DNA of 64,000 nucleotides, taken from positions 2,604,001-2,668,000 of the forward strand of contig NZ_CP065958.1 of assembly GCF_041270065.1 (NCBI RefSeq). The letters are read 5' to 3'. Under the pieces are notes generated by a model that was not told the DNA's origin, ran no database searches, and worked only from the letters and a program-made list of their open reading frames with translations. Both the position numbers and the translations under genes were made by a program. Of this stretch, positions 1-64,000 are shown one piece after another (within the stretch, counting starts at the first letter, position 1; each line of letters opens with the position of its first letter). This DNA is from Streptomyces fradiae. Its GTDB lineage: Bacteria > Actinomycetota > Actinomycetes > Streptomycetales > Streptomycetaceae.

Positions 1-1
1 C

Positions 2-1060
2 CTGGAGAGCTGGATCCCGGCCGTCCCGCAGTGGGCCTGGGCGCTCATCGTGATGGTCGTGCTCACCGCGACCAACCTCGGCTCCGTCGCCTCGTACGGC
101 GAGTTCGAGTTCTGGTTCGCCGGCATCAAGGTCGTCGCCATCGGCGCCTTCGTGGTCATCGGCCTGCTCGCCGTCTTCGGCGTACTGCCCGGCTCGGACA
201 ACCCGGGCGCCGGATTCGCGCATCTCACCGACGCCGGCGGGTTCTTCCCGATGGGCGCGGGCGCGATCCTCACCGGTGTGCTGATGGTCGTCTTCTCCTT
301 CATGGGCTCCGAGATCGTCACCCTCGCCGCCGGCGAGTCGGAGGACCCGCAGCGCGCCGTCACCAAGGCCACCAACAGCGTGATCTGGCGGATCGGCGTC
401 TTCTACCTGGGCTCGATCTTCGTCGTCCTCACCCTGCTGCCGTGGAACGACAAGTCGATCACCGAGAAGGGCTCGTACGTCGCGGCCCTCGACTCCATCG
501 GCATCCCGGGCGCCGGCCAGATCATGAACGTGATCGTCCTGACCGCCGTCCTGTCCTGCCTGAACTCGGGCCTCTACACCGCCTCCCGCATGGCCTTCTC
601 CCTCGGCCAGCGCGGTGACGCGCCCAAGGCCTTCGCCCGCACCAACACCCGCGGTGTCCCGGTGGCGGCGATCCTCGCCTCGGTGGTCTTCGGCTTCGTC
701 GCGGTCTTCTTCAACTACTGGCGCCCGGACGACGTCTTCGCCTTCCTGCTGAACTCCTCCGGCGCGGTGGCGCTGTTCGTGTGGCTGGTCATCTGCCTCA
801 CCCAGCTGCGGATGCGGAAGATCATCCTGCGCGAGTCGCCGGAGAAGCTCGTCGTGAAGATGTGGCTCTTCCCGTACCTGACCTATGCCACCGCCGCGAT
901 GATCGTCTTCGTCCTCGGCTACATGGTCTACGACGGCGGCAGCAACCGTGAGCAGGTCGTGCTCTCGCTGCTCGTCGCGGCGCTCGTCCTGGCGATCGGC
1001 CTGGTCAAGGACCGGGTCCGGAAGTCCAAGGCGCAGTCGGAGCTCGTCGACACGGTCTGA
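2..1060 (+). CDS. Amino acid permease (APC/AAT family), 5'-truncated
   Basis: Membrane transporter expected to import an amino acid with protons; the substrate cannot be read from sequence. Only the C-terminal ~352 residues are present, read from base 2, so the start lies outside the window. About eight hydrophobic segments are visible, together with the GEFEFWFAGIKV stretch and the GAGQIMNVIVL block that the complete permeases at 3304 and 4816 share almost exactly. The protein ends in a basic hydrophilic tail (KDRVRKSKAQ). It is one of three related permeases within 6.3 kb, which suggests local gene amplification. A hairpin with a T5 run at 1133-1185 could end its transcript. Confidence 0.93.
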   Translation: MESWIPAVPQWAWALIVMVVLTATNLGSVASYGEFEFWFAGIKVVAIGAFVVIGLLAVFGVLPGSDNPGAGFAHLTDAGGFFPMGAGAILTGVLMVVFSFMGSEIVTLAAGESEDPQRAVTKATNSVIWRIGVFYLGSIFVVLTLLPWNDKSITEKGSYVAALDSIGIPGAGQIMNVIVLTAVLSCLNSGLYTASRMAFSLGQRGDAPKAFARTNTRGVPVAAILASVVFGFVAVFFNYWRPDDVFAFLLNSSGAVALFVWLVICLTQLRMRKIILRESPEKLVVKMWLFPYLTYATAAMIVFVLGYMVYDGGSNREQVVLSLLVAALVLAIGLVKDRVRKSKAQSELVDTV

Positions 1061-1103
1061 ACCGCGATCACCGTCCGAACCGCGATCACCGCGATCGCTT
1101 CCC

Positions 1104-1128
1104 ATACCTGACGGAGGCTGTCAGGTAT
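1104..1128. promoter_or_regulatory. Palindrome enclosing a ribosome binding site
   Basis: ATACCTGAC at 1104-1112 is perfectly repeated inverted at 1120-1128, with a 7-base centre that contains GGAGG (1113-1117). The right arm runs into the ATG at 1127. It could be a dimeric repressor operator or an RNA hairpin presenting the Shine-Dalgarno in its loop. Seen directly; function inferred. Confidence 0.5.
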
Positions 1129-2425
1129 GAGGCGGAAGCTCTCCGTACACCCACCCCCTCGGGAACGGAGAGCTTCCGTGTTTTTCCAGACCGCCTTCGC
1201 CGTCCGGCCCGACCGCCTCGTCTCCGCCACCGGGCCGGAGGACGTCCGTGCCGCCGTGCGGTACGCCGCCGAGCACGGCCTGTCCGTCACCGTCACCAGC
1301 ACCGGGCACGGGCTCGGCGGGCCCGTCGAGGGCGGGGTCCTGATCGACACCCGGGCCATGGACGGGGTCGAGGTCGACCCGGTGGCCCGCACCGCGCGGA
1401 TCGGCGCCGGGGCGCGCTGGGGGCAGGTGGTCGAGGCGGCCGCGCCGCACGGCCTGGCCCCGCTGAACGGCTCCTCGCCGGGCGTCGGCGCGGTCGGCTA
1501 TCTCCTCGGCGGCGGGCTCGGGATCCTGGGCCGGACCCACGGCTGGGCCGCCGACCGGGTGCGCGCGGTCGACCTGGTGACGGCGGACGGCGCCGTGCGA
1601 CGCCTGGTGCCGGGAGATGCGGCGTTCGGAGCGCTGCTCGGCGGCGGAGCCGTGCACCGGTTCGGCGTGGTCACCGAGGTGACCGTCGACCTGGTGCCGG
1701 TCGCGCGGCTCTACGGCGGCTCGATCGCCTTCGACGGGGCGGCGGTGGACCCGGCCGGGCTGCTGCGGGGGTACGTGCGCTGGGCCGAGGGCCTGCCGGC
1801 CGCCCTGACCTCCTCGCTCGCCGCGCTCGTCCACCCCGACGCGCCCGCTCTGCCGCCGCGGCTGCGCGGGCGGTACGTGCTCTCGGTGCGGGTCGCCTTC
1901 ACGGGGGACGCCGTCGAGGGCGAGCGCCTGGTGGCGCCGCTGCGGGCGCTCGGACCCGCGCTCTCGGACTCGCTGCGGGAGCTCCCGTACAGCGAGAGCC
2001 CCTCGATCCACGCCGACCCGGACTTCCCGCACGCCTACTGGGGCGACGGGATCCTGCTGGACACGGCGGACGTCGACGCCCTGGTGGAGGTGCTGCGGCT
2101 GACCGGGCCGGAGGCCGGGCGGATGGCGGTGGTGCAGCTCAACCACCTGGGCGGGGCGCTGGCCGCGGAGGGGCCGGCCTCGGTGCCGTACCGCGAGGCG
2201 GGCTGGCTGGTGCGGGCGCTGTATCCGCTGGACGAGGCGGGGGCGGCGCCCGTACGGGAGCTGCACGCGCGCGTGGAGGCGGCGCTGGCGCCGCGGACCC
2301 TCGGCCGCGCGGTGAACTTCGTGTTCGGCGACCGGGAGCGCACGGAGGGGCTGTACGACCCGGAGACGGCGAAGAGGCTCGCCGCGGTCAAGTCGGAGCT
2401 CGATCCGGCGAACCTCTTCGGGTGA
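1127..2425 (+). CDS. FAD-binding oxidoreductase, BBE-like
   Basis: Flavin-dependent oxidase/dehydrogenase of the berberine-bridge-enzyme type; the substrate is unknown. The FAD-binding (PCMH) part begins near AVRPDRLVSATGPEDVRAAV and includes TGHG, whose His could carry covalent FAD, and the GVGAVGYLLGGGLGILGR loop. The Cys used by bicovalent members is missing (GSSPGVG in place of a Cys-containing loop). The C-terminal BBE signature is LAAVKSELDPANLFG. Two starts compete: ATG 1127 (GGAGG 9 bases upstream, inside a palindrome) and in-frame GTG 1178 (GGAGAG 5 bases upstream, inside a hairpin). The extra N-terminal 17 residues are basic and encoded by the hairpin, so the functional protein may begin at 1178. 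Convergent with bioY. Confidence 0.88.
   Translation: MRRKLSVHPPPRERRASVFFQTAFAVRPDRLVSATGPEDVRAAVRYAAEHGLSVTVTSTGHGLGGPVEGGVLIDTRAMDGVEVDPVARTARIGAGARWGQVVEAAAPHGLAPLNGSSPGVGAVGYLLGGGLGILGRTHGWAADRVRAVDLVTADGAVRRLVPGDAAFGALLGGGAVHRFGVVTEVTVDLVPVARLYGGSIAFDGAAVDPAGLLRGYVRWAEGLPAALTSSLAALVHPDAPALPPRLRGRYVLSVRVAFTGDAVEGERLVAPLRALGPALSDSLRELPYSESPSIHADPDFPHAYWGDGILLDTADVDALVEVLRLTGPEAGRMAVVQLNHLGGALAAEGPASVPYREAGWLVRALYPLDEAGAAPVRELHARVEAALAPRTLGRAVNFVFGDRERTEGLYDPETAKRLAAVKSELDPANLFG
1133..1185 (+). terminator. Hairpin plus T5, overlapping the next gene's start
   Basis: The arms CGGAAGCTCTCCGT (1133-1146) and ACGGAGAGCTTCCG (1165-1178) pair perfectly over 14 bp with an 18-base loop. They are followed at once by TG and TTTTT (1181-1185), the form of an intrinsic terminator. 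The right arm contains GGAGAG and its last base is the first base of an in-frame GTG (1178). The structure could therefore terminate the permease transcript, attenuate the oxidoreductase gene, or hide its ribosome binding site. Confidence 0.6.
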
Positions 2426-2452
2426 ACGCAGAAAGAAGGAAGGAAGGGATGG

Positions 2453-3049
2453 TCAGCCCTGGCGGCCGCCGACCAGCTTCCAGGAGGCGGGCAGCAGGCC
2501 CATGGCCAGGGCCGCCTTCAGGGCGTCGCCGATGAGGAAGGGCGTCAGGCCCGCGGCGACGGCCTGGCCGAAGGACATGCCGGTGGCGAGGGCCAGGTAG
2601 GGCACGCCGACCGCGTAGATGATCGCGGAGCCGAGCACCATCGTGCCGGCCGTGCGCAGCACCGAGCGGTCGGCGCCGCGGCGGGCGAGGCCGCCGACCA
2701 CGGTGGCGGCGAGCAGCATGCCGAGGATGTAGCCGAAGGACGGCATGGCCCAGCCCGAGGACGCCTCGGCGAACCACGGCACGCCCGCCATGCCGGCGAC
2801 GGCGTACAGCGCGAGGGAGAGGAAGCCGCGGCGGGCGCCGAGGGCGGTGCCGACGAGCAGGGCGGCGAAGGTCTGGCCGGAGACCGGGACCGGGGAGCCC
2901 GGGACGGGCACGGTGAGCTGCGCGGCGAGGCCGGTGAGCGCGGCGCCGCCGACGACGAGCGCGAGGTCGCGGACGCGGCTCGCCGGGATCAGGTCGGCGA
3001 GGACCGTACCGGAACGGAGGGAGGAGACGGGGGCGGCGGCGGTGCTCAT
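2453..3049 (-). CDS. bioY: BioY biotin transporter S component
   Basis: Membrane substrate-binding subunit of an energy-coupling-factor transporter for biotin. The 198 residues match the usual BioY length and show about six hydrophobic helices. Typical BioY text includes VPVSGQTFAALLVGTALGARRG, the glycine-rich ALYAVAGMAGVPWF segment and FLIGDALKAALA near the C-terminus. No bioM/bioN energy-coupling genes lie beside it, so it either works alone, as some BioY proteins do, or shares a remote ECF module. It is divergent from the permease at 3304 across a 254-base spacer. Confidence 0.92.
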   Translation of the reverse strand: MSTAAAPVSSLRSGTVLADLIPASRVRDLALVVGGAALTGLAAQLTVPVPGSPVPVSGQTFAALLVGTALGARRGFLSLALYAVAGMAGVPWFAEASSGWAMPSFGYILGMLLAATVVGGLARRGADRSVLRTAGTMVLGSAIIYAVGVPYLALATGMSFGQAVAAGLTPFLIGDALKAALAMGLLPASWKLVGGRQG

Positions 3050-3257
3050 CGGTACTCCGCGGGGCGAGGGGACAGGGGCAGGCTCGACCGTATGCCAGGA
3101 GTGAACGCCCGATCACGGTCAGCCGCCCACAAAGCCCGGGGCGCGCTCTTCGTGGAGATCGAACAAGTCGGCCGCTCACGCCCGCGCGCCACGTGACGCT
3201 CGTCACGGGGAAGACCTGCCAGGAGGTCCCTTTTGCGTCGGCGCCGCCTCAACGGAG

Positions 3258-3274
3258 AGACTGTGGGGTCCCCA
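3258..3274. promoter_or_regulatory. Putative operator before permease 2
   Basis: AGACTGTGGG (3258-3267) ends 36 bases before the ATG at 3304 and recurs exactly at 4768-4777, 38 bases before permease 3. Here it merges with an 11-base palindrome TGGGGTCCCCA (3264-3274). A common regulator of the two permeases is inferred. Confidence 0.4.
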
Positions 3275-3303
3275 TAAACAACCGAAGAGCGTGAGCCCCC
3301 CAC

Positions 3304-4698
3304 ATGCACGACGCACCACCCGCCCCGCCGTCCCGCCTGGCCCCCGAACCGGAGCCGCTCTCGCACGGGCTGAAGCAGCGTCATCTGACGATGCTGGGCC
3401 TGGGCGGGGTGATCGGCGCCGGTCTGTTCGTCGGTTCGGGCGCGGGCATCGCGGTCGCGGGTCCCGGGATCGTCGTCTCGTATCTGCTCGCGGGCGCGCT
3501 GGCGATGCTGGTCATGCGGATGCTGGGCGAGATGTCCGCGGCGATGCCGGCCTCCGGCGCGTTCTCGGTGCACGCGGAGCGGGCGCTCGGGCGCTGGGCG
3601 GGCTTCTCGGTGGGCTGGCTGTACTGGTTCCTGCTCGTCGTGGTGCTCGCGGTGGAGGCGACGGGCGCGGCCCGGATCGCGCACGGCTGGGTGCCCGGAG
3701 TGCCGCAGTGGGGCTGGGTGCTGGTCTTCATGCTGGTGTTCACGGCGGCCAACCTGGCGGCGGTGAAGAACTTCGGCGAGTTCGAGTTCTGGTTCGCCGC
3801 CCTGAAGGTCGGCGCGATCGTCCTCTTCCTGGCGCTCGGGGTCCTCGCGATCGTCGGCTGGCTCCCTGACACGGATCCGGTGGGGCTCGCGAATCTGACG
3901 GGTCAGGGCGGTTTCCTGCCGCACGGCTGGTCCGGGGTGGTGTCCGGGGTCCTCGCCGTCGTCTTCGCCTTCGGCGGTCTGGAGGTCGTGACGATCGCGG
4001 CGGCCGAGTCCGACGACCCGGCGCGCAATGTGGCGCGCGCGGTGCGCAGCGCGGTGTGGCGCATCCTCTTCTTCTACGTGGGCTCGATGCTGGTGATCGT
4101 GACCCTGCTGCCGTGGACGGCGATCGAGCCGGGCGAGTCGCCGTACGTGGCGGTGCTCGACGCGATCGGGGTGCCGGGGGCCGGCCAGATCATGAACGTG
4201 GTGGTGTTCGTGGCGCTGCTCTCGGCGCTGAACGCCAACCTCTACGGCTCGTCCCGGATGGTGTTCTCGCTGGCCGAGCGCGGGGAGGCGCCGCAGGGGC
4301 TGCTGAAGGTCTCGGGCGGCGGGGTGCCGCTGCGGGCGGTGCTCGCCTCGGTGGCCTTCGGCTTCGTCTCGGTGCTGCTCAATCTGAAGTGGCCGGATTC
4401 CGTCTTCCTCTACATGCTCAACGCGGTCGGCGCGGTGCTGCTGTTCGTGTGGGCGCTGATCGCGGTGTCCCAGCTGCGGCTGCGGCGCCGGATCGAGCGG
4501 GAGGCGCCGGAGACGCTGACCCTGCGGATGTGGGGCTTCCCGTGGCTGACCTGGGTGGCGCTCGCGGCGATGGGCGTGGTGCTCGTCCTGATGCTGCTGG
4601 ACGACGGGGCGCGGCCGCAGGTGCTGTGGTCGGCGGGGGCGACGGCGGCGGTCCTGGTGGTGGCGTGGGTGCGCGAGATCCGCACGGGCCGCACCTGA
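3304..4698 (+). CDS. Amino acid permease (APC/AAT family)
   Basis: Complete 464-residue secondary transporter with about 12 hydrophobic helices, the usual length and topology of the AAT (AnsP/CycA/GabP/ProY-like) family. The N-terminal signature LSHGLKQRHLTMLGLGGVIG leads into the GAGLFVGSGAGI substrate-binding loop. Further conserved text includes MLGEMSAAMPASGAF, AVKNFGEFEFWFAALKVG and AAAESDDPARNVARAV. It is a close paralogue of the genes at 2 and 4816. The exact substrate cannot be assigned. ATG 3304 has no strong Shine-Dalgarno; the upstream purine stretch is GAAGAGCGTGAG. Confidence 0.94.
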   Translation: MHDAPPAPPSRLAPEPEPLSHGLKQRHLTMLGLGGVIGAGLFVGSGAGIAVAGPGIVVSYLLAGALAMLVMRMLGEMSAAMPASGAFSVHAERALGRWAGFSVGWLYWFLLVVVLAVEATGAARIAHGWVPGVPQWGWVLVFMLVFTAANLAAVKNFGEFEFWFAALKVGAIVLFLALGVLAIVGWLPDTDPVGLANLTGQGGFLPHGWSGVVSGVLAVVFAFGGLEVVTIAAAESDDPARNVARAVRSAVWRILFFYVGSMLVIVTLLPWTAIEPGESPYVAVLDAIGVPGAGQIMNVVVFVALLSALNANLYGSSRMVFSLAERGEAPQGLLKVSGGGVPLRAVLASVAFGFVSVLLNLKWPDSVFLYMLNAVGAVLLFVWALIAVSQLRLRRRIEREAPETLTLRMWGFPWLTWVALAAMGVVLVLMLLDDGARPQVLWSAGATAAVLVVAWVREIRTGRT

Positions 4699-4762
4699 AT
4701 CTTCACCTTGTGTGAAACCGGTGCCCGTATAGCGGACACCTGTTCCCTGTGAGCGGGGCGGC

Positions 4763-4777
4763 CCCACAGACTGTGGG
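4763..4777. promoter_or_regulatory. Palindromic operator-like site before permease 3
   Basis: CCCACAG-A-CTGTGGG is a perfect 7+1+7 inverted repeat, 38 bases before the ATG at 4816. Its right half with the preceding AGA is the 10-mer shared with the permease at 3304. A regulator binding both promoters is inferred. Confidence 0.45.
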
Positions 4778-4815
4778 CCACCTCCCCTGTCTCAGCTAGT
4801 GAACAGAGTTCGCCC

Positions 4816-6264
4816 ATGTCTCGGACCACCGCGCCCGCGCCGGCCGACCGCAAGGACGGCGCGACGACCCCCACCGGGGGCCTGACCCATGGCCTCAAGC
4901 AGCGCCATCTGTCGATGATCGCGCTCGGCGGCGTCATCGGCGCCGGCCTGTTCGTCGGCTCCGGCGCCGGCATCGCCGCCGCCGGACCGTCGATCGTCCT
5001 CGCGTACACGCTCTCCGGTCTGCTCGTCATGCTCGTGATGCGCATGCTGGGCGAGATGTCGGCGGCGTACCCGTCCTCCGGCTCGTTCTCCTCGCACGCC
5101 GAGCGGGCCTTCGGCTCGTGGGCGGGCTTCGCCTCCGGCTGGGCGTTCTGGGTGCTGCTCAGCGTGGCCGTCGGTCTGGAGGGCATCGGCGCGGCGAAGA
5201 TCGTCACCGGCTGGCTGCCCGGCACGCCCGAGTGGGCCTGGGTCGCGCTCTTCATGCTGGTGTTCTGCGGCACCAACCTGGCGGCCGTGAAGAACTTCGG
5301 CGAGTTCGAGTTCTGGTTCGCCGCCCTGAAGGTCGGCGCGATCGCGCTCTTCCTCGGCCTCGGCGTGCTCGCCATCACGGGCGTGCTGCCCGGCACCGAC
5401 TCCCCCGGCACCGCCAACCTCTTCGGCCAGGGCGGCTTCCTGCCCAACGGCAGTGAGGGCCTGGTCATCGGCCTGCTCGCCTCGGTCTTCTCGTACGGCG
5501 GCATGGAGACCGTCACCATCGCCGCCGCCGAGTCCGACAACCCCGTCCAGGGCGTCGCGAAGGCCGTGCGCACCGCGATGTGGCGCATCTCGCTCTTCTA
5601 CATCGGCTCGATGGCCGTCGTCGTCACCCTCATCCCGTGGGACGACAAGGCGGTCGTCGAGAAGGGCCCGTACGTCGCCGCCCTCGACCACCTGGGCATC
5701 CCCGGCGCCGGCCAGATCATGAACGTCGTGGTCCTGGTCGCCCTGCTCTCCGCGATGAACGCCAACATCTACGGCTCCTCGCGCATCGCCTTCTCCCTGG
5801 TCGGCCGCGGCCTCGGCCCGAAGGTGCTCGGCAAGGTCTCCGCCGGCGTGCCGCGCCCGGCCGTGCTCGCCTCCTGCTTCTTCGGCTTTGTCTGCGTGGG
5901 CCTGAACTACTGGTCGCCGGACAAGATCTTCCCGTGGCTGCTCAACATGATCGGCGGCGTGATCCTGGTCGTCTGGATCTTCATCGCGGCCTCGCAGCTG
6001 GTGCTGCGCCGCCGTCTGGAGCGCGAAGCGCCCGAGAAGCTGGTCGTGCGGATGTGGCTCTACCCGGGCCTGACCTATGTCGCCCTGGCCGGGATGGCGG
6101 TCATCTTCTTCCTGATGGCCCGCGAGGCGGACACCCGCGTGCAGCTGTACGCGACGGGCGCGATGACGCTGGTCCTCGCCGTGATCGGGGTGGTGCGGCA
6201 GAAGGCGCGGGCCGGTGAGCCGGCCGGTGCGGGCGCGGTGACGCCCGCGGCCGAGGAGGTCTGA
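4816..6264 (+). CDS. Amino acid permease (APC/AAT family)
   Basis: Complete 482-residue member of the same family, closest in wording to permease 2 and to the truncated permease 1. Shared elements are THGLKQRHLSMIALGGVIG, GAGLFVGSGAGIAAAGPS, LGEMSAAYPSSGSFS and AVKNFGEFEFWFAALKVG. The long loop between helices carries PYVAALDHLGIPGAGQIMN, also present in permease 1. The C-terminus is a 30-residue hydrophilic Ala/Glu-rich tail. It is separated by 117 bases from the preceding gene and probably has its own promoter. The substrate is unknown; gamma-aminobutyrate, proline or asparagine are family possibilities. Confidence 0.94.
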   Translation: MSRTTAPAPADRKDGATTPTGGLTHGLKQRHLSMIALGGVIGAGLFVGSGAGIAAAGPSIVLAYTLSGLLVMLVMRMLGEMSAAYPSSGSFSSHAERAFGSWAGFASGWAFWVLLSVAVGLEGIGAAKIVTGWLPGTPEWAWVALFMLVFCGTNLAAVKNFGEFEFWFAALKVGAIALFLGLGVLAITGVLPGTDSPGTANLFGQGGFLPNGSEGLVIGLLASVFSYGGMETVTIAAAESDNPVQGVAKAVRTAMWRISLFYIGSMAVVVTLIPWDDKAVVEKGPYVAALDHLGIPGAGQIMNVVVLVALLSAMNANIYGSSRIAFSLVGRGLGPKVLGKVSAGVPRPAVLASCFFGFVCVGLNYWSPDKIFPWLLNMIGGVILVVWIFIAASQLVLRRRLEREAPEKLVVRMWLYPGLTYVALAGMAVIFFLMAREADTRVQLYATGAMTLVLAVIGVVRQKARAGEPAGAGAVTPAAEEV

Positions 6265-6285
6265 CGGATCCCGTCATCGGACGTG

Positions 6286-6327
6286 CGGTGCCCCGCCGAG
6301 CCTCTGCTCGGCGGGGCACCGTGTTTT
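6286..6327 (+). terminator. Strong intrinsic terminator after permease 3
   Basis: A 15-bp perfect stem (arms 6286-6300 and 6307-6321, loop CCTCTG) is followed by TGTTTT. It lies between convergent genes and can serve both strands. Confidence 0.88.
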
Positions 6328-6337
6328 CTGTGCGCGG

Positions 6338-7234
6338 TCACGCGCAGTACGGGGCGGTGCGCACGTATCCGCCCTGGTTCTCGTCGTCCGTGCCGAGCAG
6401 CGCGTCACCCGTGCCCGGCAGGCACTCCACCGCCTCGACCTTGTAGCCGGGGAAGGTGCCGAGGAGGGTGGGCGTGGGGGCGAGGGCGACCCGGACGCGG
6501 CCGGTGGCCGACAGGCTCAGCTGGCCGATGTCGCTGACGGCGGAGTCGAAGGGGCCGTCGTCACCGGCGTCCGAGGCCGAACCGGCCAGGATCCGGCCGG
6601 AGTCGGTCACCGTGAGGTCGGAGATGTGCCGGGTGCCGTCGCCCTGCGGGTACGAGGAGGTGTACGCGCGCCGGGTCACGGCGCCGAACAGCGGCTGCCC
6701 CCAGGCGGCGAAGGTGAGCGGCGCCGCGTACAGGGTGGCCGGGCGGTCCGGGCCGTCGCCGCGGTCGGCCCAGAGGGCGGCGAGCTTCCCGTCCCGGGCG
6801 ACGAGCGCGAAGCTCTCGTAGTCGTCGCCCTGCCCGATCGCGGGCAGCGGGGCGTAGTCCACGACGGTGGCCGTGGCGCCGTCGACCTTGATCCGGTAGA
6901 CGATGCCGCGGCTGGCGAGCGCCAGGTACTCGCCGGGCGCTCCGGGGACGGCCTCGATGGCCTCCAGGTCGTTGGGCTCGGCCCCGCTCCAGGTGAGCCG
7001 CCCGACGGCGAGGGCGCCGTCCCGGTACGAGACCCGGGAGAGCCGGGGCTGCCCGGAGCGCTTGTTGTCGTTGACGTACAGGGCGCTGTCGCTGCCCGGC
7101 CCCTCACTGGCGAGGCCGCTGACGCCGCTGCGGGCGTCGGTGCCCACCTGCTGCCAGGGGTCGGCGGCCTGGGCCGGGGTGGTGAGCAGGGCGACGAGGG
7201 CAGCGGCGACGGCGAATCTCAGGGTGAGCTTCAT
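6338..7234 (-). CDS. Secreted protein, propeller-like, function unknown
   Basis: Exported 298-residue protein. The start is taken at ATG 7234 because MKLTLRFAVAAALVALLTTP followed by AQA/A is a clear Sec signal peptide; the frame stays open further upstream but reads through non-coding-like sequence. The mature part has repeating beta-strand units such as SALYVNDNKR, GEYLALASRGIVYRIKVDG and GKLAALWADRGDG, which suggests a beta-propeller or esterase-like/phytase-like fold. A Cys pair near the end (VECLPGTG...TAPYC) could form a disulfide. No catalytic motif is recognised. The gene is divergent from sodF and ends close to the terminator at 6286-6327. Confidence 0.78.
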   Translation of the reverse strand: MKLTLRFAVAAALVALLTTPAQAADPWQQVGTDARSGVSGLASEGPGSDSALYVNDNKRSGQPRLSRVSYRDGALAVGRLTWSGAEPNDLEAIEAVPGAPGEYLALASRGIVYRIKVDGATATVVDYAPLPAIGQGDDYESFALVARDGKLAALWADRGDGPDRPATLYAAPLTFAAWGQPLFGAVTRRAYTSSYPQGDGTRHISDLTVTDSGRILAGSASDAGDDGPFDSAVSDIGQLSLSATGRVRVALAPTPTLLGTFPGYKVEAVECLPGTGDALLGTDDENQGGYVRTAPYCA

Positions 7235-7376
7235 GCCCCGCACGCTATGGATCTTGAACGGGCCGGAACAGGGCGGACTACTCCGATCGGCGGAGCGCAC
7301 GGAAGCAGTCACGGGGCGCGGTGGACCTAGGCCCGAGGGCTGATCAACTTCGACAGCACCTGCTGCTAGCCTGCAC

Positions 7377-7393
7377 TTGCATATGATGTGCAA
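7377..7393. promoter_or_regulatory. Nur-type (nickel-responsive) operator of sodF
   Basis: TTGCAT-ATGAT-GTGCAA has inverted TTGCA/TGCAA halves in a 6-5-6 arrangement. As I recall it, the Streptomyces Nur box is tTGCaa-N5-ttGCAA, so this fits. It ends 23 bases before the sodF ATG, as expected for repression by nickel-loaded Nur. Confidence 0.75.
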
Positions 7394-7416
7394 TAAGCCT
7401 TCGGAGGGGTCGGCCC

Positions 7417-8061
7417 ATGGCGATCTACACGCTTCCTGAACTGCCGTACGACTACGCGGCGCTGGAGCCGGTGATCAACCCGCAGATCATCGAGCTGCAC
7501 CACGACAAGCACCACGCGGCCTATGTGAAGGGGGCGAACGACACCCTGGAGCAGCTGGCGGAGGCCCGCGACAAGGAGCAGTGGGGGTCGGTCAACGGCC
7601 TGGAGAAGAGCCTGGCCTTCCATCTGTCCGGCCACATCCTGCACTCGATCTACTGGAACAACATGAACAGCCCGAAGGACGGAGGCGGCGGCGAGCCGCT
7701 GGCCGCCGACGGGGTCGGCGAGCTCGCCGACGCGATCACCGAGTCCTTCGGCTCCTTCGCCGGGTTCAAGACCCAGCTGACCAAGGCCGCCGCGACCACC
7801 CAGGGCTCCGGCTGGGGCGTCCTCGCCTACGAGCCGATCAGCGGCCGGCTGATCGTCGAGCAGGTCTACGACCACCAGGGCAACGTGGGCCAGGGCTCGG
7901 TCCCGATCCTGGTCTTCGACGCCTGGGAGCACGCCTTCTACCTGCAGTACAAGAACCAGAAGGTCGACTTCATCGAGGCCATGTGGCAGGTCGTCAACTG
8001 GCAGGACGTGCAGAAGCGCTACGCCGACGCCAAGGGCCGCACCCCGCTGATCGGCATCTGA
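7417..8061 (+). CDS. sodF: Superoxide dismutase, Fe/Mn family (SodF)
   Basis: Cytoplasmic enzyme that converts superoxide to oxygen and hydrogen peroxide. The 214 residues are the family length. The four metal ligands are visible as H28 (in LHHDKHH), H76 (GHILHSIYW), D168 and H172 ([10 protein letters not shown]). In Streptomyces this family is the iron (zinc) enzyme made when nickel is scarce, replacing the nickel enzyme SodN. The Nur-like box just upstream supports that regulation. The ribosome binding site is CGGAGGGG (7402-7409). Convergent with the DsbA-like gene across a bidirectional terminator. Confidence 0.96.
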
Positions 8062-8129
8062 GCCTCCGCGCTCCCCGTACTCCTGCTCGTGATCGTCTTC
8101 TCAACCTTCACCGGGCAGGCGGATGAAAG

Positions 8130-8166
8130 AGGAACCCCCGCGATGACGTGAATCGCGGGGGTTCTT
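8130..8166. terminator. Bidirectional terminator
   Basis: AACCCCCGCGAT (8133-8144) pairs with ATCGCGGGGGTT (8152-8163), and the stem is extended by flanking purines and pyrimidines. It lies between the convergent sodF and the gene ending at 8191. Confidence 0.85.
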
Positions 8167-8190
8167 CCGTACGGCACAGGGGCGGGCGGA

Positions 8191-8826
8191 CTACTCGAAG
8201 CTGGGGTTCGCCGTCCGGGTGCGCTTGATCTCGAAGAAGCCGGGCGTCGCGGCGACGAGCAGGGTGCCGTCCCACAGCCGGGCCGCGGCCTCGCCGCGCG
8301 GGGTCGGGGTGACCACCGGGCCGAAGAAGGAGACCTCGTCGCCGTCCGGGCCGGGCACGGAGATCACCGGGGTGCCGACGTCCTGGCCGACCTTGTCGAT
8401 GCCCTCCTGGTGGGAGGCGCGCAGCTCGGTGTCGTAGGTGTCCTTGTCCATGAAGTCCGCGAGCTCGGCCGGCAGGCCGACGTCGGTGAGCGCGCCGACG
8501 ACCGCCTCGCGGGTCGGGCCCTCGCCGTTGTTGTGGAACCGGGTGCCGAGCGCCGTGTAGAGCTTGCCGACGACCTCGTCGCCGTGCAGCTGCTGGGCCG
8601 CGATCACCACGCGGACCGGGCCCCAGGCCTGGGTCTCCAGCATCTCCCGGTACTGCTCGGGCAGCTCGTCGAGCCGGTTCTCGTTCAGCACGGCCAGGCT
8701 CATGACCTTCCAGCGCACGTCGACCGGGCGCACCTTCTCCACCTCCAGCATCCAGCGGGAGGTCATCCAGGCCCACGGGCACAGCGGGTCGAAGAAGAAC
8801 TCTGCGGTGGTCCTGCTCTCGGACAT
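8191..8826 (-). CDS. DsbA-like mycothiol-dependent reductase (Rv2466c family)
   Basis: 211-residue thioredoxin-fold protein of the DsbA/FrnE class, resembling mycobacterial Rv2466c, which uses mycothiol and reduces nitro-prodrugs. The active-site region is FFFDPLCPWAW. The first Cys (C16) is present, but the second Cys of the CPWC motif known in Rv2466c is Ala (A19), leaving a monothiol site. The cis-Pro region appears as DVGTPVISVPG. The Rv2466c relation fits an actinobacterium that makes mycothiol. The ATG at 8826 follows GAGGAGACTTC. The gene is divergent from pepN, with 144 bases between them. Confidence 0.85.
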   Translation of the reverse strand: MSESRTTAEFFFDPLCPWAWMTSRWMLEVEKVRPVDVRWKVMSLAVLNENRLDELPEQYREMLETQAWGPVRVVIAAQQLHGDEVVGKLYTALGTRFHNNGEGPTREAVVGALTDVGLPAELADFMDKDTYDTELRASHQEGIDKVGQDVGTPVISVPGPDGDEVSFFGPVVTPTPRGEAAARLWDGTLLVAATPGFFEIKRTRTANPSFE

Positions 8827-8970
8827 GAAGTCTCCTCGGCAAAAGGTCTCGGTCAGCGTTGCGCCGAAGGACGCAACGCTTCAAGCCCCGGATCGCATTC
8901 CCCTGTGCCGGGTGACAGTGGCACATGGCAGGATCGGTGCTGTTTCGATGGCGTCACGAAGGAGTGCCCC

Positions 8971-11532
8971 GTGCCCGGTGAGAATCTGTCCCGCGACGAG
9001 GCCCGCGAGCGGGCCGAGCTGCTGACCGTCGACGGGTACGAGGTCCACCTCGACCTGCGTTCGGCGGTCGGCGAGTCCGGGGATGGTGTGCGCACCTTCC
9101 GGTCGGTGACCACGATCCGCTTCCGGCGCACCGGCTCGGGCGACGCCACCTTCGTGGACCTGATCGCCCCCTCGGTGAACGCGGTCACCCTCAACGGGCG
9201 CGAGCTCGACCCGAAGGCCGTCTTCGACGGCTCCCGGATCGCGGTCGACGGCCTCGCCGACGAGAACGTGCTGGTCGTCGACGCCCAGTGCGCCTACAGC
9301 CGCACCGGCGAGGGCATGCACCGCTTCGTCGACCCCGAGGACGGCGAGGTCTACCTCTACACCCAGTACGAGCCGGCCGACGCCCGTCGCGTCTACGCCA
9401 ATTTCGAGCAGCCCGACCTCAAGGCGCCGTACCGCTTCGCGGTGGACGCGCCCGAGGGCTGGACGGTGTGGTCGAACGGCGTGGGCGAGCAGGACGCCGA
9501 CGGACGGTGGCACTTCGCCGAGACGGCGCCCATCTCCACGTACATCACCTGTGTCGTCGCCGGTCCGTACCACTACGTCACGGACACGTACAAGCGCACC
9601 CTCGCCGACGGCTCCGAGCTGGAGATCCCGCTGGGCGCCATGTGCCGCAAGGGGCTCGCCAAGCACTTCGACGCGGACGACGTCTTCCTGATCACCAAGC
9701 AGGGCTTCGACTTCTTCCACGACAACTTCGACTACCCGTACCCCTTCGGGAAGTACGACCAGGCCTTCGTGCCCGAGTACAACCTCGGCGCCATGGAGAA
9801 CCCGGGCATGGTCACCTTCCGCGAGGAGTACATCTACCGCGGCAAGGTCACGCAGGCGGCGTACGAGCGCCGGGCCAACGTGATCCTGCACGAGATGGCC
9901 CACATGTGGTTCGGCGACCTGGTCACCATGGTGTGGTGGGACGACCTGTGGCTGAAGGAGTCCTTCGCCGACTTCATGGGCTCCTTCTCGCTCGCCGAGG
10001 CGACCCGCTTCACCAACAGCTGGGTGACCTTCGCCAACAACCGCAAGGCGTGGGCGTACCGCGCCGACCAGCTGCCGTCCACCCACCCGATCACGGCCGA
10101 CATCCGTGACCTGGAGGACGCCAAGCTGAACTTCGACGGCATCACCTACGCCAAGGGCGCCTCGGTCCTGAAGCAGCTGGTGGCGTACGCGGGCCGGGAC
10201 GCGTTCCTGGAGGGCGCCCGCCGCTACTTCAAGCGCCACGCCTACGGCAACACGCGCCTCAGCGACCTGCTGACCGTCCTGGAGGAGACCTCCGGCCGGG
10301 ACATGAAGGCCTGGGCGAAGTCCTGGCTGCAGACCTCCGGCGTCAACAGCCTCACCCCGGACGTCACCTACGACGCCGAGGGCCGGATCACCGAGCTCGC
10401 CGTGGTCCAGGAGGGCGACGAGCTGCGCCCGCACCGCGCCGCCGTCGGCCTGTACAAGCTCTCCGGCGGGGATCTCGTGCGGTACGCGCGCGTGGAGGCC
10501 GACATCACCGGCGCCCGCACCGTCGTGGCCGAGCTGGCGGGCGCCGAGAAGCCCGACCTGGTCCTGGTCAACGACGACGACCTCACGTACTGCAAGGTCC
10601 GCTTCGACGAGGGCTCGCTCGCCACGCTGCGCGCGCACCTCGGCGACATCACCGACCCGCTGGCCCGCGCGCTGTGCTGGTCGGCGCTGTGGAACCTGAC
10701 CCGCGACGGCCTCATGCCGGCCCGTGACTTCGTCAAGGTCGCGCTGGAGTTCGCGGGCCGCGAGACCGACATCGGCGTGCTGCAGATGGTGCACGCCTGG
10801 GCGCAGTCGGCGGTCACCCACTACGCGGCGCCCGAGTGGCGTCCGGAGGGCGGGCGGCTGCTCGCCGAGGGCGGGCTGCGCGAGCTGCGGCTCGCCGAGC
10901 CGGGCAGCGAGCACCAGCTGACCTGGGCGCGCTTCTTCGCCGCCGTGGCCTCCTCGGACGCCGACCTCCAGCTTCTGGAGGGCCTGCTCGACGGCTCGGC
11001 CGGCATCGACGGCCTCGACGTCGACCAGGAGCTGCGCTGGGCGTTCCTGGAGCCGCTGGCCACCCACGGGCGTGCCGACGAGGCGCGGATCGGCGCGGAG
11101 CTGACCCGGGACGACACCGCGACCGGCAAGCGCCACCAGGTGCGCTGTCTGGCCGCCCGCCCGTCGGCGGCGGTCAAGGCGCAGGCCTGGGCGCAGGTCG
11201 TCGAGTCGGACGCGCTGTCCAACGCCCTGGTGGAGGCGACGATCGCGGGCTTCGTGCGGCCCTCGCAGCGCGAGCTGATCGCGCCGTACGCGGAGAAGTA
11301 CTTCGCGGTGATCGAGCGGATCTGGGCCGAGCGCTCGATCCAGATCGGCATGGACGTGGTGCGCGGGCTGTTCCCGGGGCTGCAGGACCGGGACGAGACG
11401 CTGGCCTCGACCGACGCCTGGCTCGCCGACCACGCCGACGCCGCCCCGGCGCTGCGCCGGCTCGTCCTGGAGGCGCGGGACGACCTGGCCCGGGCGCTGC
11501 GGGCCCAGGAGTGCGACGCGCGCGCCGCGTAG
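8971..11532 (+). CDS. pepN: Aminopeptidase N (M1 family), copy 1
   Basis: Zinc metallopeptidase releasing N-terminal amino acids from peptides, expected in the cytoplasm (no signal peptide). The 853 residues are the normal actinobacterial PepN length. The GAMEN exopeptidase motif is at 273-277, and HEMAHMWFGD with the zinc ligands H307, H311 and E330 gives the complete HEXXH-18-E set. The C-terminal ERAP1-like helical domain follows. The start is GTG 8971 with AAGGAG 7 bases upstream; reading further upstream gives implausible sequence. A paralogue of the same length lies at 21386. Confidence 0.95.
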   Translation: MPGENLSRDEARERAELLTVDGYEVHLDLRSAVGESGDGVRTFRSVTTIRFRRTGSGDATFVDLIAPSVNAVTLNGRELDPKAVFDGSRIAVDGLADENVLVVDAQCAYSRTGEGMHRFVDPEDGEVYLYTQYEPADARRVYANFEQPDLKAPYRFAVDAPEGWTVWSNGVGEQDADGRWHFAETAPISTYITCVVAGPYHYVTDTYKRTLADGSELEIPLGAMCRKGLAKHFDADDVFLITKQGFDFFHDNFDYPYPFGKYDQAFVPEYNLGAMENPGMVTFREEYIYRGKVTQAAYERRANVILHEMAHMWFGDLVTMVWWDDLWLKESFADFMGSFSLAEATRFTNSWVTFANNRKAWAYRADQLPSTHPITADIRDLEDAKLNFDGITYAKGASVLKQLVAYAGRDAFLEGARRYFKRHAYGNTRLSDLLTVLEETSGRDMKAWAKSWLQTSGVNSLTPDVTYDAEGRITELAVVQEGDELRPHRAAVGLYKLSGGDLVRYARVEADITGARTVVAELAGAEKPDLVLVNDDDLTYCKVRFDEGSLATLRAHLGDITDPLARALCWSALWNLTRDGLMPARDFVKVALEFAGRETDIGVLQMVHAWAQSAVTHYAAPEWRPEGGRLLAEGGLRELRLAEPGSEHQLTWARFFAAVASSDADLQLLEGLLDGSAGIDGLDVDQELRWAFLEPLATHGRADEARIGAELTRDDTATGKRHQVRCLAARPSAAVKAQAWAQVVESDALSNALVEATIAGFVRPSQRELIAPYAEKYFAVIERIWAERSIQIGMDVVRGLFPGLQDRDETLASTDAWLADHADAAPALRRLVLEARDDLARALRAQECDARAA

Positions 11533-11547
11533 CCGTACGAGCGGGTG

Positions 11548-11567
11548 GGCCCCCGGTGACGGGGGCC
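11548..11567 (+). terminator. Short GC hairpin after pepN copy 1
   Basis: GGCCCCC (11548-11554) pairs with GGGGGCC (11561-11567) around GGTGAC, shortly after the stop codon. There is no long T run, which is common in Streptomyces. Confidence 0.6.
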
Positions 11568-11671
11568 TACTCGGCACTCGAACGCGCGTACTTTAGCCCC
11601 GGCTTGTCCGGATTCGTCGACGCGCTTGTAACAGCGGTTAGTTGAGGCTCGGACGACGGAAGACCGTCGAC

Positions 11672-12502
11672 ATGAACCACAACACCCCCAAGGCTTCCCT
11701 CTCCCCCCTCCCCCACACCGGCGCCGACCGGTTCCGGGAGGCCCTCCGGCACGCCCGCCCCGAGGCGATGCTCACCGGGCTCGCCGCGCTCTCCCTGCAC
11801 CGCTTCGCCTCCGCTCCCCCGACCGGCATGATCGACCGGGTCGACGTGCTCGTCCCGCGCACCCGCCGGGTGCGGTCCACCGGGCAGGTCCGGGTGGTGC
11901 GGACCGCCGAGCCGCCGCAGCCGGTGGAGATCGACGGGATGCCGGTCGCCCCGGTCCCCCGGGCGCTCGCCGACGCGGTCGCGTCGCTGAACGACGCGGG
12001 CGTGGTACGCCAGCTGCTCACCGAGGCGGTCAGCGGCGGGCACTGCGAACCGGGCGCGGTGGTACGGGAGTTGAACCGGGCCCGGCTGCTGACCCGGCCG
12101 CACGTGGTGGACGCGGTGGACTCGCTGCTCGCCGAGGGCCGGTCGATCGCCGAGGACCGGCTGTACGCGATGGTGCGGGAGTTCGCGCTGCCGGACCCGC
12201 TGTGGAACGTGGACCTGCGGCTGCCGGGCGGCCCGCACCTCGGCGGCGTCGACGCCTACTGGCCGGACCAGGCGGTCGCGGTGGAGCTGGACACCCGGGC
12301 GCCGCGGCAGGACGACGACGCGCTGTGGACGGAGTACACGCGCAAGCGCGAGCACCTGGAGCGGCTCGGCATCACCGTCGTCCACCTCACCCCGCGCAAG
12401 CTGCGCGAGGCGATGGACCAGCAGGCGACCGTGGTCCGTACGGCCCTGATGGCCGCGGCCGACCGGCAGCCGCCCGCCTATGTCGTCGTCCTGCCCCGCT
12501 GA
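11672..12502 (+). CDS. AbiEi-like / PD-(D/E)XK-like protein of unknown role
   Basis: 276 residues from ATG 11672; an in-frame TTG at 11642 is possible but has no ribosome binding site. The N-terminal half (ALRHARPEAMLTGLAALSLHRF, DVLVPRTRRVRSTGQVRVVRT, PRALADAVA) resembles the AbiEi/transcriptional-regulator type of domain. The C-terminal half (HLGGVDAYWPDQAVAVELDT, YTRKREHLERLGITVVHLTP) resembles the small Vsr/DUF559 nuclease-like fold, with D and E-x-D in plausible catalytic spacing. No toxin partner is adjacent. Similar stand-alone proteins are common in actinobacteria. The stop lies 3 bases from the convergent hydrolase. The function is not assigned. Confidence 0.72.
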   Translation: MNHNTPKASLSPLPHTGADRFREALRHARPEAMLTGLAALSLHRFASAPPTGMIDRVDVLVPRTRRVRSTGQVRVVRTAEPPQPVEIDGMPVAPVPRALADAVASLNDAGVVRQLLTEAVSGGHCEPGAVVRELNRARLLTRPHVVDAVDSLLAEGRSIAEDRLYAMVREFALPDPLWNVDLRLPGGPHLGGVDAYWPDQAVAVELDTRAPRQDDDALWTEYTRKREHLERLGITVVHLTPRKLREAMDQQATVVRTALMAAADRQPPAYVVVLPR

Positions 12503-12505
12503 CCC

Positions 12506-13681
12506 CTACTGCTTGGGGGCCGTGCCGCAGAACTCCGCCTCCAGGAGGGGCTGGGTGTCACCCGTCCAGTCGGCGTTGAGGTTCGCGGCGAGCGAGTGCG
12601 CGCCGTCCCTGGTGACCACGGCGTGCGAGGTGGATCCATGGATGCCGCCGCTGTGGCCCCAGACCTCCTTCCCGCAGCTCAGCTTCGTCTGCGTCAGCGC
12701 GAGTCCGTACCGCGTCGACCCCCCGTCGAGGGGAGTGGCGACCGTGTCGGTCATCTCCTTCATCTCGGCCTTCGGGAGCAGTCGGCCCTTGAGCAGGGCG
12801 CGGTAGAAGGTCTGCAGGTCGTTCGCGTCGGAGATCATCTCGCCCGCCGCGCCGGCGAGGCTCGGGTTGAGGTCGCTGACGTCGTGGACCGGTCCGGTGC
12901 CGTCCAGGGTCAGCTTCGAGTACGCGGGTGAATGCGGCTGCGGCATACGGGACTTGGCGCCGGGGACGCTGGTGGCCCGCAGCTTCAGGGGCTTGATGAT
13001 CCGGTTCTCGACGGCCTTGCCGTAGGGGCGGCCGGTGACCTTCTCGATGACCATGCCGGCGAGCACGAAGTTGGTGTTGGAGTAGTTCCAGGAGGTGCCC
13101 GGCGCGAAGTCGGGCTCGTGGGTCATCGCGATGGCGACGAGCTGCTCCGGGGTCCAGGTGTCGTAGCGGTGCTCCAGGAAGCCGGGGCCGAAGACCTTCT
13201 CCTGGAAGCCCGGGTCCTCGGTGTAGCCGTAGATGCCGCTGGTGTGGTTGAGCAGCTGCCGGACGGTGATCTCGCGGCCGTCGTGGCCGTGGCCGCGGAC
13301 CACGCCGGGCAGCCATTTCTCGACCGGGTCGTCGAGGTCGAGCCGGCCCTCGGCCTGGAGCTGGAGCAGCACGGTGGCGGTGAAGGTCTTGGTGATGGAG
13401 CCGACCCGGAAACGGTCGTTGCCGTTGCGCTCGCCGGCGGTGCCGGTCCAGCGGTCCTTGCCGTCCCGGGCCTGCGCGACGGCGCCGGGCACGCCCTCGG
13501 CGACGACCGCGTCCAGGGCCTGCTGGGTGAGGGCGTGGGACGGCTTCGCCGAGGCGGCCGGGGCGGACGGGGCCGCAGTGGCGGCGACGGCGGGTGCGGC
13601 GAGCGCGGTGGCGGTGAGGCCGGCGACCAGTCCGGCGGCGAGGAGGGTACGGACGGTGCGTGCGGTGCGTGTGGCTGACAT
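12506..13681 (-). CDS. Secreted serine hydrolase, beta-lactamase class C / DD-peptidase family
   Basis: 391-residue exported enzyme; likely a D,D-carboxypeptidase, esterase or D-aminopeptidase. The signal peptide is RTLLAAGLVAGLTATALAAP with cleavage near AVAA. Penicillin-binding-type motifs are complete: S95-I-T-K98, Y200-S-N202 and H343-S-G345 in place of KTG, as in R61-like enzymes. The TLLNHTSGI-type phrase appears as RQLLNHTSGIYG. A C-terminal Cys pair (SCGKEV, EAEFCGTAPKQ) may form a disulfide. No beta-lactamase activity can be claimed from sequence. Convergent with the AbiEi-like gene. Confidence 0.93.
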   Translation of the reverse strand: MSATRTARTVRTLLAAGLVAGLTATALAAPAVAATAAPSAPAASAKPSHALTQQALDAVVAEGVPGAVAQARDGKDRWTGTAGERNGNDRFRVGSITKTFTATVLLQLQAEGRLDLDDPVEKWLPGVVRGHGHDGREITVRQLLNHTSGIYGYTEDPGFQEKVFGPGFLEHRYDTWTPEQLVAIAMTHEPDFAPGTSWNYSNTNFVLAGMVIEKVTGRPYGKAVENRIIKPLKLRATSVPGAKSRMPQPHSPAYSKLTLDGTGPVHDVSDLNPSLAGAAGEMISDANDLQTFYRALLKGRLLPKAEMKEMTDTVATPLDGGSTRYGLALTQTKLSCGKEVWGHSGGIHGSTSHAVVTRDGAHSLAANLNADWTGDTQPLLEAEFCGTAPKQ

Positions 13682-13781
13682 GCGGACTCCCGGGTCTCCC
13701 GTGATCGTGAACTGCGGTCACGGGAGGGGACCGCGGGAGGTGAGCGGCGGGTTGAGACCCGTCCGGACGGTTGATCCTTTT

Positions 13782-14249
13782 TCAGCCGTTCGCCGGATCG
13801 GTGAGGTGCGAGCGGCCCGAGGGGGGCCGGTCGCGCCAGAGCTGGAGGCCGATGTCGACGAGATCGACGCGGTCGAGGGCGGGTACGGAGTCGAGCGGGT
13901 GCCAGGCGGCGAGGTCGGTGGAGCCGTCGGTCTCGTGCCGCAGCTCGCCTCCGGTGATCCGCGCCTCGTAGATGATCCGCAGCCCCTGCCAGTCGCCGGG
14001 CCCGCCCATCCGGCGCAGCCAGTTGCGCCGGATGGAGTCGATCCCGAGCAGCACGGTGGGCTCGGCCACGTACCCGGTCTCCTCCTCGACCTCCCGCACG
14101 ACGGTCTCGACCGGCTCCTCGCCGTGGTCCATCCCGCCTCCGGGCAGTGTCCACCGCTTGCGCCCGTCCTTGGCGACCCAGCGGGCGAGCAGTATCTCCC
14201 CGTCCCGGACGCACACGGCGTAGGCCGCCACCCGCAACTCCTGCTTCAT
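13782..14249 (-). CDS. NUDIX hydrolase
   Basis: 155-residue cytoplasmic pyrophosphohydrolase acting on a nucleoside-diphosphate-linked substrate; the actual substrate is unknown. The Nudix box is intact: GGGMDHGEEPVETVVREVEEETGY, read here as two parts, GGGMDHGEEPVE and TVVREVEEETGY, giving G-x5-E-x7-REVEEETG. The N-terminus RVAAYAVCVRDGEILLAR is the usual first strand pair. It lies upstream of the serine hydrolase on the same strand with 100 bases between them, so separate promoters are likely. Confidence 0.93.
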   Translation of the reverse strand: MKQELRVAAYAVCVRDGEILLARWVAKDGRKRWTLPGGGMDHGEEPVETVVREVEEETGYVAEPTVLLGIDSIRRNWLRRMGGPGDWQGLRIIYEARITGGELRHETDGSTDLAAWHPLDSVPALDRVDLVDIGLQLWRDRPPSGRSHLTDPANG

Positions 14250-14281
14250 ACCGGGAGGTTAGGGGGAAACGGGGACGGGCC

Positions 14282-14804
14282 CTAGATCCAGTACGCGGGA
14301 TAGCGCCGTCCCGTCACGCGCGCGCCCGCCAGGCCGACGGCGACCAGGAGCACCGCCGCGAGGGCGAGGAGGGCCAGGAAGGTCCAGAACGGGGGGGTGC
14401 TGGAGGGCGACGATGACCGCGGTGGCGGCGGCCGGGGAGTGGGGGGTGCGGGCGGCGGCCATCACGCCGAGGGCGAGGCCGCCGGCGAGGGCGGCGGACC
14501 AGAGGCCGGGGCCGGCGAGGGCGAGGACGGCGAAGCCGGTGAGGGCGGAGAGGAGCTGGCCGCCGACGACCGAGCGGGGCTGGGCGAGCGGCAGGTCGGG
14601 GGCGCCCGCGACGAGGGCCATGCTGGCGGCGAGCGGCGGGATGAGCAGCGGCTGGTGGAGGACCGTGCCGACGGCGACGAGCAGCAGGAGCGCCGTGACG
14701 CTGATGGCCGTGGAGGCGAGCAGCACGCGCGGGCGGGGCCGGGGCGGCGCCGAGGCGGGCCGGACGGCGACGGCGGGCGCGGCGGCGGGCTGGGCGGTGG
14801 TCAC
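14282..14804 (-). pseudogene. HPP family membrane protein, single-base frameshift
   Basis: Integral membrane protein of the HPP family (several hydrophobic helices; role in nitrite transport is proposed for plant members). It starts at GTG 14804 inside a GTGA overlap with the PPOX stop. The family phrase PLAQPRSVVGGQLLSALTG and TPHSPAAATAVIVALQHPP are in frame. Right after LQHPP the frame breaks at a run of seven G on the plus strand (14391-14397). Removing one base restores FWTFLALLALAAVLLVAVGL and the usual end GRRYPAYWI, with stop at 14282. As written, the frame ends at 14259 with a Pro/Arg-rich tail. Either a sequencing error in the homopolymer or a real or phase-variable mutation. Confidence 0.85.
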
Positions 14805-15700
14805 AGGTGGTCCTTCGCGGTGAGGTTCGAGGCGGGGTGAGCGGCGGGTTGAGGAGTGGGGGTCACGGGGGCCGACCAGCGGATCGGTGTCCGGGCCTGG
14901 ACGGTGTGGTCGAGGCGGAAGCGGACGGTCCGGCCACCGGGGCCGTACTCGGTGTGGGCAAGGCCGGAGAGCTGGAGGGTGGTGCCGGTGGGCCAGTCGA
15001 GCAGGAGCAGTCCGGCGCGCCCGTCGGCGGCGAAGTTGCCGAGGGTGCGGAACATGTCGTTGCCCGGGTAGTCGGGCCAGCTCAGCTCGGTGGGCGATTC
15101 GACGGTGACGAAGCCGGGGCGGCCGCCGCGGTGGCTGACGTCGGCGCCGTCGGGCGTGGCGCTGGCGACGAAGAAGGTGTCGGCGGCCTTGACCAGGCGC
15201 TGCTGGGCGCGGCTGAGCGCGGTGCCGCGCCGCACGGCCCCGACCCCGGGCCCCAGGACGACGCCCGCGTCGCCCGTGCCGTACAGCCGGCGCTGTGACA
15301 CGTACGCGGAACAGTTGGCGAAGACCCGCTCGGTCTCGACGCGCAGCCCGCGCGCGCTGGGGCGGGCGAGGCCGTTGAGGCGCAGCCGGCGCCGGGTGCG
15401 CGGGTCGACGGCGAGGGTGCCGACGGGGGTGCCGGCGGTGTCGGTGTCCATGTCGGTGTCGCTGCCGGTGACCGCCGTGCCGAGCGGGTCGTGGGCGGGG
15501 ATGCCACCGGCGACGGAGAAGGTGTGCGGGCCGGTGGCGCGTGCGAAGCCGGGGCGGCCGGTGAGCAGGCTCGCCCAGACCCGGCCGGCCGGGTCGGCGG
15601 CGCCGAGCACCAGCATCGGCTGGGCCTCCAGGAAGGCGGCGGCCACCGGGGTGATGCCGGTGCGTTCGAGGACGGTGGAGCCGGGGAGGTGCGTGCGCAT
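14801..15700 (-). CDS. Pyridoxamine-5'-phosphate-oxidase-like flavin protein
   Basis: 299 residues from ATG 15700, chosen because GGAGGA stands 5 bases upstream; a further in-frame start at 15745 adds an unlikely Gly-rich leader. It belongs to the PNPOx-like split-barrel superfamily, which uses FMN or F420. Characteristic stretches are MLVLGAADPAGRVWASLLTG near the start and TFFVASATPDGADVSHRGGRPGFV followed by YPGNDMFRTLGNFAADGRAGLLLLDW in the second half. The substrate is unknown. It is first in an operon with the HPP gene (4-base overlap) and divergent from the CGNR regulator, with operators between. Confidence 0.85.
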   Translation of the reverse strand: MRTHLPGSTVLERTGITPVAAAFLEAQPMLVLGAADPAGRVWASLLTGRPGFARATGPHTFSVAGGIPAHDPLGTAVTGSDTDMDTDTAGTPVGTLAVDPRTRRRLRLNGLARPSARGLRVETERVFANCSAYVSQRRLYGTGDAGVVLGPGVGAVRRGTALSRAQQRLVKAADTFFVASATPDGADVSHRGGRPGFVTVESPTELSWPDYPGNDMFRTLGNFAADGRAGLLLLDWPTGTTLQLSGLAHTEYGPGGRTVRFRLDHTVQARTPIRWSAPVTPTPQPAAHPASNLTAKDHL

Positions 15701-15756
15701 GGTTCCTCCAGGGATGCGGGCCCAGGGGCCTGCCCCACCCCTCACGACCGATGACA

Positions 15757-15788
15757 GCTAACCTTTCATCGGGACTTTAGAGGTTAGC
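15757..15788. promoter_or_regulatory. TAACC operator 1 (PPOX side)
   Basis: GCTAACC (15757-15763) and GGTTAGC (15782-15788) are perfect inverted halves, 18 bases apart, in the spacer between the divergent PPOX and CGNR genes. They are likely targets of the CGNR protein. Confidence 0.5.
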
Positions 15789-15812
15789 GACGCCATCGCG
15801 CAACCAGTCACG

Positions 15813-15828
15813 TAACCTTCAAGGGTTA
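15813..15828. promoter_or_regulatory. TAACC operator 2 (CGNR side)
   Basis: TAACCTTCAAGGGTTA is a nearly perfect 16-base palindrome (one G-T mismatch) using the same TAACC/GGTTA half-sites as 15757-15788. It ends 36 bases before the CGNR start. Confidence 0.5.
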
Positions 15829-15864
15829 GTCCGAAAACCGCCGCCGCCGAGGAGGGCGCCCGCC

Positions 15865-16428
15865 ATGACCGTCCCGACCGCCGCCGCCCCCGCCCCCGAC
15901 CCGCGGCCGCTCACCGGCGAGCCCGTCTCCCTGGACCTGCTCAACACCCGCTGGATGGCGGACGGCGTACGGCAGGACCTGCTGACGGACACCGACGGGC
16001 TGGCGATCTGGCTGGCCGCCAACGGACTCGACGGGCGCTTCGCCGCCGACCCGGCCACCCTGCGGCACACCCTCACCGCCCGGGACGCGCTCGGCGCGCT
16101 CGTCGACCGGCCCGGCGACCCGGCGGCCACCGCGCGGGTGGACGCGGTCCTCGACCACGGGCGCATCCGGGCCGTGCTCAGCACCGAGGGCCCGGGCGAG
16201 CGGCCGGAGTTCGCCGACCCCGCCTGGGGTCCCGGCTGGACCGCCGCGCGCGACTACCTCGACCTCCTGCGCACCCAGCCGGACCGGATCCGCAAGTGCG
16301 CCCACGAGGCGTGCATCCTGCACTTCTTCGACACCTCGCGGAACGGGACCCGCCGCTGGTGCTCGATGGCCCTGTGCGGCAACCGGGCCAAGGCCTCCCG
16401 GCACTACGCCCGCACGAAGGACCAGTGA
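15865..16428 (+). CDS. CGNR zinc-finger transcriptional regulator
   Basis: 187-residue likely DNA-binding repressor with an N-terminal ABATE-type (stress-induced regulator) domain (SLDLLNTRWMADGVRQDLL) and the C-terminal CGNR zinc finger. The finger is seen as KCAHEACILHFFDTSRNGTRRWCSM followed by ALCGNRAKASRHYAR, read here in two pieces; four Cys form the zinc site. The ribosome binding site is GGAGG at 15849-15853. It probably regulates itself and the divergent PPOX-HPP operon through the TAACC palindromes in the shared spacer. Confidence 0.92.
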   Translation: MTVPTAAAPAPDPRPLTGEPVSLDLLNTRWMADGVRQDLLTDTDGLAIWLAANGLDGRFAADPATLRHTLTARDALGALVDRPGDPAATARVDAVLDHGRIRAVLSTEGPGERPEFADPAWGPGWTAARDYLDLLRTQPDRIRKCAHEACILHFFDTSRNGTRRWCSMALCGNRAKASRHYARTKDQ

Positions 16429-16540
16429 CCCTTCCCGGCCCTCTCCCCGATCCCCTCCCCAAGCCCCTCCCCGACCCCCTTTCCGGCACCCTCGTCAACC
16501 CCCCTATCAACCCCTATATCGACCCCCGTCCCAACCCTCT
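16429..16540 (+). other. C-rich, G-poor tract (possible Rho loading region)
   Basis: About 110 bases directly after the CGNR stop are dominated by CCCC/TCCCC blocks with few G and little predicted structure (units such as GATCCCCTCCCC and GCCCCTCCCCGACC). This fits a rut-like Rho site or a decayed short repeat. The remaining spacer up to 16720 holds the hairpin at 16542-16569 and presumably the protease promoter. Confidence 0.4.
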
Positions 16541-16541
16541 G

Positions 16542-16569
16542 ACGAATCACCCCTGTTGAGGTGATTCGT
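16542..16569 (+). terminator. Hairpin after the C-rich tract
   Basis: ACGAATCACC (16542-16551) pairs perfectly with GGTGATTCGT (16560-16569), with loop CCTGTTGA and then T-rich TTCTCC. It is a probable terminator for the CGNR gene. Confidence 0.7.
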
Positions 16570-16720
16570 TCTCCGTGGCGCACGATCCCCAGTGGCGGAT
16601 GTGCGCCACGCCCGCATTCCGCCGCCCGGGAACTCTCCCCAAACCCCTGTCACTTGCGAAAGGCTGAGCGGTCATCCGGTACCGAAATCCGGACCCTCTC
16701 CTTTCACTTCAGGGATGTAA

Positions 16721-19700
16721 ATGACCACCCCCGAATCGCAGAGCTCCATACCCGGGCGCTCGACCCCCGGGACCAGACGTGCGGCCCGTATCGCCGCCGC
16801 CGCCGGACTCGTGACCGCGCTGATCGCGAGCGGCGCCGCCCCGGTCCTGGCCGCCGACGACCCGGCGACCGGCACCCCGGCCACCTCCCCGGCGAAGACC
16901 GCCGACCCGGCCGACAAGCTCGGCGTCACCGACGCCCAGCGCCTCGACGAGGCCGAGGCCGCGCACCAGCCGAACGTCACCGTGCTCGTCGCCACCGCCC
17001 CCGGCGCGACCGAGCAGGTCGCCGGCCAGCTCGACGCCGTCCCCGGCGCCTCCGTCGGCAAGCAGGACGACAGGCTCGGCTATGTCCGCGCCACCCTGCC
17101 GACCGCGAAGGCCGACGCGGCCATCAAGGCCGCCACCAAGCTCTCCTCGGTCCAGTCGATCGACCTCCAGGCGGAGATCGAGCTCGACGACCCCACCCCG
17201 GACGCCGGCACCACCGGCGCCGTCGAGGGCACCACGGTCACCCGGACCTACCCGGCGCCCGGCAAGTACACCCCGGCGAAGAACCCGTACAACCCCTCGT
17301 ATGAGACGGGCGCGGTCGACTTCGTCAAGGAGCACCCCAAGGCCGACGGCCGCGGCGTGACCATCGGCATCCTCGACTCCGGTGTCGACCTCGGCCACCC
17401 GGCGCTGCAGAAGACCACCACCGGCGAGCGCAAGATCGTCGACTGGGTCACCGCCACCGACCCGATCACCGAGGGCGACGGCACCTGGCGCGCCCAGATC
17501 ACCCCGGTCACCGGCCCGGTCTTCACCGCGAGCAGCCAGAGCTGGAAGGCCCCCGAGGGCTCCTACAGCTTCAGCGTGTTCCGCGAGTCGGTCACCGCGG
17601 GCGGCGACCCGAAGGGCGACATCAACCGGGACGGCGACACCACCGACGTCTTCGGTCTGCTCTACGACGCCGCCGCCGGCACCGTCCGGGTCGACACCGA
17701 CCAGAACGGCGACTTCACGGACAACGCGCCGATGAAGCCGTACAAGGACGGCAACCAGGTCGGCTACTTCGGTACCGACAACCCGGCCACCCCGGTCGCC
17801 GAGAAGGTCCCGTTCGTCGTGCAGATCCGCAAGGACGTGCCGATGGACCCGCTGGGCGGCACCTGGGTCGGCAAGAAGGCCGACTTCGTCAACGTCGGTC
17901 TCGTCGAGTCCGCGCACGGCACCCACGTGGCCGGCATCACCGCCGCCAACGGCCTGTTCGGCGGGAAGATGAGCGGCGCCGCGCCCGGCGCGAAGCTCGT
18001 CTCCATGCGCGCCTGCACGTGGACCGGCGGCTGCACCAACACCGCGCTCACCGAGGGCATGATGGACCTCGTCGTGAACCGCGGCGTCGACATCGTCAAC
18101 ATGTCCATCGGCGGTCTGCCGCTGCAGAACGACGGCGACAACGTGCGCGCCCGCCTCTACACCCGGCTCATCGACGAGTACGGCGTGCAGCTGGTCATCT
18201 CGGCCGGCAACGAGGGCCCGGGCATCAACACGATCGGCGACCCCGGCCTGGCCGACAAGGTCCTCTCGGTCGGCGCGGCCGTCTCCAAGGACACCTGGGC
18301 CGCCAACTACGGCTCGGCCGTCGAGAAGAAGTACGCGATGTTCCCGTTCTCCTCGCGCGGCCCGCGTGAGGACGGCGGCTTCACGCCCACCATCACCGCG
18401 CCCGGCTCGGCCGTGAACTCCATCCCGACCTGGCTGGAGGGCCAGGGCGTGGCGGAGGCCGGCTACCCGCTGCCCGCCGGTTACGGCATGCTCAACGGCA
18501 CCTCGATGTCCTCGCCGCAGGCGGCGGGCGCGAGCGCGCTGCTGATCTCGGCCGCCAAGCAGAAGCGCATCGCGCTCTCCCCGCTCACCCTGCGCACCGC
18601 GCTCACCTCGACCGCCAAGCGCATCTCGGGCGTCGCGGCCCACGAGCAGGGCGCCGGCCTCATCGACATCGAGGAGGCCTGGGAGTCGATCAAGGACGGT
18701 GCCACCGCCCACGACTACAAGGTCGAGGCCCCGGTCGACACCGCGATCTTCCCGGCCCCGCACACCGGCACCGGTGTGTACGACCGCGAGGGCGGCCTCA
18801 AGGTCGGCCAGAAGAAGGTCTACGACGTCACCGTCACGCGCACGAGCGGCCCGAACCGGACCATCGAGCACGAGCTCGACCTCAAGTACAACGACGGCAC
18901 CTTCCGGATCCTCGGCGACGACGAGATCGACCTGCCGCTGAACAAGCCGGTCACGGTCAGGCTGGAGGCCCGCCCGCGGACCGCCGGCGTGCACAGCGTG
19001 ATCCTGGAGGCCGACGACGAGCGCACCGAGGGCGTCGACAAGCAGATCCTCGCCACCTCGGTCGTGTCGAACGACCTGGTCGCGCCGGGCTTCGGCTTCA
19101 CCGCCACCGGCACCACGCAGCGCAACAGTCACAAGTCCTACTTCGTGACCGTGCCGAAGGGCGCCAAGACCCTCGAGGTCTCGATCGGCGGGCTGAAGGA
19201 GAAGAGCCAGACCCGGTTCATCACCCAGCACCCGTACGGCGTAGCGGTGGACGACTCCGCGTCGAACCAGTGCTACCCGCACTACAACCCGGCGAACGCC
19301 TGCCGGCCCGACCTGCGCTCCTACGCCAACCCGATCCCGGGCGTCTGGGAGATCATCGTCGAGTCCCGCCGCACCTCGCCGGACCTGGACAACCCGTTCA
19401 CCCTGAACGTGTCCGTCCTCGGCGCCGACTTCGACCCGGCCGTCCAGAAGGTCGCCGAGGCGAAGATCGGCACCCCGGCCGCCGTGCAGTGGAAGGTCGG
19501 CAACGGCTTCGCCGCGATCGACGGGCACCTCAAGGGCGGCTCGCTCGGCTCGCAGAAGTCCGAGCGCCCGACCATCCAGCACCACGAGCAGCAGACCCGC
19601 ACCGTCACCATCGGTGAGGGCGTGGAGCGCCTCGACATCGCCATCGGCAACACCTCCGACCTGGCCGCCGACCTCGACCTCACGGTCACGCTCGACGGCA

Positions 19701-20050
19701 AGCAGGTCGGCCAGTCCGCCGACGGCGACTCCGAGGAGGCCGTGACCCTGCTCAAGCCCGCCCCCGGCACGTACACCGTCGTCATCGACGGCTACTCCGT
19801 GCAGGCGGCCGGCGGCACCGCCTACGACTACAAGGACGTGTACTACTCGTCCGCGCTCGGCACCGTGAAGGTCGACGAGTCGAAGCCGGTCCAGCTCGCC
19901 AACGGCGGCTCGGCGGACGTCTCCGCCGAGGTCGTCGTGAACGCCGCCGCGCCCGAGGGCCGGCAGTTCTTCGGCGAGGTGCAGCTGGTGAACGCGCGGG
20001 GCACCGCCGCAGGCACCGGCAGCGTGGTGATCGAGAAGGTCACCCCGTAG
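16721..20050 (+). CDS. Secreted subtilisin-like serine protease (S8), 1109 aa
   Basis: Large exported peptidase. The N-terminus has a signal-type segment (RIAAAAGLVTALIASGAAPV, Ala cleavage site), then an inhibitor-type prodomain (NVTVLVATAPGATEQVAGQL to about residue 155). The catalytic triad is D219 (GILDSGVD), H399 (SAHGTHVAGI) and S595 (GTSMSSPQAAG). The ~180-residue insertion between D and H carries DINRDGDTTD and DTDQNGDFTD segments that look like calcium-binding loops. The C-terminal ~450 residues form beta-rich domains, including a PPC-like part (TVTIGEGVERLDIAIGNTSDLAADLDLTV in sections). It acts extracellularly, probably in protein scavenging. A strong terminator follows. Confidence 0.93.
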   Translation: MTTPESQSSIPGRSTPGTRRAARIAAAAGLVTALIASGAAPVLAADDPATGTPATSPAKTADPADKLGVTDAQRLDEAEAAHQPNVTVLVATAPGATEQVAGQLDAVPGASVGKQDDRLGYVRATLPTAKADAAIKAATKLSSVQSIDLQAEIELDDPTPDAGTTGAVEGTTVTRTYPAPGKYTPAKNPYNPSYETGAVDFVKEHPKADGRGVTIGILDSGVDLGHPALQKTTTGERKIVDWVTATDPITEGDGTWRAQITPVTGPVFTASSQSWKAPEGSYSFSVFRESVTAGGDPKGDINRDGDTTDVFGLLYDAAAGTVRVDTDQNGDFTDNAPMKPYKDGNQVGYFGTDNPATPVAEKVPFVVQIRKDVPMDPLGGTWVGKKADFVNVGLVESAHGTHVAGITAANGLFGGKMSGAAPGAKLVSMRACTWTGGCTNTALTEGMMDLVVNRGVDIVNMSIGGLPLQNDGDNVRARLYTRLIDEYGVQLVISAGNEGPGINTIGDPGLADKVLSVGAAVSKDTWAANYGSAVEKKYAMFPFSSRGPREDGGFTPTITAPGSAVNSIPTWLEGQGVAEAGYPLPAGYGMLNGTSMSSPQAAGASALLISAAKQKRIALSPLTLRTALTSTAKRISGVAAHEQGAGLIDIEEAWESIKDGATAHDYKVEAPVDTAIFPAPHTGTGVYDREGGLKVGQKKVYDVTVTRTSGPNRTIEHELDLKYNDGTFRILGDDEIDLPLNKPVTVRLEARPRTAGVHSVILEADDERTEGVDKQILATSVVSNDLVAPGFGFTATGTTQRNSHKSYFVTVPKGAKTLEVSIGGLKEKSQTRFITQHPYGVAVDDSASNQCYPHYNPANACRPDLRSYANPIPGVWEIIVESRRTSPDLDNPFTLNVSVLGADFDPAVQKVAEAKIGTPAAVQWKVGNGFAAIDGHLKGGSLGSQKSERPTIQHHEQQTRTVTIGEGVERLDIAIGNTSDLAADLDLTVTLDGKQVGQSADGDSEEAVTLLKPAPGTYTVVIDGYSVQAAGGTAYDYKDVYYSSALGTVKVDESKPVQLANGGSADVSAEVVVNAAAPEGRQFFGEVQLVNARGTAAGTGSVVIEKVTP

Positions 20051-20068
20051 CATCCACGGGAGTACGAG

Positions 20069-20098
20069 GGGGTGGGCACCGGAACCGGTGCCCACCCC
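20069..20098 (+). terminator. Terminator after the S8 protease gene
   Basis: Perfect arms GGGGTGGGCACCGG (20069-20082) and CCGGTGCCCACCCC (20085-20098) form a GC-rich hairpin followed by TTC. Confidence 0.85.
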
Positions 20099-20131
20099 TT
20101 CGCCGTCCCCCCGCATGTGACCGTCCCGTGA

Positions 20132-21244
<1,113 letters not shown>

Positions 21245-21258
21245 TCCCCGCCGTACGG

Positions 21259-21297
21259 AGGAACGGCGGTCACCGGTGACGGTGGCCGCCGTTCCTT
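21259..21297 (+). terminator. Terminator after asd
   Basis: GGAACGGCGG (21260-21269) pairs with CCGCCGTTCC (21286-21295), flanked by A/T pairs and TTCTT. The loop itself contains the small palindrome TCACCGGTGA. Confidence 0.82.
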
Positions 21298-21385
21298 CTT
21301 GTTCGCCCTGGGAAATGTGCCGTGCGCCTCCCGCTCACCCCGTGGAAGGATGGCCCAAACGTCACGAAACCGAGGAGTTGACCGG

Positions 21386-23962
21386 GTGCCTGGTACGAAC
21401 CTGACCCGTGAAGAGGCTCAGCAGCGGGCGAAGCTGCTGTCCGTGGACGCGTACGAGGTCGACCTCGACCTCACGGGTGCGCAGGAGGGCGGCACCTACC
21501 GGTCCGTCACCACCGTCCGCTTCGATTCCGCCGCGGAGAACGCGGAGACCTTCATCGACCTCGTCGCGCCCGCCGTGCACGAGGTCGTGCTGAACGGGCA
21601 CGCCCTCGACGTGGCCGCGGTCTTCCGGGACTCGCGGATCGCGCTGCCGCACCTGAAGCAGGGCCGCAACGAGCTGAAGGTCGTCGCCGACTGCGCGTAC
21701 ACCAACACGGGTGAGGGCCTGCACCGCTTCGTCGACCCGGTCGACGGGCAGGCGTATCTCTACACCCAGTTCGAGGTGCCGGACGCCCGCCGGGTCTTCG
21801 CCTCCTTCGAGCAGCCCGACCTGAAGGCCACCTTCCAGTTCACCGTGAAGGCGCCCGAGGGCTGGAGCGTGATCTCCAACTCGCCCACCCCGGAGCCGAA
21901 GGACGGCGTGTGGGAGTTCGCGCCGACCCCGCGCATCTCCTCGTACATCACCGCGCTGATCGTCGGCCCGTACCACGCGGTGCACTCGTCGTACGAGGGC
22001 GCCGACGGCCAGGTCGTGCCGCTCGGCATCTACTGCCGTCCGTCGCTCGCCGAGTTCCTGGACGCGGAGCACATCTTCGACGTGACCCGGCAGGGCTTCA
22101 CCTGGTTCCAGGAGAAGTTCGACTACGCGTACCCGTTCGCCAAGTACGACCAGCTCTTCGTGCCGGAGTTCAACGCCGGCGCCATGGAGAACGCGGGCGC
22201 GGTCACCATCCGCGACCAGTACGTCTTCCGCTCCAAGGTGACGGACGCGGCCTACGAGCGGCGCGCCGAGACCATCCTCCACGAGCTGGCCCACATGTGG
22301 TTCGGCGACCTGGTCACCATGGAGTGGTGGAACGACCTGTGGCTGAACGAGTCGTTCGCCACCTTCACCTCGGTCGCCTGCCAGGCCTCCGTCGAGGGCA
22401 CCCGCTGGCCGAACGCCTGGACCACCTTCGCCAACGCGGAGAAGACCTGGGCCTACCGTCAGGACCAGCTGCCGTCCACGCACCCGATCATGGCGGACAT
22501 CAACGACCTGGAGGACGTGCTCGTCAACTTCGACGGCATCACCTACGCCAAGGGCGCCTCCGTCCTGAAGCAGCTGGTGGCGTACGTCGGGCAGGACGAG
22601 TTCTTCCAGGGCGTGCAGGCGTACTTCAAGCGCCACGCGTTCGGCAACACCCGCCTCGCCGACCTGCTCGGCGCCCTTGAGGAGACCTCCGGGCGTGACC
22701 TGAAGGCCTGGTCGAAGGCGTGGCTGGAGACCGCGGGCATCAACATCCTGCGTCCCGAGATCGAGACCGACGAGAACGGCGCGATCACCTCCTTCGCCGT
22801 CCGCCAGGAGGCCCCGGCGCTGCCCGCCGGCGCCAAGGGCGAGGCCGTGCTCCGTCCGCACCGGATCGCGATCGGCCTGTACGACCTCGACGCGGCCGGC
22901 AAGCTGGTGCGCACCGAGCGCCTGGAGCTGGACATCGACGCGGCCGAGCTGACGCCGGTCCCGCAGCTCGCCGGCAAGCAGCGCCCGGCCGTGGTGCTGC
23001 TGAACGACGACGACCTGTCGTACGCCAAGGTCCGCCTCGACGAGGTGTCCCTGAAGAACGTCACCGCGCATCTCGGCGACTTCACCGAGTCGCTGCCGCG
23101 CGCGCTGTGCTGGGCCTCCGCCTGGGACATGACCCGGGACGGCGAGCTCGCCACCCGCGACTACCTGGACCTGGTGCTCTCCGGCATCACCAAGGAGACC
23201 GACATCGGCGTCGTGCAGTCGCTGCAGGGCCAGGTGAAGGTGGCCCTCGACCTGTACGCGGCGCCGGAGTGGCGCGCCGAGGGCCTGGCCCGCTGGGGTA
23301 CGGCCGCGCAGCAGCAGCTGCGGGCGGCGGCCCCGGGCAGCGACCACCAGCTGGCGTGGGCGCGGGCCTTCGCGGCGACCGCCCGTGAGGACGTCGAGCT
23401 CGGCCTGCTCGCGGCGCTGCTCGACGGCGGCGAGACGATCGAGGGCCTGGCGGTGGACGCCGAGCTGCGCTGGGCGTTCGTGCAGCGGCTCGCGGCGGCC
23501 GGCCGCTTCGAGGAGGCCGAGATCGCGGCCGAGCTGGAGCGCGACAAGACGGCCGCGGGCGAGCGCCACGCCGCCACGGCCCGCGCGGCCCGCCCGACGG
23601 AGGCCGCCAAGGCCGAGGCCTGGGCCTCGGTCGTGGAGTCCGACACGCTGGCGAACGCGGTGCAGGAGGCGGTGATCGGCGGCTTCGTCCAGGCCGACCA
23701 GCGCGAGCTGCTCGCCCCGTACACGGAGAAGTACTTCTCGTCGATCAAGCACGTCTCCGAGACCCGCAGCCACGAGATGGTTCAGCAGATCGTGGTCGGC
23801 CTCTACCCGACGCTCCAGGTGTCGCAGGCGACCCTGGACGCCACGGACGCCTGGATCGCGGCGAACGACCCGGCCCCGGCGCTGCGCCGGCTTGTGACCG
23901 AGTGCCGTGCGGGCGTCGAGCGCGCCCTGAAGGCGCAGGCGGCGGACGCGGCGGCGGCCTGA
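21386..23962 (+). CDS. pepN: Aminopeptidase N (M1 family), copy 2
   Basis: 858-residue cytoplasmic zinc aminopeptidase, paralogous along its whole length to the gene at 8971. GAMEN is at 265-269 and the zinc site HELAHMWFGD has H299, H303 and E322. The GTG start has GAGGAG 8 bases upstream. The two copies differ around the active site (FNAGAMENAGAVT against YNLGAMENPGMVT; EWWNDLWLNESFAT against VWWDDLWLKESFAD), so they may prefer different residues. It has its own upstream and downstream terminators and is therefore monocistronic. Confidence 0.96.
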   Translation: MPGTNLTREEAQQRAKLLSVDAYEVDLDLTGAQEGGTYRSVTTVRFDSAAENAETFIDLVAPAVHEVVLNGHALDVAAVFRDSRIALPHLKQGRNELKVVADCAYTNTGEGLHRFVDPVDGQAYLYTQFEVPDARRVFASFEQPDLKATFQFTVKAPEGWSVISNSPTPEPKDGVWEFAPTPRISSYITALIVGPYHAVHSSYEGADGQVVPLGIYCRPSLAEFLDAEHIFDVTRQGFTWFQEKFDYAYPFAKYDQLFVPEFNAGAMENAGAVTIRDQYVFRSKVTDAAYERRAETILHELAHMWFGDLVTMEWWNDLWLNESFATFTSVACQASVEGTRWPNAWTTFANAEKTWAYRQDQLPSTHPIMADINDLEDVLVNFDGITYAKGASVLKQLVAYVGQDEFFQGVQAYFKRHAFGNTRLADLLGALEETSGRDLKAWSKAWLETAGINILRPEIETDENGAITSFAVRQEAPALPAGAKGEAVLRPHRIAIGLYDLDAAGKLVRTERLELDIDAAELTPVPQLAGKQRPAVVLLNDDDLSYAKVRLDEVSLKNVTAHLGDFTESLPRALCWASAWDMTRDGELATRDYLDLVLSGITKETDIGVVQSLQGQVKVALDLYAAPEWRAEGLARWGTAAQQQLRAAAPGSDHQLAWARAFAATAREDVELGLLAALLDGGETIEGLAVDAELRWAFVQRLAAAGRFEEAEIAAELERDKTAAGERHAATARAARPTEAAKAEAWASVVESDTLANAVQEAVIGGFVQADQRELLAPYTEKYFSSIKHVSETRSHEMVQQIVVGLYPTLQVSQATLDATDAWIAANDPAPALRRLVTECRAGVERALKAQAADAAAA

Positions 23963-23983
23963 CGGCCGTAGCTCCTCCTCGGT

Positions 23984-24019
23984 GAAGGGCCCCGGACCGG
24001 TGTCGGTCCGGGGCCCTTC
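23984..24019. terminator. Strong terminator between convergent genes
   Basis: A 15-bp perfect stem (arms 23984-23998 and 24005-24019, loop GGTGTC) is followed by CCCGTTT. It serves pepN copy 2 and probably the convergent gene ending at 24033. Confidence 0.9.
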
Positions 24020-24032
24020 CCGTTTCAGCGGC

Positions 24033-25736
24033 TCAGCCGAGGTTCGTGAGCCACTGCCAGCCGCCGGTGCCGATCGTCGTCGGGGTGCCGAGGCCGGTCG
24101 CCGTGCCCGGGAGGAACTCCAGGTTCTCGGCGGTGCCCGCGGTACGGGTGGTCCACAGGTCCGGCAGGCCGTCGCCGGTCACGTCGCCGGCCGAGACGGC
24201 GAGGCGCCGGTCGGCGACGGTCCAGGGGCCGCCGGTCAGGGCGACAGGGGCGGCGAGCGCGGTCGCTCCCTGGCTCGCGTACTGCTTGATCGCGCCGGTG
24301 GCCCGGTCGCGGCCCCACACGTCGGCCCTGCCGTCGCCGGTGACGTCGCCGGGCAGGATCACGTCGTGGCCGGCCCACTCGGGGCCGCCGATGTTCAGCG
24401 CGGCCTTGGCGGCGAAGGTCGGCTTGCCGTCGACGGCGGCGCCGCCGCGGTGCAGCCAGAGGCCGGTCGCGCTGCGGGCGAGGACGTCGGGGAGGCCGTC
24501 GCCGTCCACGTCGCCGGCGGCGAGCGGGGTGGCGTCGCTCCAGCCGGTGGGGCGGCCGCCCATGGCGACGCGGGTGCCGAGCTCGCCGCTGCCGGCGTTC
24601 GGGTAGACCCAGAGGGTGTCGCCGATCCGGGCGAGCAGATCCTCGCGGCCGTCTCCGGTCCAGTCGCCGCGGTGGCTGACGGCGGCGCCGGCCCAGCCGC
24701 CGGTGCCGATCTGGCGCATGCCGGCGAGGGTGCCGCCGCCGGTGCCGGAGTAGAGGCGCAGATTGCCGTCGTCCTTCACGGCGACGAAGTCGGGCCGGGC
24801 GTCGCCGGTGAGGTCGCCGTCGGTGCCGCTGCCGGGCCGGGGCTCGGGGTAGGCGGCGGCGCGCAGGAGCAGGTGGTCGGAGAGCGGGGCGGCGGGCGCC
24901 GGTTCGGGTTCGAGGGCGTCGGCGCGGACCGTGTGGAAGTCACGGGCGCTGAGGAAGACGTGGTCGAACTTCTTGCCGGTGTACGTGGTGGGCTCGCCGG
25001 AGCGGCACTCGGTGGCGCCGGCGTCGCGGCAGGCCTGGGTGAACCACTCCTGGTCGTTCTCGTCGGCCTCGGCGAACGGCCCGGTGCCGGGCAGCCCGGC
25101 CCGTATCGGGTCCAGGGCCGGGTAGTCGGGGCCCGCGTTGAGGTCGCCGCCGAGGATGACGGGGAGCCCGGCGGCCCAGGTGTCGACCTTGGCCATGACC
25201 TGGGAGGAGCCGTTGTCGGGCTGGATGTACTGGGCGAGGTGGGTGTTGCAGAGGAGCGTGGTGCGCCCGTCGATCGGTCCGCGGGCGCACAGCACCGCCC
25301 GGCCCTCCTCGCCCGCCGGGACGGTGAGGTTGGCGGCGTAGCGGTCGACGGCCGGCGCCTTGACGAAGACGCCGAGGCCGAAGCGCTTGTCGGTGGACCA
25401 CTTGCCGCAGCCGGAGACGTCGTTGACGGTCGAGGTCCACACGCCGGTGTAGCCGGGCAGGGCGTCGCGCAGCGCGGCCCACTGGCCGAAGCACAGCTCC
25501 TGGAGGAACAGCGCGTCGGTGTCCCAGGCGAGCGTCTGGTCCTTGACCTTGGCGGTCCAGGTGGGCAGGTCGAGCGCGCTCTGGCAGGTGTAGCCGCCGC
25601 AGACGTTGTACGAGAGGGTGCGCACCGACGGCGCGGTGCCGGGGTCCACCGTGTCGGCGGCGGCCTGCGCCGCGGTCGGCAGGACCGCGGCGGCCAGCAG
25701 CGCGAGCACGGTGACGGCTCTGTGGAGGATTCTCAT
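24033..25736 (-). CDS. Secreted endonuclease/exonuclease/phosphatase-family protein with FG-GAP repeats
   Basis: 567 residues from ATG 25736, which begins a clear signal peptide (MRILHRAVTVLALLAAAVLP, cleavage at AQA). Residues ~35-285 form an EEP (DNase I-like) domain with FLQELCFGQW, NTHLAQY, GGDLNAGPDYPAL, KFDHVFLS and LSDH. These carry the metal-binding Glu, the catalytic His and Asp pair. Residues ~300-567 hold five FG-GAP/VCBS-like repeats, each with a D-x-T/D-G-D-x-x-x-D loop (DLTGDARPD, DWTGDGRED, DVDGDGLPD, DVTGDGRAD, DVTGDGLPD) that probably binds calcium. The substrate may be extracellular DNA, a phospholipid or another phosphodiester. Confidence 0.9.
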   Translation of the reverse strand: MRILHRAVTVLALLAAAVLPTAAQAAADTVDPGTAPSVRTLSYNVCGGYTCQSALDLPTWTAKVKDQTLAWDTDALFLQELCFGQWAALRDALPGYTGVWTSTVNDVSGCGKWSTDKRFGLGVFVKAPAVDRYAANLTVPAGEEGRAVLCARGPIDGRTTLLCNTHLAQYIQPDNGSSQVMAKVDTWAAGLPVILGGDLNAGPDYPALDPIRAGLPGTGPFAEADENDQEWFTQACRDAGATECRSGEPTTYTGKKFDHVFLSARDFHTVRADALEPEPAPAAPLSDHLLLRAAAYPEPRPGSGTDGDLTGDARPDFVAVKDDGNLRLYSGTGGGTLAGMRQIGTGGWAGAAVSHRGDWTGDGREDLLARIGDTLWVYPNAGSGELGTRVAMGGRPTGWSDATPLAAGDVDGDGLPDVLARSATGLWLHRGGAAVDGKPTFAAKAALNIGGPEWAGHDVILPGDVTGDGRADVWGRDRATGAIKQYASQGATALAAPVALTGGPWTVADRRLAVSAGDVTGDGLPDLWTTRTAGTAENLEFLPGTATGLGTPTTIGTGGWQWLTNLG

Positions 25737-25783
25737 GTCCGCAGAGCGTAGTGATCGTTTTCCGTGCGTCGACGGGGAGCTCG

Positions 25784-26929
25784 TCAGTCGGTCAGGCGGG
25801 CGTACCGCGCGCGCAGTTCGGCGGCGCCGTCCTCGGTGAGGCTGCCGTGCAGACGCATCCGGGCGACGCCGCCGTCCGGGAAGGCGTCCAGGCGCACATG
25901 GGTGACCACGGCCCGGGCGGCGAGCGTGAAGCGGTGCAGGGTGTCGGGCTGGAGGCGGGTGCGCGGGATGATCTCGAACCACTCTGCGCCGTCTTCGGGA
26001 CCGCCGTTGCGGCCCTGGAGGGAGATCCAGCCCGCCGAGTTGCCCTTGAGGTAGGCGGTGTCGATCTCGACGGCGCGGACGGCGCCCTGGGCGGCGAGCC
26101 GGAAGCGCACCCAGTCGTTGGTGCCGCGGACCCGGCGGCGGCGGTTCTCCCAGCCGTCGTCCATCTTGCGCGAGGTGCCGGGCAGGATGATCTGGGTGGG
26201 CGAGGAGTAGAACTTGTCGGAGGCGTCCTCGTAGGAGCCGCCGTTGAGCACCGAGATCAGGTCGAGGGTGCCGAGGACGTCCAGCCACTCGGGGTCCGGG
26301 ACCACCTCGCCGTGCACGCGGAGGCGGGCGATGCCGCCGTCGGGGTGCTGGCACAGGCGCAGGTGGGTGTAGCGGCGCTCGGCGGTGATCGCGAAGCCGT
26401 TGGCGGCGTGGCCGCGCACCGGGGTGGGCGGCACGAGCTCCTCCCACTTGGCCTCCAGAAGCTCCTCCGGGCTGGGGGTTCCCTCGACGGCGGCGGCCTG
26501 GATGCTCACCTTCTGCGGGTAGTTGCCGCGGAAGTGGGCGGTGTCGACGATGATGCCGCGGATGACGCCGGGGGCGCCGAGGCGGACGATCGCCCAGTCG
26601 TGGTCCTCGGGCGCCGGGAACGGGTGGTCGGCGTCGGCGCCGCGGCGGCGCCGGGTCTCCCAGCCGTCCATGATCTTGCCCTTGTGGCCGAAGTGCTCGG
26701 GGTCGAACACGGCCCGCTCGCGGACGAGCAGGTTCTCCCGCTCGGCGAAGAACTCGTCGTTGGCGGCCACGACACCGGCGCCGAGGCGCCGGTCGGCGAG
26801 GTCGACGAGCTCGGTGAAGGGGAAGTCACCGGTGCGGTAGTCGGCGTACGGGTCGCCGCCGGCGTACGGCGCGGCGTCGTTGGCGTGCGGGTCCTGGTCC
26901 TGGATCGGGTCGTTCGCGTCGAGGCTCAT
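25784..26929 (-). CDS. alc: Allantoicase
   Basis: Hydrolyses allantoate to ureidoglycolate and urea in purine (urate) degradation. 381 residues from ATG 26929; an ATG at 26953 is also in frame, but the spacing of the shared upstream motif favours 26929. The two homologous halves of the family are visible: GKIMDGWETRRRRG with DWAIVRLGAPGVIRGIIVDT, and RKMDDGWENRRRRV with DWVRFRLAAQGAVRAVEIDT. Allantoinase is not adjacent. A LysR regulator lies 65 bases upstream on the same strand. Confidence 0.94.
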   Translation of the reverse strand: MSLDANDPIQDQDPHANDAAPYAGGDPYADYRTGDFPFTELVDLADRRLGAGVVAANDEFFAERENLLVRERAVFDPEHFGHKGKIMDGWETRRRRGADADHPFPAPEDHDWAIVRLGAPGVIRGIIVDTAHFRGNYPQKVSIQAAAVEGTPSPEELLEAKWEELVPPTPVRGHAANGFAITAERRYTHLRLCQHPDGGIARLRVHGEVVPDPEWLDVLGTLDLISVLNGGSYEDASDKFYSSPTQIILPGTSRKMDDGWENRRRRVRGTNDWVRFRLAAQGAVRAVEIDTAYLKGNSAGWISLQGRNGGPEDGAEWFEIIPRTRLQPDTLHRFTLAARAVVTHVRLDAFPDGGVARMRLHGSLTEDGAAELRARYARLTD

Positions 26930-26957
26930 GCTTCGACTGTGCCGCCGGAGCATGACT

Positions 26958-26985
26958 CAGGTCCATCGAATGTTTTCGACAGGTC
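26958..26985 (-). promoter_or_regulatory. Putative LysR-type site before allantoicase
   Basis: Contains CAGGTCCATCGAA (26958-26970), identical to 28948-28960 before the EamA gene. The spacing is also matched: 28 bases to the start codon here and 29 there. TCGAA-N4-TTCGA (26966-26979) forms an inverted repeat, and CAGGTC recurs at 26980-26985. Confidence 0.45.
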
Positions 26986-26994
26986 TTTGTAGTG

Positions 26995-27924
26995 CTACTG
27001 AACGGTCTGGGCGGTCTCGCGCTGGACGGCGGCCTGGCGCAGGGCCGCGAGGACCCGGGCGACGGCGGGGCGTTCCTCCGAGCCGCGCCGGACGGCCGCG
27101 ACGACATGGCGGCGCGGCTGGTCGGCGGAGAGCACCCGCATGACGACCCCGGCGCCGGTACGGCGTTCGGCGGCGGCCATCCGGGGCACCAGGGCGACGC
27201 CCATCCCGGCCTCGACCAGGGCGAGGATCGCGGTCCAGCCGGCCGCGCTGTGCGCCTGTTCGGGCACGAAGCCGGCGGCCTCACAGGCGGCGGTGGTGAT
27301 CTCGGACCAGGGCCCGGAGCCGCCGAAGATCCACGGCTCGGCGGACAGGTCGGCGAGCCGCAGTCCGGCCGCGTCGGCGAGCGGGTGCCCGGCGGGCAGG
27401 GCGACGTCGAGCGGGTCGGCGAGCAGTGGCACCCGGCTGAACTTGGGGTCGCGGGCGGTGGGCGCGTGGGCGGCGAGGGAGAGCGCCAGGTCGACCTGGC
27501 CGGCGGTGAGCAGTTCGTACGCCTCCGCCGCCTCGGCCTCGCGGACCCGGACGTCGAGCCCGGGGTGGGCGGGGCGCAGCGCCTGTACGGCGGGGACGAC
27601 GAGGGCGGAGACGGCGGTGGAGAAGGCGGCGACCCGGATCCGGCCGGCCTCGCCGCTGAGATAGGCGTCGAGATCGGCCTCGGCCCGCTCCAGCTGGGCG
27701 AAGACGGCCTCGGCGTGCCGCAGCACCAGATGGGCGGCGTCGGTGAGCCGGACCCGCCGGCCCTGGGCCTCCAGGAGCCGTACGCCGAGCTGCTTGGAGA
27801 GGTTGGTGAGCTGCTGGGAGACGGCGGAGGGGGTCATCAGGAGGGCCTCCGCGGTGGCGGTGACGGTGCCGCGGTCGCGCAGGGTGCGGAGGATCTGGAG
27901 CTTCTTGATGTCCCACTCGGTCAT
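26995..27924 (-). CDS. LysR-family transcriptional regulator
   Basis: 309 residues from ATG 27924. The N-terminal winged helix-turn-helix is LQILRTLRDRGTVTATAEALL followed by TPSAVSQQLTNLSKQLG. The effector domain begins near RIRVAAFSTAVSALVVPAV. It is the style of LysR protein usually found beside EamA exporters in Streptomyces. The EamA gene at 27935 ends 10 bases upstream on the same strand, so they are probably cotranscribed. Allantoicase follows 65 bases downstream. The effector is unknown. Confidence 0.93.
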   Translation of the reverse strand: MTEWDIKKLQILRTLRDRGTVTATAEALLMTPSAVSQQLTNLSKQLGVRLLEAQGRRVRLTDAAHLVLRHAEAVFAQLERAEADLDAYLSGEAGRIRVAAFSTAVSALVVPAVQALRPAHPGLDVRVREAEAAEAYELLTAGQVDLALSLAAHAPTARDPKFSRVPLLADPLDVALPAGHPLADAAGLRLADLSAEPWIFGGSGPWSEITTAACEAAGFVPEQAHSAAGWTAILALVEAGMGVALVPRMAAAERRTGAGVVMRVLSADQPRRHVVAAVRRGSEERPAVARVLAALRQAAVQRETAQTVQ

Positions 27925-27934
27925 GGGCCGCAAC

Positions 27935-28918
27935 CTACCGGCCCCGCTGCCGGGCCGAACTCAGGGCCACTCCGCCGAGGATGAGCACCATGCACCCGGC
28001 GCCGGCGAGCCCGAGCCGTTCGCCGAGGAGGAGGGCGGAGAGCAGGGCGACGCAGACCGGCTGGAGGTAGTAGACGACGCCGGCGCGGGCGGCGCCGATC
28101 AGGGCGATGGCGCGGTTCCAGGCGAAGAAGGCGACGGCGGAGGAGAACACGCCGACGTAGAGCAGGGGTCCGACGGTGCCGGCGGTGACCGGGAAGCCGC
28201 CCTGGACGGTGAGGGAGATCGCGTAGGCGGGGGCGAGCATCAGTGCGCCGAGCACGAAGGTGGTGAGCAGGAAGGCGAGTCCGTCGAGCTCGGCGGGCTT
28301 GCGCTTGAGCAGTGCGCTGTACGTGGCGAAGGACAGGGCCGCGGCGAACATCCAGAGGTCGCCGGGGGTGAAGTCCGAGGTCGGTGAGCCCTTGCCGACG
28401 AGCAGCAGCACGCCGAGGACGGCGGTCAGCAGGCCGAGGAGGCGCCGGGCGCCGAGCCGTTCGCCGCCGAGCCGCGCGTAGCCCGCCATGATCACCGGCG
28501 AGGCGGCCATGATCATGCCCATGTTGCCGGCGGAGGTGGTCAGTCCGGCCTGGTGGACCAGGGTGTTGTAGAGGGCGACGCCGAAGAGCGAGGCGAGCGC
28601 GACGAAGCCGAGGTGCCGCCGGATCAGGGCCCGCTGCCGCCACAGCGGGCGGGCGGCGAAGGGGGCGACGGCGAGCAGCGCGATGATCCAGCGCCAGAAC
28701 ACGGCCTGGACGGGCGGGATCGAGTCGGCCATGTCGCGGGTGGCGACGAAGCTGCCGGACCAGACGACGGTGGCGAGCAGGGCGAGGAGCACGCCGAGGC
28801 CGGCGCCCCGGTGGTTGCTCGCGGGGGCCGGCCTCTCGGTGGCGGTCTCGTTCTCAGCGGCGTTCTTGTCAGTGGCGTTCTTGCCAGTGGCGGTTTTCTC
28901 GGCGGCGATCAGGCTCAT
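27935..28918 (-). CDS. EamA/DMT-family transporter 1
   Basis: 327-residue membrane protein with ten hydrophobic helices in two EamA repeats, first starting at GVLLALLATVVWSGSFVATRD and second at PGDLWMFAAALSFATYSALL. Probably exports an amino acid or other metabolite. The N-terminal 35 residues are hydrophilic and repetitive (KTATGKNATDKNAAENETAT), encoded by a short tandem repeat. The ATG at 28918 is 5 bases after the stop of the second EamA gene, giving an operon. The shared 13-base motif at 28948-28960 lies inside the end of that upstream gene. Confidence 0.92.
   Translation of the reverse strand: MSLIAAEKTATGKNATDKNAAENETATERPAPASNHRGAGLGVLLALLATVVWSGSFVATRDMADSIPPVQAVFWRWIIALLAVAPFAARPLWRQRALIRRHLGFVALASLFGVALYNTLVHQAGLTTSAGNMGMIMAASPVIMAGYARLGGERLGARRLLGLLTAVLGVLLLVGKGSPTSDFTPGDLWMFAAALSFATYSALLKRKPAELDGLAFLLTTFVLGALMLAPAYAISLTVQGGFPVTAGTVGPLLYVGVFSSAVAFFAWNRAIALIGAARAGVVYYLQPVCVALLSALLLGERLGLAGAGCMVLILGGVALSSARQRGR
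28857..28901 (-). repeat. 15-base tandem repeat, three units, in an EamA gene
   Basis: GCGGCGTTCTTGTCA, GTGGCGTTCTTGCCA and GTGGCGGTTTTCTCG follow each other. They encode the repeated Lys-Asn-Ala/Thr segment in the cytoplasmic N-terminus of the transporter. The unit keeps the frame, so copy-number change would only alter tail length. Confidence 0.75.
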
Positions 28919-28923
28919 GGACG

Positions 28924-29883
28924 CTACCGTCGCACCGCAGAAACCTCCAGGTCCATCGAAACTTCCTGACCGTTCTTTTCAGAAGAGCTGAACGATTTGG
29001 GCGCCTCCGCGGGCTCCTTCACGGCGCGGGGCCGGGGCGAGAGCTGGCCCGCCAGCGTGGCGCCGAAGGCGATGACCATGCCGAGCACCTGGACCGGACC
29101 GAGGGCCTGGCCGAGGGCGGCCCAGCCGATGACGGCGGCGGTGATCGGCGAGAGCGGGCCGAGCAGGGTGACCGAGGAGGCGCTGAGCCGCTCGATGCCG
29201 CGGAACCAGAGGAAGTAGGAGATCGCGGTGTTGCCGAAGGCGAGATAGGCGTAGCCGGCCAGGTTGGTGCCGGTGAGGGCCGGCGGGGCGCCCTCGATCA
29301 GCAGGGCGACGGGCAGCAGGACGAGGCCGCCCGAGGCGAGCTGCCAGCCGGTCAGGGCGAGGGCGCCGACGCCCTCGGGGCGGCCCCAGCGCTTGGTGAG
29401 GACGGTGCCGGCGGACATCGACAGGGAGGAGAGCAGTCCGGCGACCACGCCGACGGTGTCGAAGGCGGCTCCCGCCTTCAGGACCACGAGGCTGACACCG
29501 AAGGCGGCGGCGATGGCGGTGAGCAGCCCCCGCACGGTGGGCCGGTCACCGAGGAGCAGGGCGGCGAGGGCCACGACGAACAGCGGTCCGACCGAGCCGA
29601 CGACGGCGGCGACGCCGCCGGGCAGGCGGTAGGCGGCGAGGAAGAGGAGCGGGAAGAAGGCGCCGATGTTGAGGGCGCCGAGGACCGCGGACTTCCACCA
29701 CCAGGCGCCCTGCGGGAGCTTGCGGGTGAGGGCGAGGAGCAGCAGTCCGGCGGGCAGCGCCCGCATGAGTCCGGTGAAGAGCGGCCGGTCGGGCGGCAGG
29801 AACTCCGTGGTGACGAAGTAGGTCGAGCCCCAGGAGATCGGGGCCAGGGCGGTCAGGGCGACGGTGGCGGCCTTGCGGGACAT
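28924..29883 (-). CDS. EamA/DMT-family transporter 2
   Basis: 319-residue ten-helix transporter starting MSRKAATVALTALAPISWGSTYFVTTEFLPP. The second EamA repeat begins near TVGVVAGLLSSLSMSAGTVLTKRWG. The N-terminal W-G-S/T-Y/F pattern is typical of drug/metabolite exporters such as those in the RhaT/YdcZ-like group. A hydrophilic tail (SFSSSEKNGQEVSMDLEV) ends 5 bases before the next EamA gene. It is divergent from the MarR gene at 30010, with palindromes between them, so MarR probably represses this two-gene export operon. Confidence 0.93.
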   Translation of the reverse strand: MSRKAATVALTALAPISWGSTYFVTTEFLPPDRPLFTGLMRALPAGLLLLALTRKLPQGAWWWKSAVLGALNIGAFFPLLFLAAYRLPGGVAAVVGSVGPLFVVALAALLLGDRPTVRGLLTAIAAAFGVSLVVLKAGAAFDTVGVVAGLLSSLSMSAGTVLTKRWGRPEGVGALALTGWQLASGGLVLLPVALLIEGAPPALTGTNLAGYAYLAFGNTAISYFLWFRGIERLSASSVTLLGPLSPITAAVIGWAALGQALGPVQVLGMVIAFGATLAGQLSPRPRAVKEPAEAPKSFSSSEKNGQEVSMDLEVSAVRR

Positions 29884-29924
29884 GACGGTTCCCCCTCTGC
29901 GGCGACTTGCTCAGCGGTAATTAA

Positions 29925-29973
29925 CTTAGCACTAAGCTACTTATGCGCAAGTGGCTTTTCGGTAAGTGACTTA
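29925..29973. promoter_or_regulatory. MarR operators between EamA 2 and marR
   Basis: Two clean palindromes use the same half-site: CTTAG-CA-CTAAG (29925-29936) and TAAGT-G-ACTTA (29963-29973). Between them is the weaker ACTTATGCGCAAGT (29939-29952). They sit in the 126-base divergent spacer and are likely bound by the adjacent MarR protein. Confidence 0.6.
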
Positions 29974-30009
29974 GTTGCAAGCAGCTCAGGAGAGAGGGAG
30001 ACTGCGGGC

Positions 30010-30507
30010 ATGGAGAATCACGACGCCGTCGACGCCATCACCGACCAGTGGGCGGCCGTCCGCCCGGACCTGGAGACGCTGCCGATGGCCGTCTTCGGCC
30101 GGATCTACCGGCTCGCCGGCGCCATGCGCGGAAAGGTGGACCAGGCGTACAAGCCGTACGGGGGCATGGGGCTCGGCGAGTTCGACGTGCTCGCGACGCT
30201 GCGCCGCTCCGGTGAGCCGTACACGCTCTCACCGCGCGAGCTGACCGCCACGCTCATGATCACGACGGGTGGGATGACCGGCCGCCTCGACAAGCTGGAG
30301 CGGGCCGGGTTCATCACCCGCAGCCCCGACCCGAACGACCGGCGCGGGCTGCGGGTCACCCTCACCGACGAGGGCCGGGAGCTCGTCGACCAGGCCGTCG
30401 GCGCGGGCCTCGCCCAGCAGCGGGCCGCCCTGGAGGCCGCGCTCAGCACCGAGGAGGCGGAGCAACTGGCCGGGCTGCTGCGGAAGCTGCTCGCCACCAC
30501 CGCGTGA
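30010..30507 (+). CDS. MarR-family transcriptional regulator
   Basis: 165-residue dimeric winged-helix regulator. The DNA-binding region reads GLGEFDVLATLRRSGEPYTLSPRELTATLMITTGGMTGRLDKL (seen from residue ~55), followed by the wing ITRSPDPNDRRGLRVTLTDEGREL. The ATG has a GAGAGGGAG stretch upstream. Divergent from the EamA operon; the palindromes in the spacer suggest autoregulation and control of the exporters. The ligand is probably a small phenolic or drug-like compound, by family analogy only. Confidence 0.95.
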   Translation: MENHDAVDAITDQWAAVRPDLETLPMAVFGRIYRLAGAMRGKVDQAYKPYGGMGLGEFDVLATLRRSGEPYTLSPRELTATLMITTGGMTGRLDKLERAGFITRSPDPNDRRGLRVTLTDEGRELVDQAVGAGLAQQRAALEAALSTEEAEQLAGLLRKLLATTA

Positions 30508-30543
30508 GGACGCAGTAGCACCCCGGCAGGGGTCCTGAGGACG

Positions 30544-30590
30544 CACGAGGGCGCCGCGCGGTACCCGTTGTACCGCGCGGCGCCCTCGTG
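30544..30590. terminator. Very strong bidirectional terminator
   Basis: Perfect 20-bp arms at 30544-30563 and 30571-30590 (CACGAGGGCGCCGCGC... and its complement) with a short CCCGTTG loop. It separates marR from the convergent small membrane gene. Confidence 0.92.
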
Positions 30591-30606
30591 AACGTACGAG
30601 TGAGGC

Positions 30607-30837
30607 CTAGGCCTGCTTCCGGGACTTGTCGAGGACCATCACCAGGCCGGCGATGATCAGGAACAGTGCGATCGGCGCGGCCACGTACAGACCGATGGTC
30701 TCGATGACCTCCAGCTTGGGGGCCGGGTCGTCACCGTCGTCGCGGGTGTTCGCGAGCGCGGGGGACGACATGAGCAGCATCATCAGCGTCGTACCGGCCG
30801 CGACGGCGCCGGCGCGCAGGGCGTTCTTCTTGTCCAC
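30607..30837 (-). CDS. Small exported membrane protein
   Basis: 76 residues from GTG 30837. The N-terminal hydrophobic segment (AGAVAAGTTLMMLLMSSPALA) is a signal peptide or helix with an ALA-N cleavage site. A short acidic linker (TRDDGDDPAPKLEV) follows, then one transmembrane helix (IGLYVAAPIALFLIIAGLVMVL) and a basic DKSRKQA tail. The topology is therefore type I: outside loop, inside tail. No convincing Shine-Dalgarno precedes the GTG (TTTTGCACC). It lies 20 bases after the malQ stop on the same strand. Function unknown. Confidence 0.7.
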   Translation of the reverse strand: MDKKNALRAGAVAAGTTLMMLLMSSPALANTRDDGDDPAPKLEVIETIGLYVAAPIALFLIIAGLVMVLDKSRKQA

Positions 30838-30857
30838 GGTGCAAAAGTAGCGAACAC

Positions 30858-33074
30858 CTAAACGGACCGCGCGCCCGGGGGTGCCGTACGGGCACGCACG
30901 CCCCCTCCGCGCGCCTCCGCGACCGCGTCCGCGTCCGCATCCGAGACCGCCTCCGAGACCCCCCTCAGCAGATCGTGCGCCCGGGGCGAGGCGGCGAGCT
31001 CCTCCAGGGACATCGGCTGCCCGTCGGGCCCCGCCACCGGCAGCCGCCAGTTGGGGTACTGGTCCCAGGTGCCCGGCAGGTTCTGCGGCCGCCGGTCCCC
31101 CACCGCGTCCGGCAGCCACACCCCGACCAGGCGCGCCGGGGTGGCCGCCAGGAAGCGGTGGAAGGCCCGGACCTCGGCCGCCTCGTCGCCCGGCCCCTCC
31201 GGCAGGAATCCGAGCCGCTGCAGCAGCCCCAGCCACTCCGAGGTCTCCGCCGCGTCCCGGGCCCGCTCGCGCGCCAGACCCCCGTCCCCGTCCGCGGAGC
31301 CGCTCAGCAGCCCGAGCCGGTGGCGGAGCGTCACATGGGAGCCGGACAGGCGCGCGGCGGTGGACGGCAGGTCGTGGGTGGTGGCGGTGGCCACGCAGTC
31401 GGCCCGCCACTCCCCCGGCGCCAGCGGCCGCCCGCCGCCCGCCCAGTCCCGCTCGAACCACAGCACCGAGGTGCCGAGCACCCCGCGCCGGGCCAGCGCC
31501 TCGCGCACCCCCGGCTCGACCGTGCCCAGGTCCTCGCCGACCACCGAGGCGCCCGCCCGGTGGGCCTCCAGGACCAGGACGGCGAGCATGGCCTCGGAGT
31601 CGTAACGGACGTACGTGCCCTCGGTCGGCTCGCCGCCCTCCGGCACCCACCACAGCCGGAACAGCCCCATGACGTGGTCGATCCGCAGCGCGCCCGCGTG
31701 CCGGAGGAGTTCGCGGAGAAGACCTCGGTACGGGGCGTAGCCCGCGGCGGCGAGCGCGTCCGGGCGCCAGGGCGGCAGGCCCCAGTCCTGGCCCCGGGAG
31801 TTGAATGCGTCGGGCGGCGCGCCGACCGACATCCCTGCGGCGAAGACCCGCTGCTGCGCCCAGGCGTCGGAGCCGTCCGGGTGCACGCCGACGGCCAGGT
31901 CGTGGACGATCCCGACCGGCATCCCGGCCCGCCGTGCGGTGTCCGCCGCGTCGGCGAGCTGCCGGTCCGTCAGCCAGGCGAGCCGGCAGTGGAAGTCGAC
32001 CCGGGCGGCCAGGTCGGCGTCCGCCCGGACCGCCGCCGCGGCCCCCTCCGGGTCGCGCAGCTCTTCCGGCCAGCGGCGCCAGTGGTGGCCGTGCCGCTCG
32101 GCGAGCGCCTGGTAGGTGGCGTGGTCCTCCAGGGCCCGGCCGCGGCCGGCCAGGAAGTCGCGGTAGTCGGCCCGGCGGCCGGGTCCCAGCTCGACGGTGT
32201 GCACCAGCTCCAGGGCGCGCCGCTTGACCTCCCACACGGCGTCCCGGTCGATCAGCGCGCCCTTGCCGAGCACCCTCTCGCGCAGCTCGGCGGCGTCGGC
32301 GAGGATCCGGTCGAGCTCGTCGCGGCGGGCCGGGTCCACGTACGCGTACTCCGGGATGTCCTCGATCCGCAGATGCACCGGATCGGGGAAGCGGCGGGAG
32401 GACGGGCGGTACGGGGAGGGGTCGGACGGCGCCCCGGGGACCGCCGCGTGCAGCGGGTTGACCTGCACGAAGCCGGCACCGTGGGTGCGGCCCGCCCAGT
32501 CGGCGAGCTCCCGCAGGTCACCGAGGTCGCCCATGCCCCAGGAACGGGCGGAGAGGAGGGAGTAGAGCTGGACGAGCAGCCCGAAGGCCCGTCCCCCGGC
32601 CCGACCCCCGGCCTGCTCCACCGGCGCGGGCACGCGCGCGGGGGCCACGATCAGGGTGCTCGCCGTACGGCGCCCGTCCGGGGCCTCGGCGACCAGCCGG
32701 TGCACCCCGGTGGGCAGGGCGCGCCAGTCGGCGCCCGTGACGGTCCGGCCGGCCTCGGTGGTGACGGTGAGCCGGGTGCCGGGTGGCAGTCCGCGGGGCG
32801 GCCGGAGCCCGCGCCGAGCGCCCGCCTCTGTCGCCTCCCCCGCTTCGCCCTCGTCGTCCTGCCAGCGGACCACGGTGGGCGGCAGCAGCCGTTCCCGGGC
32901 GGTGCGTTCGGCCGCCTCAAGCGCCGCGGCGAGCGCCTCCGGGCCCGAGGCGTCCACCCCGAGGGCGCGCAGCACCGCCACCACGGTGGCCTCGGACACG
33001 GGGACCGTGACGCCCTCGGAGGGGGCGTACGAGGTGGCGACGCCGTGCAGGTCGGCGAGGCGGGCCAGGGTCAC
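30858..33074 (-). CDS. malQ: 4-alpha-glucanotransferase (amylomaltase, GH77)
   Basis: Cytoplasmic enzyme moving alpha-1,4-glucan chains in maltodextrin and glycogen metabolism. 738 residues, the longer actinobacterial form with an N-terminal beta-rich extension of about 190 residues. The catalytic region is visible as GALRIDHVMGLFRLWWVP (nucleophile Asp), SVVGEDLGTVEPG (acid/base Glu) and TATTHDLPSTAARL (third Asp). The C-terminus contains NLPGTWDQYPNWRLPV. The GTG start is only one base from the stop of the small repeat-rich gene at 33076, so the two are probably translated together. Confidence 0.95.
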   Translation of the reverse strand: MTLARLADLHGVATSYAPSEGVTVPVSEATVVAVLRALGVDASGPEALAAALEAAERTARERLLPPTVVRWQDDEGEAGEATEAGARRGLRPPRGLPPGTRLTVTTEAGRTVTGADWRALPTGVHRLVAEAPDGRRTASTLIVAPARVPAPVEQAGGRAGGRAFGLLVQLYSLLSARSWGMGDLGDLRELADWAGRTHGAGFVQVNPLHAAVPGAPSDPSPYRPSSRRFPDPVHLRIEDIPEYAYVDPARRDELDRILADAAELRERVLGKGALIDRDAVWEVKRRALELVHTVELGPGRRADYRDFLAGRGRALEDHATYQALAERHGHHWRRWPEELRDPEGAAAAVRADADLAARVDFHCRLAWLTDRQLADAADTARRAGMPVGIVHDLAVGVHPDGSDAWAQQRVFAAGMSVGAPPDAFNSRGQDWGLPPWRPDALAAAGYAPYRGLLRELLRHAGALRIDHVMGLFRLWWVPEGGEPTEGTYVRYDSEAMLAVLVLEAHRAGASVVGEDLGTVEPGVREALARRGVLGTSVLWFERDWAGGGRPLAPGEWRADCVATATTHDLPSTAARLSGSHVTLRHRLGLLSGSADGDGGLARERARDAAETSEWLGLLQRLGFLPEGPGDEAAEVRAFHRFLAATPARLVGVWLPDAVGDRRPQNLPGTWDQYPNWRLPVAGPDGQPMSLEELAASPRAHDLLRGVSEAVSDADADAVAEARGGGVRARTAPPGARSV

Positions 33075-33075
33075 G

Positions 33076-33300
33076 TCACACTCCGGGGGACTCCGAACCG
33101 CCCGCGGTGGCGCGGGCGGTGGGTTCGCTGGTCAGGGGGGCGGCCTCGATCAGGGGCGGTTCGCTGGTGAGCGGCGCGGCGTCGGCGAGCGGCGGTTCGC
33201 TGGTGAGCGGTTCGCTGCTGGGCGACGCACTGCTGAACGGCGCGCTCTGCCTCGGGATCGCTATCCGTTTGCAGGCGTGGTCGGTCGCGGGCGCGGTCAC
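33076..33300 (-). CDS. Putative small repeat-containing protein before malQ
   Basis: 74 residues, cytoplasmic by appearance, with near-identical repeats SEPLTSEPPLADAAPLTSEP and PPLIEAAPLTSEP. The start is GTG 33300 with GGGAG 5 bases upstream, and its stop is one base before malQ, the arrangement of a translationally coupled leader gene. Against it: low complexity, and the repeats could be maintained as DNA. The family is not recognised. Confidence 0.45.
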   Translation of the reverse strand: MTAPATDHACKRIAIPRQSAPFSSASPSSEPLTSEPPLADAAPLTSEPPLIEAAPLTSEPTARATAGGSESPGV

Positions 33301-33417
33301 GGGATCTCCCGGTGTTCGTCTCGACAGGTAAGACAGCAGAGGGAGCCCTACCCAGCGATTCCCGTTTTACCGGCGGGATGTGGCGAAAGCGTGCCACCTC
33401 GCCGAAACCGCACCGGG

Positions 33418-33446
33418 CAATGCGGACAGTTCGCCCTGCCGCATTG
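33418..33446. promoter_or_regulatory. Hairpin or operator in the malQ-GH84 spacer
   Basis: CAATGCGG (33418-33425) pairs with CCGCATTG (33439-33446), and inner CAG/CTG extend the stem after one bulged A. The 239-base divergent spacer also has the palindrome CACGATCGTG (33505-33514), 25 bases before the GH84 start. No function is known. Confidence 0.4.
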
Positions 33447-33539
33447 ACACTCCGTCGGCCCGGGTGGTGGGCTCGTCATCCAATCGTGACCATCGGGCGC
33501 GATCCACGATCGTGATCTTCGGGCGGAGAGGAGCCCCGG

Positions 33540-36500
33540 GTGTCCCTCGGACGCAGGAAGCGGACGGCCACCGCCGTCGCCGCGGCGGTCATCGGCGGAC
33601 TCCTCGGCGGCGCCCTGCCCGGTGTCGCCCACGCCGCCCCCGGCTCTCCGGGCTCCCCCGGCTCCCCGGTGACCTCCCCCGACCGGCAGTCCGCGGCCGT
33701 GCCCCCGGTCTGGCCGCGGCCCCAGTCGATCGCCCCGGCCGGTGCGGCCGTGCCGCTCGGCAGCGAGGTGACGCTGCTCGTCGCGCCCGAGGCCGATCCG
33801 TACGCCGCCGGGGCCCTGCGCGGGCTGCTGCGGGCCGCCGGGGTGCGCACCGTGCACGAGACGCTGCCCGGCCGCGGGCCGGTGATCCGGTTCGGCGACA
33901 GCGTGGAGACGGACGCGGCGCTGCGCGCCCTGAGGGTGCCCGAGCGGGGCGATCTGCCGGACGGCGGCTACCGGCTCGCCACCGGCCGGCTGGCCGGCCG
34001 TGACACCGTCGTCGTGGACGGCGCCGGCGAGGACGGCCTCTTCCACGCCGTACAGACCCTCCGTCAGCTCATCGGCTCCGCAGACGGCTCCGGAGCCGGT
34101 CCCAAGGGCGCGGTCGTCCCCGGCGTCGTGGTGCGCGACTGGCCCGGCACCGCCGTCCGCGGCCTCACCGAGGGCTTCTACGGGGAGCCGTGGACGCCCG
34201 CCGAACGGCTCGCCCAGATCGACTTCATGGGCCGCACCAAGCAGAACCGCTATCTGTACGCCCCTGGCGACGACCCCTACCGCCGCGCGCTGTGGCGCGA
34301 GCCCTACCCGGCCGCCGAGCGGGCCGCCTTCCGCGAGCTCGCCGCCCGCGCCACCGCCAACCACGTCACCCTCGCCTGGGCCGTCGCCCCTGCCCAGGCC
34401 ATGTGTCTGTCATCGGACGCGGACGTCGCCGCGCTCACCAGGAAGCTCGACGCCATGTGGGCGCTGGGGGCGCGGGCCTTCCAGCTGCAGTTCCAGGACG
34501 TCAGCTACAGCGAGTGGAGCTGCGACGCGGACGCCGACGCCTTCGGCAGCGGCCCCGAGGCCGCCGCCCGGGCGCACGCGCGCGTGGCGAACGCCGTCGC
34601 CGCCCACCTGGCCCGGCGCCACCCGGGCGCGGCCCCGCTGTCGCTGATGCCGACCGAGTACTACCAGGACGGCGCCACCGACTACCGGAGCGCGCTCGCC
34701 GGCGCCCTCGACCGGCGCGTGGAGGTGGCCTGGACCGGCGTCGGCGCCGTACCGCGCACCATCACGGGCCGGGAGCTGGCCGGGGCCCGGGACGCGCTGC
34801 GCCACCCGCTGGTCACCATGGACAACTACCCGGTCAACGACTACGCGCAGGACCGGCTCTTCCTCGGCCCGGCGACCGGCCGCGAGCCGGCCGTCGCCGC
34901 CGGGTCCGCCGCCTTCCTCGCCAACGCGATGGAGCAGGCCGCCGCCTCCCGGGTGCCGCTGTTCACCGCCGCCGACTTCGCCTGGAACCCCAAGGGCTAC
35001 CGGCCGCAGGAGTCCTGGCAGGCCGCCGTCGACGAGCTGGCGGGCCCCGATCCGGCCGCCCGCGAGGCGCTGCGCGCGCTCGCCGGGAACGGCGCCTCCT
35101 CGCTCCTCGCCCCGGACGCCGAGTCCGCCTATCTGAAGCCGCTCGCCGCCGCCTTCTGGACCGCCCGCGCGCAGCACGACCCGGCGGTACGGGAGAAGGC
35201 GGGGCGCGAGCTGCGCGCCGCGTTCACGGTGATGCGCGAGGCGCCCGCGCGCCTGCAGGGCACCGCCGACGGCAGCCTGGGCGCCGAGGCCGGGCCGTGG
35301 CTCGAACGCCTCTCCCGGTACGGCGCGGCCGGCGAGACCGCCGTCGACATGCTGCTCGCCCAGGCGCGCGGCGACGGCGCAGGGGCCTGGCGGGCCCAGC
35401 TGGATCTTGAGCGGAAGCGGGCCGCCCTGCGTGCTGCGGGTGGCGCCGGGCGGGTGACGGTCGGCAAGGGCGTCCTGGACGCCTTCCTCGACCGGGCCGC
35501 CGCCGAGTCGGCAGCCTGGACCGGCGCCGACCGGGCGCCGTCGCGCACCGGTGAGCCGAAGCAGGACCGCGGGGCGGCCGGGGGCGCGGCCTCCGGCGAC
35601 GGCGACACGTACACCGTCCGGCTGGACCGTACGCGGCCGGTGGAGACCCTGACCGTGATGACCGACCCGGTCGACCCCGCCGGGGGCGGTCGGGGGACGG
35701 GCTTCCTGGAGGCGTACGTGCCGGGCGAGGGCTGGCGGCGGATCGGGCCGCTCGCCGCGTCCGGCTGGACCCAGGCCGACCTGAAGGGGCTGCGGGCCGA
35801 GGCGCTGCGGATCGTGTGGACCGGCGGCGCCGGCGCGCCGCCGCGGGTGCGCTCGCTCGTGCCGTGGTTCGCCGACGAGCCGCGGGCCGGGCTCGCCCTG
35901 TCCCGTACCGAAGCCGACGCCGAGATCGGCGGCCCCGCGCAGCGGGTGGACGTCACCCTGGAGGGGCGGCGGGCCGCCGAGGTGCGCGGTCCGCTGACCG
36001 CCGAGGCTCCCAAGGGCATCACCGTGCGCCTGCCCAGGGACGAGACGGTCGTGCCGCGGGGCACGACGGCCACCGTGCCCCTGGAGGTGTCGGTGGCGCC
36101 CGGCGTGCCCTCCGGCTCGTACACCGTCCCCGTCTCCTTCGCGGGCGAGCGGCAGGTCCTCACGGTGCGCGCCTTCCCGCGTACCGAGGGCCCCGACCTG
36201 GTCCGTACGGGCACGGCCTCGTCCTCCGGCGACGAGACGCCCGACTTCCCGGCCGCGCTCGCCGCCGACGGCGATCCGGCGACCCGCTGGTCCTCGCCGG
36301 CCGAGGACGGCGCCTGGTGGCAGGTGGAGCTGGCCGAGCCGGCCCGGATAGGGCAGGTGGTGCTGCACTGGCAGGACGCCTATGCCGCCCGCTACCGCGT
36401 CCAGGTCTCCGCCGACGGGCGGGTGTGGCGTACCGCCGCGACCGTACGGGACGGCCGGGGCGGGCGGGAGTCGGTGCGCATGGACGCCGCCGACACGCGG

Positions 36501-36650
36501 TTCCTGCGGGTGCAGGGCGACGCGCGGGCGACGGAGTACGGCTACTCGCTGTGGTCGGTGGAGACGTACGCGGTGGCGCCTGCGGGCGCGCCGACGGGCC
36601 CGGACACGGAGGAGCCGGAGTCGGACGGTACGCCGCCCGACTCCCCGTAG
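33540..36650 (+). CDS. Secreted GH84-type beta-N-acetylglucosaminidase with CBM32-like domain
   Basis: 1036-residue exported glycosidase. The signal peptide ends near GVAHAAPG. An N-terminal alpha/beta domain (PVWPRPQSIAP to ~residue 195) leads to the GH84 barrel starting RGLTEGFYGEPWTPAERLAQ. The usual catalytic Asp-Asp pair appears as FQDVSYSEW, so the first Asp is Gln and only the acid/base Asp remains. Substrate-binding text such as TMDNYPVNDY and WTGVGAV is kept. The C-terminal ~130 residues (PAALAADGDPATRWSSP to RFLRVQGDARATEYGYSLW) are an F5/8 type C (CBM32-like) sugar-binding domain. Start GTG 33540 after GAGAGGAG. Confidence 0.9.
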   Translation: MSLGRRKRTATAVAAAVIGGLLGGALPGVAHAAPGSPGSPGSPVTSPDRQSAAVPPVWPRPQSIAPAGAAVPLGSEVTLLVAPEADPYAAGALRGLLRAAGVRTVHETLPGRGPVIRFGDSVETDAALRALRVPERGDLPDGGYRLATGRLAGRDTVVVDGAGEDGLFHAVQTLRQLIGSADGSGAGPKGAVVPGVVVRDWPGTAVRGLTEGFYGEPWTPAERLAQIDFMGRTKQNRYLYAPGDDPYRRALWREPYPAAERAAFRELAARATANHVTLAWAVAPAQAMCLSSDADVAALTRKLDAMWALGARAFQLQFQDVSYSEWSCDADADAFGSGPEAAARAHARVANAVAAHLARRHPGAAPLSLMPTEYYQDGATDYRSALAGALDRRVEVAWTGVGAVPRTITGRELAGARDALRHPLVTMDNYPVNDYAQDRLFLGPATGREPAVAAGSAAFLANAMEQAAASRVPLFTAADFAWNPKGYRPQESWQAAVDELAGPDPAAREALRALAGNGASSLLAPDAESAYLKPLAAAFWTARAQHDPAVREKAGRELRAAFTVMREAPARLQGTADGSLGAEAGPWLERLSRYGAAGETAVDMLLAQARGDGAGAWRAQLDLERKRAALRAAGGAGRVTVGKGVLDAFLDRAAAESAAWTGADRAPSRTGEPKQDRGAAGGAASGDGDTYTVRLDRTRPVETLTVMTDPVDPAGGGRGTGFLEAYVPGEGWRRIGPLAASGWTQADLKGLRAEALRIVWTGGAGAPPRVRSLVPWFADEPRAGLALSRTEADAEIGGPAQRVDVTLEGRRAAEVRGPLTAEAPKGITVRLPRDETVVPRGTTATVPLEVSVAPGVPSGSYTVPVSFAGERQVLTVRAFPRTEGPDLVRTGTASSSGDETPDFPAALAADGDPATRWSSPAEDGAWWQVELAEPARIGQVVLHWQDAYAARYRVQVSADGRVWRTAATVRDGRGGRESVRMDAADTRFLRVQGDARATEYGYSLWSVETYAVAPAGAPTGPDTEEPESDGTPPDSP

Positions 36651-36683
36651 ATCTGGGTGTCTCTCGTACGCGAAAGGCCCGGC

Positions 36684-37250
36684 TCAACCCGTCGTCACGG
36701 CCTCCTGCGGGGAGGCGGTGGCGACGGAGTCGATCCGGGCCAGGACGTCGTCGGCGCCGTACGGCTGGAGGTACGGCAGCCAGCGTGGGTCGCGATGGCC
36801 GGTACCGATGATCCGCCAGGCCAGACCGGTCGGCGGCGCGGGTTGATGGTGCAGCCGCCAGCCCAGCTCACGCAGGTGCCGGTCGGCCTTGACGTGGTTG
36901 CAGCGGCGGCAGGCCGCCACGACGTTGTCCCAGGCGTGCGTCCCCCCGCGGCTGCGCGGAACGACGTGGTCGACGCTGGTTGCGACGCCACCGCAGTACA
37001 CGCAGCGTCCGCCGTCGCGGGCGAACAGGGCTCTGCGGGTCAAGGGAACGGGCCCCCGGTAGGGGACCCGCACGAACCGCTTCAGCCGCACCACACTGGG
37101 CGCGGCGACGACACGGCTCTCGCTGTGCATGAAGGCGCCGGATTCCTCGAGGCAGAGTGCCTTGTTCTCCAGGACGAGGACGAGCGCGCGGCGGAGCGGT
37201 ACGACGCCGAGCGGCTCGTACGACGCGTTGAGGACCAGGACATGCGGCAC
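36684..37250 (-). CDS. HNH endonuclease
   Basis: 188-residue protein common in Actinobacteria near housekeeping genes. The HNH domain (residues ~80-130) reads CVYCGG, SVDHVVPRSRGGTHAWDN and VVAACRRCNHVKADR: two CxxC zinc pairs around the His-Asn-His core. The N-terminal 75 residues (MPHVLVLNASYEPLGVVPL) are the conserved accessory part of this family. The DNA or RNA target is unknown. No methylase or phage genes are adjacent, so restriction is not implied. Confidence 0.93.
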   Translation of the reverse strand: MPHVLVLNASYEPLGVVPLRRALVLVLENKALCLEESGAFMHSESRVVAAPSVVRLKRFVRVPYRGPVPLTRRALFARDGGRCVYCGGVATSVDHVVPRSRGGTHAWDNVVAACRRCNHVKADRHLRELGWRLHHQPAPPTGLAWRIIGTGHRDPRWLPYLQPYGADDVLARIDSVATASPQEAVTTG

Positions 37251-37338
37251 GGATGCCTCCTATGACGCCGGCGGCGCGTGGCTCGCGCCGGGACGAAACT
37301 GCTCTCAGTCTCTCCTCACAGCGGGCCGGTGCGCCACC

Positions 37339-37348
37339 ACGTATACGT
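37339..37348. promoter_or_regulatory. ACGTATACGT palindrome in the HNH-MscS spacer
   Basis: Perfect 10-base AT-containing palindrome in an otherwise GC-rich 259-base divergent spacer. GTGCAC is also repeated at 37421-37426 and 37431-37436. Promoter or operator is a guess. Confidence 0.3.
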
Positions 37349-37509
37349 AATGGTCCTGAGGTGTTCTCGACCACATCGGCCGCCGCACGGGAGTCATCCC
37401 CGCATGTGGGCCGTCTTTCCGGGTGCACCTGTGTGCACACGTCAACGGGGGCACCCCCCTGCCCCCGCTAGTGTGGATGATTCGCGAACGCCTGCCTGGA
37501 GGTCCCCTC

Positions 37510-38589
37510 GTGCCGCCCCTGTCCTGGTCCGCCCTGCGAACCGCCGCCGCCGACGATCCCACGCACGTTCCGGTGACGCTGGACGAGGCGGCGGAGAAGG
37601 CGACGAACGCCGCGGGGTGGGTGGAGCAGAACTGGTCCACCTGGCTGAACACCGGCCTGAAGATCGTCCTCATCCTGGTCGTCGCCTTCACCCTGCGGAT
37701 GCTGGTCCGCAAGGCCCTGACCAAGCTGATAGACCGCATGAACCGCTCGGCCCAGGCGGTCGAGGGCACCGCCCTCGGCGGCCTCCTCGTCAACGCCGAG
37801 CGCCGCCGCCAGCGCTCCGAGGCGATCGGCTCCGTGCTCCGCTCCGTGGCCTCCTTCCTGATCCTCGGCACCGCCGGCCTGATGATCCTCGGCGCCTTCA
37901 AGATCGACCTGGCGCCGCTGCTCGCGTCCGCCGGTGTGGCGGGTGTCGCGATCGGTTTCGGCGCGCGGAATCTGGTGACGGACTTCCTCTCCGGCGTCTT
38001 CATGATCCTGGAGGACCAGTACGGTGTCGGCGACTCCGTCGACGCGGGCGTCGCCTCCGGCGAGGTCGTCGAGGTGGGCCTGCGCGTCACCAAGCTGCGC
38101 GGCGTCGACGGCGAGATCTGGTACGTCCGCAACGGCGAGATCAAGCGCATCGGCAACCTCAGCCAGGGCTGGGCCACGGCCGCCGTCGACGTCACCGTCC
38201 GCCCCACCGAGGACCTGGACCGGGTGAGCGCGGTAATCACCGAGGCCGCCGACTCCATGTCCAAGGACGAGCCCTGGAACGAGCGCCTCTGGGGCCCCGT
38301 CGAGATCCTGGGCCTCACCGAGGTCCTGCTCGACTCCATGACCATCCGCGTCAACGCCAAGACCATGCCCGGCAAGAAGCTCGGCGTCGAACGCGAACTC
38401 CGCTGGCGCATCAAGCGCGCCCTCGACGCCGCCGGCATCCGCATCGTCGGCGGCATCCCGCCCCAGGCGGACGAGTCCAAGCCCGCCGACCCCACGGCCG
38501 GCATGTCGGCCCCCTCGGCCTTCGCCTCCCCGGCCTCCCCGCAGTCGGCGGCGGCGACGCCATTGCCGAAGCCGGACCTGAACAAGTAG
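37510..38589 (+). CDS. Mechanosensitive ion channel, MscS family
   Basis: 359-residue membrane channel that opens under membrane tension to release solutes after osmotic downshock. The start is GTG 37510 with GGAGG 7 bases upstream; the frame is open further 5' but without a ribosome site. Helices are at ~40-60 (TGLKIVLILVVAFTLRML) and ~115-135. The pore-lining helix is LLASAGVAGVAIGFGARNLVTDFLSG, with the Gly/Ala ridge typical of MscS; it is followed by the beta domain (EVVEVGLRVTKLRGVDGEIWYVRNGEI). The tail is Pro/Ala-rich. Terminator at 38610-38646. Confidence 0.94.
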   Translation: MPPLSWSALRTAAADDPTHVPVTLDEAAEKATNAAGWVEQNWSTWLNTGLKIVLILVVAFTLRMLVRKALTKLIDRMNRSAQAVEGTALGGLLVNAERRRQRSEAIGSVLRSVASFLILGTAGLMILGAFKIDLAPLLASAGVAGVAIGFGARNLVTDFLSGVFMILEDQYGVGDSVDAGVASGEVVEVGLRVTKLRGVDGEIWYVRNGEIKRIGNLSQGWATAAVDVTVRPTEDLDRVSAVITEAADSMSKDEPWNERLWGPVEILGLTEVLLDSMTIRVNAKTMPGKKLGVERELRWRIKRALDAAGIRIVGGIPPQADESKPADPTAGMSAPSAFASPASPQSAAATPLPKPDLNK

Positions 38590-38609
38590 CCCGCCGCCGC
38601 GACACGAGA

Positions 38610-38646
38610 AAGGGGCGCCCCGCCGTACGACGGCGGGGCGCCCCTT
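38610..38646 (+). terminator. Terminator after mscS
   Basis: Perfect 17-bp stem: arms 38610-38626 and 38630-38646 (AAGGGGCGCCCCGCCGT and its complement) with a 3-base ACG loop, then CGCC. Confidence 0.88.
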
Positions 38647-38726
38647 CGCCGATCATGGTCAAGGTCCGTTCAAGTAACCAGGCCCGTCCGCCTCCTCGGC
38701 CAGGGGCAGCCGTAGCATCTGCGCCC

Positions 38727-38951
38727 ATGTCTCCGAGATACTCCCTCGCCCTGCGGGTCTACACGATCCCGGTCCTCGGCACCTTCGCCCTGGCCCTGCA
38801 CCACAAGGTGAACACGGGAAGCTGGACCTTCCCCGTCTACTTCACCGTCCCGACCCTCGCGCTGGCCACCCTCGTCTTCTGGCACAACCGCAGCCCCGAG
38901 GCGGTGGCACGCCTGGAGGCCCGCCGAGCGGCGCGAAGGCTGGGCAAGTAG
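38727..38951 (+). CDS. Small membrane protein, unknown
   Basis: 74 residues from ATG 38727. Two hydrophobic stretches (YTIPVLGTFALALHH and FPVYFTVPTLALATLVFW) predict two short transmembrane helices or one re-entrant segment. A basic cytoplasmic tail (HNRSPEAVARLEARRAARRLGK) follows. No family is recognised and no strong Shine-Dalgarno is visible (GTAGCATCTGCGCCC). Codon use matches neighbouring genes. Convergent with the DUF397 gene. Confidence 0.65.
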   Translation: MSPRYSLALRVYTIPVLGTFALALHHKVNTGSWTFPVYFTVPTLALATLVFWHNRSPEAVARLEARRAARRLGK

Positions 38952-38982
38952 TCCGGGCAGGCGAAGGCGGCATCGTGGCCGG

Positions 38983-39186
38983 TCAGCGGCCGAGCCGGCC
39001 GTCCTTGACGCTCGCGACGAAGGCGGAGAAGGCGGCGACGGAGAGGCCGAGGACGGGGCCGCCGGTGTTCTTGGAGTCGCGGACGGGGACGGTGTGGTGG
39101 GCGGCGGCGAGGTTGATGGCGACCTCGATGCACTCGCCGTTGTTGCTGTAGGAGGACTTGTACCAACGGGGGGACTCGGTCGTCAT
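38983..39186 (-). CDS. DUF397 domain protein
   Basis: 67 residues from ATG 39186, overlapping the upstream regulator's stop as ATGA. The family text is complete: PRWYKSSYSNNGECIEVA, TVPVRDSKNTGGPVLGLSVA and FVASVKDGRLG. DUF397 proteins nearly always accompany an XRE/DUF5753 regulator in Streptomyces (the whiJ/abaA-type pairs) and are thought to antagonise or modulate it. The pair here is of that kind; its target is unknown. Confidence 0.95.
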   Translation of the reverse strand: MTTESPRWYKSSYSNNGECIEVAINLAAAHHTVPVRDSKNTGGPVLGLSVAAFSAFVASVKDGRLGR

Positions 39187-40022
39187 GACATGCCCTTTCG
39201 TACCTGCTCGACCATGGCTACGGAGTCTGCCTGGGAGAGGCATTCCGCCTGGAGTTGATGGTAGGCCGTCAAGAGGGACACCACCGCTGTGCGCTCCCGC
39301 TCGACATGCCCCTGCGCATGGGTCTCCGCGTACGCGATCATCGAACGGTCGGCCAGCGTAAGCAGGTTGACCGGGAGGTCGAACGGGCGCCGCTCGCCCA
39401 TGTCGTACGGTGCCACCTGAAACACGCTGTTCGGCAACTCGGCGAACTCGACCAGCCGCTCCAACTGCGCCCGCATGGCGTCGGGACCGCCAACAGGGCG
39501 ACGGATGCAGCTCTCATCCATCACCACGAGCAGCATGGGCGGGCGGTCCTTCACCAGCGCCCCCTGCCGCTCCATGAGGAACGCGACGCGCTCGTCCGCC
39601 TGTTGCTGTGTGAGGGAGCCGCGCCGCACGTGGCTGTTCGCGAGCGCTTGCGCGTACCCCGGCGTCTGCAACAGCCCCGGAATGATCCCGAGATGGAACG
39701 ACCGGATCTCGACCGCCCGGCCCTCGTAGGCGACGTATTCCGAAAAGCCCTCCAACAGGTTGCCGTACCGCATCTCGCTCCACAGGCGTTCCAGCGAGTC
39801 CGCCGTTCCGACTGTGCCGAAGACCTGATCGAGCTCCCGCGAGAACGGGAGGGTCGGCGGTTTGCGAGCAGTTTCCACCGCAGAGATGTGCTGGCTGGAG
39901 TAGCTCACCCGCCCCGCCAGGTCCTCCTGCGTCCAGCTCCGACGCTCCCGCAGCCTGCGCAGATGTGCACCGTAAGCCGCGCGCGGGCCGTCCTCCGGGC
40001 GTAATTCCTTGCGATTGACCAC
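39183..40022 (-). CDS. XRE-family regulator with DUF5753 domain
   Basis: 279 residues. The N-terminal helix-turn-helix is AHLRRLRERRSWTQEDLAGRV followed by SYSSQHISAVETARKPPT. The DUF5753 effector part (residues ~100-275) carries IRSFHLGIIPGLLQTPGYAQAL and FQVAPYDMGERRPFDLPVNLL. WhiJ-like proteins of this group influence development and antibiotic production in Streptomyces. Translationally coupled to the DUF397 gene. Divergent from the 143-residue protein at 40118, which may belong to the same locus. Confidence 0.94.
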   Translation of the reverse strand: MVNRKELRPEDGPRAAYGAHLRRLRERRSWTQEDLAGRVSYSSQHISAVETARKPPTLPFSRELDQVFGTVGTADSLERLWSEMRYGNLLEGFSEYVAYEGRAVEIRSFHLGIIPGLLQTPGYAQALANSHVRRGSLTQQQADERVAFLMERQGALVKDRPPMLLVVMDESCIRRPVGGPDAMRAQLERLVEFAELPNSVFQVAPYDMGERRPFDLPVNLLTLADRSMIAYAETHAQGHVERERTAVVSLLTAYHQLQAECLSQADSVAMVEQVRKGMS

Positions 40023-40117
40023 AACTCTTCCTTCGAGTCTGCCCAGTTGAAGGGGGACTCGACCCTACGCCACGCTGACGACCCCTGGTAGTGGATTCGC
40101 TACAGAGAGGCACCGTC

Positions 40118-40549
40118 ATGCCCGAACCCTCCCCCGCCCTCGGCTCCTTCGTCGCCGACACCAGCAACGGAACGCCCCACCTCGGCGAGGTCACCGCACA
40201 CGAAGGCGGCACCCTCTACCTGCGCCCGCCGGGCGGCGGCATCGAGTGGACCGCGGCGCCGGCGGACCTGCGGCCGCCCACGGAGGACGAGTGGGCCCGC
40301 ATCCGCGTCCTCACCACCCCCGTCCCGCGCACGGCCTACGTGCTGTCCGCCGACCACGGCCTCCGCCCCCGCCCCGAGCCGTCCCCGGGCTGCCCCTCCT
40401 GCGCGGCGCTCGTCCAGTGGTTCGACCACTACATGGGAGTGGGGCCGCAGCGCGACGAATCGGCGGCGGTGGACTGCGTGGTGGAGATCCGCAACCACCC
40501 GCACGACCCGCCCAAGATGACGATCAAAGAGTTCCCCACCCCCCGGTGA
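40118..40549 (+). CDS. Hypothetical protein beside the XRE/DUF397 pair
   Basis: 143 residues from ATG 40118 (AGAGAGG 7 bases upstream). Short beta-rich start (ALGSFVADTSNGTPHLGEVT), then a central PGCPSCAALVQWFDHYMG segment whose CxxC could bind metal. The C-terminus EIRNHPHDPPKMTIKEF is hydrophilic. Similar small proteins are frequently next to XRE/DUF397 loci in Streptomyces, but no function is known. Followed 33 bases later by the toxin gene. Confidence 0.7.
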   Translation: MPEPSPALGSFVADTSNGTPHLGEVTAHEGGTLYLRPPGGGIEWTAAPADLRPPTEDEWARIRVLTTPVPRTAYVLSADHGLRPRPEPSPGCPSCAALVQWFDHYMGVGPQRDESAAVDCVVEIRNHPHDPPKMTIKEFPTPR

Positions 40550-40582
40550 TGCCCGGTAGGACGGCCCGGAGGAGGGGAGCTC

Positions 40583-40945
40583 GTGAGCCTGCACGAATTC
40601 GAGATCGAACCCGAGGTACGGGAATGGCTGGACACCCTGAGCGCGTCCGACTACAAGCGCGTGGACGAGGTCGCCGGAATGCTCGCCGCATGCGGCACGG
40701 ACATGCCCGGGTCGCTCGCGAAGCCCCTCGGTGGCGGCGTGTGGGAGCTGCGGGTACGCATCAGGGACGGTGCGGTGGCCGCGCGGGTGACGTACTGGTT
40801 CGCCCCCGGGAGGGTGGTGTTCCTGACCGTGTTCCGCAAGACGCGCCAGCACGAAGAGGATGAGGTACAAAGGGCGCGAGGAGCCCGGAAAGTCTGCGAA
40901 CGCGATCACGGCACGGCGGCGGACAGCTACAGGAGGACGGTATGA
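40583..40945 (+). CDS. higB: RelE/HigB-type toxin
   Basis: 120 residues from GTG 40583 (GGAGGGGAG upstream). The RelE-superfamily ribonuclease fold is recognised by EPEVREWLDTLSASDYKRVDEV, LAKPLGGGVWELRVRI and VTYWFAPGRVVFLTVFRKTRQ, which is the Phage_derived_Gp49-like/HigB pattern. It would cleave ribosome-bound mRNA when free of antitoxin. The gene order is toxin first, as in higBA, and the stop overlaps the antitoxin ATG. Confidence 0.92.
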   Translation: MSLHEFEIEPEVREWLDTLSASDYKRVDEVAGMLAACGTDMPGSLAKPLGGGVWELRVRIRDGAVAARVTYWFAPGRVVFLTVFRKTRQHEEDEVQRARGARKVCERDHGTAADSYRRTV

Positions 40946-41259
40946 GCGGGTACAGCACAACCGCCCACATGCGCTGGCTCCGCGACCGGGCCCCTGGCGA
41001 CGATCCCGAGCGTGCGGCCATCCGGAAGCGTCTCGCCTTCGGCCTCGCCGTGTACGACTGCCGCATCGAGCGCGCCCTGAGCGTGAAGCGTCTCGCCGCG
41101 CTGGCGGGGATGGAGCCGGACGAGATCGAGCGCATCGAGGAGGGGGGCACCGAGCCCTCCCTGGAGCTGATCGAGCGCCTGGCCGAGGCCCTGCACGCCG
41201 AGGTGCGCCTCACCCCTGGCCCGAGCCCGGCCATAAGGTTCGAGCCCCCGGCCGCCTGA
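40942..41259 (+). CDS. higA: XRE-type antitoxin
   Basis: 105-residue HigA-like antitoxin that overlaps the toxin gene by ATGA. The helix-turn-helix is DCRIERALSVKRLAALAGMEPDEIERIEEGGTEPSLELIERL, seen from residue ~38. It should bind and neutralise the RelE-type toxin and repress the operon. The C-terminus is Pro-rich. Marks the start of an accessory stretch. Confidence 0.93.
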   Translation: MSGYSTTAHMRWLRDRAPGDDPERAAIRKRLAFGLAVYDCRIERALSVKRLAALAGMEPDEIERIEEGGTEPSLELIERLAEALHAEVRLTPGPSPAIRFEPPAA

Positions 41260-41365
41260 CCGCCCCGAAGCCGCCTCAGAACCACCCACCCCCACCCCGG
41301 GACACCATCACCCACCGCAGGCACCCCGCGTCATCGTCTTCGGGACCCGTTCGGCGGCGGCTCTC

Positions 41366-41436
41366 CATCACTGCATGGCTTCCCTTGCCTTGTCGAGGTT
41401 GCCTTCCACAAGTCGGCCGTACCCTTGGGCCACGGC
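41366..41436 (-). pseudogene. Possible relic of a WXG-gene 3' end
   Basis: On the minus strand this reads GYGRLVEGNLDKAREAMQ before a stop codon, resembling the YGMGEADKAMGQ end of the large WXG gene at 42722. It lies just after the first membrane-protein copy, the position the relic at 42007 holds after the second. The match is short. Confidence 0.3.
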
Positions 41437-42003
41437 TCAGCAGCCCGCGAGACGCGCGAGGTTGGTAGCGGTCTCGCGCACCACCGTGGCGCTTCTGCGA
41501 ATGGCGGTATCCCGGTCGACGAGGCCCTGCTCCTCCTCCTGCGAGGGGGCGATGAGCTCGACTGTGATGTAGGGAGCCGTCGAGCCCATGCGGCGGGCGC
41601 AGCCGACGGGCAGCGTGGCCTCGGCCCTGTCCGGGAGTGCCCAGCCGGTGAACCCGGGGCCGAGGGGGACGGAGTCCTTCTTGTGGCCGGAGGCGCTCTG
41701 CGTGTCCTGAATGATCAGTTGGTAGATCCCGCGGGGAGAGTCACTGTCCGGGTTGGCCCGCATCACGTGGCACGTCTTGAACACCGCGTAGTCGCCCTTG
41801 CCCTTCCGCTCCCACTCCTCCGCGCTGGCCTCACCCCCCTTGCCGTCGTCGATCAGCTCCGCTGTCTGCCGGCTGAGCGCCCCGTAACACAAGGTCTGCG
41901 GCAGCGGCGGCTTCTCCTTGTCGTCAGGCCAGAGGCTCGCCGTCACGACGGCCACCCCGGCGACGCCGAGCACGATGGTCAGCGGCAGCCACTTCTTGTC
42001 CAT
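41437..42003 (-). CDS. Membrane-anchored protein, tandem copy B
   Basis: 188 residues with one N-terminal helix (PLTIVLGVAGVAVVTASLW) and an extracytoplasmic domain containing four Cys (TLCYGAL, KTCHVMRA, VGCARRM, LAGC), probably two disulfides. It is close to the adjacent copy at 42155, about three quarters identical by eye, with matching LSRQTAELIDDGKGGE, KKDSVPLGPGF and GSTAPYITVELI. It is last in a minus-strand series after the WXG-type genes. No family is recognised; a partner or immunity/receptor role for the WXG system is inference only. Confidence 0.75.
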   Translation of the reverse strand: MDKKWLPLTIVLGVAGVAVVTASLWPDDKEKPPLPQTLCYGALSRQTAELIDDGKGGEASAEEWERKGKGDYAVFKTCHVMRANPDSDSPRGIYQLIIQDTQSASGHKKDSVPLGPGFTGWALPDRAEATLPVGCARRMGSTAPYITVELIAPSQEEEQGLVDRDTAIRRSATVVRETATNLARLAGC

Positions 42004-42006
42004 CGG

Positions 42007-42060
42007 TCACTGTCCCATCGCCTTGTCAGCGTCCCCCATGGCGCGCTGCCACCGGTCCCT
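42007..42060 (-). pseudogene. Relic 3' end of the WXG gene
   Basis: Encodes RDRWQRAMGDADKAMGQ and a stop, matching the terminal residues of the 748-residue protein at 42722 (ends MGEADKAMGQ). No open coding frame with a plausible start continues upstream, so it is a leftover of the duplication that produced two membrane-protein genes. Confidence 0.7.
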
Positions 42061-42154
42061 TTTCCGTGTGCCCAGGCTCCTTCGCCATCCCGCCCATCGC
42101 CCCATGCAAAGTGGCGATCTCGACCACCGCTCTTCTTCAGTGGGATGGCGCGAC

Positions 42155-42718
42155 TCAGCAGCCGGCGAGACGCGCGAGGTTCGTGGCCGCCTCGCGGAGC
42201 ACCGTGGTGCTTCTGTGGATGGCCGTGCCCCGGTCGACGAGCTTCTTCTTCTCCTCCTGCGAGGGGGTGATGAGCTCGACGGTGATGTACGGGGCGGTCG
42301 AGCCCATGCGGGCGGCACAGCCGGCGGGCAGTGTCGCCTTGGCCTCGTCGGGGCGCACCCAGCCCTTGAAGCCAGGGCCGAGGGGGACGGAATCCTTCCT
42401 GGGGCCGGAGTCGTGCAGCTCGTCCTGGATGATCAGGTTGAAGGTGCCTCGGGGGTAGTCGTTGTCGGGGTTGGCGCGCATCACGCCACACCCCTTGAAC
42501 ACCTTGAGCTCGCCCTTGCCCGGGCTCTCCCACTCCTCCGCGCTGACCTCGCCCCCCTTGCCGTCGTCGATCAGTTCCGCCGTCTGCCGGCTGAGCGCCC
42601 CGTAACACAAGGTCCGCGGCAGCGGCGGCTTCTCCTCCTCAGGCCAGAGGCTCGCCGTCACGACGGCTACCCCGGCGACGCCGAGCACGACGGTCAGCGG
42701 CAGCCACTTCTTGTCCAT
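42155..42718 (-). CDS. Membrane-anchored protein, tandem copy A
   Basis: 187 residues, paralogue of the gene at 41437. It has the same N-terminal helix (MDKKWLPLTVVLGVAGVAVV), the same four Cys and the same end (ATNLARLAGC). The variable stretches are the charged regions around residues 65-75 and 98-108. The ATG is 3 bases after the stop of the large WXG-type gene, so it is cotranscribed with it. Function unknown; it probably acts on the outer face of the cytoplasmic membrane. Confidence 0.78.
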   Translation of the reverse strand: MDKKWLPLTVVLGVAGVAVVTASLWPEEEKPPLPRTLCYGALSRQTAELIDDGKGGEVSAEEWESPGKGELKVFKGCGVMRANPDNDYPRGTFNLIIQDELHDSGPRKDSVPLGPGFKGWVRPDEAKATLPAGCAARMGSTAPYITVELITPSQEEKKKLVDRGTAIHRSTTVLREAATNLARLAGC

Positions 42719-42721
42719 CGG

Positions 42722-44968
42722 TCACTGTCCCATCGCCTTATCCGCTTCCCCCATGCCGTACGCATACCACTGCTCGGTGGTCGACTGGAGGCCGTCCTCG
42801 TACTCACCGGGGCTCGCGTCCAGCTCCTCCGGCGTGAGCCCGCGTTTCGTCGCCATCCCGCGCAGCAGGCGGTACATCTCCTGCTGACCCTCGTCGTAAT
42901 GCTTAATCATGTTGTCTCGGGTCGCGGCGTCGACCCTAGCGTTGTCGTTGTTCAGGGCCCCGCTCAGAGCCCAGTCCACCGTGCGCTGGACCCCGTCGCC
43001 GACGACCGGGATGGGGGTCAGCAGTCCGCCGACGACATGGTAGTTGACCATCTTGTTCCAGTTGTTGGCGTCCTTCTCCGCCTGCCCCATGTCGTAGATC
43101 ACGTCGCCGCGCACACCGTCGAGGTGCCCGAGCGCCGATGCCGACTGCTTGACCCAGGCCCGCAGCTCCTCGTCCTTCTCGCGGAAGGACTCCGCCGGGA
43201 AGTGGTTGAGCCCCTCGCCGATGACCACGCTCTGCGAGGCGTGGATGATCTTGTAGGCGTTGGGGTCCTCCGCTGTGGAGCGGATGATCCGGGTGAGGTC
43301 CCCCCGGTCGATCGTGAGCTCGTTGAAGTCGGTTGGCCCGTCCATCTTCTTGCCCAGGATCTGGTGCACGTCGGAGCCGTAGTCGGCGATCATGTCGGCC
43401 ATCGGCAGGCGCATGGAGACGGGGACGGCGCTCTGGTCCTTGCGGAGCGCCTCCGTGTACTCGCTCATCACCCGCTCGAAGATCGCGGTCTCGGCGCCGT
43501 CGTGGTGAGCGGGCACCGGGTGCAGCGGTGAACCAGGGACGCGGCCGGTGGACGCCGCCTCGAGCGCGAGGCCGAACTCGGCGCGGGCCGAGGTGTACTG
43601 GGTCTCCTCCGGCATCTTGCTCTCGACGTCACCCCCCGGCCACTTCCGCTCCTCCATGAAGTACTTCAGGTTGTCCGTGGTGTTCGGGTCGAAGTACGCG
43701 GTGGAGGCGGACGGGTTGCGGCTCATGGCGTTCAGCAGTCCCTTCATCGGGTCCTCCTGGGTGCCCTGCCAGTTCTTCATGTAGCCGTCGTACGGGTCGT
43801 CGGTGTTCGTCTCCCACTCGCGGATGGTGTCGGCGACCTCCGTCAGGAAGGCCTCGCTGAACACCGGGTCGCCCTCGTCCTTCTTCCAGGGCGAGGACTT
43901 CTCCTTGGGGTCCTTGTTCGGGTCGTAGACCTCGTAGGCGTCATTGTCCGCCGCCATCAGCTTCGTCAGCGTGCTCAGCCCCGTCGCCCCGCCTCCCAGC
44001 TGCCCCGGGTGCTGGTTCGGCAGGCCGTTGCCGTCACGTGCCAGGCCGATGAGGCGGTCGGTCCAGGCCGAGGTCATTCCGCCCGGGGAGCCGAGCGGGG
44101 AGTCGGGGCCGGTGGCGGTGGCGAGGCTGCCGGAGAACGCCTTGTAGAGGCGGGCGTCGGTGGCCGAGACCGAGCCGTCGCGGCCGCCGTGCTCCATGCT
44201 GCCGGCCAGGAGCAGGACCGCCTCCTGCCCGTCGCGGCCGTTGTAGCTGAGGTTGGTCATCAGCTCGGCGGCGAAGGCCGGGTGGTTCTTGCCGCCCTCG
44301 ACGAGGGTGAGGAGCCGCTCGCGCTCCTTGTCGTCGAGGTGCTCCCAGCGGGCGTACAGCTTGGCGGCCTCGCGTCCGTTCTCGGCCTGCTGCTTCTCCT
44401 CGGCGCGCATCTCCTTCGCCTCGGCGACACCGTTGATGTCGGTGCTGCCGAAGTCGTTGGGGTGGTTCTTGATCAGCGCGCGCAGGCCCCACGCGCACAG
44501 CTCGTCGGCCTCGTTCGCACGCTTCAGAATGCCTTCGAGCTTCTCCCTGAGGGCGTCGAACTGGGCCTCCGTGGCGATGGGCTCCGTGCTGTCCTTCGAT
44601 CGCCGATCGGGGTGGACCCGGTGGGAGAGCACACCGTTCGGGTAGATGGTGATGCCCGGCGGAGGGTTGTCGTACGCGTTCTTGAGGTCGTCCTGCGCGG
44701 ACTTGAGCAGGGTGTACGCGTCCTGGAGGAGGTCGCGCACGGACTCGGCCTCGGTGACGGCGTCATCGAACTCCTTGGCCGTCTTGGTGACGAACTCCTT
44801 CGTCACGGAGGCGTTCTCGCCGCGCCAGGTGGACTTGTCGGCCTTGGTCTTCATCGCCGACGCGTCGGTCTTCAGCTGCGTCAGCTTCGAGATCATCTGG
44901 GTCCACTGGGTGGCCGCGGTGTTCATCGGGCCGAGCTTGGCGTTCAGGAGTTGCTCGAACGTGGGCAT
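42722..44968 (-). CDS. Large WXG-motif protein (DUF6571-like), T7SS-type
   Basis: 748 residues. The first ~100 are helical and ESX-like, with W48-R-G50 as the WXG turn between helices (SAMKTKADKS-WRG-ENASVTKEF). A long mostly alpha-helical domain follows, including AFAAELMTNLSYNGRDGQEAV, LMAADNDAYEVYDPN and VVGGLLTPIPVVGDGVQRTVDWAL. It resembles uncharacterised Streptomyces proteins annotated as DUF6571; that name is from memory. No nuclease or lysis motif was found. It lies between a small WXG-like gene and membrane-protein genes. Secretion by a type VII system is inferred from the N-terminus; no eccC-type ATPase is in the window. Confidence 0.8.
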   Translation of the reverse strand: MPTFEQLLNAKLGPMNTAATQWTQMISKLTQLKTDASAMKTKADKSTWRGENASVTKEFVTKTAKEFDDAVTEAESVRDLLQDAYTLLKSAQDDLKNAYDNPPPGITIYPNGVLSHRVHPDRRSKDSTEPIATEAQFDALREKLEGILKRANEADELCAWGLRALIKNHPNDFGSTDINGVAEAKEMRAEEKQQAENGREAAKLYARWEHLDDKERERLLTLVEGGKNHPAFAAELMTNLSYNGRDGQEAVLLLAGSMEHGGRDGSVSATDARLYKAFSGSLATATGPDSPLGSPGGMTSAWTDRLIGLARDGNGLPNQHPGQLGGGATGLSTLTKLMAADNDAYEVYDPNKDPKEKSSPWKKDEGDPVFSEAFLTEVADTIREWETNTDDPYDGYMKNWQGTQEDPMKGLLNAMSRNPSASTAYFDPNTTDNLKYFMEERKWPGGDVESKMPEETQYTSARAEFGLALEAASTGRVPGSPLHPVPAHHDGAETAIFERVMSEYTEALRKDQSAVPVSMRLPMADMIADYGSDVHQILGKKMDGPTDFNELTIDRGDLTRIIRSTAEDPNAYKIIHASQSVVIGEGLNHFPAESFREKDEELRAWVKQSASALGHLDGVRGDVIYDMGQAEKDANNWNKMVNYHVVGGLLTPIPVVGDGVQRTVDWALSGALNNDNARVDAATRDNMIKHYDEGQQEMYRLLRGMATKRGLTPEELDASPGEYEDGLQSTTEQWYAYGMGEADKAMGQ

Positions 44969-44983
44969 GTCTGGCTCGGCTCC

Positions 44984-45454
44984 TTACCGGAAGTACTTGT
45001 CGATCTGGGACGCGGGCACGGCGGCGTCGACGTTCGGCGGGACCGGGCCGAGGATGCGCATCTGGGCGGCGATCCAGTCGTCGTCCGCCTTGGCGGACTT
45101 CTTGGTGTAGTTCAGGTGGTTGGAGATGTGCGCGCAGGCCTGGAGCAGCGTCTTGACCTGTGTCTCCCAGGTCTTGTTCACCTCCGTGAGCGCGGCGCCC
45201 GAGTCGAAGCCGTCGCCCTTCAGACTCGTGCCCGCGGTCTCGCTCGCCGTGTCCGCGTGCTTGCCGCCCGTCTGCAGGCCGTTGAACAGGCCGTACGCGG
45301 CGTGGCCGATCTCGCCCAGGTCGTCGTCCTCGACCACATAGTCCGCCGAACCCTTCGCGGCCGGCGCTGCGTGCCCCCCTCCCGCGTCGGGAAGCTGGTT
45401 GAGCCGCGTCGCGACAGCCGCCTTCTCCGCGGCCCACTCGTCCTCGAACGACAT
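44984..45454 (-). CDS. Small helical WXG-like partner protein
   Basis: 156 residues from ATG 45454. Predicted helical region GAALTEVNKTWETQVKTLLQACAHISNHL (seen from ~90) resembles the second half of WXG100-type proteins, and MSFEDEWAAEKAAVATRLNQL begins the protein. It ends in PASQIDKYFR, a Y-rich C-terminus that could act in export. First gene of the minus-strand set, 15 bases before the large WXG gene, so probably its chaperone or co-secreted partner. Not a recognised named family. Confidence 0.72.
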   Translation of the reverse strand: MSFEDEWAAEKAAVATRLNQLPDAGGGHAAPAAKGSADYVVEDDDLGEIGHAAYGLFNGLQTGGKHADTASETAGTSLKGDGFDSGAALTEVNKTWETQVKTLLQACAHISNHLNYTKKSAKADDDWIAAQMRILGPVPPNVDAAVPASQIDKYFR

Positions 45455-45617
45455 TCCCGATACCCCCGTGTCTGAAATCCGAACGGCCGTTCTTCCCCCG
45501 CACGTTACCGATGCGGTCCCCACACCGACCACTGAGGGCTGATCATTTCTGCTGGTTCTTCACGTTCCCGGCCCTTGACGCCCCGATGACCGCGGCCTTA
45601 CGTTCCTCCCAACACAA

Positions 45618-45632
45618 TAGGAAACCTTCCTA
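45618..45632. promoter_or_regulatory. CsnR (ROK) operator
   Basis: TAGGAA-ACC-TTCCTA is a perfect 6+3+6 palindrome, ending 24 bases before the csnR GTG. It resembles the GGAAA-N-TTCC type palindrome I recall for CsnR targets, and it would give autorepression of the operon. Confidence 0.75.
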
Positions 45633-45656
45633 ACAGTACACAGACAGGTGGGCGTC

Positions 45657-46880
45657 GTGGCCGGTACGAGTACGGGAGCAGCCGGGACGCCCGGGACGCC
45701 GCGGGTGTTGCGGGCCATGAATGATCGGGCCGCGCTGGATCTGCTGCTCGCGCACGGGCCGTTGTCGCGGACGCGGATCGGGAAGCTGACCGGGTTGTCG
45801 AAGCCGACGGCGTCGCAGCTCCTCGCCCGACTCGAAGCCGCCGGGCTCGTCGTGGTGACCGGGACGACCGAGGGGCGGCCGGGGCCGAACGCGCAGCTTT
45901 ACGGGGTGAATCCGCGGGCCGCGTACGCCGCCGGGCTCGACGTCACGCCCGAGGGGATCCGCGCGGCGGTCGCCGATGTGACCGGCGCCGTGGTCGGGGA
46001 GTTCGCGGTGGCGACGCCCGGGCGCGGGGCCGAGGACGTGGTGCGGCAGGTGGTCGACGCGCTCGGCGGGGCCGTGAAGGCCGCCGGGCTCGCCCTCGGG
46101 GACGTACACCGCGTGGTCATCGGCACGCCCGGCGCCTTCGACCCGGCCACCGGGCGGCTGCGGTACGCCTCGCACCTGCCGGGCTGGCACTCCCCCACGC
46201 TGCTCGAGGAGCTGGCCGTCGCGCTGCCGATGCCCTTCGAGTACGAGAACGACGTCAACCTGGTCGCCCTCGCCGAGCAGCGGCTCGGCGCCGCCCGCGA
46301 CCACGAGAACTTCGTGCTGCTGTGGAACGAGGGCGGCGTCGGCGCCGCGCTCGTCCTCGGCGGGCGGCTGCACCGCGGGTTCACCGGCGGCGCCGGCGAG
46401 GTCGGCTTCCTGCCGGTGCCCGGCACCCCGCTCGTACGGCAGGTCGCCAAGGCCAACTCCGGCGGCTTCCAGGAGCTCGCCGGCGTGCAGTCGGTGCCCC
46501 GGATCGCCAAGGCCTGCGGGATCGACACCCGCGAGCAGCCGTACGTCGAGACCGCGGCCCGGCTGCTCGCCGAGGCCGCCGAGCGGCACGCCGAGGACGA
46601 GCGGTACGCCGCGCTCCTCGACACCTACGCCGAGCGCCTGGCCACCGGGCTCGCCGCCCTCGTCGCCGTGCTCGACCCCGAGCTGATCGTGCTGTCCGGC
46701 CTCGCCATCAGCCCCGGCGGCGAGCCGCTGCGCTCCCGCGTCCAGGCCCAGCTCGCCGATCTGGCCGCCTCCCGGCCCCGGCTCGTCCTCGCCGCCGTCG
46801 ACCGCGACCCGGTGCTCCGCGGCGCCCTCGAATCCGCCCTCGCCGCCACCCGCGACGAGGTCTTCGACACGTCCAGGTAG
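45657..46880 (+). CDS. csnR: ROK-family repressor of the chitosan-oligosaccharide operon (CsnR-like)
   Basis: 407 residues from GTG 45657 (AGGTGG 5 bases upstream; an in-frame GTG at 45648 has no site). The N-terminal winged helix (LLLAHGPLSRTRIGKLTGLSKPTASQLLARLE, residues ~30-60) is followed by a ROK sugar-kinase-like domain. The zinc-binding Cys-rich loop of catalytic ROK kinases is absent; instead GFLPVPGTPLVRQVAKANSGG appears, typical for a regulator. It heads an operon of transporter, GH4 and kinase genes, and the operator at 45618-45632 supports autorepression. Glucosamine oligomers or their products are the expected inducers. Confidence 0.9.
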   Translation: MAGTSTGAAGTPGTPRVLRAMNDRAALDLLLAHGPLSRTRIGKLTGLSKPTASQLLARLEAAGLVVVTGTTEGRPGPNAQLYGVNPRAAYAAGLDVTPEGIRAAVADVTGAVVGEFAVATPGRGAEDVVRQVVDALGGAVKAAGLALGDVHRVVIGTPGAFDPATGRLRYASHLPGWHSPTLLEELAVALPMPFEYENDVNLVALAEQRLGAARDHENFVLLWNEGGVGAALVLGGRLHRGFTGGAGEVGFLPVPGTPLVRQVAKANSGGFQELAGVQSVPRIAKACGIDTREQPYVETAARLLAEAAERHAEDERYAALLDTYAERLATGLAALVAVLDPELIVLSGLAISPGGEPLRSRVQAQLADLAASRPRLVLAAVDRDPVLRGALESALAATRDEVFDTSR

Positions 46881-46928
46881 TCCCAGAAAGCCACAACCAC
46901 CCCGTCCCCGTTCCAGGGAGATTCCGCC

Positions 46929-48278
46929 ATGCCCGCACCGCGCCGACACCGCAGACTCGCCGCCGCCCTCGCCGCCACCACGTCCGTCGCGCTCTTCGCC
47001 GCCGCCTGTACCGGCTCCGCGAACAACGGCGCCACCGACGACCCCAACGCGCAGACGACAATCACCTTCTGGCACGGCTGGTCCGCCCCCTCCGAGGTGC
47101 AGGCCATCAACGACAACATCAAGCGCTTCGAGAAGGCCCACCCCAACATCAAGGTGAACGTCGTCGGCAACATCAACGACGACAAGCTCAACCAGGCGCT
47201 GCGCACCGGCGGTTCGAAGGGGCCCGACGTGGTCTCCTCCTTCACCACGTCGAACATAGGCAAGTTCTGCTCGTCCGGGGCCTTCGCCGACCTCCAGCCC
47301 TTCATAGCCAAGTCCAAGCTGGAACTCGACAAGATCATCCCCAAGACGCTCCTGGACTACACCCAGTTCGAGGGCAAGCGCTGCGCGCTGCCGCTGCTCA
47401 CCGACGCGTACGGCCTCTACTACAACAAGACCGCCTTCAAGGCGGCCGGTCTCGACCCCGAGAAGCCCCCGAAGACCTACTCCGAGCTGCTCGCCGCCGC
47501 CAAGGCGCTCACCAAGCCCAAGGGCGACGGCTACGCGCAGCTCGGCTTCATGCCGAACTACCGCGGCTACGAGACCACCACCGAGCACTACCTGGGCAGT
47601 TGGGGCCCGGCGTACTTCGACGCCAGCGGCAGGTCGACGGTCGGCACCGACGCCGGCGTGGCCGAGATGATGACCGTGCAGAAGAAGATGGTCGACGAGC
47701 TCGGCGGCTACGCCAAGCTGGAGAAGTTCCGTACCACCTTCGGCGACGAGTGGGGCGCCAAGCACCCCTTCCACACCGGCCAGGTCGCCATGCAGCTCGA
47801 CGGCGAGTGGCGGCTCGGCATGGCCACCGACGCCAAGGCCGCCTTCGACATCGGCGTCGCCCCGATGCCCGTCCCGGACGCGCAGGCCGCCGACTACGGC
47901 AAGGGCTATCTCTCCGGCACGGTCATGGGCATCGCCCCGCAGAGCAAGAAGCAGAACGCCGCCTGGGAACTGGTCAAGTTCATGACCACGGACACCGAGG
48001 CCGTCGTCGCCTTCGCCAACGGCATCCGCAACGTGCCCTCCACCTTCGAGGCGCTGAAGTCCCCGAACCTGAAGTTCGACCCGCGCTTCAAGACCTTCCT
48101 CGACATCGCGCAGCACCCGAAGTCCAACACCGCGGCAGGGGCCGTCAACGGCGCCACCTACCTCAACACCCTCCAGGACTTCGCCGTGCAGTACGAGAAG
48201 GGCGAGGTGACCGACCTGAAGGGCGGGCTGCAGAAGACCGCCGAGCAGATCGACACCGACATCGCCAAGGCGAAGTAG
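46929..48278 (+). CDS. csnE: Sugar ABC transporter binding lipoprotein (CsnE-like)
   Basis: 449-residue extracellular solute-binding protein, family 1. The signal peptide ends in a lipobox LFAAAC with lipidated C27. The mature protein begins with a spacer (TGSANNGATDDPNAQ) and then TTITFWHGWSAPSEVQAINDNIKRF, the standard start of oligosaccharide binders. GEWRLGMATDAKAAFDIGVAPMP is the conserved central part. In the csn operon it should bind glucosamine oligosaccharides for CsnFG. Ribosome binding site AGGGAG upstream of ATG 46929. No ATPase is encoded here; MsiK, shared by many Streptomyces sugar importers, would serve. Confidence 0.92.
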   Translation: MPAPRRHRRLAAALAATTSVALFAAACTGSANNGATDDPNAQTTITFWHGWSAPSEVQAINDNIKRFEKAHPNIKVNVVGNINDDKLNQALRTGGSKGPDVVSSFTTSNIGKFCSSGAFADLQPFIAKSKLELDKIIPKTLLDYTQFEGKRCALPLLTDAYGLYYNKTAFKAAGLDPEKPPKTYSELLAAAKALTKPKGDGYAQLGFMPNYRGYETTTEHYLGSWGPAYFDASGRSTVGTDAGVAEMMTVQKKMVDELGGYAKLEKFRTTFGDEWGAKHPFHTGQVAMQLDGEWRLGMATDAKAAFDIGVAPMPVPDAQAADYGKGYLSGTVMGIAPQSKKQNAAWELVKFMTTDTEAVVAFANGIRNVPSTFEALKSPNLKFDPRFKTFLDIAQHPKSNTAAGAVNGATYLNTLQDFAVQYEKGEVTDLKGGLQKTAEQIDTDIAKAK

Positions 48279-48283
48279 GCGCG

Positions 48284-49228
48284 ATGACCAGTACGATCAC
48301 CCTCCGCTCGAAGCGCCGGCGCGCGGCGCTTCGTACCGCGGCCTTCCTCTCCCCGTGGCTCATCGGGTTCGCGGTCTTCTTCGCGTACCCCCTCGTGTCC
48401 ACCGTCTACTTCTCCTTCATGGACTACGACGGTTTCCGGCCGCCGACCTTCAGCGGCCTGACCAACTGGACGTACGTCTTCCGGGACTACCCGCTGTTCT
48501 GGCCGGCGCTCCGCAACACCCTCTGGCTCGTCGTGGTGATGACCGCCTGCCGGGTCGTCTTCGGACTCGGCGTCGGCCTGCTCATCACGAAGATCAAGAC
48601 CGGCGCCGGAGTCTTCCGGACCCTCTTCTACCTGCCCTACCTGGCCCCGCCGGTCGCCGCCACGCTCGCCTTCGTCTTCCTCCTCAACCCCGGCACCGGC
48701 CCGGTCAACGCGATCCTCGAAGGCCTCGGCGTCCCGGCCCCCGCCTGGTACAACGACCCCGCCTGGTCGAAGCCCGCGCTCACCATGCTCGCGGTGTGGG
48801 GCGTCGGCGACCTCATGGTCATCTTCATGGCCGCGCTGCTCGACGTACCGAAGGAGCAGTACGAGGCGGCCGAGCTCGACGGGGCCTCGGCCTTCCAGCG
48901 CTTCCGCTACGTCACGCTGCCGAACATCTCGCCCATCGTGATGTTCGCCGTGGTCACCGGGATCATCCAGGCGATGCAGTACTACACCCAGCCGCTCGTG
49001 GCCGGGAAGGTCGCCTCCGGCGTCATCGGCGGCTCCGGACAGTCCTTCGAACCCGGCTACCCGGACAAGTCCACGCTGACCCTGCCGCAGCTCGTCTACA
49101 ACCTCGGCTTCCAGCGCTTCGACTACGGCGCCGCCTGCGCCACCGCCCTGATCCTCTTCGCCCTGGCCATGGTCTTCACCCTGCTGCTCATGCGCCGCCG
49201 CGGCGGTCTCGTCCAGGCAGGTGACTGA
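48284..49228 (+). CDS. csnF: Sugar ABC transporter permease (CsnF-like)
   Basis: 314 residues from ATG 48284, 5 bases after the binding-protein stop. Six hydrophobic helices, starting with ALRTAAFLSPWLIGFAVFFA, of the MalF/UgpA type. The ATPase-contact EAA loop is YEAAELDGASAFQRFRYVTLP. A periplasmic-side segment with VIGGSGQSFEPGYPDKSTLT is larger than usual. It pairs with the permease 3 bases downstream. Confidence 0.94.
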   Translation: MTSTITLRSKRRRAALRTAAFLSPWLIGFAVFFAYPLVSTVYFSFMDYDGFRPPTFSGLTNWTYVFRDYPLFWPALRNTLWLVVVMTACRVVFGLGVGLLITKIKTGAGVFRTLFYLPYLAPPVAATLAFVFLLNPGTGPVNAILEGLGVPAPAWYNDPAWSKPALTMLAVWGVGDLMVIFMAALLDVPKEQYEAAELDGASAFQRFRYVTLPNISPIVMFAVVTGIIQAMQYYTQPLVAGKVASGVIGGSGQSFEPGYPDKSTLTLPQLVYNLGFQRFDYGAACATALILFALAMVFTLLLMRRRGGLVQAGD

Positions 49229-49231
49229 ACC

Positions 49232-50137
49232 ATGAGCCAGACCCTCGAAGCACCCGAACTCGCGCCCGCCGAGCGGAAGTCCGCCGGCACCCCGGCCGCC
49301 CGCGCCGCCCGCCGCAAGGCGGTCCTGCGCTGGATCGCCGTCCACGCGCTCGGCATCGCCGCCGCGCTGTTCTTCGTCCTCCCCTTCGTCTTCGTGCTGC
49401 TCACCTCGCTGATGAGCGACCAGCAGACGCTCACCCGCGACCTCGTCCCCGCCACCTGGGAGTGGGACAACTACACGGCGGTGCTCGACACCCCGGGCTT
49501 CCTCACCTGGTGGCGCAACACCCTGCTGTACGCGGGCCTCGGCACCGTCCTCACCGTGGTGTCGTCGGTCCCGGTCGCGTACGCCCTCGCCAAGTTCCGC
49601 TTCCGCGGCAGCCGGCTGGCGCTCATGCTGGTCATCTCGATGATGATGCTGCCGCCGCAGGTCGTCGTCATCCCGATGTACCTGTTCTGGGCGAAGCAGC
49701 TGGACCTGTCCGGCACGCTGTGGCCGCTGATCATCCCGATGGCCTTCGGCGACGCCTTCTCCATCTTCCTGCTGCGCCAGTTCCTGCTGACCATCCCGAA
49801 CGAATACCTCGACGCCGCCCGCGTCGACGGCTGCGGCGAACTGCGCACCCTGCTGCGGATCGTGCTGCCGATGGCGAAGCCCGGCATCGCCGCCGTCGCG
49901 CTCTTCCAGTTCTTCGCTGCCTGGAACGACTACTTCGGGCCGCAGATCTACGCCTCCGAGAACCCGGCCGCCTGGACCCTGAGCTACGGCCTGGAGTCCT
50001 TCAAGGGCGCGCACCACACCGACTGGAATCTGACCATGGCCGCGACCGTCCTGGTCATGGCCCCCGTGATCCTCGTCTTCTTCTTCGCCCAGAAGGCATT
50101 CGTCGAGGGCGTCACACTGACCGGAGTGAAGGGCTGA
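49232..50137 (+). CDS. csnG: Sugar ABC transporter permease (CsnG-like)
   Basis: 301 residues, MalG/UgpE-type inner-membrane subunit with six helices. The EAA loop is LDAARVDGCGELRTLLRIVLP. A 35-residue hydrophilic N-terminus precedes the first helix (AVHALGIAAALFFVLPFVFVLL region). It follows csnF by 3 bases and precedes the GH4 gene by 7, so it is tightly embedded in the operon. Confidence 0.94.
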   Translation: MSQTLEAPELAPAERKSAGTPAARAARRKAVLRWIAVHALGIAAALFFVLPFVFVLLTSLMSDQQTLTRDLVPATWEWDNYTAVLDTPGFLTWWRNTLLYAGLGTVLTVVSSVPVAYALAKFRFRGSRLALMLVISMMMLPPQVVVIPMYLFWAKQLDLSGTLWPLIIPMAFGDAFSIFLLRQFLLTIPNEYLDAARVDGCGELRTLLRIVLPMAKPGIAAVALFQFFAAWNDYFGPQIYASENPAAWTLSYGLESFKGAHHTDWNLTMAATVLVMAPVILVFFFAQKAFVEGVTLTGVKG

Positions 50138-50144
50138 CTGTTCA

Positions 50145-51410
50145 ATGAAGCTCGCTGTCGTGGGGGGCGGCTCCACCTACACCCCCGAACTCATCGACGG
50201 GTTCGCGCGGTTGCGCGACACCCTGCCCGTCACCGAACTCGTCCTCGTCGACCCCGCCGCCGACCGCCTCGACCTGGTCGGCGGCCTGGCCCGGCGGATC
50301 TTCGCCAAGCAGGGCCACGAGGGCCGGATCGTCACCACCTCCGACCTCGACGCCGGCGTCGACGGCGCCGACGCCGTGCTGCTCCAGCTGCGGGTCGGCG
50401 GACAGGCCGCCCGCGAGCGGGACGAGACCTGGCCGCTGGAGTGCGGCTGCGTCGGCCAGGAGACCACCGGCGCCGGCGGTCTCGCCAAGGCGCTGCGCAC
50501 CGTGCCGGTGGTCCTGGACATCGCCGAGCGGGTCCGCAGGACCAACCCGGACGCCTGGATCATCGACTTCACCAACCCGGTCGGCATCGTCACCCGGGCG
50601 CTGCTCCAGGCCGGCCACAAGGCCGTCGGCCTGTGCAACGTGGCGATCGGCTTCCAGCGCAAGTTCGCCGCGCTGCTCGGCGTCGCCCCGGCCGACGTCC
50701 ACCTCGACCATGTCGGGCTCAACCACCTGACCTGGGAGACCGGGGTACGGATCGGGGGCCCCGAGGGCGAGAACGTGCTGCCCCGGCTGCTCGCCGAGCA
50801 CGGCGACGCCGTCGCCGACGACCTGCGGCTGCCGCGTGCCGTCGTGGACCGGCTCGGCGTCGTCCCCTCGTACTACCTGCGCTACTTCTACGCGCACGAC
50901 GCCGTCGTCGAGGAGCTGCGCACCAAGCCCTCGCGGGCCGCCGAGGTGGCCGCGATGGAGAAGCAGCTCCTGGAGATGTACGGCGACCCGGCGCTCGACG
51001 AGAAGCCGGAGCTGCTCTCCAAGCGCGGCGGCGCCTTCTACTCGGAGGCGGCCGTGGACCTGGCCGCGTCCCTGCTGGGCGGCGGTGGCTCGCCGTACCA
51101 GGTGGTGAACACGTACAACCGCGGCACGCTGCCCTTCCTGCCGGACGACGCCGTCATCGAGGTGCAGGCCGCGGTGGGGCCGCAGGGGGCGGTGCCGCTG
51201 CCGGTGGCGCCGGTCGACCCGCTGTACGCGGGGCTGATCGCCAACGTCACCGCGTACGAGGACCTGGCCCTGGAGGCGGCGCTGCGCGGCGGCCGCGACC
51301 GGGTGTTCAAGGCGCTGCTCGCGCACCCGCTGGTGGGGCAGTTCGGGTACGCCGACGGGCTGACCGACCGGCTGATCGCGCACAACCGGGAGCACCTCGC
51401 GTGGGCCTGA
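50145..51410 (+). CDS. csnH: GH4 glycosidase (CsnH-like)
   Basis: 421-residue cytoplasmic NAD+- and metal-dependent glycosidase of family 4 (6-phospho-beta-glucosidase branch). The nucleotide-binding start is MKLAVVGGGSTYTPELIDGF. The metal ligands are in GLCNVAIGF (Cys) and DHVGLNHLTWE (His). NPVGIVTRALL and CVGQETTGAGGLAKAL are family hallmarks. In context it should cleave imported glucosamine oligosaccharides. Its last 10 bases overlap the kinase gene, so expression is coupled. Confidence 0.93.
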   Translation: MKLAVVGGGSTYTPELIDGFARLRDTLPVTELVLVDPAADRLDLVGGLARRIFAKQGHEGRIVTTSDLDAGVDGADAVLLQLRVGGQAARERDETWPLECGCVGQETTGAGGLAKALRTVPVVLDIAERVRRTNPDAWIIDFTNPVGIVTRALLQAGHKAVGLCNVAIGFQRKFAALLGVAPADVHLDHVGLNHLTWETGVRIGGPEGENVLPRLLAEHGDAVADDLRLPRAVVDRLGVVPSYYLRYFYAHDAVVEELRTKPSRAAEVAAMEKQLLEMYGDPALDEKPELLSKRGGAFYSEAAVDLAASLLGGGGSPYQVVNTYNRGTLPFLPDDAVIEVQAAVGPQGAVPLPVAPVDPLYAGLIANVTAYEDLALEAALRGGRDRVFKALLAHPLVGQFGYADGLTDRLIAHNREHLAWA

Positions 51411-52372
51411 ACGGAGCGCTGCTGGCGATCGACGCCGGCAACAGCAAGACCGACGTCGCGGTCCTCGCCCCGGACGGCACGGTCCTGGGCGGGGCTCGCG
51501 GCGGCGGGTTCCAGCCGCCGCTGGTGGGGGTGGAGACGGCGGTCGAGGCGCTGGCGGAGATCGTCGGGCGGGCGTGCGAAGCGGCGGGCGTGGAGCCGGT
51601 GTTCGCGCAGATCGCGGCCTGTCTCGCCAATGCCGATCTGCCGGTGGAGGAGGCCGGTCTGAAGGCCGGCCTCGAGGCGCGCGGCTGGGGCGGCGCGGTC
51701 CACGTCTGGAACGACACCTTCGCGATCCTGCGCGCCGGGGTCGACGAACCGCGCGGTGTCGCGGTGGTGTGCGGCGCGGGCATCAACTGCGTCGGCATGC
51801 TGCCCGACGGGCGTACGGCGCGCTTCCCGGCGATCGGCAAGATCTCCGGGGACTGGGGCGGGGGCGGCGGACTCGCCGACGAGGCCCTGTGGTTCGCGGC
51901 GCGCGCCGAGGACGGGCGGGGCGGGCCGACCGAGCTCGCCCACGCCCTGCCGACGCACTTCGGGCTGCCCAGCATGTACGCGCTGATCGAGGCGCTGCAC
52001 CTGGGCCGGATCCCGCCGGAGCGCAAGCACGAGCTGACGCCGGTGCTCTTCCGTACGAGCGCGGAGGGCGACCCGGTGGCGCGGTCCCTGGTGGACCGGC
52101 TCGCCGACGAGGTCGTGGCGCTCGCCTCGGTCGCGCTCGGCCGCCTCGGACTGCTCGCCGAGGAGGCGCCGGTGGTGCTCGGCGGGAGCGTGCTCGCCGC
52201 CCGGCATCCGCGGCTCGACGGGCGGATCGCCGAAGTCCTCGCCGTGAAGGCGCCGAAGGCGCGGACGGTCGTGGTGACGGCGCCGCCGGTGCTGGGCGCG
52301 GGGCTGCTCGCCCTGGACGCGGCCGGCGCTCCGCCGGAGGCGGCGGCGCGCCTGCGGGCGTACTACGCCTGA
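51401..52372 (+). CDS. csnK: N-acetylglucosamine/glucosamine kinase (CsnK-like, BadF/BadG family)
   Basis: 323 residues from GTG 51401. ASKHA-fold sugar kinase: phosphate-1 loop LLAIDAGNSKTDVAVL, catalytic region WNDTFAILRAGVDEP and adenosine loop VVLGGSVLAARHP. VVCGAGINCVGM and KISGDWGGGGGL are typical of GlcNAc/glucosamine kinases. It should phosphorylate the sugar released by CsnH, as the last step of the csn operon. The operon ends at the terminator 52411-52450. Confidence 0.92.
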   Translation: MGLNGALLAIDAGNSKTDVAVLAPDGTVLGGARGGGFQPPLVGVETAVEALAEIVGRACEAAGVEPVFAQIAACLANADLPVEEAGLKAGLEARGWGGAVHVWNDTFAILRAGVDEPRGVAVVCGAGINCVGMLPDGRTARFPAIGKISGDWGGGGGLADEALWFAARAEDGRGGPTELAHALPTHFGLPSMYALIEALHLGRIPPERKHELTPVLFRTSAEGDPVARSLVDRLADEVVALASVALGRLGLLAEEAPVVLGGSVLAARHPRLDGRIAEVLAVKAPKARTVVVTAPPVLGAGLLALDAAGAPPEAAARLRAYYA

Positions 52373-52410
52373 GCCGCCGTACGACGCACGAGACGCATGA
52401 CACGTGACGC

Positions 52411-52450
52411 ATGTGTGCGGGGCGCTCTTCCCGGGGCGCCCCGCACGCAT
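52411..52450 (+). terminator. Terminator of the csn operon
   Basis: Arms 52411-52425 and 52436-52450 pair over 15 bp (one G-T), core TGCGGGGCGC/GCGCCCCGCA, followed by GTTCACTCGTT. The rest of the 309-base spacer (to 52681) should hold the promoter of the kinase operon; no clear operator was seen. Confidence 0.85.
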
Positions 52451-52681
52451 GTTCACTCGTTCGAGGATGTTCGGGGTGGAACCGATTCCGGCCACCACTC
52501 GTGTTCCTGAGGAAGGGGGTTCGCCTGCGACGCACAGGGGGACATGGGGCACGATAGGAACAAGATCGAGTCAATCCCGGTGTACGGGACGGGCACTGCG
52601 GCCATACTGCTGGCCGGGTAGTAGCCGTCCGCCCCGCCACCGGCAGGACGGGTCGACGTCTGAGACCGAGGGGGAGGTCAC

Positions 52682-54136
52682 GTGACATACCCGCCGAACG
52701 CGCCCGCCGCCTCGGCGGCGCAGGGCACCGCCACCGCGCCCGCGCGGCCGGGTTCCGGCGTGCCCGCGCAGAGCGGAGCCGCGGGGCAGGCCGGGCCGGG
52801 CCCGGCTGCGGCGCCGCCGCCGCCCGACGGGCCCGGCGCCTGGGCCGAGGCCCGCGCCGTGCTGCGCCGCGCCGCCACCACCGAGCCTGGCCGGCTGCGG
52901 ATCCTCGGCGCCGTGCTGGCACTGCTCGTCGTCGCCTTCGGCGCCGTCACGGCGTACGAGGTGCTCGACCGCGCCTCGTACGCGGACGACGTGGTGGGCC
53001 GCAGCCAGCCGCTGAGCGCGGACGCCGCCGACATCTACCGCTCCCTCGCGGACGCGGACGCCACCGCGGCCAGCGGCTTCCTGGCCGGTCCGCAGGAGTC
53101 CGACCAGCTCCGCAAGCGCTACACGGACGACATCGCCACCGCCTCCCGGCTCCTGGTGAAGGCCGCCGCGAGCACCGACGCGGACGGCGGCTCGGGCCGC
53201 GAGATCGCCACGCTCAACGAGCATCTGCCGCGCTACACCGGTCTGGTGGAGCGGGCCAGGGCCGCCAACCGGCAGGGCCTGCCGCTCGGCGGCGCCTATC
53301 TGCGCTACGCGAACCTGACGATGACGCAGCAGCTGCTCCCGGCCGCCGAGCGGCTGTACGCGGCGGAGACCGAGCGCCTCGCCCAGGACGACGACGAGGC
53401 CCGCACCTGGCCGTTCCTGTCGATCGGCCTCGGGCTGCTCGCGCTCGCCGTGCTCGGCTGGGCGCAGCGCCGCAGCTATCTGCGCACCAACCGGGTGTTC
53501 AACCGCGGGCTGCTCGGCGCGACCACCGCCTGCGCGGTGGCGCTGCTCTGGCTGGTGGCCGGCCACGGGCTCGCCCGCGCCGGCCTCGACGACGCCCGGG
53601 CGCACGGCCAGGAGTCCCTGCAGGTCCTCAACGAGGCCCGGATCGGCTCCCTGAAGGCCCGCGCCAACGAGAACCTGGCCGTGGTGGGCCGCGGCGCCGT
53701 GCTCACCGAGGACGGCAAGAACGACAAGTACGAGGCCGACTACACGAGCAGCGCGAAGACGCTGACCGCCGCCCTGGAGGAGGCCGGCCGGCTCGCCGAC
53801 GACGGCGCGGGCCGCGACCCGGTGGCCGAGGCCACCAGCCGCACCGAGGAGTGGCGCACCCGGCACGCCCAGGCCCGGCAGCTCGACGACGCGGGCGACT
53901 TCACGGCCGCCATGAACAAGGTGATCGGCCGCACCGGCTCGACCGGCGAGTCCTTCGACCGGGTCGACGCGGCGCTCGGCCGGGCGCTGTCGCACGAGCA
54001 GGACGAGTTCACCCTGGCCGCCGAGGGCGGCCGGGACGCGCTGACCGGGCTGCCGCTGGGCGCGGCGGTCCTCGGCGTGCTCGCCGCGGGGTGCGCCGTG
54101 ACCGGCGTCAACCGCAGACTGTCGGAGTACCGGTGA
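52682..54136 (+). CDS. GlnX-like four-helix membrane sensor protein
   Basis: 484 residues from GTG 52682 after GGGGGAGG. A Pro/Ala-rich cytoplasmic N-terminus (~70 residues) is followed by helix 1 (72-93), an external helical domain (~95-240), helices 2 and 3 (~243-262, ~276-295), a second external helical domain and a final helix (~455-473). The two four-helix-bundle-like sensor domains and the neighbours match the mycobacterial GlnX (Rv0412c-type) protein, which relays amino-acid sensing by GlnH to PknG. First gene of the operon; the GTGA end allows coupling to the binding protein. Confidence 0.82.
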   Translation: MTYPPNAPAASAAQGTATAPARPGSGVPAQSGAAGQAGPGPAAAPPPPDGPGAWAEARAVLRRAATTEPGRLRILGAVLALLVVAFGAVTAYEVLDRASYADDVVGRSQPLSADAADIYRSLADADATAASGFLAGPQESDQLRKRYTDDIATASRLLVKAAASTDADGGSGREIATLNEHLPRYTGLVERARAANRQGLPLGGAYLRYANLTMTQQLLPAAERLYAAETERLAQDDDEARTWPFLSIGLGLLALAVLGWAQRRSYLRTNRVFNRGLLGATTACAVALLWLVAGHGLARAGLDDARAHGQESLQVLNEARIGSLKARANENLAVVGRGAVLTEDGKNDKYEADYTSSAKTLTAALEEAGRLADDGAGRDPVAEATSRTEEWRTRHAQARQLDDAGDFTAAMNKVIGRTGSTGESFDRVDAALGRALSHEQDEFTLAAEGGRDALTGLPLGAAVLGVLAAGCAVTGVNRRLSEYR

Positions 54137-54147
54137 GAGGGGGCGGG

Positions 54148-55284
54148 ATGCTGCCGGACGGCGTCGAGCGTACGACCGGGACGGTCCCCGGCCCGCAGGG
54201 CACCACGGGCACCACGGGCGGCGGCGCGCCCGCGCGGCGCGGGCCGGCACGGCTCCGTGGGTGGGGCGGGGTGGCCGCGATGGGGGTGGCGTGTTCGCTG
54301 ACCGCCGCGCTCGCCCTGTTCGCGCTGCCGCGTACCGCCGCCGACGGCGCCGTGCCGTCGCCCGGGCCCGGGCCGGGCGTCGGCAAGGGCGTGCAGGTGC
54401 GGGCGGAGAGCGCGGAGAGCTGTCAGAACCCGGAGGCCTCGCTGACGCCGTCGACCGCCGACGGAGAGGCGGTCACCCGGATCAAGAAGCGCGGAAAGCT
54501 GATCGTCGGCGTCGACCAGAACAGCTACAAGTGGGGCTTCCGCACGCCGCCGACGGTCACCCGGCAGCCCGACGGCTCGGTCAAGGAGACCCCCGGCGAG
54601 CTGGAGGGCTTCGACATCGACCTGGCGAAGGCCATCGCCAAGTCGATCCTCGGCGACGAGAACGCGGTCATCTTCCGCGCGATTCCGACCAACCAGCGGA
54701 TCGCCGCCCTCGAGGGCGACAAGGTCGACCTCGTGGTGCGGACCATGACGATCAACTGCAAGCGCATCCAGCAGGTCGCCTTCTCCACGGCCTACTTCCA
54801 GGCCGGTCAGCAGGTGCTCGCGCCGAAGTCCTCGCCGATCACCGGCTACGACAGCTCGCTGAGCGGCAAGCGGGTGTGCACGGCGGAGGGCTCGACGGCC
54901 TTCGAGGCGCTCCAGGAGAAGTCCTTCGGCGCGGTCTACAAGGACGTCGGCGACGGCACCAAGGACGACCCGGACCTGCTGACCGTGCCCAACCAGCTGG
55001 ACTGTCTGGCCCGGCTGCAGCTGGGCGAGGTCGACGCGGTGGTCACGGACAACGCGCTGGCCGCCGGCCAGGCCGCGCAGGACCCGGCCGTCGAGCTCAA
55101 GGGCCGGCCCTTCACCACCGAGTACTACGGAGTGGCGGCGAAGCTGCACAACGACGACCTGGTGCGCCGGGTCAACCAGGTGCTCGTCGAGTACCGGCAG
55201 GGCCCCTGGCAGCAGGCGTACGACAAGTGGCTGAAGGCGGACCTGCCGGGGATCGCCGGGCCGCCGGCCCCCATGTACAGGTAG
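54148..55284 (+). CDS. glnH: GlnH-like amino-acid binding protein, membrane-anchored
   Basis: 378 residues from ATG 54148; an in-frame GTG at 54133 overlaps the preceding stop and is a credible alternative. A single N-terminal helix (AAMGVACSLTAALALFALP) anchors it. The binding domain begins RIKKRGKLIVGVDQNSYKWGF and has GFDIDLAKAIAKSILGDENAVIFRAIPTNQRIAAL in sections. DLVVRTMTINCKRIQQVAFST and the QVLAPKSSPI stretch are typical of glutamate/glutamine/aspartate binders. No permease is adjacent, so it is a sensor rather than a transporter part, as in the GlnX-GlnH-PknG system. Confidence 0.88.
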   Translation: MLPDGVERTTGTVPGPQGTTGTTGGGAPARRGPARLRGWGGVAAMGVACSLTAALALFALPRTAADGAVPSPGPGPGVGKGVQVRAESAESCQNPEASLTPSTADGEAVTRIKKRGKLIVGVDQNSYKWGFRTPPTVTRQPDGSVKETPGELEGFDIDLAKAIAKSILGDENAVIFRAIPTNQRIAALEGDKVDLVVRTMTINCKRIQQVAFSTAYFQAGQQVLAPKSSPITGYDSSLSGKRVCTAEGSTAFEALQEKSFGAVYKDVGDGTKDDPDLLTVPNQLDCLARLQLGEVDAVVTDNALAAGQAAQDPAVELKGRPFTTEYYGVAAKLHNDDLVRRVNQVLVEYRQGPWQQAYDKWLKADLPGIAGPPAPMYR

Positions 55285-55338
55285 GCCCCCCCCACACACG
55301 TAACCCCAGGACAGGCAGCACGAGACGAGAGGTGATCG

Positions 55339-56619
55339 ATGGGCGGCGTCGCGGGACCCCCCGGTTCTCCGGTGATGGACCGGGACGAGGTGGACCGTGC
55401 GCTGGCGCGGCTCGGCGCGGAGCACAAGGCGGTCGAGGACTCGCTCCTCGCCCTCCAGGACCACGCCGGCCGCAGACTGCTCGAGGGCGCCGAGCTGACC
55501 GGCACGACCCGGGACCGCTGGCAGACCGCCGAGCGGTCGATCACCCTGCTGTGGGCGTACTTCGACGCGTACACGGCCGCCCTGCACGACACCCGTGAGG
55601 TACGGGCGAGGCGCCGCTGGCCCGGGCGGGACGAGCTCGTCGAGCTGACCGACCGGCTGCGCGGCGAGAGCGTGCACGTACCGGGAGCAGCCCTGGAACA
55701 GGCCGCGCTGGCCGAGCGGTTCACCCTGGACGGGCTCGTCACGCGGATGAACGAGCTGTACGCGTCCTCCCTCGACGTGGTGGTCACCGCCGACGCGGTC
55801 TGGTCGGCGCTGCCCGCGCGGATAGACCTGCTCGCCGCCGAGCTGGGCCGGACCCGGTCGCTCGCGCACTCGGTGGGCGTACGGCCCGGGGAGCACCCGG
55901 CCGGGGACGAACTGGAGTCGATCACCGCCGAGCTGACCGCGCTGCGCATCCAGGTGGTGTCGGACCCGCTGGCCTTCTGGCGGCCCGCGCAGGGCAGTTC
56001 CGCGCCCGGCGGCGGCCGGCCCGACACCGAGCGGTACGACACGGCGGCGCGCGCCCTGGAGGACATCCGGCGCGAGATCGAGGCGGTGCTGCAGGTCCGG
56101 CAGGACGCGGAGGAGCGGCTGCTGCGGCTGCGCGACGTGCTGTCCCGGGCGGACCGCACGCTCGCCGAGGCGCGGGCGGCGCGCGGCGAGGTGCTCGCGA
56201 AGATCGCCGCGTCCGAGGTGCCGGCGGTCAGCGGGCCGCCGATGGCCCTCCAGGAACGCCTGGCGGCGGCCGCCGAGCACCGCAGGCACGCCCGCTGGCA
56301 CCGGCTCTCGCCGCTGCTCGATGCCCTGGAGCAGGAGGCGGAAGAGGAACTCCTCCGGGCCCGCGAGTCGTTGACGGCGGTGACCGCGCCGCTCGCGGTC
56401 CGCGCGGAACTGCGCGGCCGGCTCGACGCGTACAAGGCGAAGGTGGCCCGGCTCGGCGCGGCGGAGGACCCGCTGCTCGTCGAGCGGTACGACGCGGCCC
56501 GCCGGATGCTGTGGAGCGCCCCCTGCGATCTGCGGGTCGCCGAGCAGGCGGTGCTGCGCTACCAGCAGGCGGCGGCGGACGTACTGTCCGGGCCGAGGGA
56601 TCAGAGGAACGAGTGGTGA
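55339..56619 (+). CDS. Coiled-coil protein of the PknG operon, function unknown
   Basis: 426 residues, cytoplasmic, without membrane helices. Almost entirely charged helix: HKAVEDSLLALQDHAGRRLLEG, ALEDIRREIEAVLQVRQDAEER, DRTLAEARAARGEVLAKIA and EQEAEEELLRARESLTAVTA suggest long coiled coils. It is not part of the mycobacterial glnX-glnH-pknG set, so it is an addition here. Its stop overlaps the kinase start (GTGA), implying equal production. A scaffold or kinase-docking role is inference. Confidence 0.8.
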   Translation: MGGVAGPPGSPVMDRDEVDRALARLGAEHKAVEDSLLALQDHAGRRLLEGAELTGTTRDRWQTAERSITLLWAYFDAYTAALHDTREVRARRRWPGRDELVELTDRLRGESVHVPGAALEQAALAERFTLDGLVTRMNELYASSLDVVVTADAVWSALPARIDLLAAELGRTRSLAHSVGVRPGEHPAGDELESITAELTALRIQVVSDPLAFWRPAQGSSAPGGGRPDTERYDTAARALEDIRREIEAVLQVRQDAEERLLRLRDVLSRADRTLAEARAARGEVLAKIAASEVPAVSGPPMALQERLAAAAEHRRHARWHRLSPLLDALEQEAEEELLRARESLTAVTAPLAVRAELRGRLDAYKAKVARLGAAEDPLLVERYDAARRMLWSAPCDLRVAEQAVLRYQQAAADVLSGPRDQRNEW

Positions 56620-59093
56620 GCGGGGGAACCGGAGTGAGCAGCTGTCAGCGTCCGACGTGCGAGGGCTCGTACGAGGACATGGGCGGCGGCGAGCTGTACT
56701 GCGACACGTGCGGTCTCGCCCCGGTCGTCGCGCCCGGCGGGATGCTGCAGGCGACCAGGACCGGGATGGCCGTGGCCGGCCGGGGCGGCGACTCGGGCCG
56801 TTCCGCGCCCTCCGCCCGTACGTCCTCGCGGTCGGCGCGCTCCTCGGCGTCCCGGCGTTCGGTGTCGGGGCGGCTGTCGCGCTCGCTGTCCGGGCGGAAC
56901 ACGGGCCGTTCGGTGTCGGTGCGCAGCTCGGGCTCGTCGAGCGGCGCCTCGGCGCGCGGCCGGCTGGGCGCGGGCCTGGTCACGGTGCCGGAGGTACCGC
57001 GTCCCGACCCGCGGGCCGCGGTGATGGAGAGCCCCGAGGTTCCCGAGAGGAAGCGATTCTGCTCGCGCTCCGACTGCGGTGCGCCGGTGGGCCGTTCGCG
57101 CGGAGACCGGGCGGGCCGCACCGAGGGCTTCTGCACCAAATGCGGGCACCCGTACTCCTTCGTGCCGAAGCTGCGCGCGGGCGACGTGGTGCACGGGCAG
57201 TACGAGGTGGCGGGCTGTCTCGCGCACGGCGGTCTCGGCTGGATCTATCTGGCCGTCGACAAGGCGGTCTCGGACCGCTGGGTGGTGCTCAAGGGCCTGC
57301 TCGACACCGGCGACCAGGACGCGATGGCCGCGGCGATCTCCGAGCGGCGCTTCCTCGCCGAGATCGAGCACTCCAACATCGTCCGCATCTACAACTTCGT
57401 CGAGCACCTGGACCAGCGCACCGGCTCCCTGGACGGCTACATCGTCATGGAGTACGTGGGCGGCAAGTCGCTCAAGGAGATCGCCAACGACCGGCGCACC
57501 CCGGACGGACGGCGCGATCCGCTGCCGGTCGAGCAGGCCTGCGCGTACGGCATCGAGGCCCTGGAGGCGCTCGGCCATCTGCACAGCCGCAACCTGCTGT
57601 ACTGCGACTTCAAGGTCGACAACGCGATCCAGACCGAGGACCAGCTGAAGCTCATCGACATGGGCGCGGTCCGGCGGATGGACGACGACGAGTCGGCGAT
57701 CTACGGCACGGTCGGCTACCAGGCGCCGGAGGTCGCCGAGGTCGGCCCGTCGGTGGCGAGCGACCTGTACACGGTGGCCCGCACCCTGGCGGTGCTGACC
57801 TTCGACTTCCAGGGCTACACCAATGTCTTCGCCGACTCGCTGCCCGAGCCGGACGGCATCGAGGTCTTCCGCACCTACGAGTCCTTCTACCGTTTCCTGG
57901 TGCGCGCCACCGACCCCGATCCGGCGCGCCGGTTCGGCTCCGCGCAGGAGATGGCGGAGCAGCTGACCGGTGTCCTCCGGGAGGTCGTCGCGCTGCAGTC
58001 GGGGCGGCCTCGGCCGGCGCTCTCGACGCTGTTCGGCGCCGAGACGCGGGTCACCGACACCGAGCTGTTCGAGGAGCTGACCGAGGACGTGTCGGTGCTC
58101 GGCGCGCGCGAGACCCGGCGGGCCCGGCGCTCGCTGCCGACCGCCGTGACCGGCCGGGCGGGCAGTTTCCTGCGCCTCTTCGACGTGCCGGCGACGGCGC
58201 TCGCGCTGCCGGTGCCGCGGGTCGACGCGGCCGATCCCAACGCCGGTTTCCTCGCGGGTCTGCTCGCCGCCGCGCCCGCCGAGCTGATCACCGCGCTGCA
58301 CGCGGCGCCGGTGGCCTCGCTCGAACTGCGGCTGCGCGAGCTGCGGGCGCGCCTGGAGATGGGCAACCTGGTGGCCGCCGGGCGCAGCCTGGACAACCTG
58401 GAGGACGGGCACGCCGACGACTGGCGGGTGGTCTGGTACCGGGGCGTGACCGCGCTGATCGCGGGCGACCGGGAGAGCGCGGCGCTGTCCTTCGACGCGA
58501 TCTACGACGCCTTCCCCGGCGAGCCGACGCCCAAGCTGGCGCTCGGCGTGTGCGCGGAGCTGCTCGGCCAGCTGGACAACGCCGCCGAGTACTACCGGCT
58601 CGTGTGGGCGACCGACCCCAGCTATGTCAGCGCCGCCTTCGGCCTGGCCCGGGTGCAGCTCGCGGCCGGCGACCGGCCCGGCGCGGTGCGCACCCTGGAG
58701 TCGGTGCCGGAGTCGTCGATCCACTACACGGCGGCCCGGGTCGCGGCGGTACGGGCCCGGCTGCGCCGGCGGCCCGCGAACGAGCCGCTGGGCGCGGACC
58801 TGACGGCCGCCGCCGCGCAGGTCTCGGCGCTGCAGGGCTTCGGCCTGGACGCGGTGCGCCGCGAGCAGCTGTCGACGGAGGTGCTCGGCACGGCCCTGGA
58901 CTGGGTGCTCTCGGGCAGCCCGGGCGCGGGCCCGGCCGGCACGGTGCTGCTCGGCAGCGCACTGGACGAGCGCGGACTGCGCTTCGGCCTCGAACGCTCC
59001 TACCGGGTGCTCGCCCGGCTCGCCCAGCGCGGCGAGGAGAGGATCGAACTGGTGGAGCGGGCCAACCGCTTCCGCCCCAGGACGTGGGTGTGA
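56616..59093 (+). CDS. pknG: PknG-type Ser/Thr protein kinase with zinc ribbons and TPR domain
   Basis: 825-residue soluble kinase. Start GTG 56616 overlaps the previous stop; GTG 56634 is possible. Order: an N-terminal ribbon (CQRPTC...CDTCG, from C10), a ~90-residue Ser/Arg-rich linker (RSARSSASRRSVSGRL), the rubredoxin-like domain (C149, C154, C173, C176), the kinase domain (~190-450) and a TPR-like helical C-terminus. Kinase residues are K226 (VVLKG), D331-F-K333 with N336 (CDFKVDN) and D348-M-G; APE appears as QAPEVAEVG. GVLREVVALQSGRPRPALSTLFG after the kinase is typical PknG text. It probably responds to GlnX/GlnH and targets an FHA protein. Confidence 0.93.
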   Translation: MSGGTGVSSCQRPTCEGSYEDMGGGELYCDTCGLAPVVAPGGMLQATRTGMAVAGRGGDSGRSAPSARTSSRSARSSASRRSVSGRLSRSLSGRNTGRSVSVRSSGSSSGASARGRLGAGLVTVPEVPRPDPRAAVMESPEVPERKRFCSRSDCGAPVGRSRGDRAGRTEGFCTKCGHPYSFVPKLRAGDVVHGQYEVAGCLAHGGLGWIYLAVDKAVSDRWVVLKGLLDTGDQDAMAAAISERRFLAEIEHSNIVRIYNFVEHLDQRTGSLDGYIVMEYVGGKSLKEIANDRRTPDGRRDPLPVEQACAYGIEALEALGHLHSRNLLYCDFKVDNAIQTEDQLKLIDMGAVRRMDDDESAIYGTVGYQAPEVAEVGPSVASDLYTVARTLAVLTFDFQGYTNVFADSLPEPDGIEVFRTYESFYRFLVRATDPDPARRFGSAQEMAEQLTGVLREVVALQSGRPRPALSTLFGAETRVTDTELFEELTEDVSVLGARETRRARRSLPTAVTGRAGSFLRLFDVPATALALPVPRVDAADPNAGFLAGLLAAAPAELITALHAAPVASLELRLRELRARLEMGNLVAAGRSLDNLEDGHADDWRVVWYRGVTALIAGDRESAALSFDAIYDAFPGEPTPKLALGVCAELLGQLDNAAEYYRLVWATDPSYVSAAFGLARVQLAAGDRPGAVRTLESVPESSIHYTAARVAAVRARLRRRPANEPLGADLTAAAAQVSALQGFGLDAVRREQLSTEVLGTALDWVLSGSPGAGPAGTVLLGSALDERGLRFGLERSYRVLARLAQRGEERIELVERANRFRPRTWV

Positions 59094-59095
59094 GT

Positions 59096-60466
59096 ATGCC
59101 GCTGAAACCGAAGCCCCCGCACCCCCTGGGGACCTGCCCCGAGTGCGCCGAACCCCTGGAGTCCGGGGACAAGTTCTGCGGCGCGTGCGGCTACGACCTC
59201 TCGGCGGCCGAGGTCCCGGACCGCCCGACGGTCCCGATCGCGCTGCCCGTGGACTGGCCGGACGCCCCGCCCCGCGACCCCAACTCCCTGACCACGGCCA
59301 CCCAGCATCCCGGCGAGCTGCCCGGCACCGACTCGGGCGGCCGCGACCTGCCGACGATCCCGGTGCGGACGGACGGGGTGCCGGAGGCGGGCGAGGGGGC
59401 GGTGGCCGACCCGGCAGGCGCGGCCGCGGCCCCCACCGGCGCGACCGGTGAGCACGGGGACGGGGACTTCACCCTGCCCGCGCCCGATCCGCGGGCGGCC
59501 CTTGCCGCAGGGGCGGCGGGTGCGGCGGCGGCCGCGGCCGGCGACGACCGGAAGGTGTGTGTGGCCTGCCGGACCGGACGGGTCGACGGGGACGGGTACT
59601 GCGAGCACTGCGGGCACGCGCAGCCGCGCGACCGCGATCACATGGAGGAGGAGCTGGCGGCGGTGGCCGCCGTCAGTGACCGGGGGCTGCGGCACCACCG
59701 CAACGAGGACTCCTTCGCGGTGGCCTCGGCGGCGCTGCCCGGCGGGCTGCCGGCCGCGCTCGCCGTGGTCTGCGACGGCGTGTCCTCGGCGACCCGCCCC
59801 GACGAGGCCTCCGCCGCGGCGGCCACCGCCGCCCGCACCACGCTGCTCGCGGCGCTGCCGCAGGGCACGCACCCGCAGCAGGCCATGCAGGAGGCGATCG
59901 TGGCCGCCGCCGACGCGGTCACCGCGCTCGCCGAGCGTCCGGCGGCCGGCGAGCGGGAGCACCAGAACGCCCCGGCCTGCACCATCGTCAGCGCGATCGT
60001 CGCCGACGGACTGCTGACCGTCGGCTGGGTCGGCGACAGCCGGGCCTACTGGGTGCCCGACGACCGCGGCACACCGCCCGCCCGGCTCACCGAGGACGAC
60101 TCGTGGGCCGCGCAGATGGTGGCCGCGGGTCTGATGAACGAGGCGCAGGCGTACGCCGACGAGCGCGCCCACGCGATCACCGGCTGGCTCGGCGCCGACA
60201 GCTACGAACTGGAGCCGCACACCGCCGCGTTCAAGCCGGACCGGCCGGGCGTGGTCGTGGTCTGCACGGACGGCCTGTGGAACTACGCCGAGGGCGCCGA
60301 GGACATGGCCCGGATCATGCCGCCGGACGCCGCCGAACGCCCGCTGCACGCGGCACAGGTGCTCGTCGGCCACGCCCTGGACGGGGGCGGCCACGACAAC
60401 ATCACGGTCGCGCTGCTGCCGTTCGCGCTCCCGGCGCCGTCCGCTCCGCAGCCGACTCGTACGTGA
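59096..60466 (+). CDS. PP2C-type protein phosphatase with two zinc ribbons
   Basis: 456 residues from ATG 59096; GTG 59090, overlapping the kinase stop, is an alternative. N-terminal ribbon C14-P-E-C17...C28-G-A-C31, a Pro/Ala-rich linker, a second ribbon (VCVACR...YCEHCG), then the PP2C domain from about residue 185. The domain has RHHRNEDSF, AVVCDGVSSATRPDEA, GWVGDSRAYWVP, VVVCTDGLWNYAE and GGHDNITVALLPF, so every metal-binding Asp is present. It should reverse phosphorylation by the PknG-type kinase next to it. Cytoplasmic; no helices. Confidence 0.94.
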   Translation: MPLKPKPPHPLGTCPECAEPLESGDKFCGACGYDLSAAEVPDRPTVPIALPVDWPDAPPRDPNSLTTATQHPGELPGTDSGGRDLPTIPVRTDGVPEAGEGAVADPAGAAAAPTGATGEHGDGDFTLPAPDPRAALAAGAAGAAAAAAGDDRKVCVACRTGRVDGDGYCEHCGHAQPRDRDHMEEELAAVAAVSDRGLRHHRNEDSFAVASAALPGGLPAALAVVCDGVSSATRPDEASAAAATAARTTLLAALPQGTHPQQAMQEAIVAAADAVTALAERPAAGEREHQNAPACTIVSAIVADGLLTVGWVGDSRAYWVPDDRGTPPARLTEDDSWAAQMVAAGLMNEAQAYADERAHAITGWLGADSYELEPHTAAFKPDRPGVVVVCTDGLWNYAEGAEDMARIMPPDAAERPLHAAQVLVGHALDGGGHDNITVALLPFALPAPSAPQPTRT

Positions 60467-60508
60467 CCTTCCTTCTTCTCTTCTCGTGAGCCGAGGAGCC
60501 GAATCACC

Positions 60509-61846
60509 ATGGCCAACTTCTCCAAACCCACCGGGCCGCAGTTCTCGGTGGACGTGTACCAGAACGAGTTCCTGCCGGAGGGCGGCCGGGACGTCAACGC
60601 GATCGTCACCGTGACCGCGACCGGCGGCGGCACCGCGCACGGCGCCCTGCCGGCGGCCGGCGGGGGCGGGGCCGGGTCCGCGGCCGTCGTCCTGATGCTC
60701 GACTGCTCGGGCTCGATGGACTACCCGGCGACCAAGATGCGCGGCGCCCGCGAGGCGACCGCCGCCGCCATCGACACCCTGCGCGACGGCACCTCCTTCG
60801 CCGTCGTCGCCGGCACCCACATCGCGCGCGAGGTGTACCCGGGCGGCGGGCGGCTCGCCGTCGCCGACGCCCGGACCCGCGCCGAGGCCAAGGACGCGCT
60901 GCGCGCCCTGAGCGCGAGCGGCGGCACCGCCATCGGCACCTGGCTGCGCCTCGCCGACCGGCTGCTCTCCTCCGCCGACGCCGCCATCCGGCACGGCATC
61001 CTGCTGACCGACGGGCGCAACGAGCACGAGTCGCCGGAGGACCTGCGGGCCGCGCTCGACGCCTGCGCGGGCCGCTTCACCTGCGACGCGCGCGGGGTCG
61101 GCACCGACTGGGAGGTCGAGGAGGTGCGCGGCATCGCCTCGGCGCTGCTCGGCACCGCCGACATCGTCGCCGACCCGGCCGGACTCGCCGCCGACTTCAC
61201 CACCATGATGGAAGGCGCCATGGGCAAGGAGGTCGCCGACGTCGCCCTGCGCCTGTGGACCCCGGTCGGGGTGGAGATCGGCTTCGTGAAGCAGGTGGCG
61301 CCGACGGTCGAGGACCTGTCCGGGCGGCGCACCGAGGCGGGCCCGCGCGCCGGGGACTACCCGACCGGTTCGTGGGGCGACGAGTCCCGCGACTACCACG
61401 TGTCGGTACGGGTGCCCCAGGCCGCCGTCGGCCAGGAGATGCTGGCGGCCCGGGTCTCGCTGATCGTCCCGGACCCGGCGGGCGGCGCGCCGGTGACGCT
61501 GTCCCAGGGACTGGTACGGGCGGTGTGGACCGACGACATGGTGATGTCCACCGCGATCAACGCGCAGGTCGCGCACTACACCGGGCAGGCCGAGCTGGCC
61601 GACGCCATCCAGCAGGGCATGGACGCCCGCAAATCGGGCGATCACGACGGCGCGACGGCCAAACTCGGGCGCGCGGTGCAGCTCGCGGCGGCCTCCGGGA
61701 ACGCCGATACCGCGAAACTGCTTTCGAAGGTGGTGGACGTGGTCGACGCCGCGACGGGTACTGTGCGTTTGAAGGCGAAGGTCGCGGAAGCGGACGAGAT
61801 GACTCTCGAGACGCGCTCCACCAAGACCGTTCGCGTGAAGAAGTAG
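60509..61846 (+). CDS. von Willebrand factor A domain protein
   Basis: 445 residues, ATG 60509 after CCGAGGAG. N-terminal ~50 residues (FSKPTGPQFSVDVYQNEFL) are beta-rich. The vWA domain (~60-235) has an intact MIDAS: D65-C-S67-G-S69, later GGTAIGTWL (Thr) and LLTDGRNEHE (Asp). A beta-sandwich and helical tail follow, with DGATAKLGRAVQLAAASGNADTAKLLSKVV. TerD/Mg-chelatase-like adaptor roles are known for the family. In this operon it could be a kinase substrate or assembly factor; inferred. Confidence 0.92.
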   Translation: MANFSKPTGPQFSVDVYQNEFLPEGGRDVNAIVTVTATGGGTAHGALPAAGGGGAGSAAVVLMLDCSGSMDYPATKMRGAREATAAAIDTLRDGTSFAVVAGTHIAREVYPGGGRLAVADARTRAEAKDALRALSASGGTAIGTWLRLADRLLSSADAAIRHGILLTDGRNEHESPEDLRAALDACAGRFTCDARGVGTDWEVEEVRGIASALLGTADIVADPAGLAADFTTMMEGAMGKEVADVALRLWTPVGVEIGFVKQVAPTVEDLSGRRTEAGPRAGDYPTGSWGDESRDYHVSVRVPQAAVGQEMLAARVSLIVPDPAGGAPVTLSQGLVRAVWTDDMVMSTAINAQVAHYTGQAELADAIQQGMDARKSGDHDGATAKLGRAVQLAAASGNADTAKLLSKVVDVVDAATGTVRLKAKVAEADEMTLETRSTKTVRVKK

Positions 61847-61909
61847 CCCGTCAGGGCGAGGAAGCCGCCGCCCGGCAGGGCGAGGACGAGGAGAGGGGGA
61901 AGCACCGAC

Positions 61910-63250
61910 ATGCCGACCTGCCCGAACGGACACCAGTCGGTCTCCGACGACTGGTGCGAGGTCTGCGGCCACCGCATGGCGGCCGGGGCGGGTGCGCCGA
62001 CGGGTGCCGTACCGCCGCCTCCCCCGCCGCCGCCTCCCGCGTACGGATATCCCGGCCCCGGTGGTCCCGGCCCTGGTGGTCCGGGTGCTCCCGGCGGGCC
62101 GGTCCCGCCGCCGCCCGCCGCGCCCGGCGGCTTCGGCCCGGGCGGCGACCCGAACGCCACCGCCCAGGCGGAGCTCTGCCCGCAGTGCCGGACGCCGCGC
62201 GAGCACATGGCGCCGTTCTGCGAGGAGTGCCGCTGGAACTTCCTCACCAACACGGCGACCTCCTACACCCCGCTCGCCCCGCAGAGCGCGCCCCACGCGC
62301 CGCAGGGCCCGGGTCCGCAGGGTCCGCCGCCCGGTCTGAACCTGCCGCCGGGCTTCCAGTCCCCGCCGGTGCAGGGTCAGCCGCCGCAGGGCCCGCCGAT
62401 GCCGCCTCAGCCCATGCCGCCGCAGCCCGTTCCGGGCCAGCCGATGCAGGGTCAGCAGCCGGACCCGTTCGACTACCAGGGCTCGCGGCCCTCGCAGGTG
62501 AACCGGCCGGCCGAGCCGCTGGGCGCCGACCCGACGCACCACCAGGCGCCGCCGCGCCCGCCGATGCCGCAGGCCCCGCAGGCGCCCCAGGCCCCGCATG
62601 GCTTCCCGGCCGCGCCGCCGCAGGCCGCGCCCCCGCAGCCCGCCCCGCCGCAGCCGCGGGCCGACGACGACTGGATGCTGTCGCCGCCCTCGATGCCGCA
62701 GCCCCCGGCCCCGGCCCCCGCGCCGATGGGTCCCGGTCCGATGGGCGGTCCGCCGCCGCAGTTCCAGCAGGGCCCGCCGCCGGTCCCGCAGCCCCAGGCC
62801 CCGCAGGCGCCTCAGGCTCCTCAGCCGCAGGTTCCGCAGCCGCAGCTCGGCTGGACCGCGGTGATCGGCCCGGACCGCGAGTACTTCATGGCGATGATGC
62901 AGCGCAGCGGCCCGGAGGCCGGGGGGCTCAACCTCCCCGCGTACTCCCCCGAGCAGCACATCCCGCTGCAGGGCAACCAGATCAGCATCGGCCGCCGCCG
63001 GCACTCCACCGGCGAGTCGCCCGACATCGACCTGTCGGTGCCGCCGGAGGACCCGGGCGTCTCGCACCAGCACGCGGTGCTGGTGGCGCAGCCGGACGGT
63101 TCGTGGGCGGTGGTGGACCAGAACTCCACCAACGGCACGACGATCAACGGCTCGCCCGACCCGATCCAGCCCTATGTGCCGGTGCAGCTCCAGGAGGGCG
63201 ACCGGGTGCACGTCGGCGCCTGGACGACGATCACCGTACGGCGCGGCTGA
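61910..63250 (+). CDS. FHA domain protein with zinc ribbons and a Pro/Gln-rich linker
   Basis: 446 residues, ATG 61910 after GAGGAGAGGGGGAAG. First zinc ribbon CPNGHQSVSDDWCEVCG (residues ~3-19), a Pro/Gly linker, a second ribbon CPQCRTPREHMAPFCEECR, then ~200 residues of PQ-rich low complexity (QGPPMPPQPMPPQPVPGQPM style). The C-terminal FHA domain has the phosphothreonine-binding GRRRHS, SHQHAVL and NSTNGT motifs. PknG homologues phosphorylate FHA proteins (GarA/OdhI) in other actinobacteria, so this may be the output reader, although the linker is much longer than in GarA. Confidence 0.93.
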   Translation: MPTCPNGHQSVSDDWCEVCGHRMAAGAGAPTGAVPPPPPPPPPAYGYPGPGGPGPGGPGAPGGPVPPPPAAPGGFGPGGDPNATAQAELCPQCRTPREHMAPFCEECRWNFLTNTATSYTPLAPQSAPHAPQGPGPQGPPPGLNLPPGFQSPPVQGQPPQGPPMPPQPMPPQPVPGQPMQGQQPDPFDYQGSRPSQVNRPAEPLGADPTHHQAPPRPPMPQAPQAPQAPHGFPAAPPQAAPPQPAPPQPRADDDWMLSPPSMPQPPAPAPAPMGPGPMGGPPPQFQQGPPPVPQPQAPQAPQAPQPQVPQPQLGWTAVIGPDREYFMAMMQRSGPEAGGLNLPAYSPEQHIPLQGNQISIGRRRHSTGESPDIDLSVPPEDPGVSHQHAVLVAQPDGSWAVVDQNSTNGTTINGSPDPIQPYVPVQLQEGDRVHVGAWTTITVRRG

Positions 63251-63273
63251 AAGCCGAAAGCCCTGAAGAACGG

Positions 63274-64000
63274 CTAGAGCTCCGGCAGGGGCCAGGCATA
63301 CGGCCCTTCGGGGTCGTCCAGCCAGGCCCACTGCCGGCCGCCGCTCACCGTCACCCCGAAGCGCTCTCGCTCCGGCCGCCGTTCGCGCTGCCAGAGCGAG
63401 AGCGCTTCGCGCAGGTCGAGGCGGTCGCCGGCCAGGCCGGTCAGGAACTGGAAGCCCTCGTCCTCGTACACCCGCCGGGGCACTCCGGCGGTGCGCGGGC
63501 GCGGGGTGCGGGCGGCGGAACCGCGCAGGGCGACGAAGTACGCGGAGCCGGCCAGGAAGCGGCCCTCGGCGCGGTCCCGGTCGCGGACCGCGAGCACCAG
63601 CAGGCCGGTGGAGAGCGGGGTGAGGATCCGCGCGTCGGGGCGGCACTGGGCCAGCCAGGCGTACGGGACGGAGGGCACCGCGCAGGTCGCCACGATCCGG
63701 TCGTACGGGGCGCGCTCGGGGCAGCCGCGGGCGCCGTCGCGGGTGAGCACGGCCGGTCGGTACCCGGCGGCGGCGAGGTGGGCGCGGGCGGACTCGGCGA
63801 TCTCCTCGTCGAGGTCGACGGTGGTGACGTGGGCGTCGCCGAGGCGGTGGCAGAGCAGCGCCGCGTGGTAGCCGGTGCCGGCGCCGATCTCCAGGACGTC
63901 GTGCCCGTCGCGTACGTCCAGGGCTTCGAGCATCTTCGCCATCAGGGAGGGCTGGCTGGCGGAGGAGAGCAGTTCGCCGTCCCGGACCCGGGTGGCGAGG
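63274..64000 (-). CDS. Protein-L-isoaspartate O-methyltransferase-like protein, 5'-truncated
   Basis: Methyltransferase using S-adenosylmethionine to methylate isoaspartyl residues in damaged proteins, or a related modification. At least 242 residues are present; the N-terminus lies beyond the window edge. The partial start LLSSASQPSLMAKMLEALDV matches the PCMT signature (I/L-S-x-P-x-x-x-x-x-M). The SAM motif is VLEIGAGTGYHAALLC, with TVDLDEEIAESA and YDRIVATCAVPSVPYAW following. The C-terminal ~90 residues go beyond the standard PCMT fold, as in actinobacterial long forms. Convergent with the FHA gene. Confidence 0.9.
   Translation of the reverse strand, partial: LATRVRDGELLSSASQPSLMAKMLEALDVRDGHDVLEIGAGTGYHAALLCHRLGDAHVTTVDLDEEIAESARAHLAAAGYRPAVLTRDGARGCPERAPYDRIVATCAVPSVPYAWLAQCRPDARILTPLSTGLLVLAVRDRDRAEGRFLAGSAYFVALRGSAARTPRPRTAGVPRRVYEDEGFQFLTGLAGDRLDLREALSLWQRERRPERERFGVTVSGGRQWAWLDDPEGPYAWPLPEL

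Follow-up and report, generated by a model that had tools for sequence, protein, structure and literature searches.

Seven genes, all on the forward strand, occupy positions 52682-63250 of the window, by which we mean the whole 64,000-nucleotide stretch of Streptomyces fradiae DNA analysed here, in the order GlnX, GlnH, CC (an almost all-helical protein), PknG, PP2C, vWA and FHA (Table 1). The unit opens with the GTG start of GlnX at 52682 and closes with the stop codon of the FHA gene at 63250, and the intergenic spacings, in gene order, are 11, 54, -4, 2, 42 and 63 nt, some of the start codons being uncertain. A sequence-only reading of this DNA had described seven same-strand genes with small gaps or overlaps, and all of them are in fact present with these ends, their domains being confirmed by Pfam and NCBIfam. 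A 309-nt gap lies upstream of the unit, and a convergent PCMT-like methyltransferase gene (by Pfam) is found 23 nt downstream of it. By eye, the two genes upstream resemble a 6-phospho-glycosidase and an N-acetylglucosamine kinase. A scan for promoters and terminators returned 0 and 0, respectively, against 0.1 and 1.3 predicted by shuffled sequences, zeros that carry no information.

Table 1. Genes and domains of the seven-gene unit, with window positions and supporting evidence.
Feature	Positions	Strand	Evidence
GlnX-family transmembrane signal transducer, 484 aa	52682..54136	+	NCBIfam NF058618 467 bits, cut-off 250
GlnH-type solute-binding protein, 378 aa	54148..55284	+	SBP_bac_3 81 bits; PDB 6h1u 167 bits
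CC, almost all-helical protein, 426 aa	55339..56619	+	AlphaFold2 pLDDT 87; co-distribution with PknG
CC C-terminal signature, residues ~340-410	56356..56568	+	conserved residues, 16 rows
PknG kinase, 825 aa from GTG 56616 (GTG 56634 also possible)	56616..59093	+	PknG_rubred, Pkinase, PknG_TPR; PDB 2pzi
PknG extra N-terminal zinc ribbon	56643..56711	+	Cys pattern compared across families
PknG rubredoxin domain	56952..57173	+	PF16919 110 bits
PknG kinase domain	57204..57803	+	PF00069 86 bits; catalytic K, D, N, D kept
PknG TPR domain	58191..59084	+	PF16918 300 bits
PP2C phosphatase with two zinc ribbons, 456 aa (GTG 59090 also possible)	59096..60466	+	PF13672, PF13240, Cys census
vWA protein, 445 aa, complete MIDAS	60509..61846	+	VWA_3 42 bits, VWA_3_C 81 bits
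FHA protein, 446 aa	61910..63250	+	PF00498 58 bits; Cys census
FHA domain	62981..63217	+	PF00498; FHA key residues

PknG is a much-studied kinase, known for its role in tuberculosis. The copy in the window matches PDB 2pzi with 573 bits over residues 116-822, carries its zinc ribbons at the N-terminus and PknG_TPR at the C-terminus, and has no membrane domain by Pfam; all four catalytic residues (K, D, N, D) are kept in it and in 64/64 other PknG rows. The extra N-terminal zinc ribbon is found in 14/14 rows of family f1, 7/8 of f17, 5/5 of f26 and 5/18 of f18 (the other 13/18 being without it), and in 0/16 of f4, the family taken here as the mycobacterial type on the basis of PknG scores and of a single f4 GlnX scoring above the equivalog cut-off. 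PADLOC matches of the kinase were considered as a sign of a defence function and rejected, as only kinase models were matched. The PP2C protein scores 49 bits with PP2C_2 and 107 bits with NF033484, below the cut-off of 230 of this latter model; its metal-binding Asp is kept, and two zinc ribbons (one PF13240, the second from the Cys census) precede its catalytic domain. The MIDAS residues of the vWA protein (D65, S67, S69, T140, D168) are invariant in 15/15 rows, and its family profile matches PDB 4fx5, a "von Willebrand factor type A" chain, over the full length with 583 bits; this solved structure was used instead of the AlphaFold2 model of the protein, which was poor (pLDDT 49.5) and was set aside. 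The FHA protein is made of N-terminal zinc-ribbon-like Cys clusters, a Pro/Gln-rich linker and a C-terminal FHA domain with G361, R362, S385, H386, N408 and G409 as key residues in the window, the histidine being replaced by Arg in f26, f11 and 7/9 f18 rows. A role of this protein as a replacement for GarA was rejected, because a GarA-like protein with an ETTS motif is encoded elsewhere in the same genome. Key residues of PknG, PP2C, FHA and vWA are thus kept in the window upon sequence comparison, which fits the sensor, kinase, phosphatase and phospho-reader circuit suggested by the sequence-only reading.

With regard to the sensor pair, GlnX falls under the mycobacterial equivalog NF041460 (163.5 of 780), and the best PDB match of GlnH is the mycobacterial GlnH (6h1u). 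Of seven polar ligand contacts compared, as given for the Asp/Glu pocket in the mycobacterial structure paper (PMC6069109), two differ from all f4 rows and a third, S164, is Thr in the window, as it is also in 12/14 f4 rows; R184, T199, R206 and D301, equivalent to mycobacterial R147, T162, R169 and D250, are kept. The two that differ are W232, which becomes Q283, and K161, which becomes R198, and both changes are fixed in 14/14 readable f1 GlnH rows and absent from those of f4. GlnH is reported to be a lipoprotein in C. glutamicum. The N-terminus of the window GlnH is a hydrophobic segment, where a pattern scan found no lipobox. Lipoprotein-like GlnH was found in 0/15 f1 rows, two of which pass a relaxed pattern yet stay hydrophobic after the Cys, and in 13/14 f4, 5/5 f26, 1/1 f11, 5/7 f17 and 9/19 f18 rows, some N-termini being uncertain.

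CC matches no curated Pfam or NCBIfam family over cut-off, and its AlphaFold2 model, which consists of helices except for four three-residue strands, gave no match at E<=0.001 in a fold search of the PDB. The C-terminal part is the most conserved between families, and L358, L362, A367, G373, A387, L391, P395 and A401 are invariant or nearly so in 16 rows. The roles of CC and vWA had been called undescribed from the DNA letters alone, and a literature search indeed gave nothing on either of them as a PknG-linked protein; both are PknG-linked and, apparently, undescribed in that role. PknG_TPR is over its cut-off in 55/197 genomes of the class and, with presence thresholds of at least 50 bits for CC and at least 200 bits for vWA, CC was found in 38/41 PknG carriers outside of f4 and the vWA family in 35/41, each being found in 0/14 f4 carriers and 0/142 genomes without PknG, absences that are based on up to nine scored first-look candidates per genome. 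In this genome sample, CC and the vWA family are confined to genomes with PknG.

Homologs were collected through genome-sample searches, one profile scan of named contigs, and fetched loci. Of the 577 loci confirmed in the profile scan the best 80 were taken, which by title are 78 Streptomyces and 2 "Actinobacteria bacterium", and 67 of these 80 have the exact seven-gene order in single frames; of the other 13, 11 meet a contig end and 2 keep the order with one gene spread over two frames. In the 67 (67/67, from the same best 80 of 577), the gap between CC and pknG has a median of -4 nt and is 58 nt at most, and in the window the stop of CC overlaps the start of pknG by 4 nt. Within the genus of the window, the full order is found in 14/14 intact main loci, two of them with one gene split over frames. 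The seven genes also stand in order in 7/9 main loci of f18 (PP2C being split in two at one of them), 5/5 f26 and 1/1 f11, while 3/8 f17 loci have the order CC-PknG-PP2C-vWA-FHA-GlnX-GlnH, and one genome of another class has all seven genes with the sensor pair on the opposite strand. In f4, only GlnX-GlnH-PknG is found in 14/16 loci, and PknG alone in 2/16. The seven-gene arrangement is far beyond chance, and the neighbourhood search that the sequence-only reading had proposed shows that the conserved order extends to other strains and to several families.

These main-locus counts leave out second PknG_TPR loci with other gene content in Streptomyces (L049-L054) and in f18 (L085, L086, L090, L093, L095-L099), as well as the f27 locus L092, which lies at a contig end and has PknG, PP2C and fragments; iterated FHA profile matches in L061, L062 and L092 were not counted, being very long and probably spurious frames. 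No vWA match was found in the f17 genomes G071, G121, G189 and G037 (the locus of the last stops at a contig end), and the locus of G088 (f18) lacks CC, FHA and a full vWA gene; from these gaps it would seem that the circuit tolerates losses. In two f18 genomes a duplicated cassette carries CC-kinase-PP2C-vWA-FHA with GlnX and GlnH absent nearby, and in 3/5 second cassettes of this family PP2C-vWA-FHA remain with CC and the kinase not adjoining. As for front ends, GlnX/GlnH accompany one copy and none was seen at the duplicated f18 copy.

It could be argued that these genes are mere neighbours, with PknG acting on GarA as in mycobacteria, and with PP2C, vWA and FHA belonging to another pathway. 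The GarA-like protein encoded elsewhere would agree with such a scenario, and so would L100, the fifteenth locus of the window's genus, which is decayed and has largely lost the kinase gene while CC, PP2C and FHA are still open. However, the co-distribution of CC and vWA with PknG, the order kept across families and the 4-nt overlap between CC and pknG all argue against it, and we consider mere vicinity quite improbable.

The seven genes had been seen as an extended mycobacterial operon. The PknG tree (42 rows, after 29 locus ids had been removed beforehand as near-copies, paralogs or long branches) speaks against this view, as it places the three-gene type inside the seven-gene group: when rooted on the out-of-class L193, f1, f17 and f4 form one clade (100/98) with f4 inside and an inner f17-f4 join of 86/78, and a placement of f4 at the base beside the outgroup is rejected (p-AU 0.00046, the group having been named after the tree was seen). 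Because of this nesting, the three-gene mycobacterial type is best read, on the sequences at hand, as a reduction of the seven-gene unit, and the term "extended" should be reversed. This rooting is weakened by the chance that the out-of-class copy came by transfer, as a PknG locus is present in 1/24 genomes of that class, and G281, a genome of the same family, is without it and holds another gene at the site. The three-gene operon could then be ancestral, with CC-PP2C-vWA-FHA gained once and later spread; in the unrooted PknG tree f4 is in fact set apart by a long branch (0.79), where a root would need one gain, and with a midpoint root, placed on the side of the Streptomyces paralogs, the base is unresolved. 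We regard this history as unlikely, given the L193-rooted clade and the AU result, and given that the Prs gene marks the out-of-class contig as native to its class, with 84% to the same family and 66-69% to f77, which also belongs to that class; the other genomes tried (43 in all) do not exceed 58% over near-full length, and G212, again of that class, has one partial match at 64%.

Our main reading, to which we assign a probability of roughly 0.6, is that the seven genes encode a Ser/Thr phosphorylation circuit gated at the membrane, from which mycobacteria would keep the sensor and kinase alone. On the outer side of the membrane GlnH would bind an amino acid and signal via GlnX, and CC would scaffold a cytoplasmic complex and probably couple it to GlnX. 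PknG would phosphorylate its partners, probably including the separately encoded GarA-like protein; PP2C would reset this mark, the FHA protein would bind phosphothreonine on PknG or its partners, and the vWA protein may be a metal-dependent assembly platform, with the zinc ribbons on PknG, PP2C and FHA helping to hold the complex together. The mycobacterial operon would have arisen by loss of CC, PP2C, vWA and FHA, after which GarA would be the principal FHA partner and erasure would fall to a general phosphatase. More tentatively, and at somewhat less than even odds, PknG might by origin be the writer of a dedicated CC-kinase-PP2C-vWA-FHA switch with an interchangeable front end, so that the mycobacterial PknG-GarA pathway would be a stripped remnant, and CC the missing link that couples GlnX to the kinase.

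Linkage of glnX, glnH and pknG is reported as conserved in Actinobacteria, with the proteins present in Streptomyces, and how GlnX reaches PknG is described as elusive (PMC6069109, PMC9769921, PMC8546545 for the former; PMC9769921 for the latter). The seven-gene form offers candidates for this step and those around it in harmless, tractable Streptomyces, namely CC for coupling or scaffolding, PP2C as the cognate phosphatase, FHA as reader and vWA as platform. By implication, the models worked out in mycobacteria and corynebacteria may be those of a reduced version, whose rules need not hold for antibiotic producers. The window shares with the Mycobacterium and Corynebacterium operon the GlnX family, a GlnH-type protein and the rubredoxin, kinase and TPR domains of PknG, but adds CC, PP2C, vWA, FHA and the extra N-terminal PknG ribbon; moreover, its GlnX is below the equivalog cut-off, and its GlnH has no lipobox found and differs in two pocket residues from all f4 rows.

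The TerY-P triad combines vWA, PP2C and a Ser/Thr kinase with a zinc ribbon, and a kinase-PP2C-vWA theme is described in actinobacterial GAP1-N2 neighbourhoods (PMC11090510, PMC7159879). The circuit put forward by the sequence-only reading stands as far as its genes form one conserved unit, but its kinase-PP2C-vWA part is of an already known kind. Both systems have adjacent kinase, PP2C and vWA genes with zinc ribbons, whereas the kinase in the window is a PknG, whose ribbons are N-terminal and whose C-terminus is a TPR domain, and CC, FHA and GlnX/GlnH are added. Membership in TerY-P was rejected, since TerY-P kinases as described in PMC11090510 carry a C-terminal ribbon or OB fold, in the place of which PknG has its TPR domain. 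The same difference argues against the idea that the five-gene block acts, in the manner of TerY-P, as a switch in stress, metal response or conflict, with a borrowed GlnX/GlnH pair and an output other than central metabolism, an idea with which the described triads, the block found in f18 with no GlnX/GlnH nearby and its many zinc ribbons would all be compatible. In PADLOC searches at E<=0.01, however, CC, vWA and FHA had no match and PP2C a single one of 19 bits among these queries, and we hold such an output to be doubtful.

The proposed phosphorylation circuit can also be compared with the threonine phosphorylation pathway of T6SS, TagQRST-PpkA-PppA-Fha1 (PMC12133291), which controls secretion firing through PpkA, a membrane kinase with a fused vWA (PMC1262709). 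Both have a membrane sensor, a kinase, a cognate phosphatase and an FHA protein, with the kinase, PP2C and FHA genes together, but in the window the vWA protein is separate, an amino-acid binding protein serves as sensor and PknG has no Pfam membrane domain. Kinase-PP2C-vWA triads and sensor-kinase-phosphatase-FHA circuits are already known, and the seven-gene PknG unit is a variant of these.

The seven genes GlnX, GlnH, CC (encoding an almost all-helical protein), PknG, PP2C, vWA and FHA are separated, in that order, by 11, 54, -4, 2, 42 and 63 nt, with a 309-nt gap upstream and, 23 nt downstream, a convergent PCMT-like gene, in a host genome of 7.88 Mb assembled as a single contig.

Coordinates of the unit and of its GlnH gene in the window
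Feature	Position	Strand	Basis
GlnX-GlnH-CC-PknG-PP2C-vWA-FHA genes	52682-63250	+	window sequence
GlnH	54148-55284		

The domains that the sequence-only reading had assigned to the named genes were borne out by Pfam and NCBIfam, and the conservation of this neighborhood beyond a single strain was likewise confirmed, both within Streptomyces and in other families. Among the best 80 of 577 loci for the window vWA protein (79-88% identity; 78 titled Streptomyces and two "Actinobacteria bacterium"), 67 had the seven genes in exactly this order, each in a single frame, two had it with one gene split across two frames, and 11 were truncated where their contig ends. Based on script-chosen starts, the CC-pknG gap in the 67 exact-order loci had a median of -4 and never exceeded 58 nt, and the median pknG-PP2C gap was 3. 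Streptomyces also carries paralogs (loci L052, L053 and L054) in which a second PknG_TPR kinase is followed by a divergent vWA gene, and no PP2C or FHA was recognized next to this pair.

In our class sample of 197 genomes, 55 of which had PknG_TPR above the cut-off, 70 regions (L035-L104) were compared by single-sequence scoring first and iterated profiles second. All seven genes were in order in each of the 14 intact main loci of the window's genus (family code f1), with frame splits in the CC gene of L042 and the pknG gene of L047. A decayed copy in the same genus (L100, genome G153) has lost most of its kinase gene and has broken GlnX, GlnH and vWA genes, while the reading frames of CC, PP2C and FHA are still open. 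The full order was also found in 5/5 loci of f26, in the single f11 locus, and in seven of the nine f18 main loci (PP2C of L084 being in two pieces), the exceptions being L077, without CC, vWA and FHA, and L081, which runs into the end of its contig. Only loci with other gene content occurred in G056, a tenth f18 genome. In five f18 loci (L085, L086, L090, L095, L099), a further PknG_TPR kinase gene and a second GlnH-GlnX pair lie on opposite strands, facing each other. Of eight f17 loci, three had all seven genes with GlnX-GlnH placed last, two were missing vWA, L074 had CC on a separate contig, and two lay at contig ends; in L068, one of these two, vWA and FHA were missing after PP2C as well. 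Family f4 had GlnX-GlnH-PknG only in 14 of 16 loci and PknG alone in the other two; we infer that it is the mycobacterial type, because the single f4 GlnX examined passed the equivalog "protein kinase G-activating protein GlnX" and its PknG_TPR scores were the highest in the class sample. Flanking genes match between some families: in the 3 kb next to the operon ends, f11 and f26 have a contiguous stretch in common, and there are a few further matches (f1-f18, f17-f18, f11-f4), so that a shared neighborhood does not explain conservation across f1, f17, f18 and f26.

The catalytic K, D, N and D of PknG are kept in all 64 rows besides the window, and the MIDAS of the vWA protein, which has a solved relative in PDB 4fx5, is intact in 15/15. 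The metal-binding Asp residues of PP2C are retained throughout f1, f17, f26, f11, f27 and f73; in f18, depending on the position, 7 to 9 of 10 rows have them. Of the key FHA residues, G, S and N are invariant, R is missing from only two f18 rows, and H is replaced by R in f26, f11 and 7/9 f18 rows. Most rows of the families with seven genes show zinc-ribbon-like Cys clusters on PknG, PP2C and FHA. The additional ribbon at the N-terminus of PknG is found in f1 (14/14), f17 (7/8), f26 (5/5), f11 (1/1), f73 (1/1) and f18 (5/18), with none in f27 (0/1) or f4 (0/16).

Searches with a 16-row CC alignment (at least 50 bits) and a 15-row vWA alignment (at least 200 bits) found CC in 38 and vWA in 35 of the 197 genomes, the decayed G153 included among the latter, and every one was a PknG carrier; these are 38 and 35 of the 41 carriers outside f4. 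Among the up to nine first-look candidates scored per genome, which is not an exhaustive search, neither protein was found in 14 f4 carriers or in 142 genomes without PknG (best scores there, 29 bits for CC and 74 for vWA). An iteratively built profile, as used for CC, can drift with helical proteins. Where surroundings are known, CC matches of at least 50 bits occupy the same slot upstream of the kinase gene, with an extra frame in between in L093 and a kinase remnant following in L100; the exception is genome G131, with CC on another contig.

The AlphaFold2 model of CC is confident and almost wholly helical (pLDDT 87, pTM 0.68); a fold search of the PDB gave no match at E<=0.001, a Pfam scan nothing above cut-off, and the C-terminal 75 residues are the part best conserved between families. 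A second copy in f18 (L195-L199), at one conserved site whose neighbors resemble ispD, ispF and cysS by eye, reads CC-kinase-PP2C-vWA-FHA in two genomes and PP2C-vWA-FHA only in three. Its vWA proteins nest within the clade of main-locus f18 vWA (SH-aLRT 98, quick tree), making it a duplication. As the two CC-kinase cassettes have no GlnX or GlnH found in their 20-kb regions, and the L198 kinase gave no TPR match when scanned, CC is part of a kinase-PP2C-vWA-FHA core, and does not necessarily rely on GlnX or the TPR.

The unit had been described as an extended mycobacterial operon, and our results reverse that direction: the mycobacterial three-gene operon is probably a reduced form of the seven-gene unit, with a probability of about three in four. 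This reading rests on a 42-row PknG tree rooted on G370, a genome of another class with all seven genes, in which f18, f26 and f11 form one clade (96/93) and f1, f17 and f4 another (100/98; f17-f4 join 86/78), so that f4 falls inside the seven-gene clade, and on rejection of a constrained topology in which every seven-gene lineage of the class groups to the exclusion of f4 and the outgroup (p-AU 0.00046), a group named only after the tree had been seen. When the tree was midpoint-rooted next to the Streptomyces paralogs, its base was unresolved. In G370, with domains confirmed by Pfam and NCBIfam, CC-PknG-PP2C-vWA-FHA lie on one strand and converge with GlnX-GlnH and one more gene on the other. 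The contig is native to its class, judged by its Prs, which shares 84% identity with its counterpart within the family, 66-69% with f77 from that class and, over near-full length, at most 58% with other genomes tried, f41 of its own class included (43 genomes in all; G212 gave a partial 64% match). Transfer of the genes into G370 is nevertheless possible, since PknG occurs in one of 24 genomes of that class and G281, of the same family, has a different gene at the corresponding site.

As for the sensor, PMC6069109 names R147, T162, K161, R169, W232 and D250 among the ligand contacts of mycobacterial GlnH and predicts Asp/Glu specificity within Actinomycetales. GlnH keeps R147, T162, R169 and D250, and in 14/14 readable f1 rows W232 is replaced by Q and K161 by R; in the rows sampled, the W232 position is never W outside f4. 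A lipoprotein-like lipobox is present in f4 (13/14), f26 (5/5) and f17 (5/7) rows and absent from the window protein and all 15 f1 rows. The N-terminal segment of Streptomyces GlnH is hydrophobic, and a membrane helix may serve as anchor of the sensor instead.

The three-gene operon (PMC6069109, PMC9769921, PMC8546545), TerY-P-type triads (PMC11090510, PMC7159879) and the type VI threonine phosphorylation pathway (PMC12133291) are already described. Within the open-access literature, which leaves most subscription journals outside, no paper ties PknG to CC, vWA, PP2C and FHA genes, nor do the accessible sections of a 2005 kinase survey (PMC1262709) describe the seven-gene operon. Elsewhere in the genome, a candidate resembling GarA/OdhI (L001, G000:C1:1064736-1065134; 194 bits, cut-off 200) has an ETTS motif and, by eye, its own N-terminal zinc ribbon, so GarA control may coexist with the proposed seven-gene circuit. 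The OdhI/GarA model matched at E<=0.001 in 197/197 class genomes, the 142 without PknG included, and passed its cut-off in only 20; weak matches may be other FHA proteins. CC and vWA would build the complex, with CC coupling it to GlnX. By analogy with mycobacteria (PMC6069109, PMC9769921, PMC8546545), GlnH and GlnX would report an external amino acid to PknG; by analogy with the type VI pathway (PMC12133291), the kinase and PP2C would set the state of the FHA protein.
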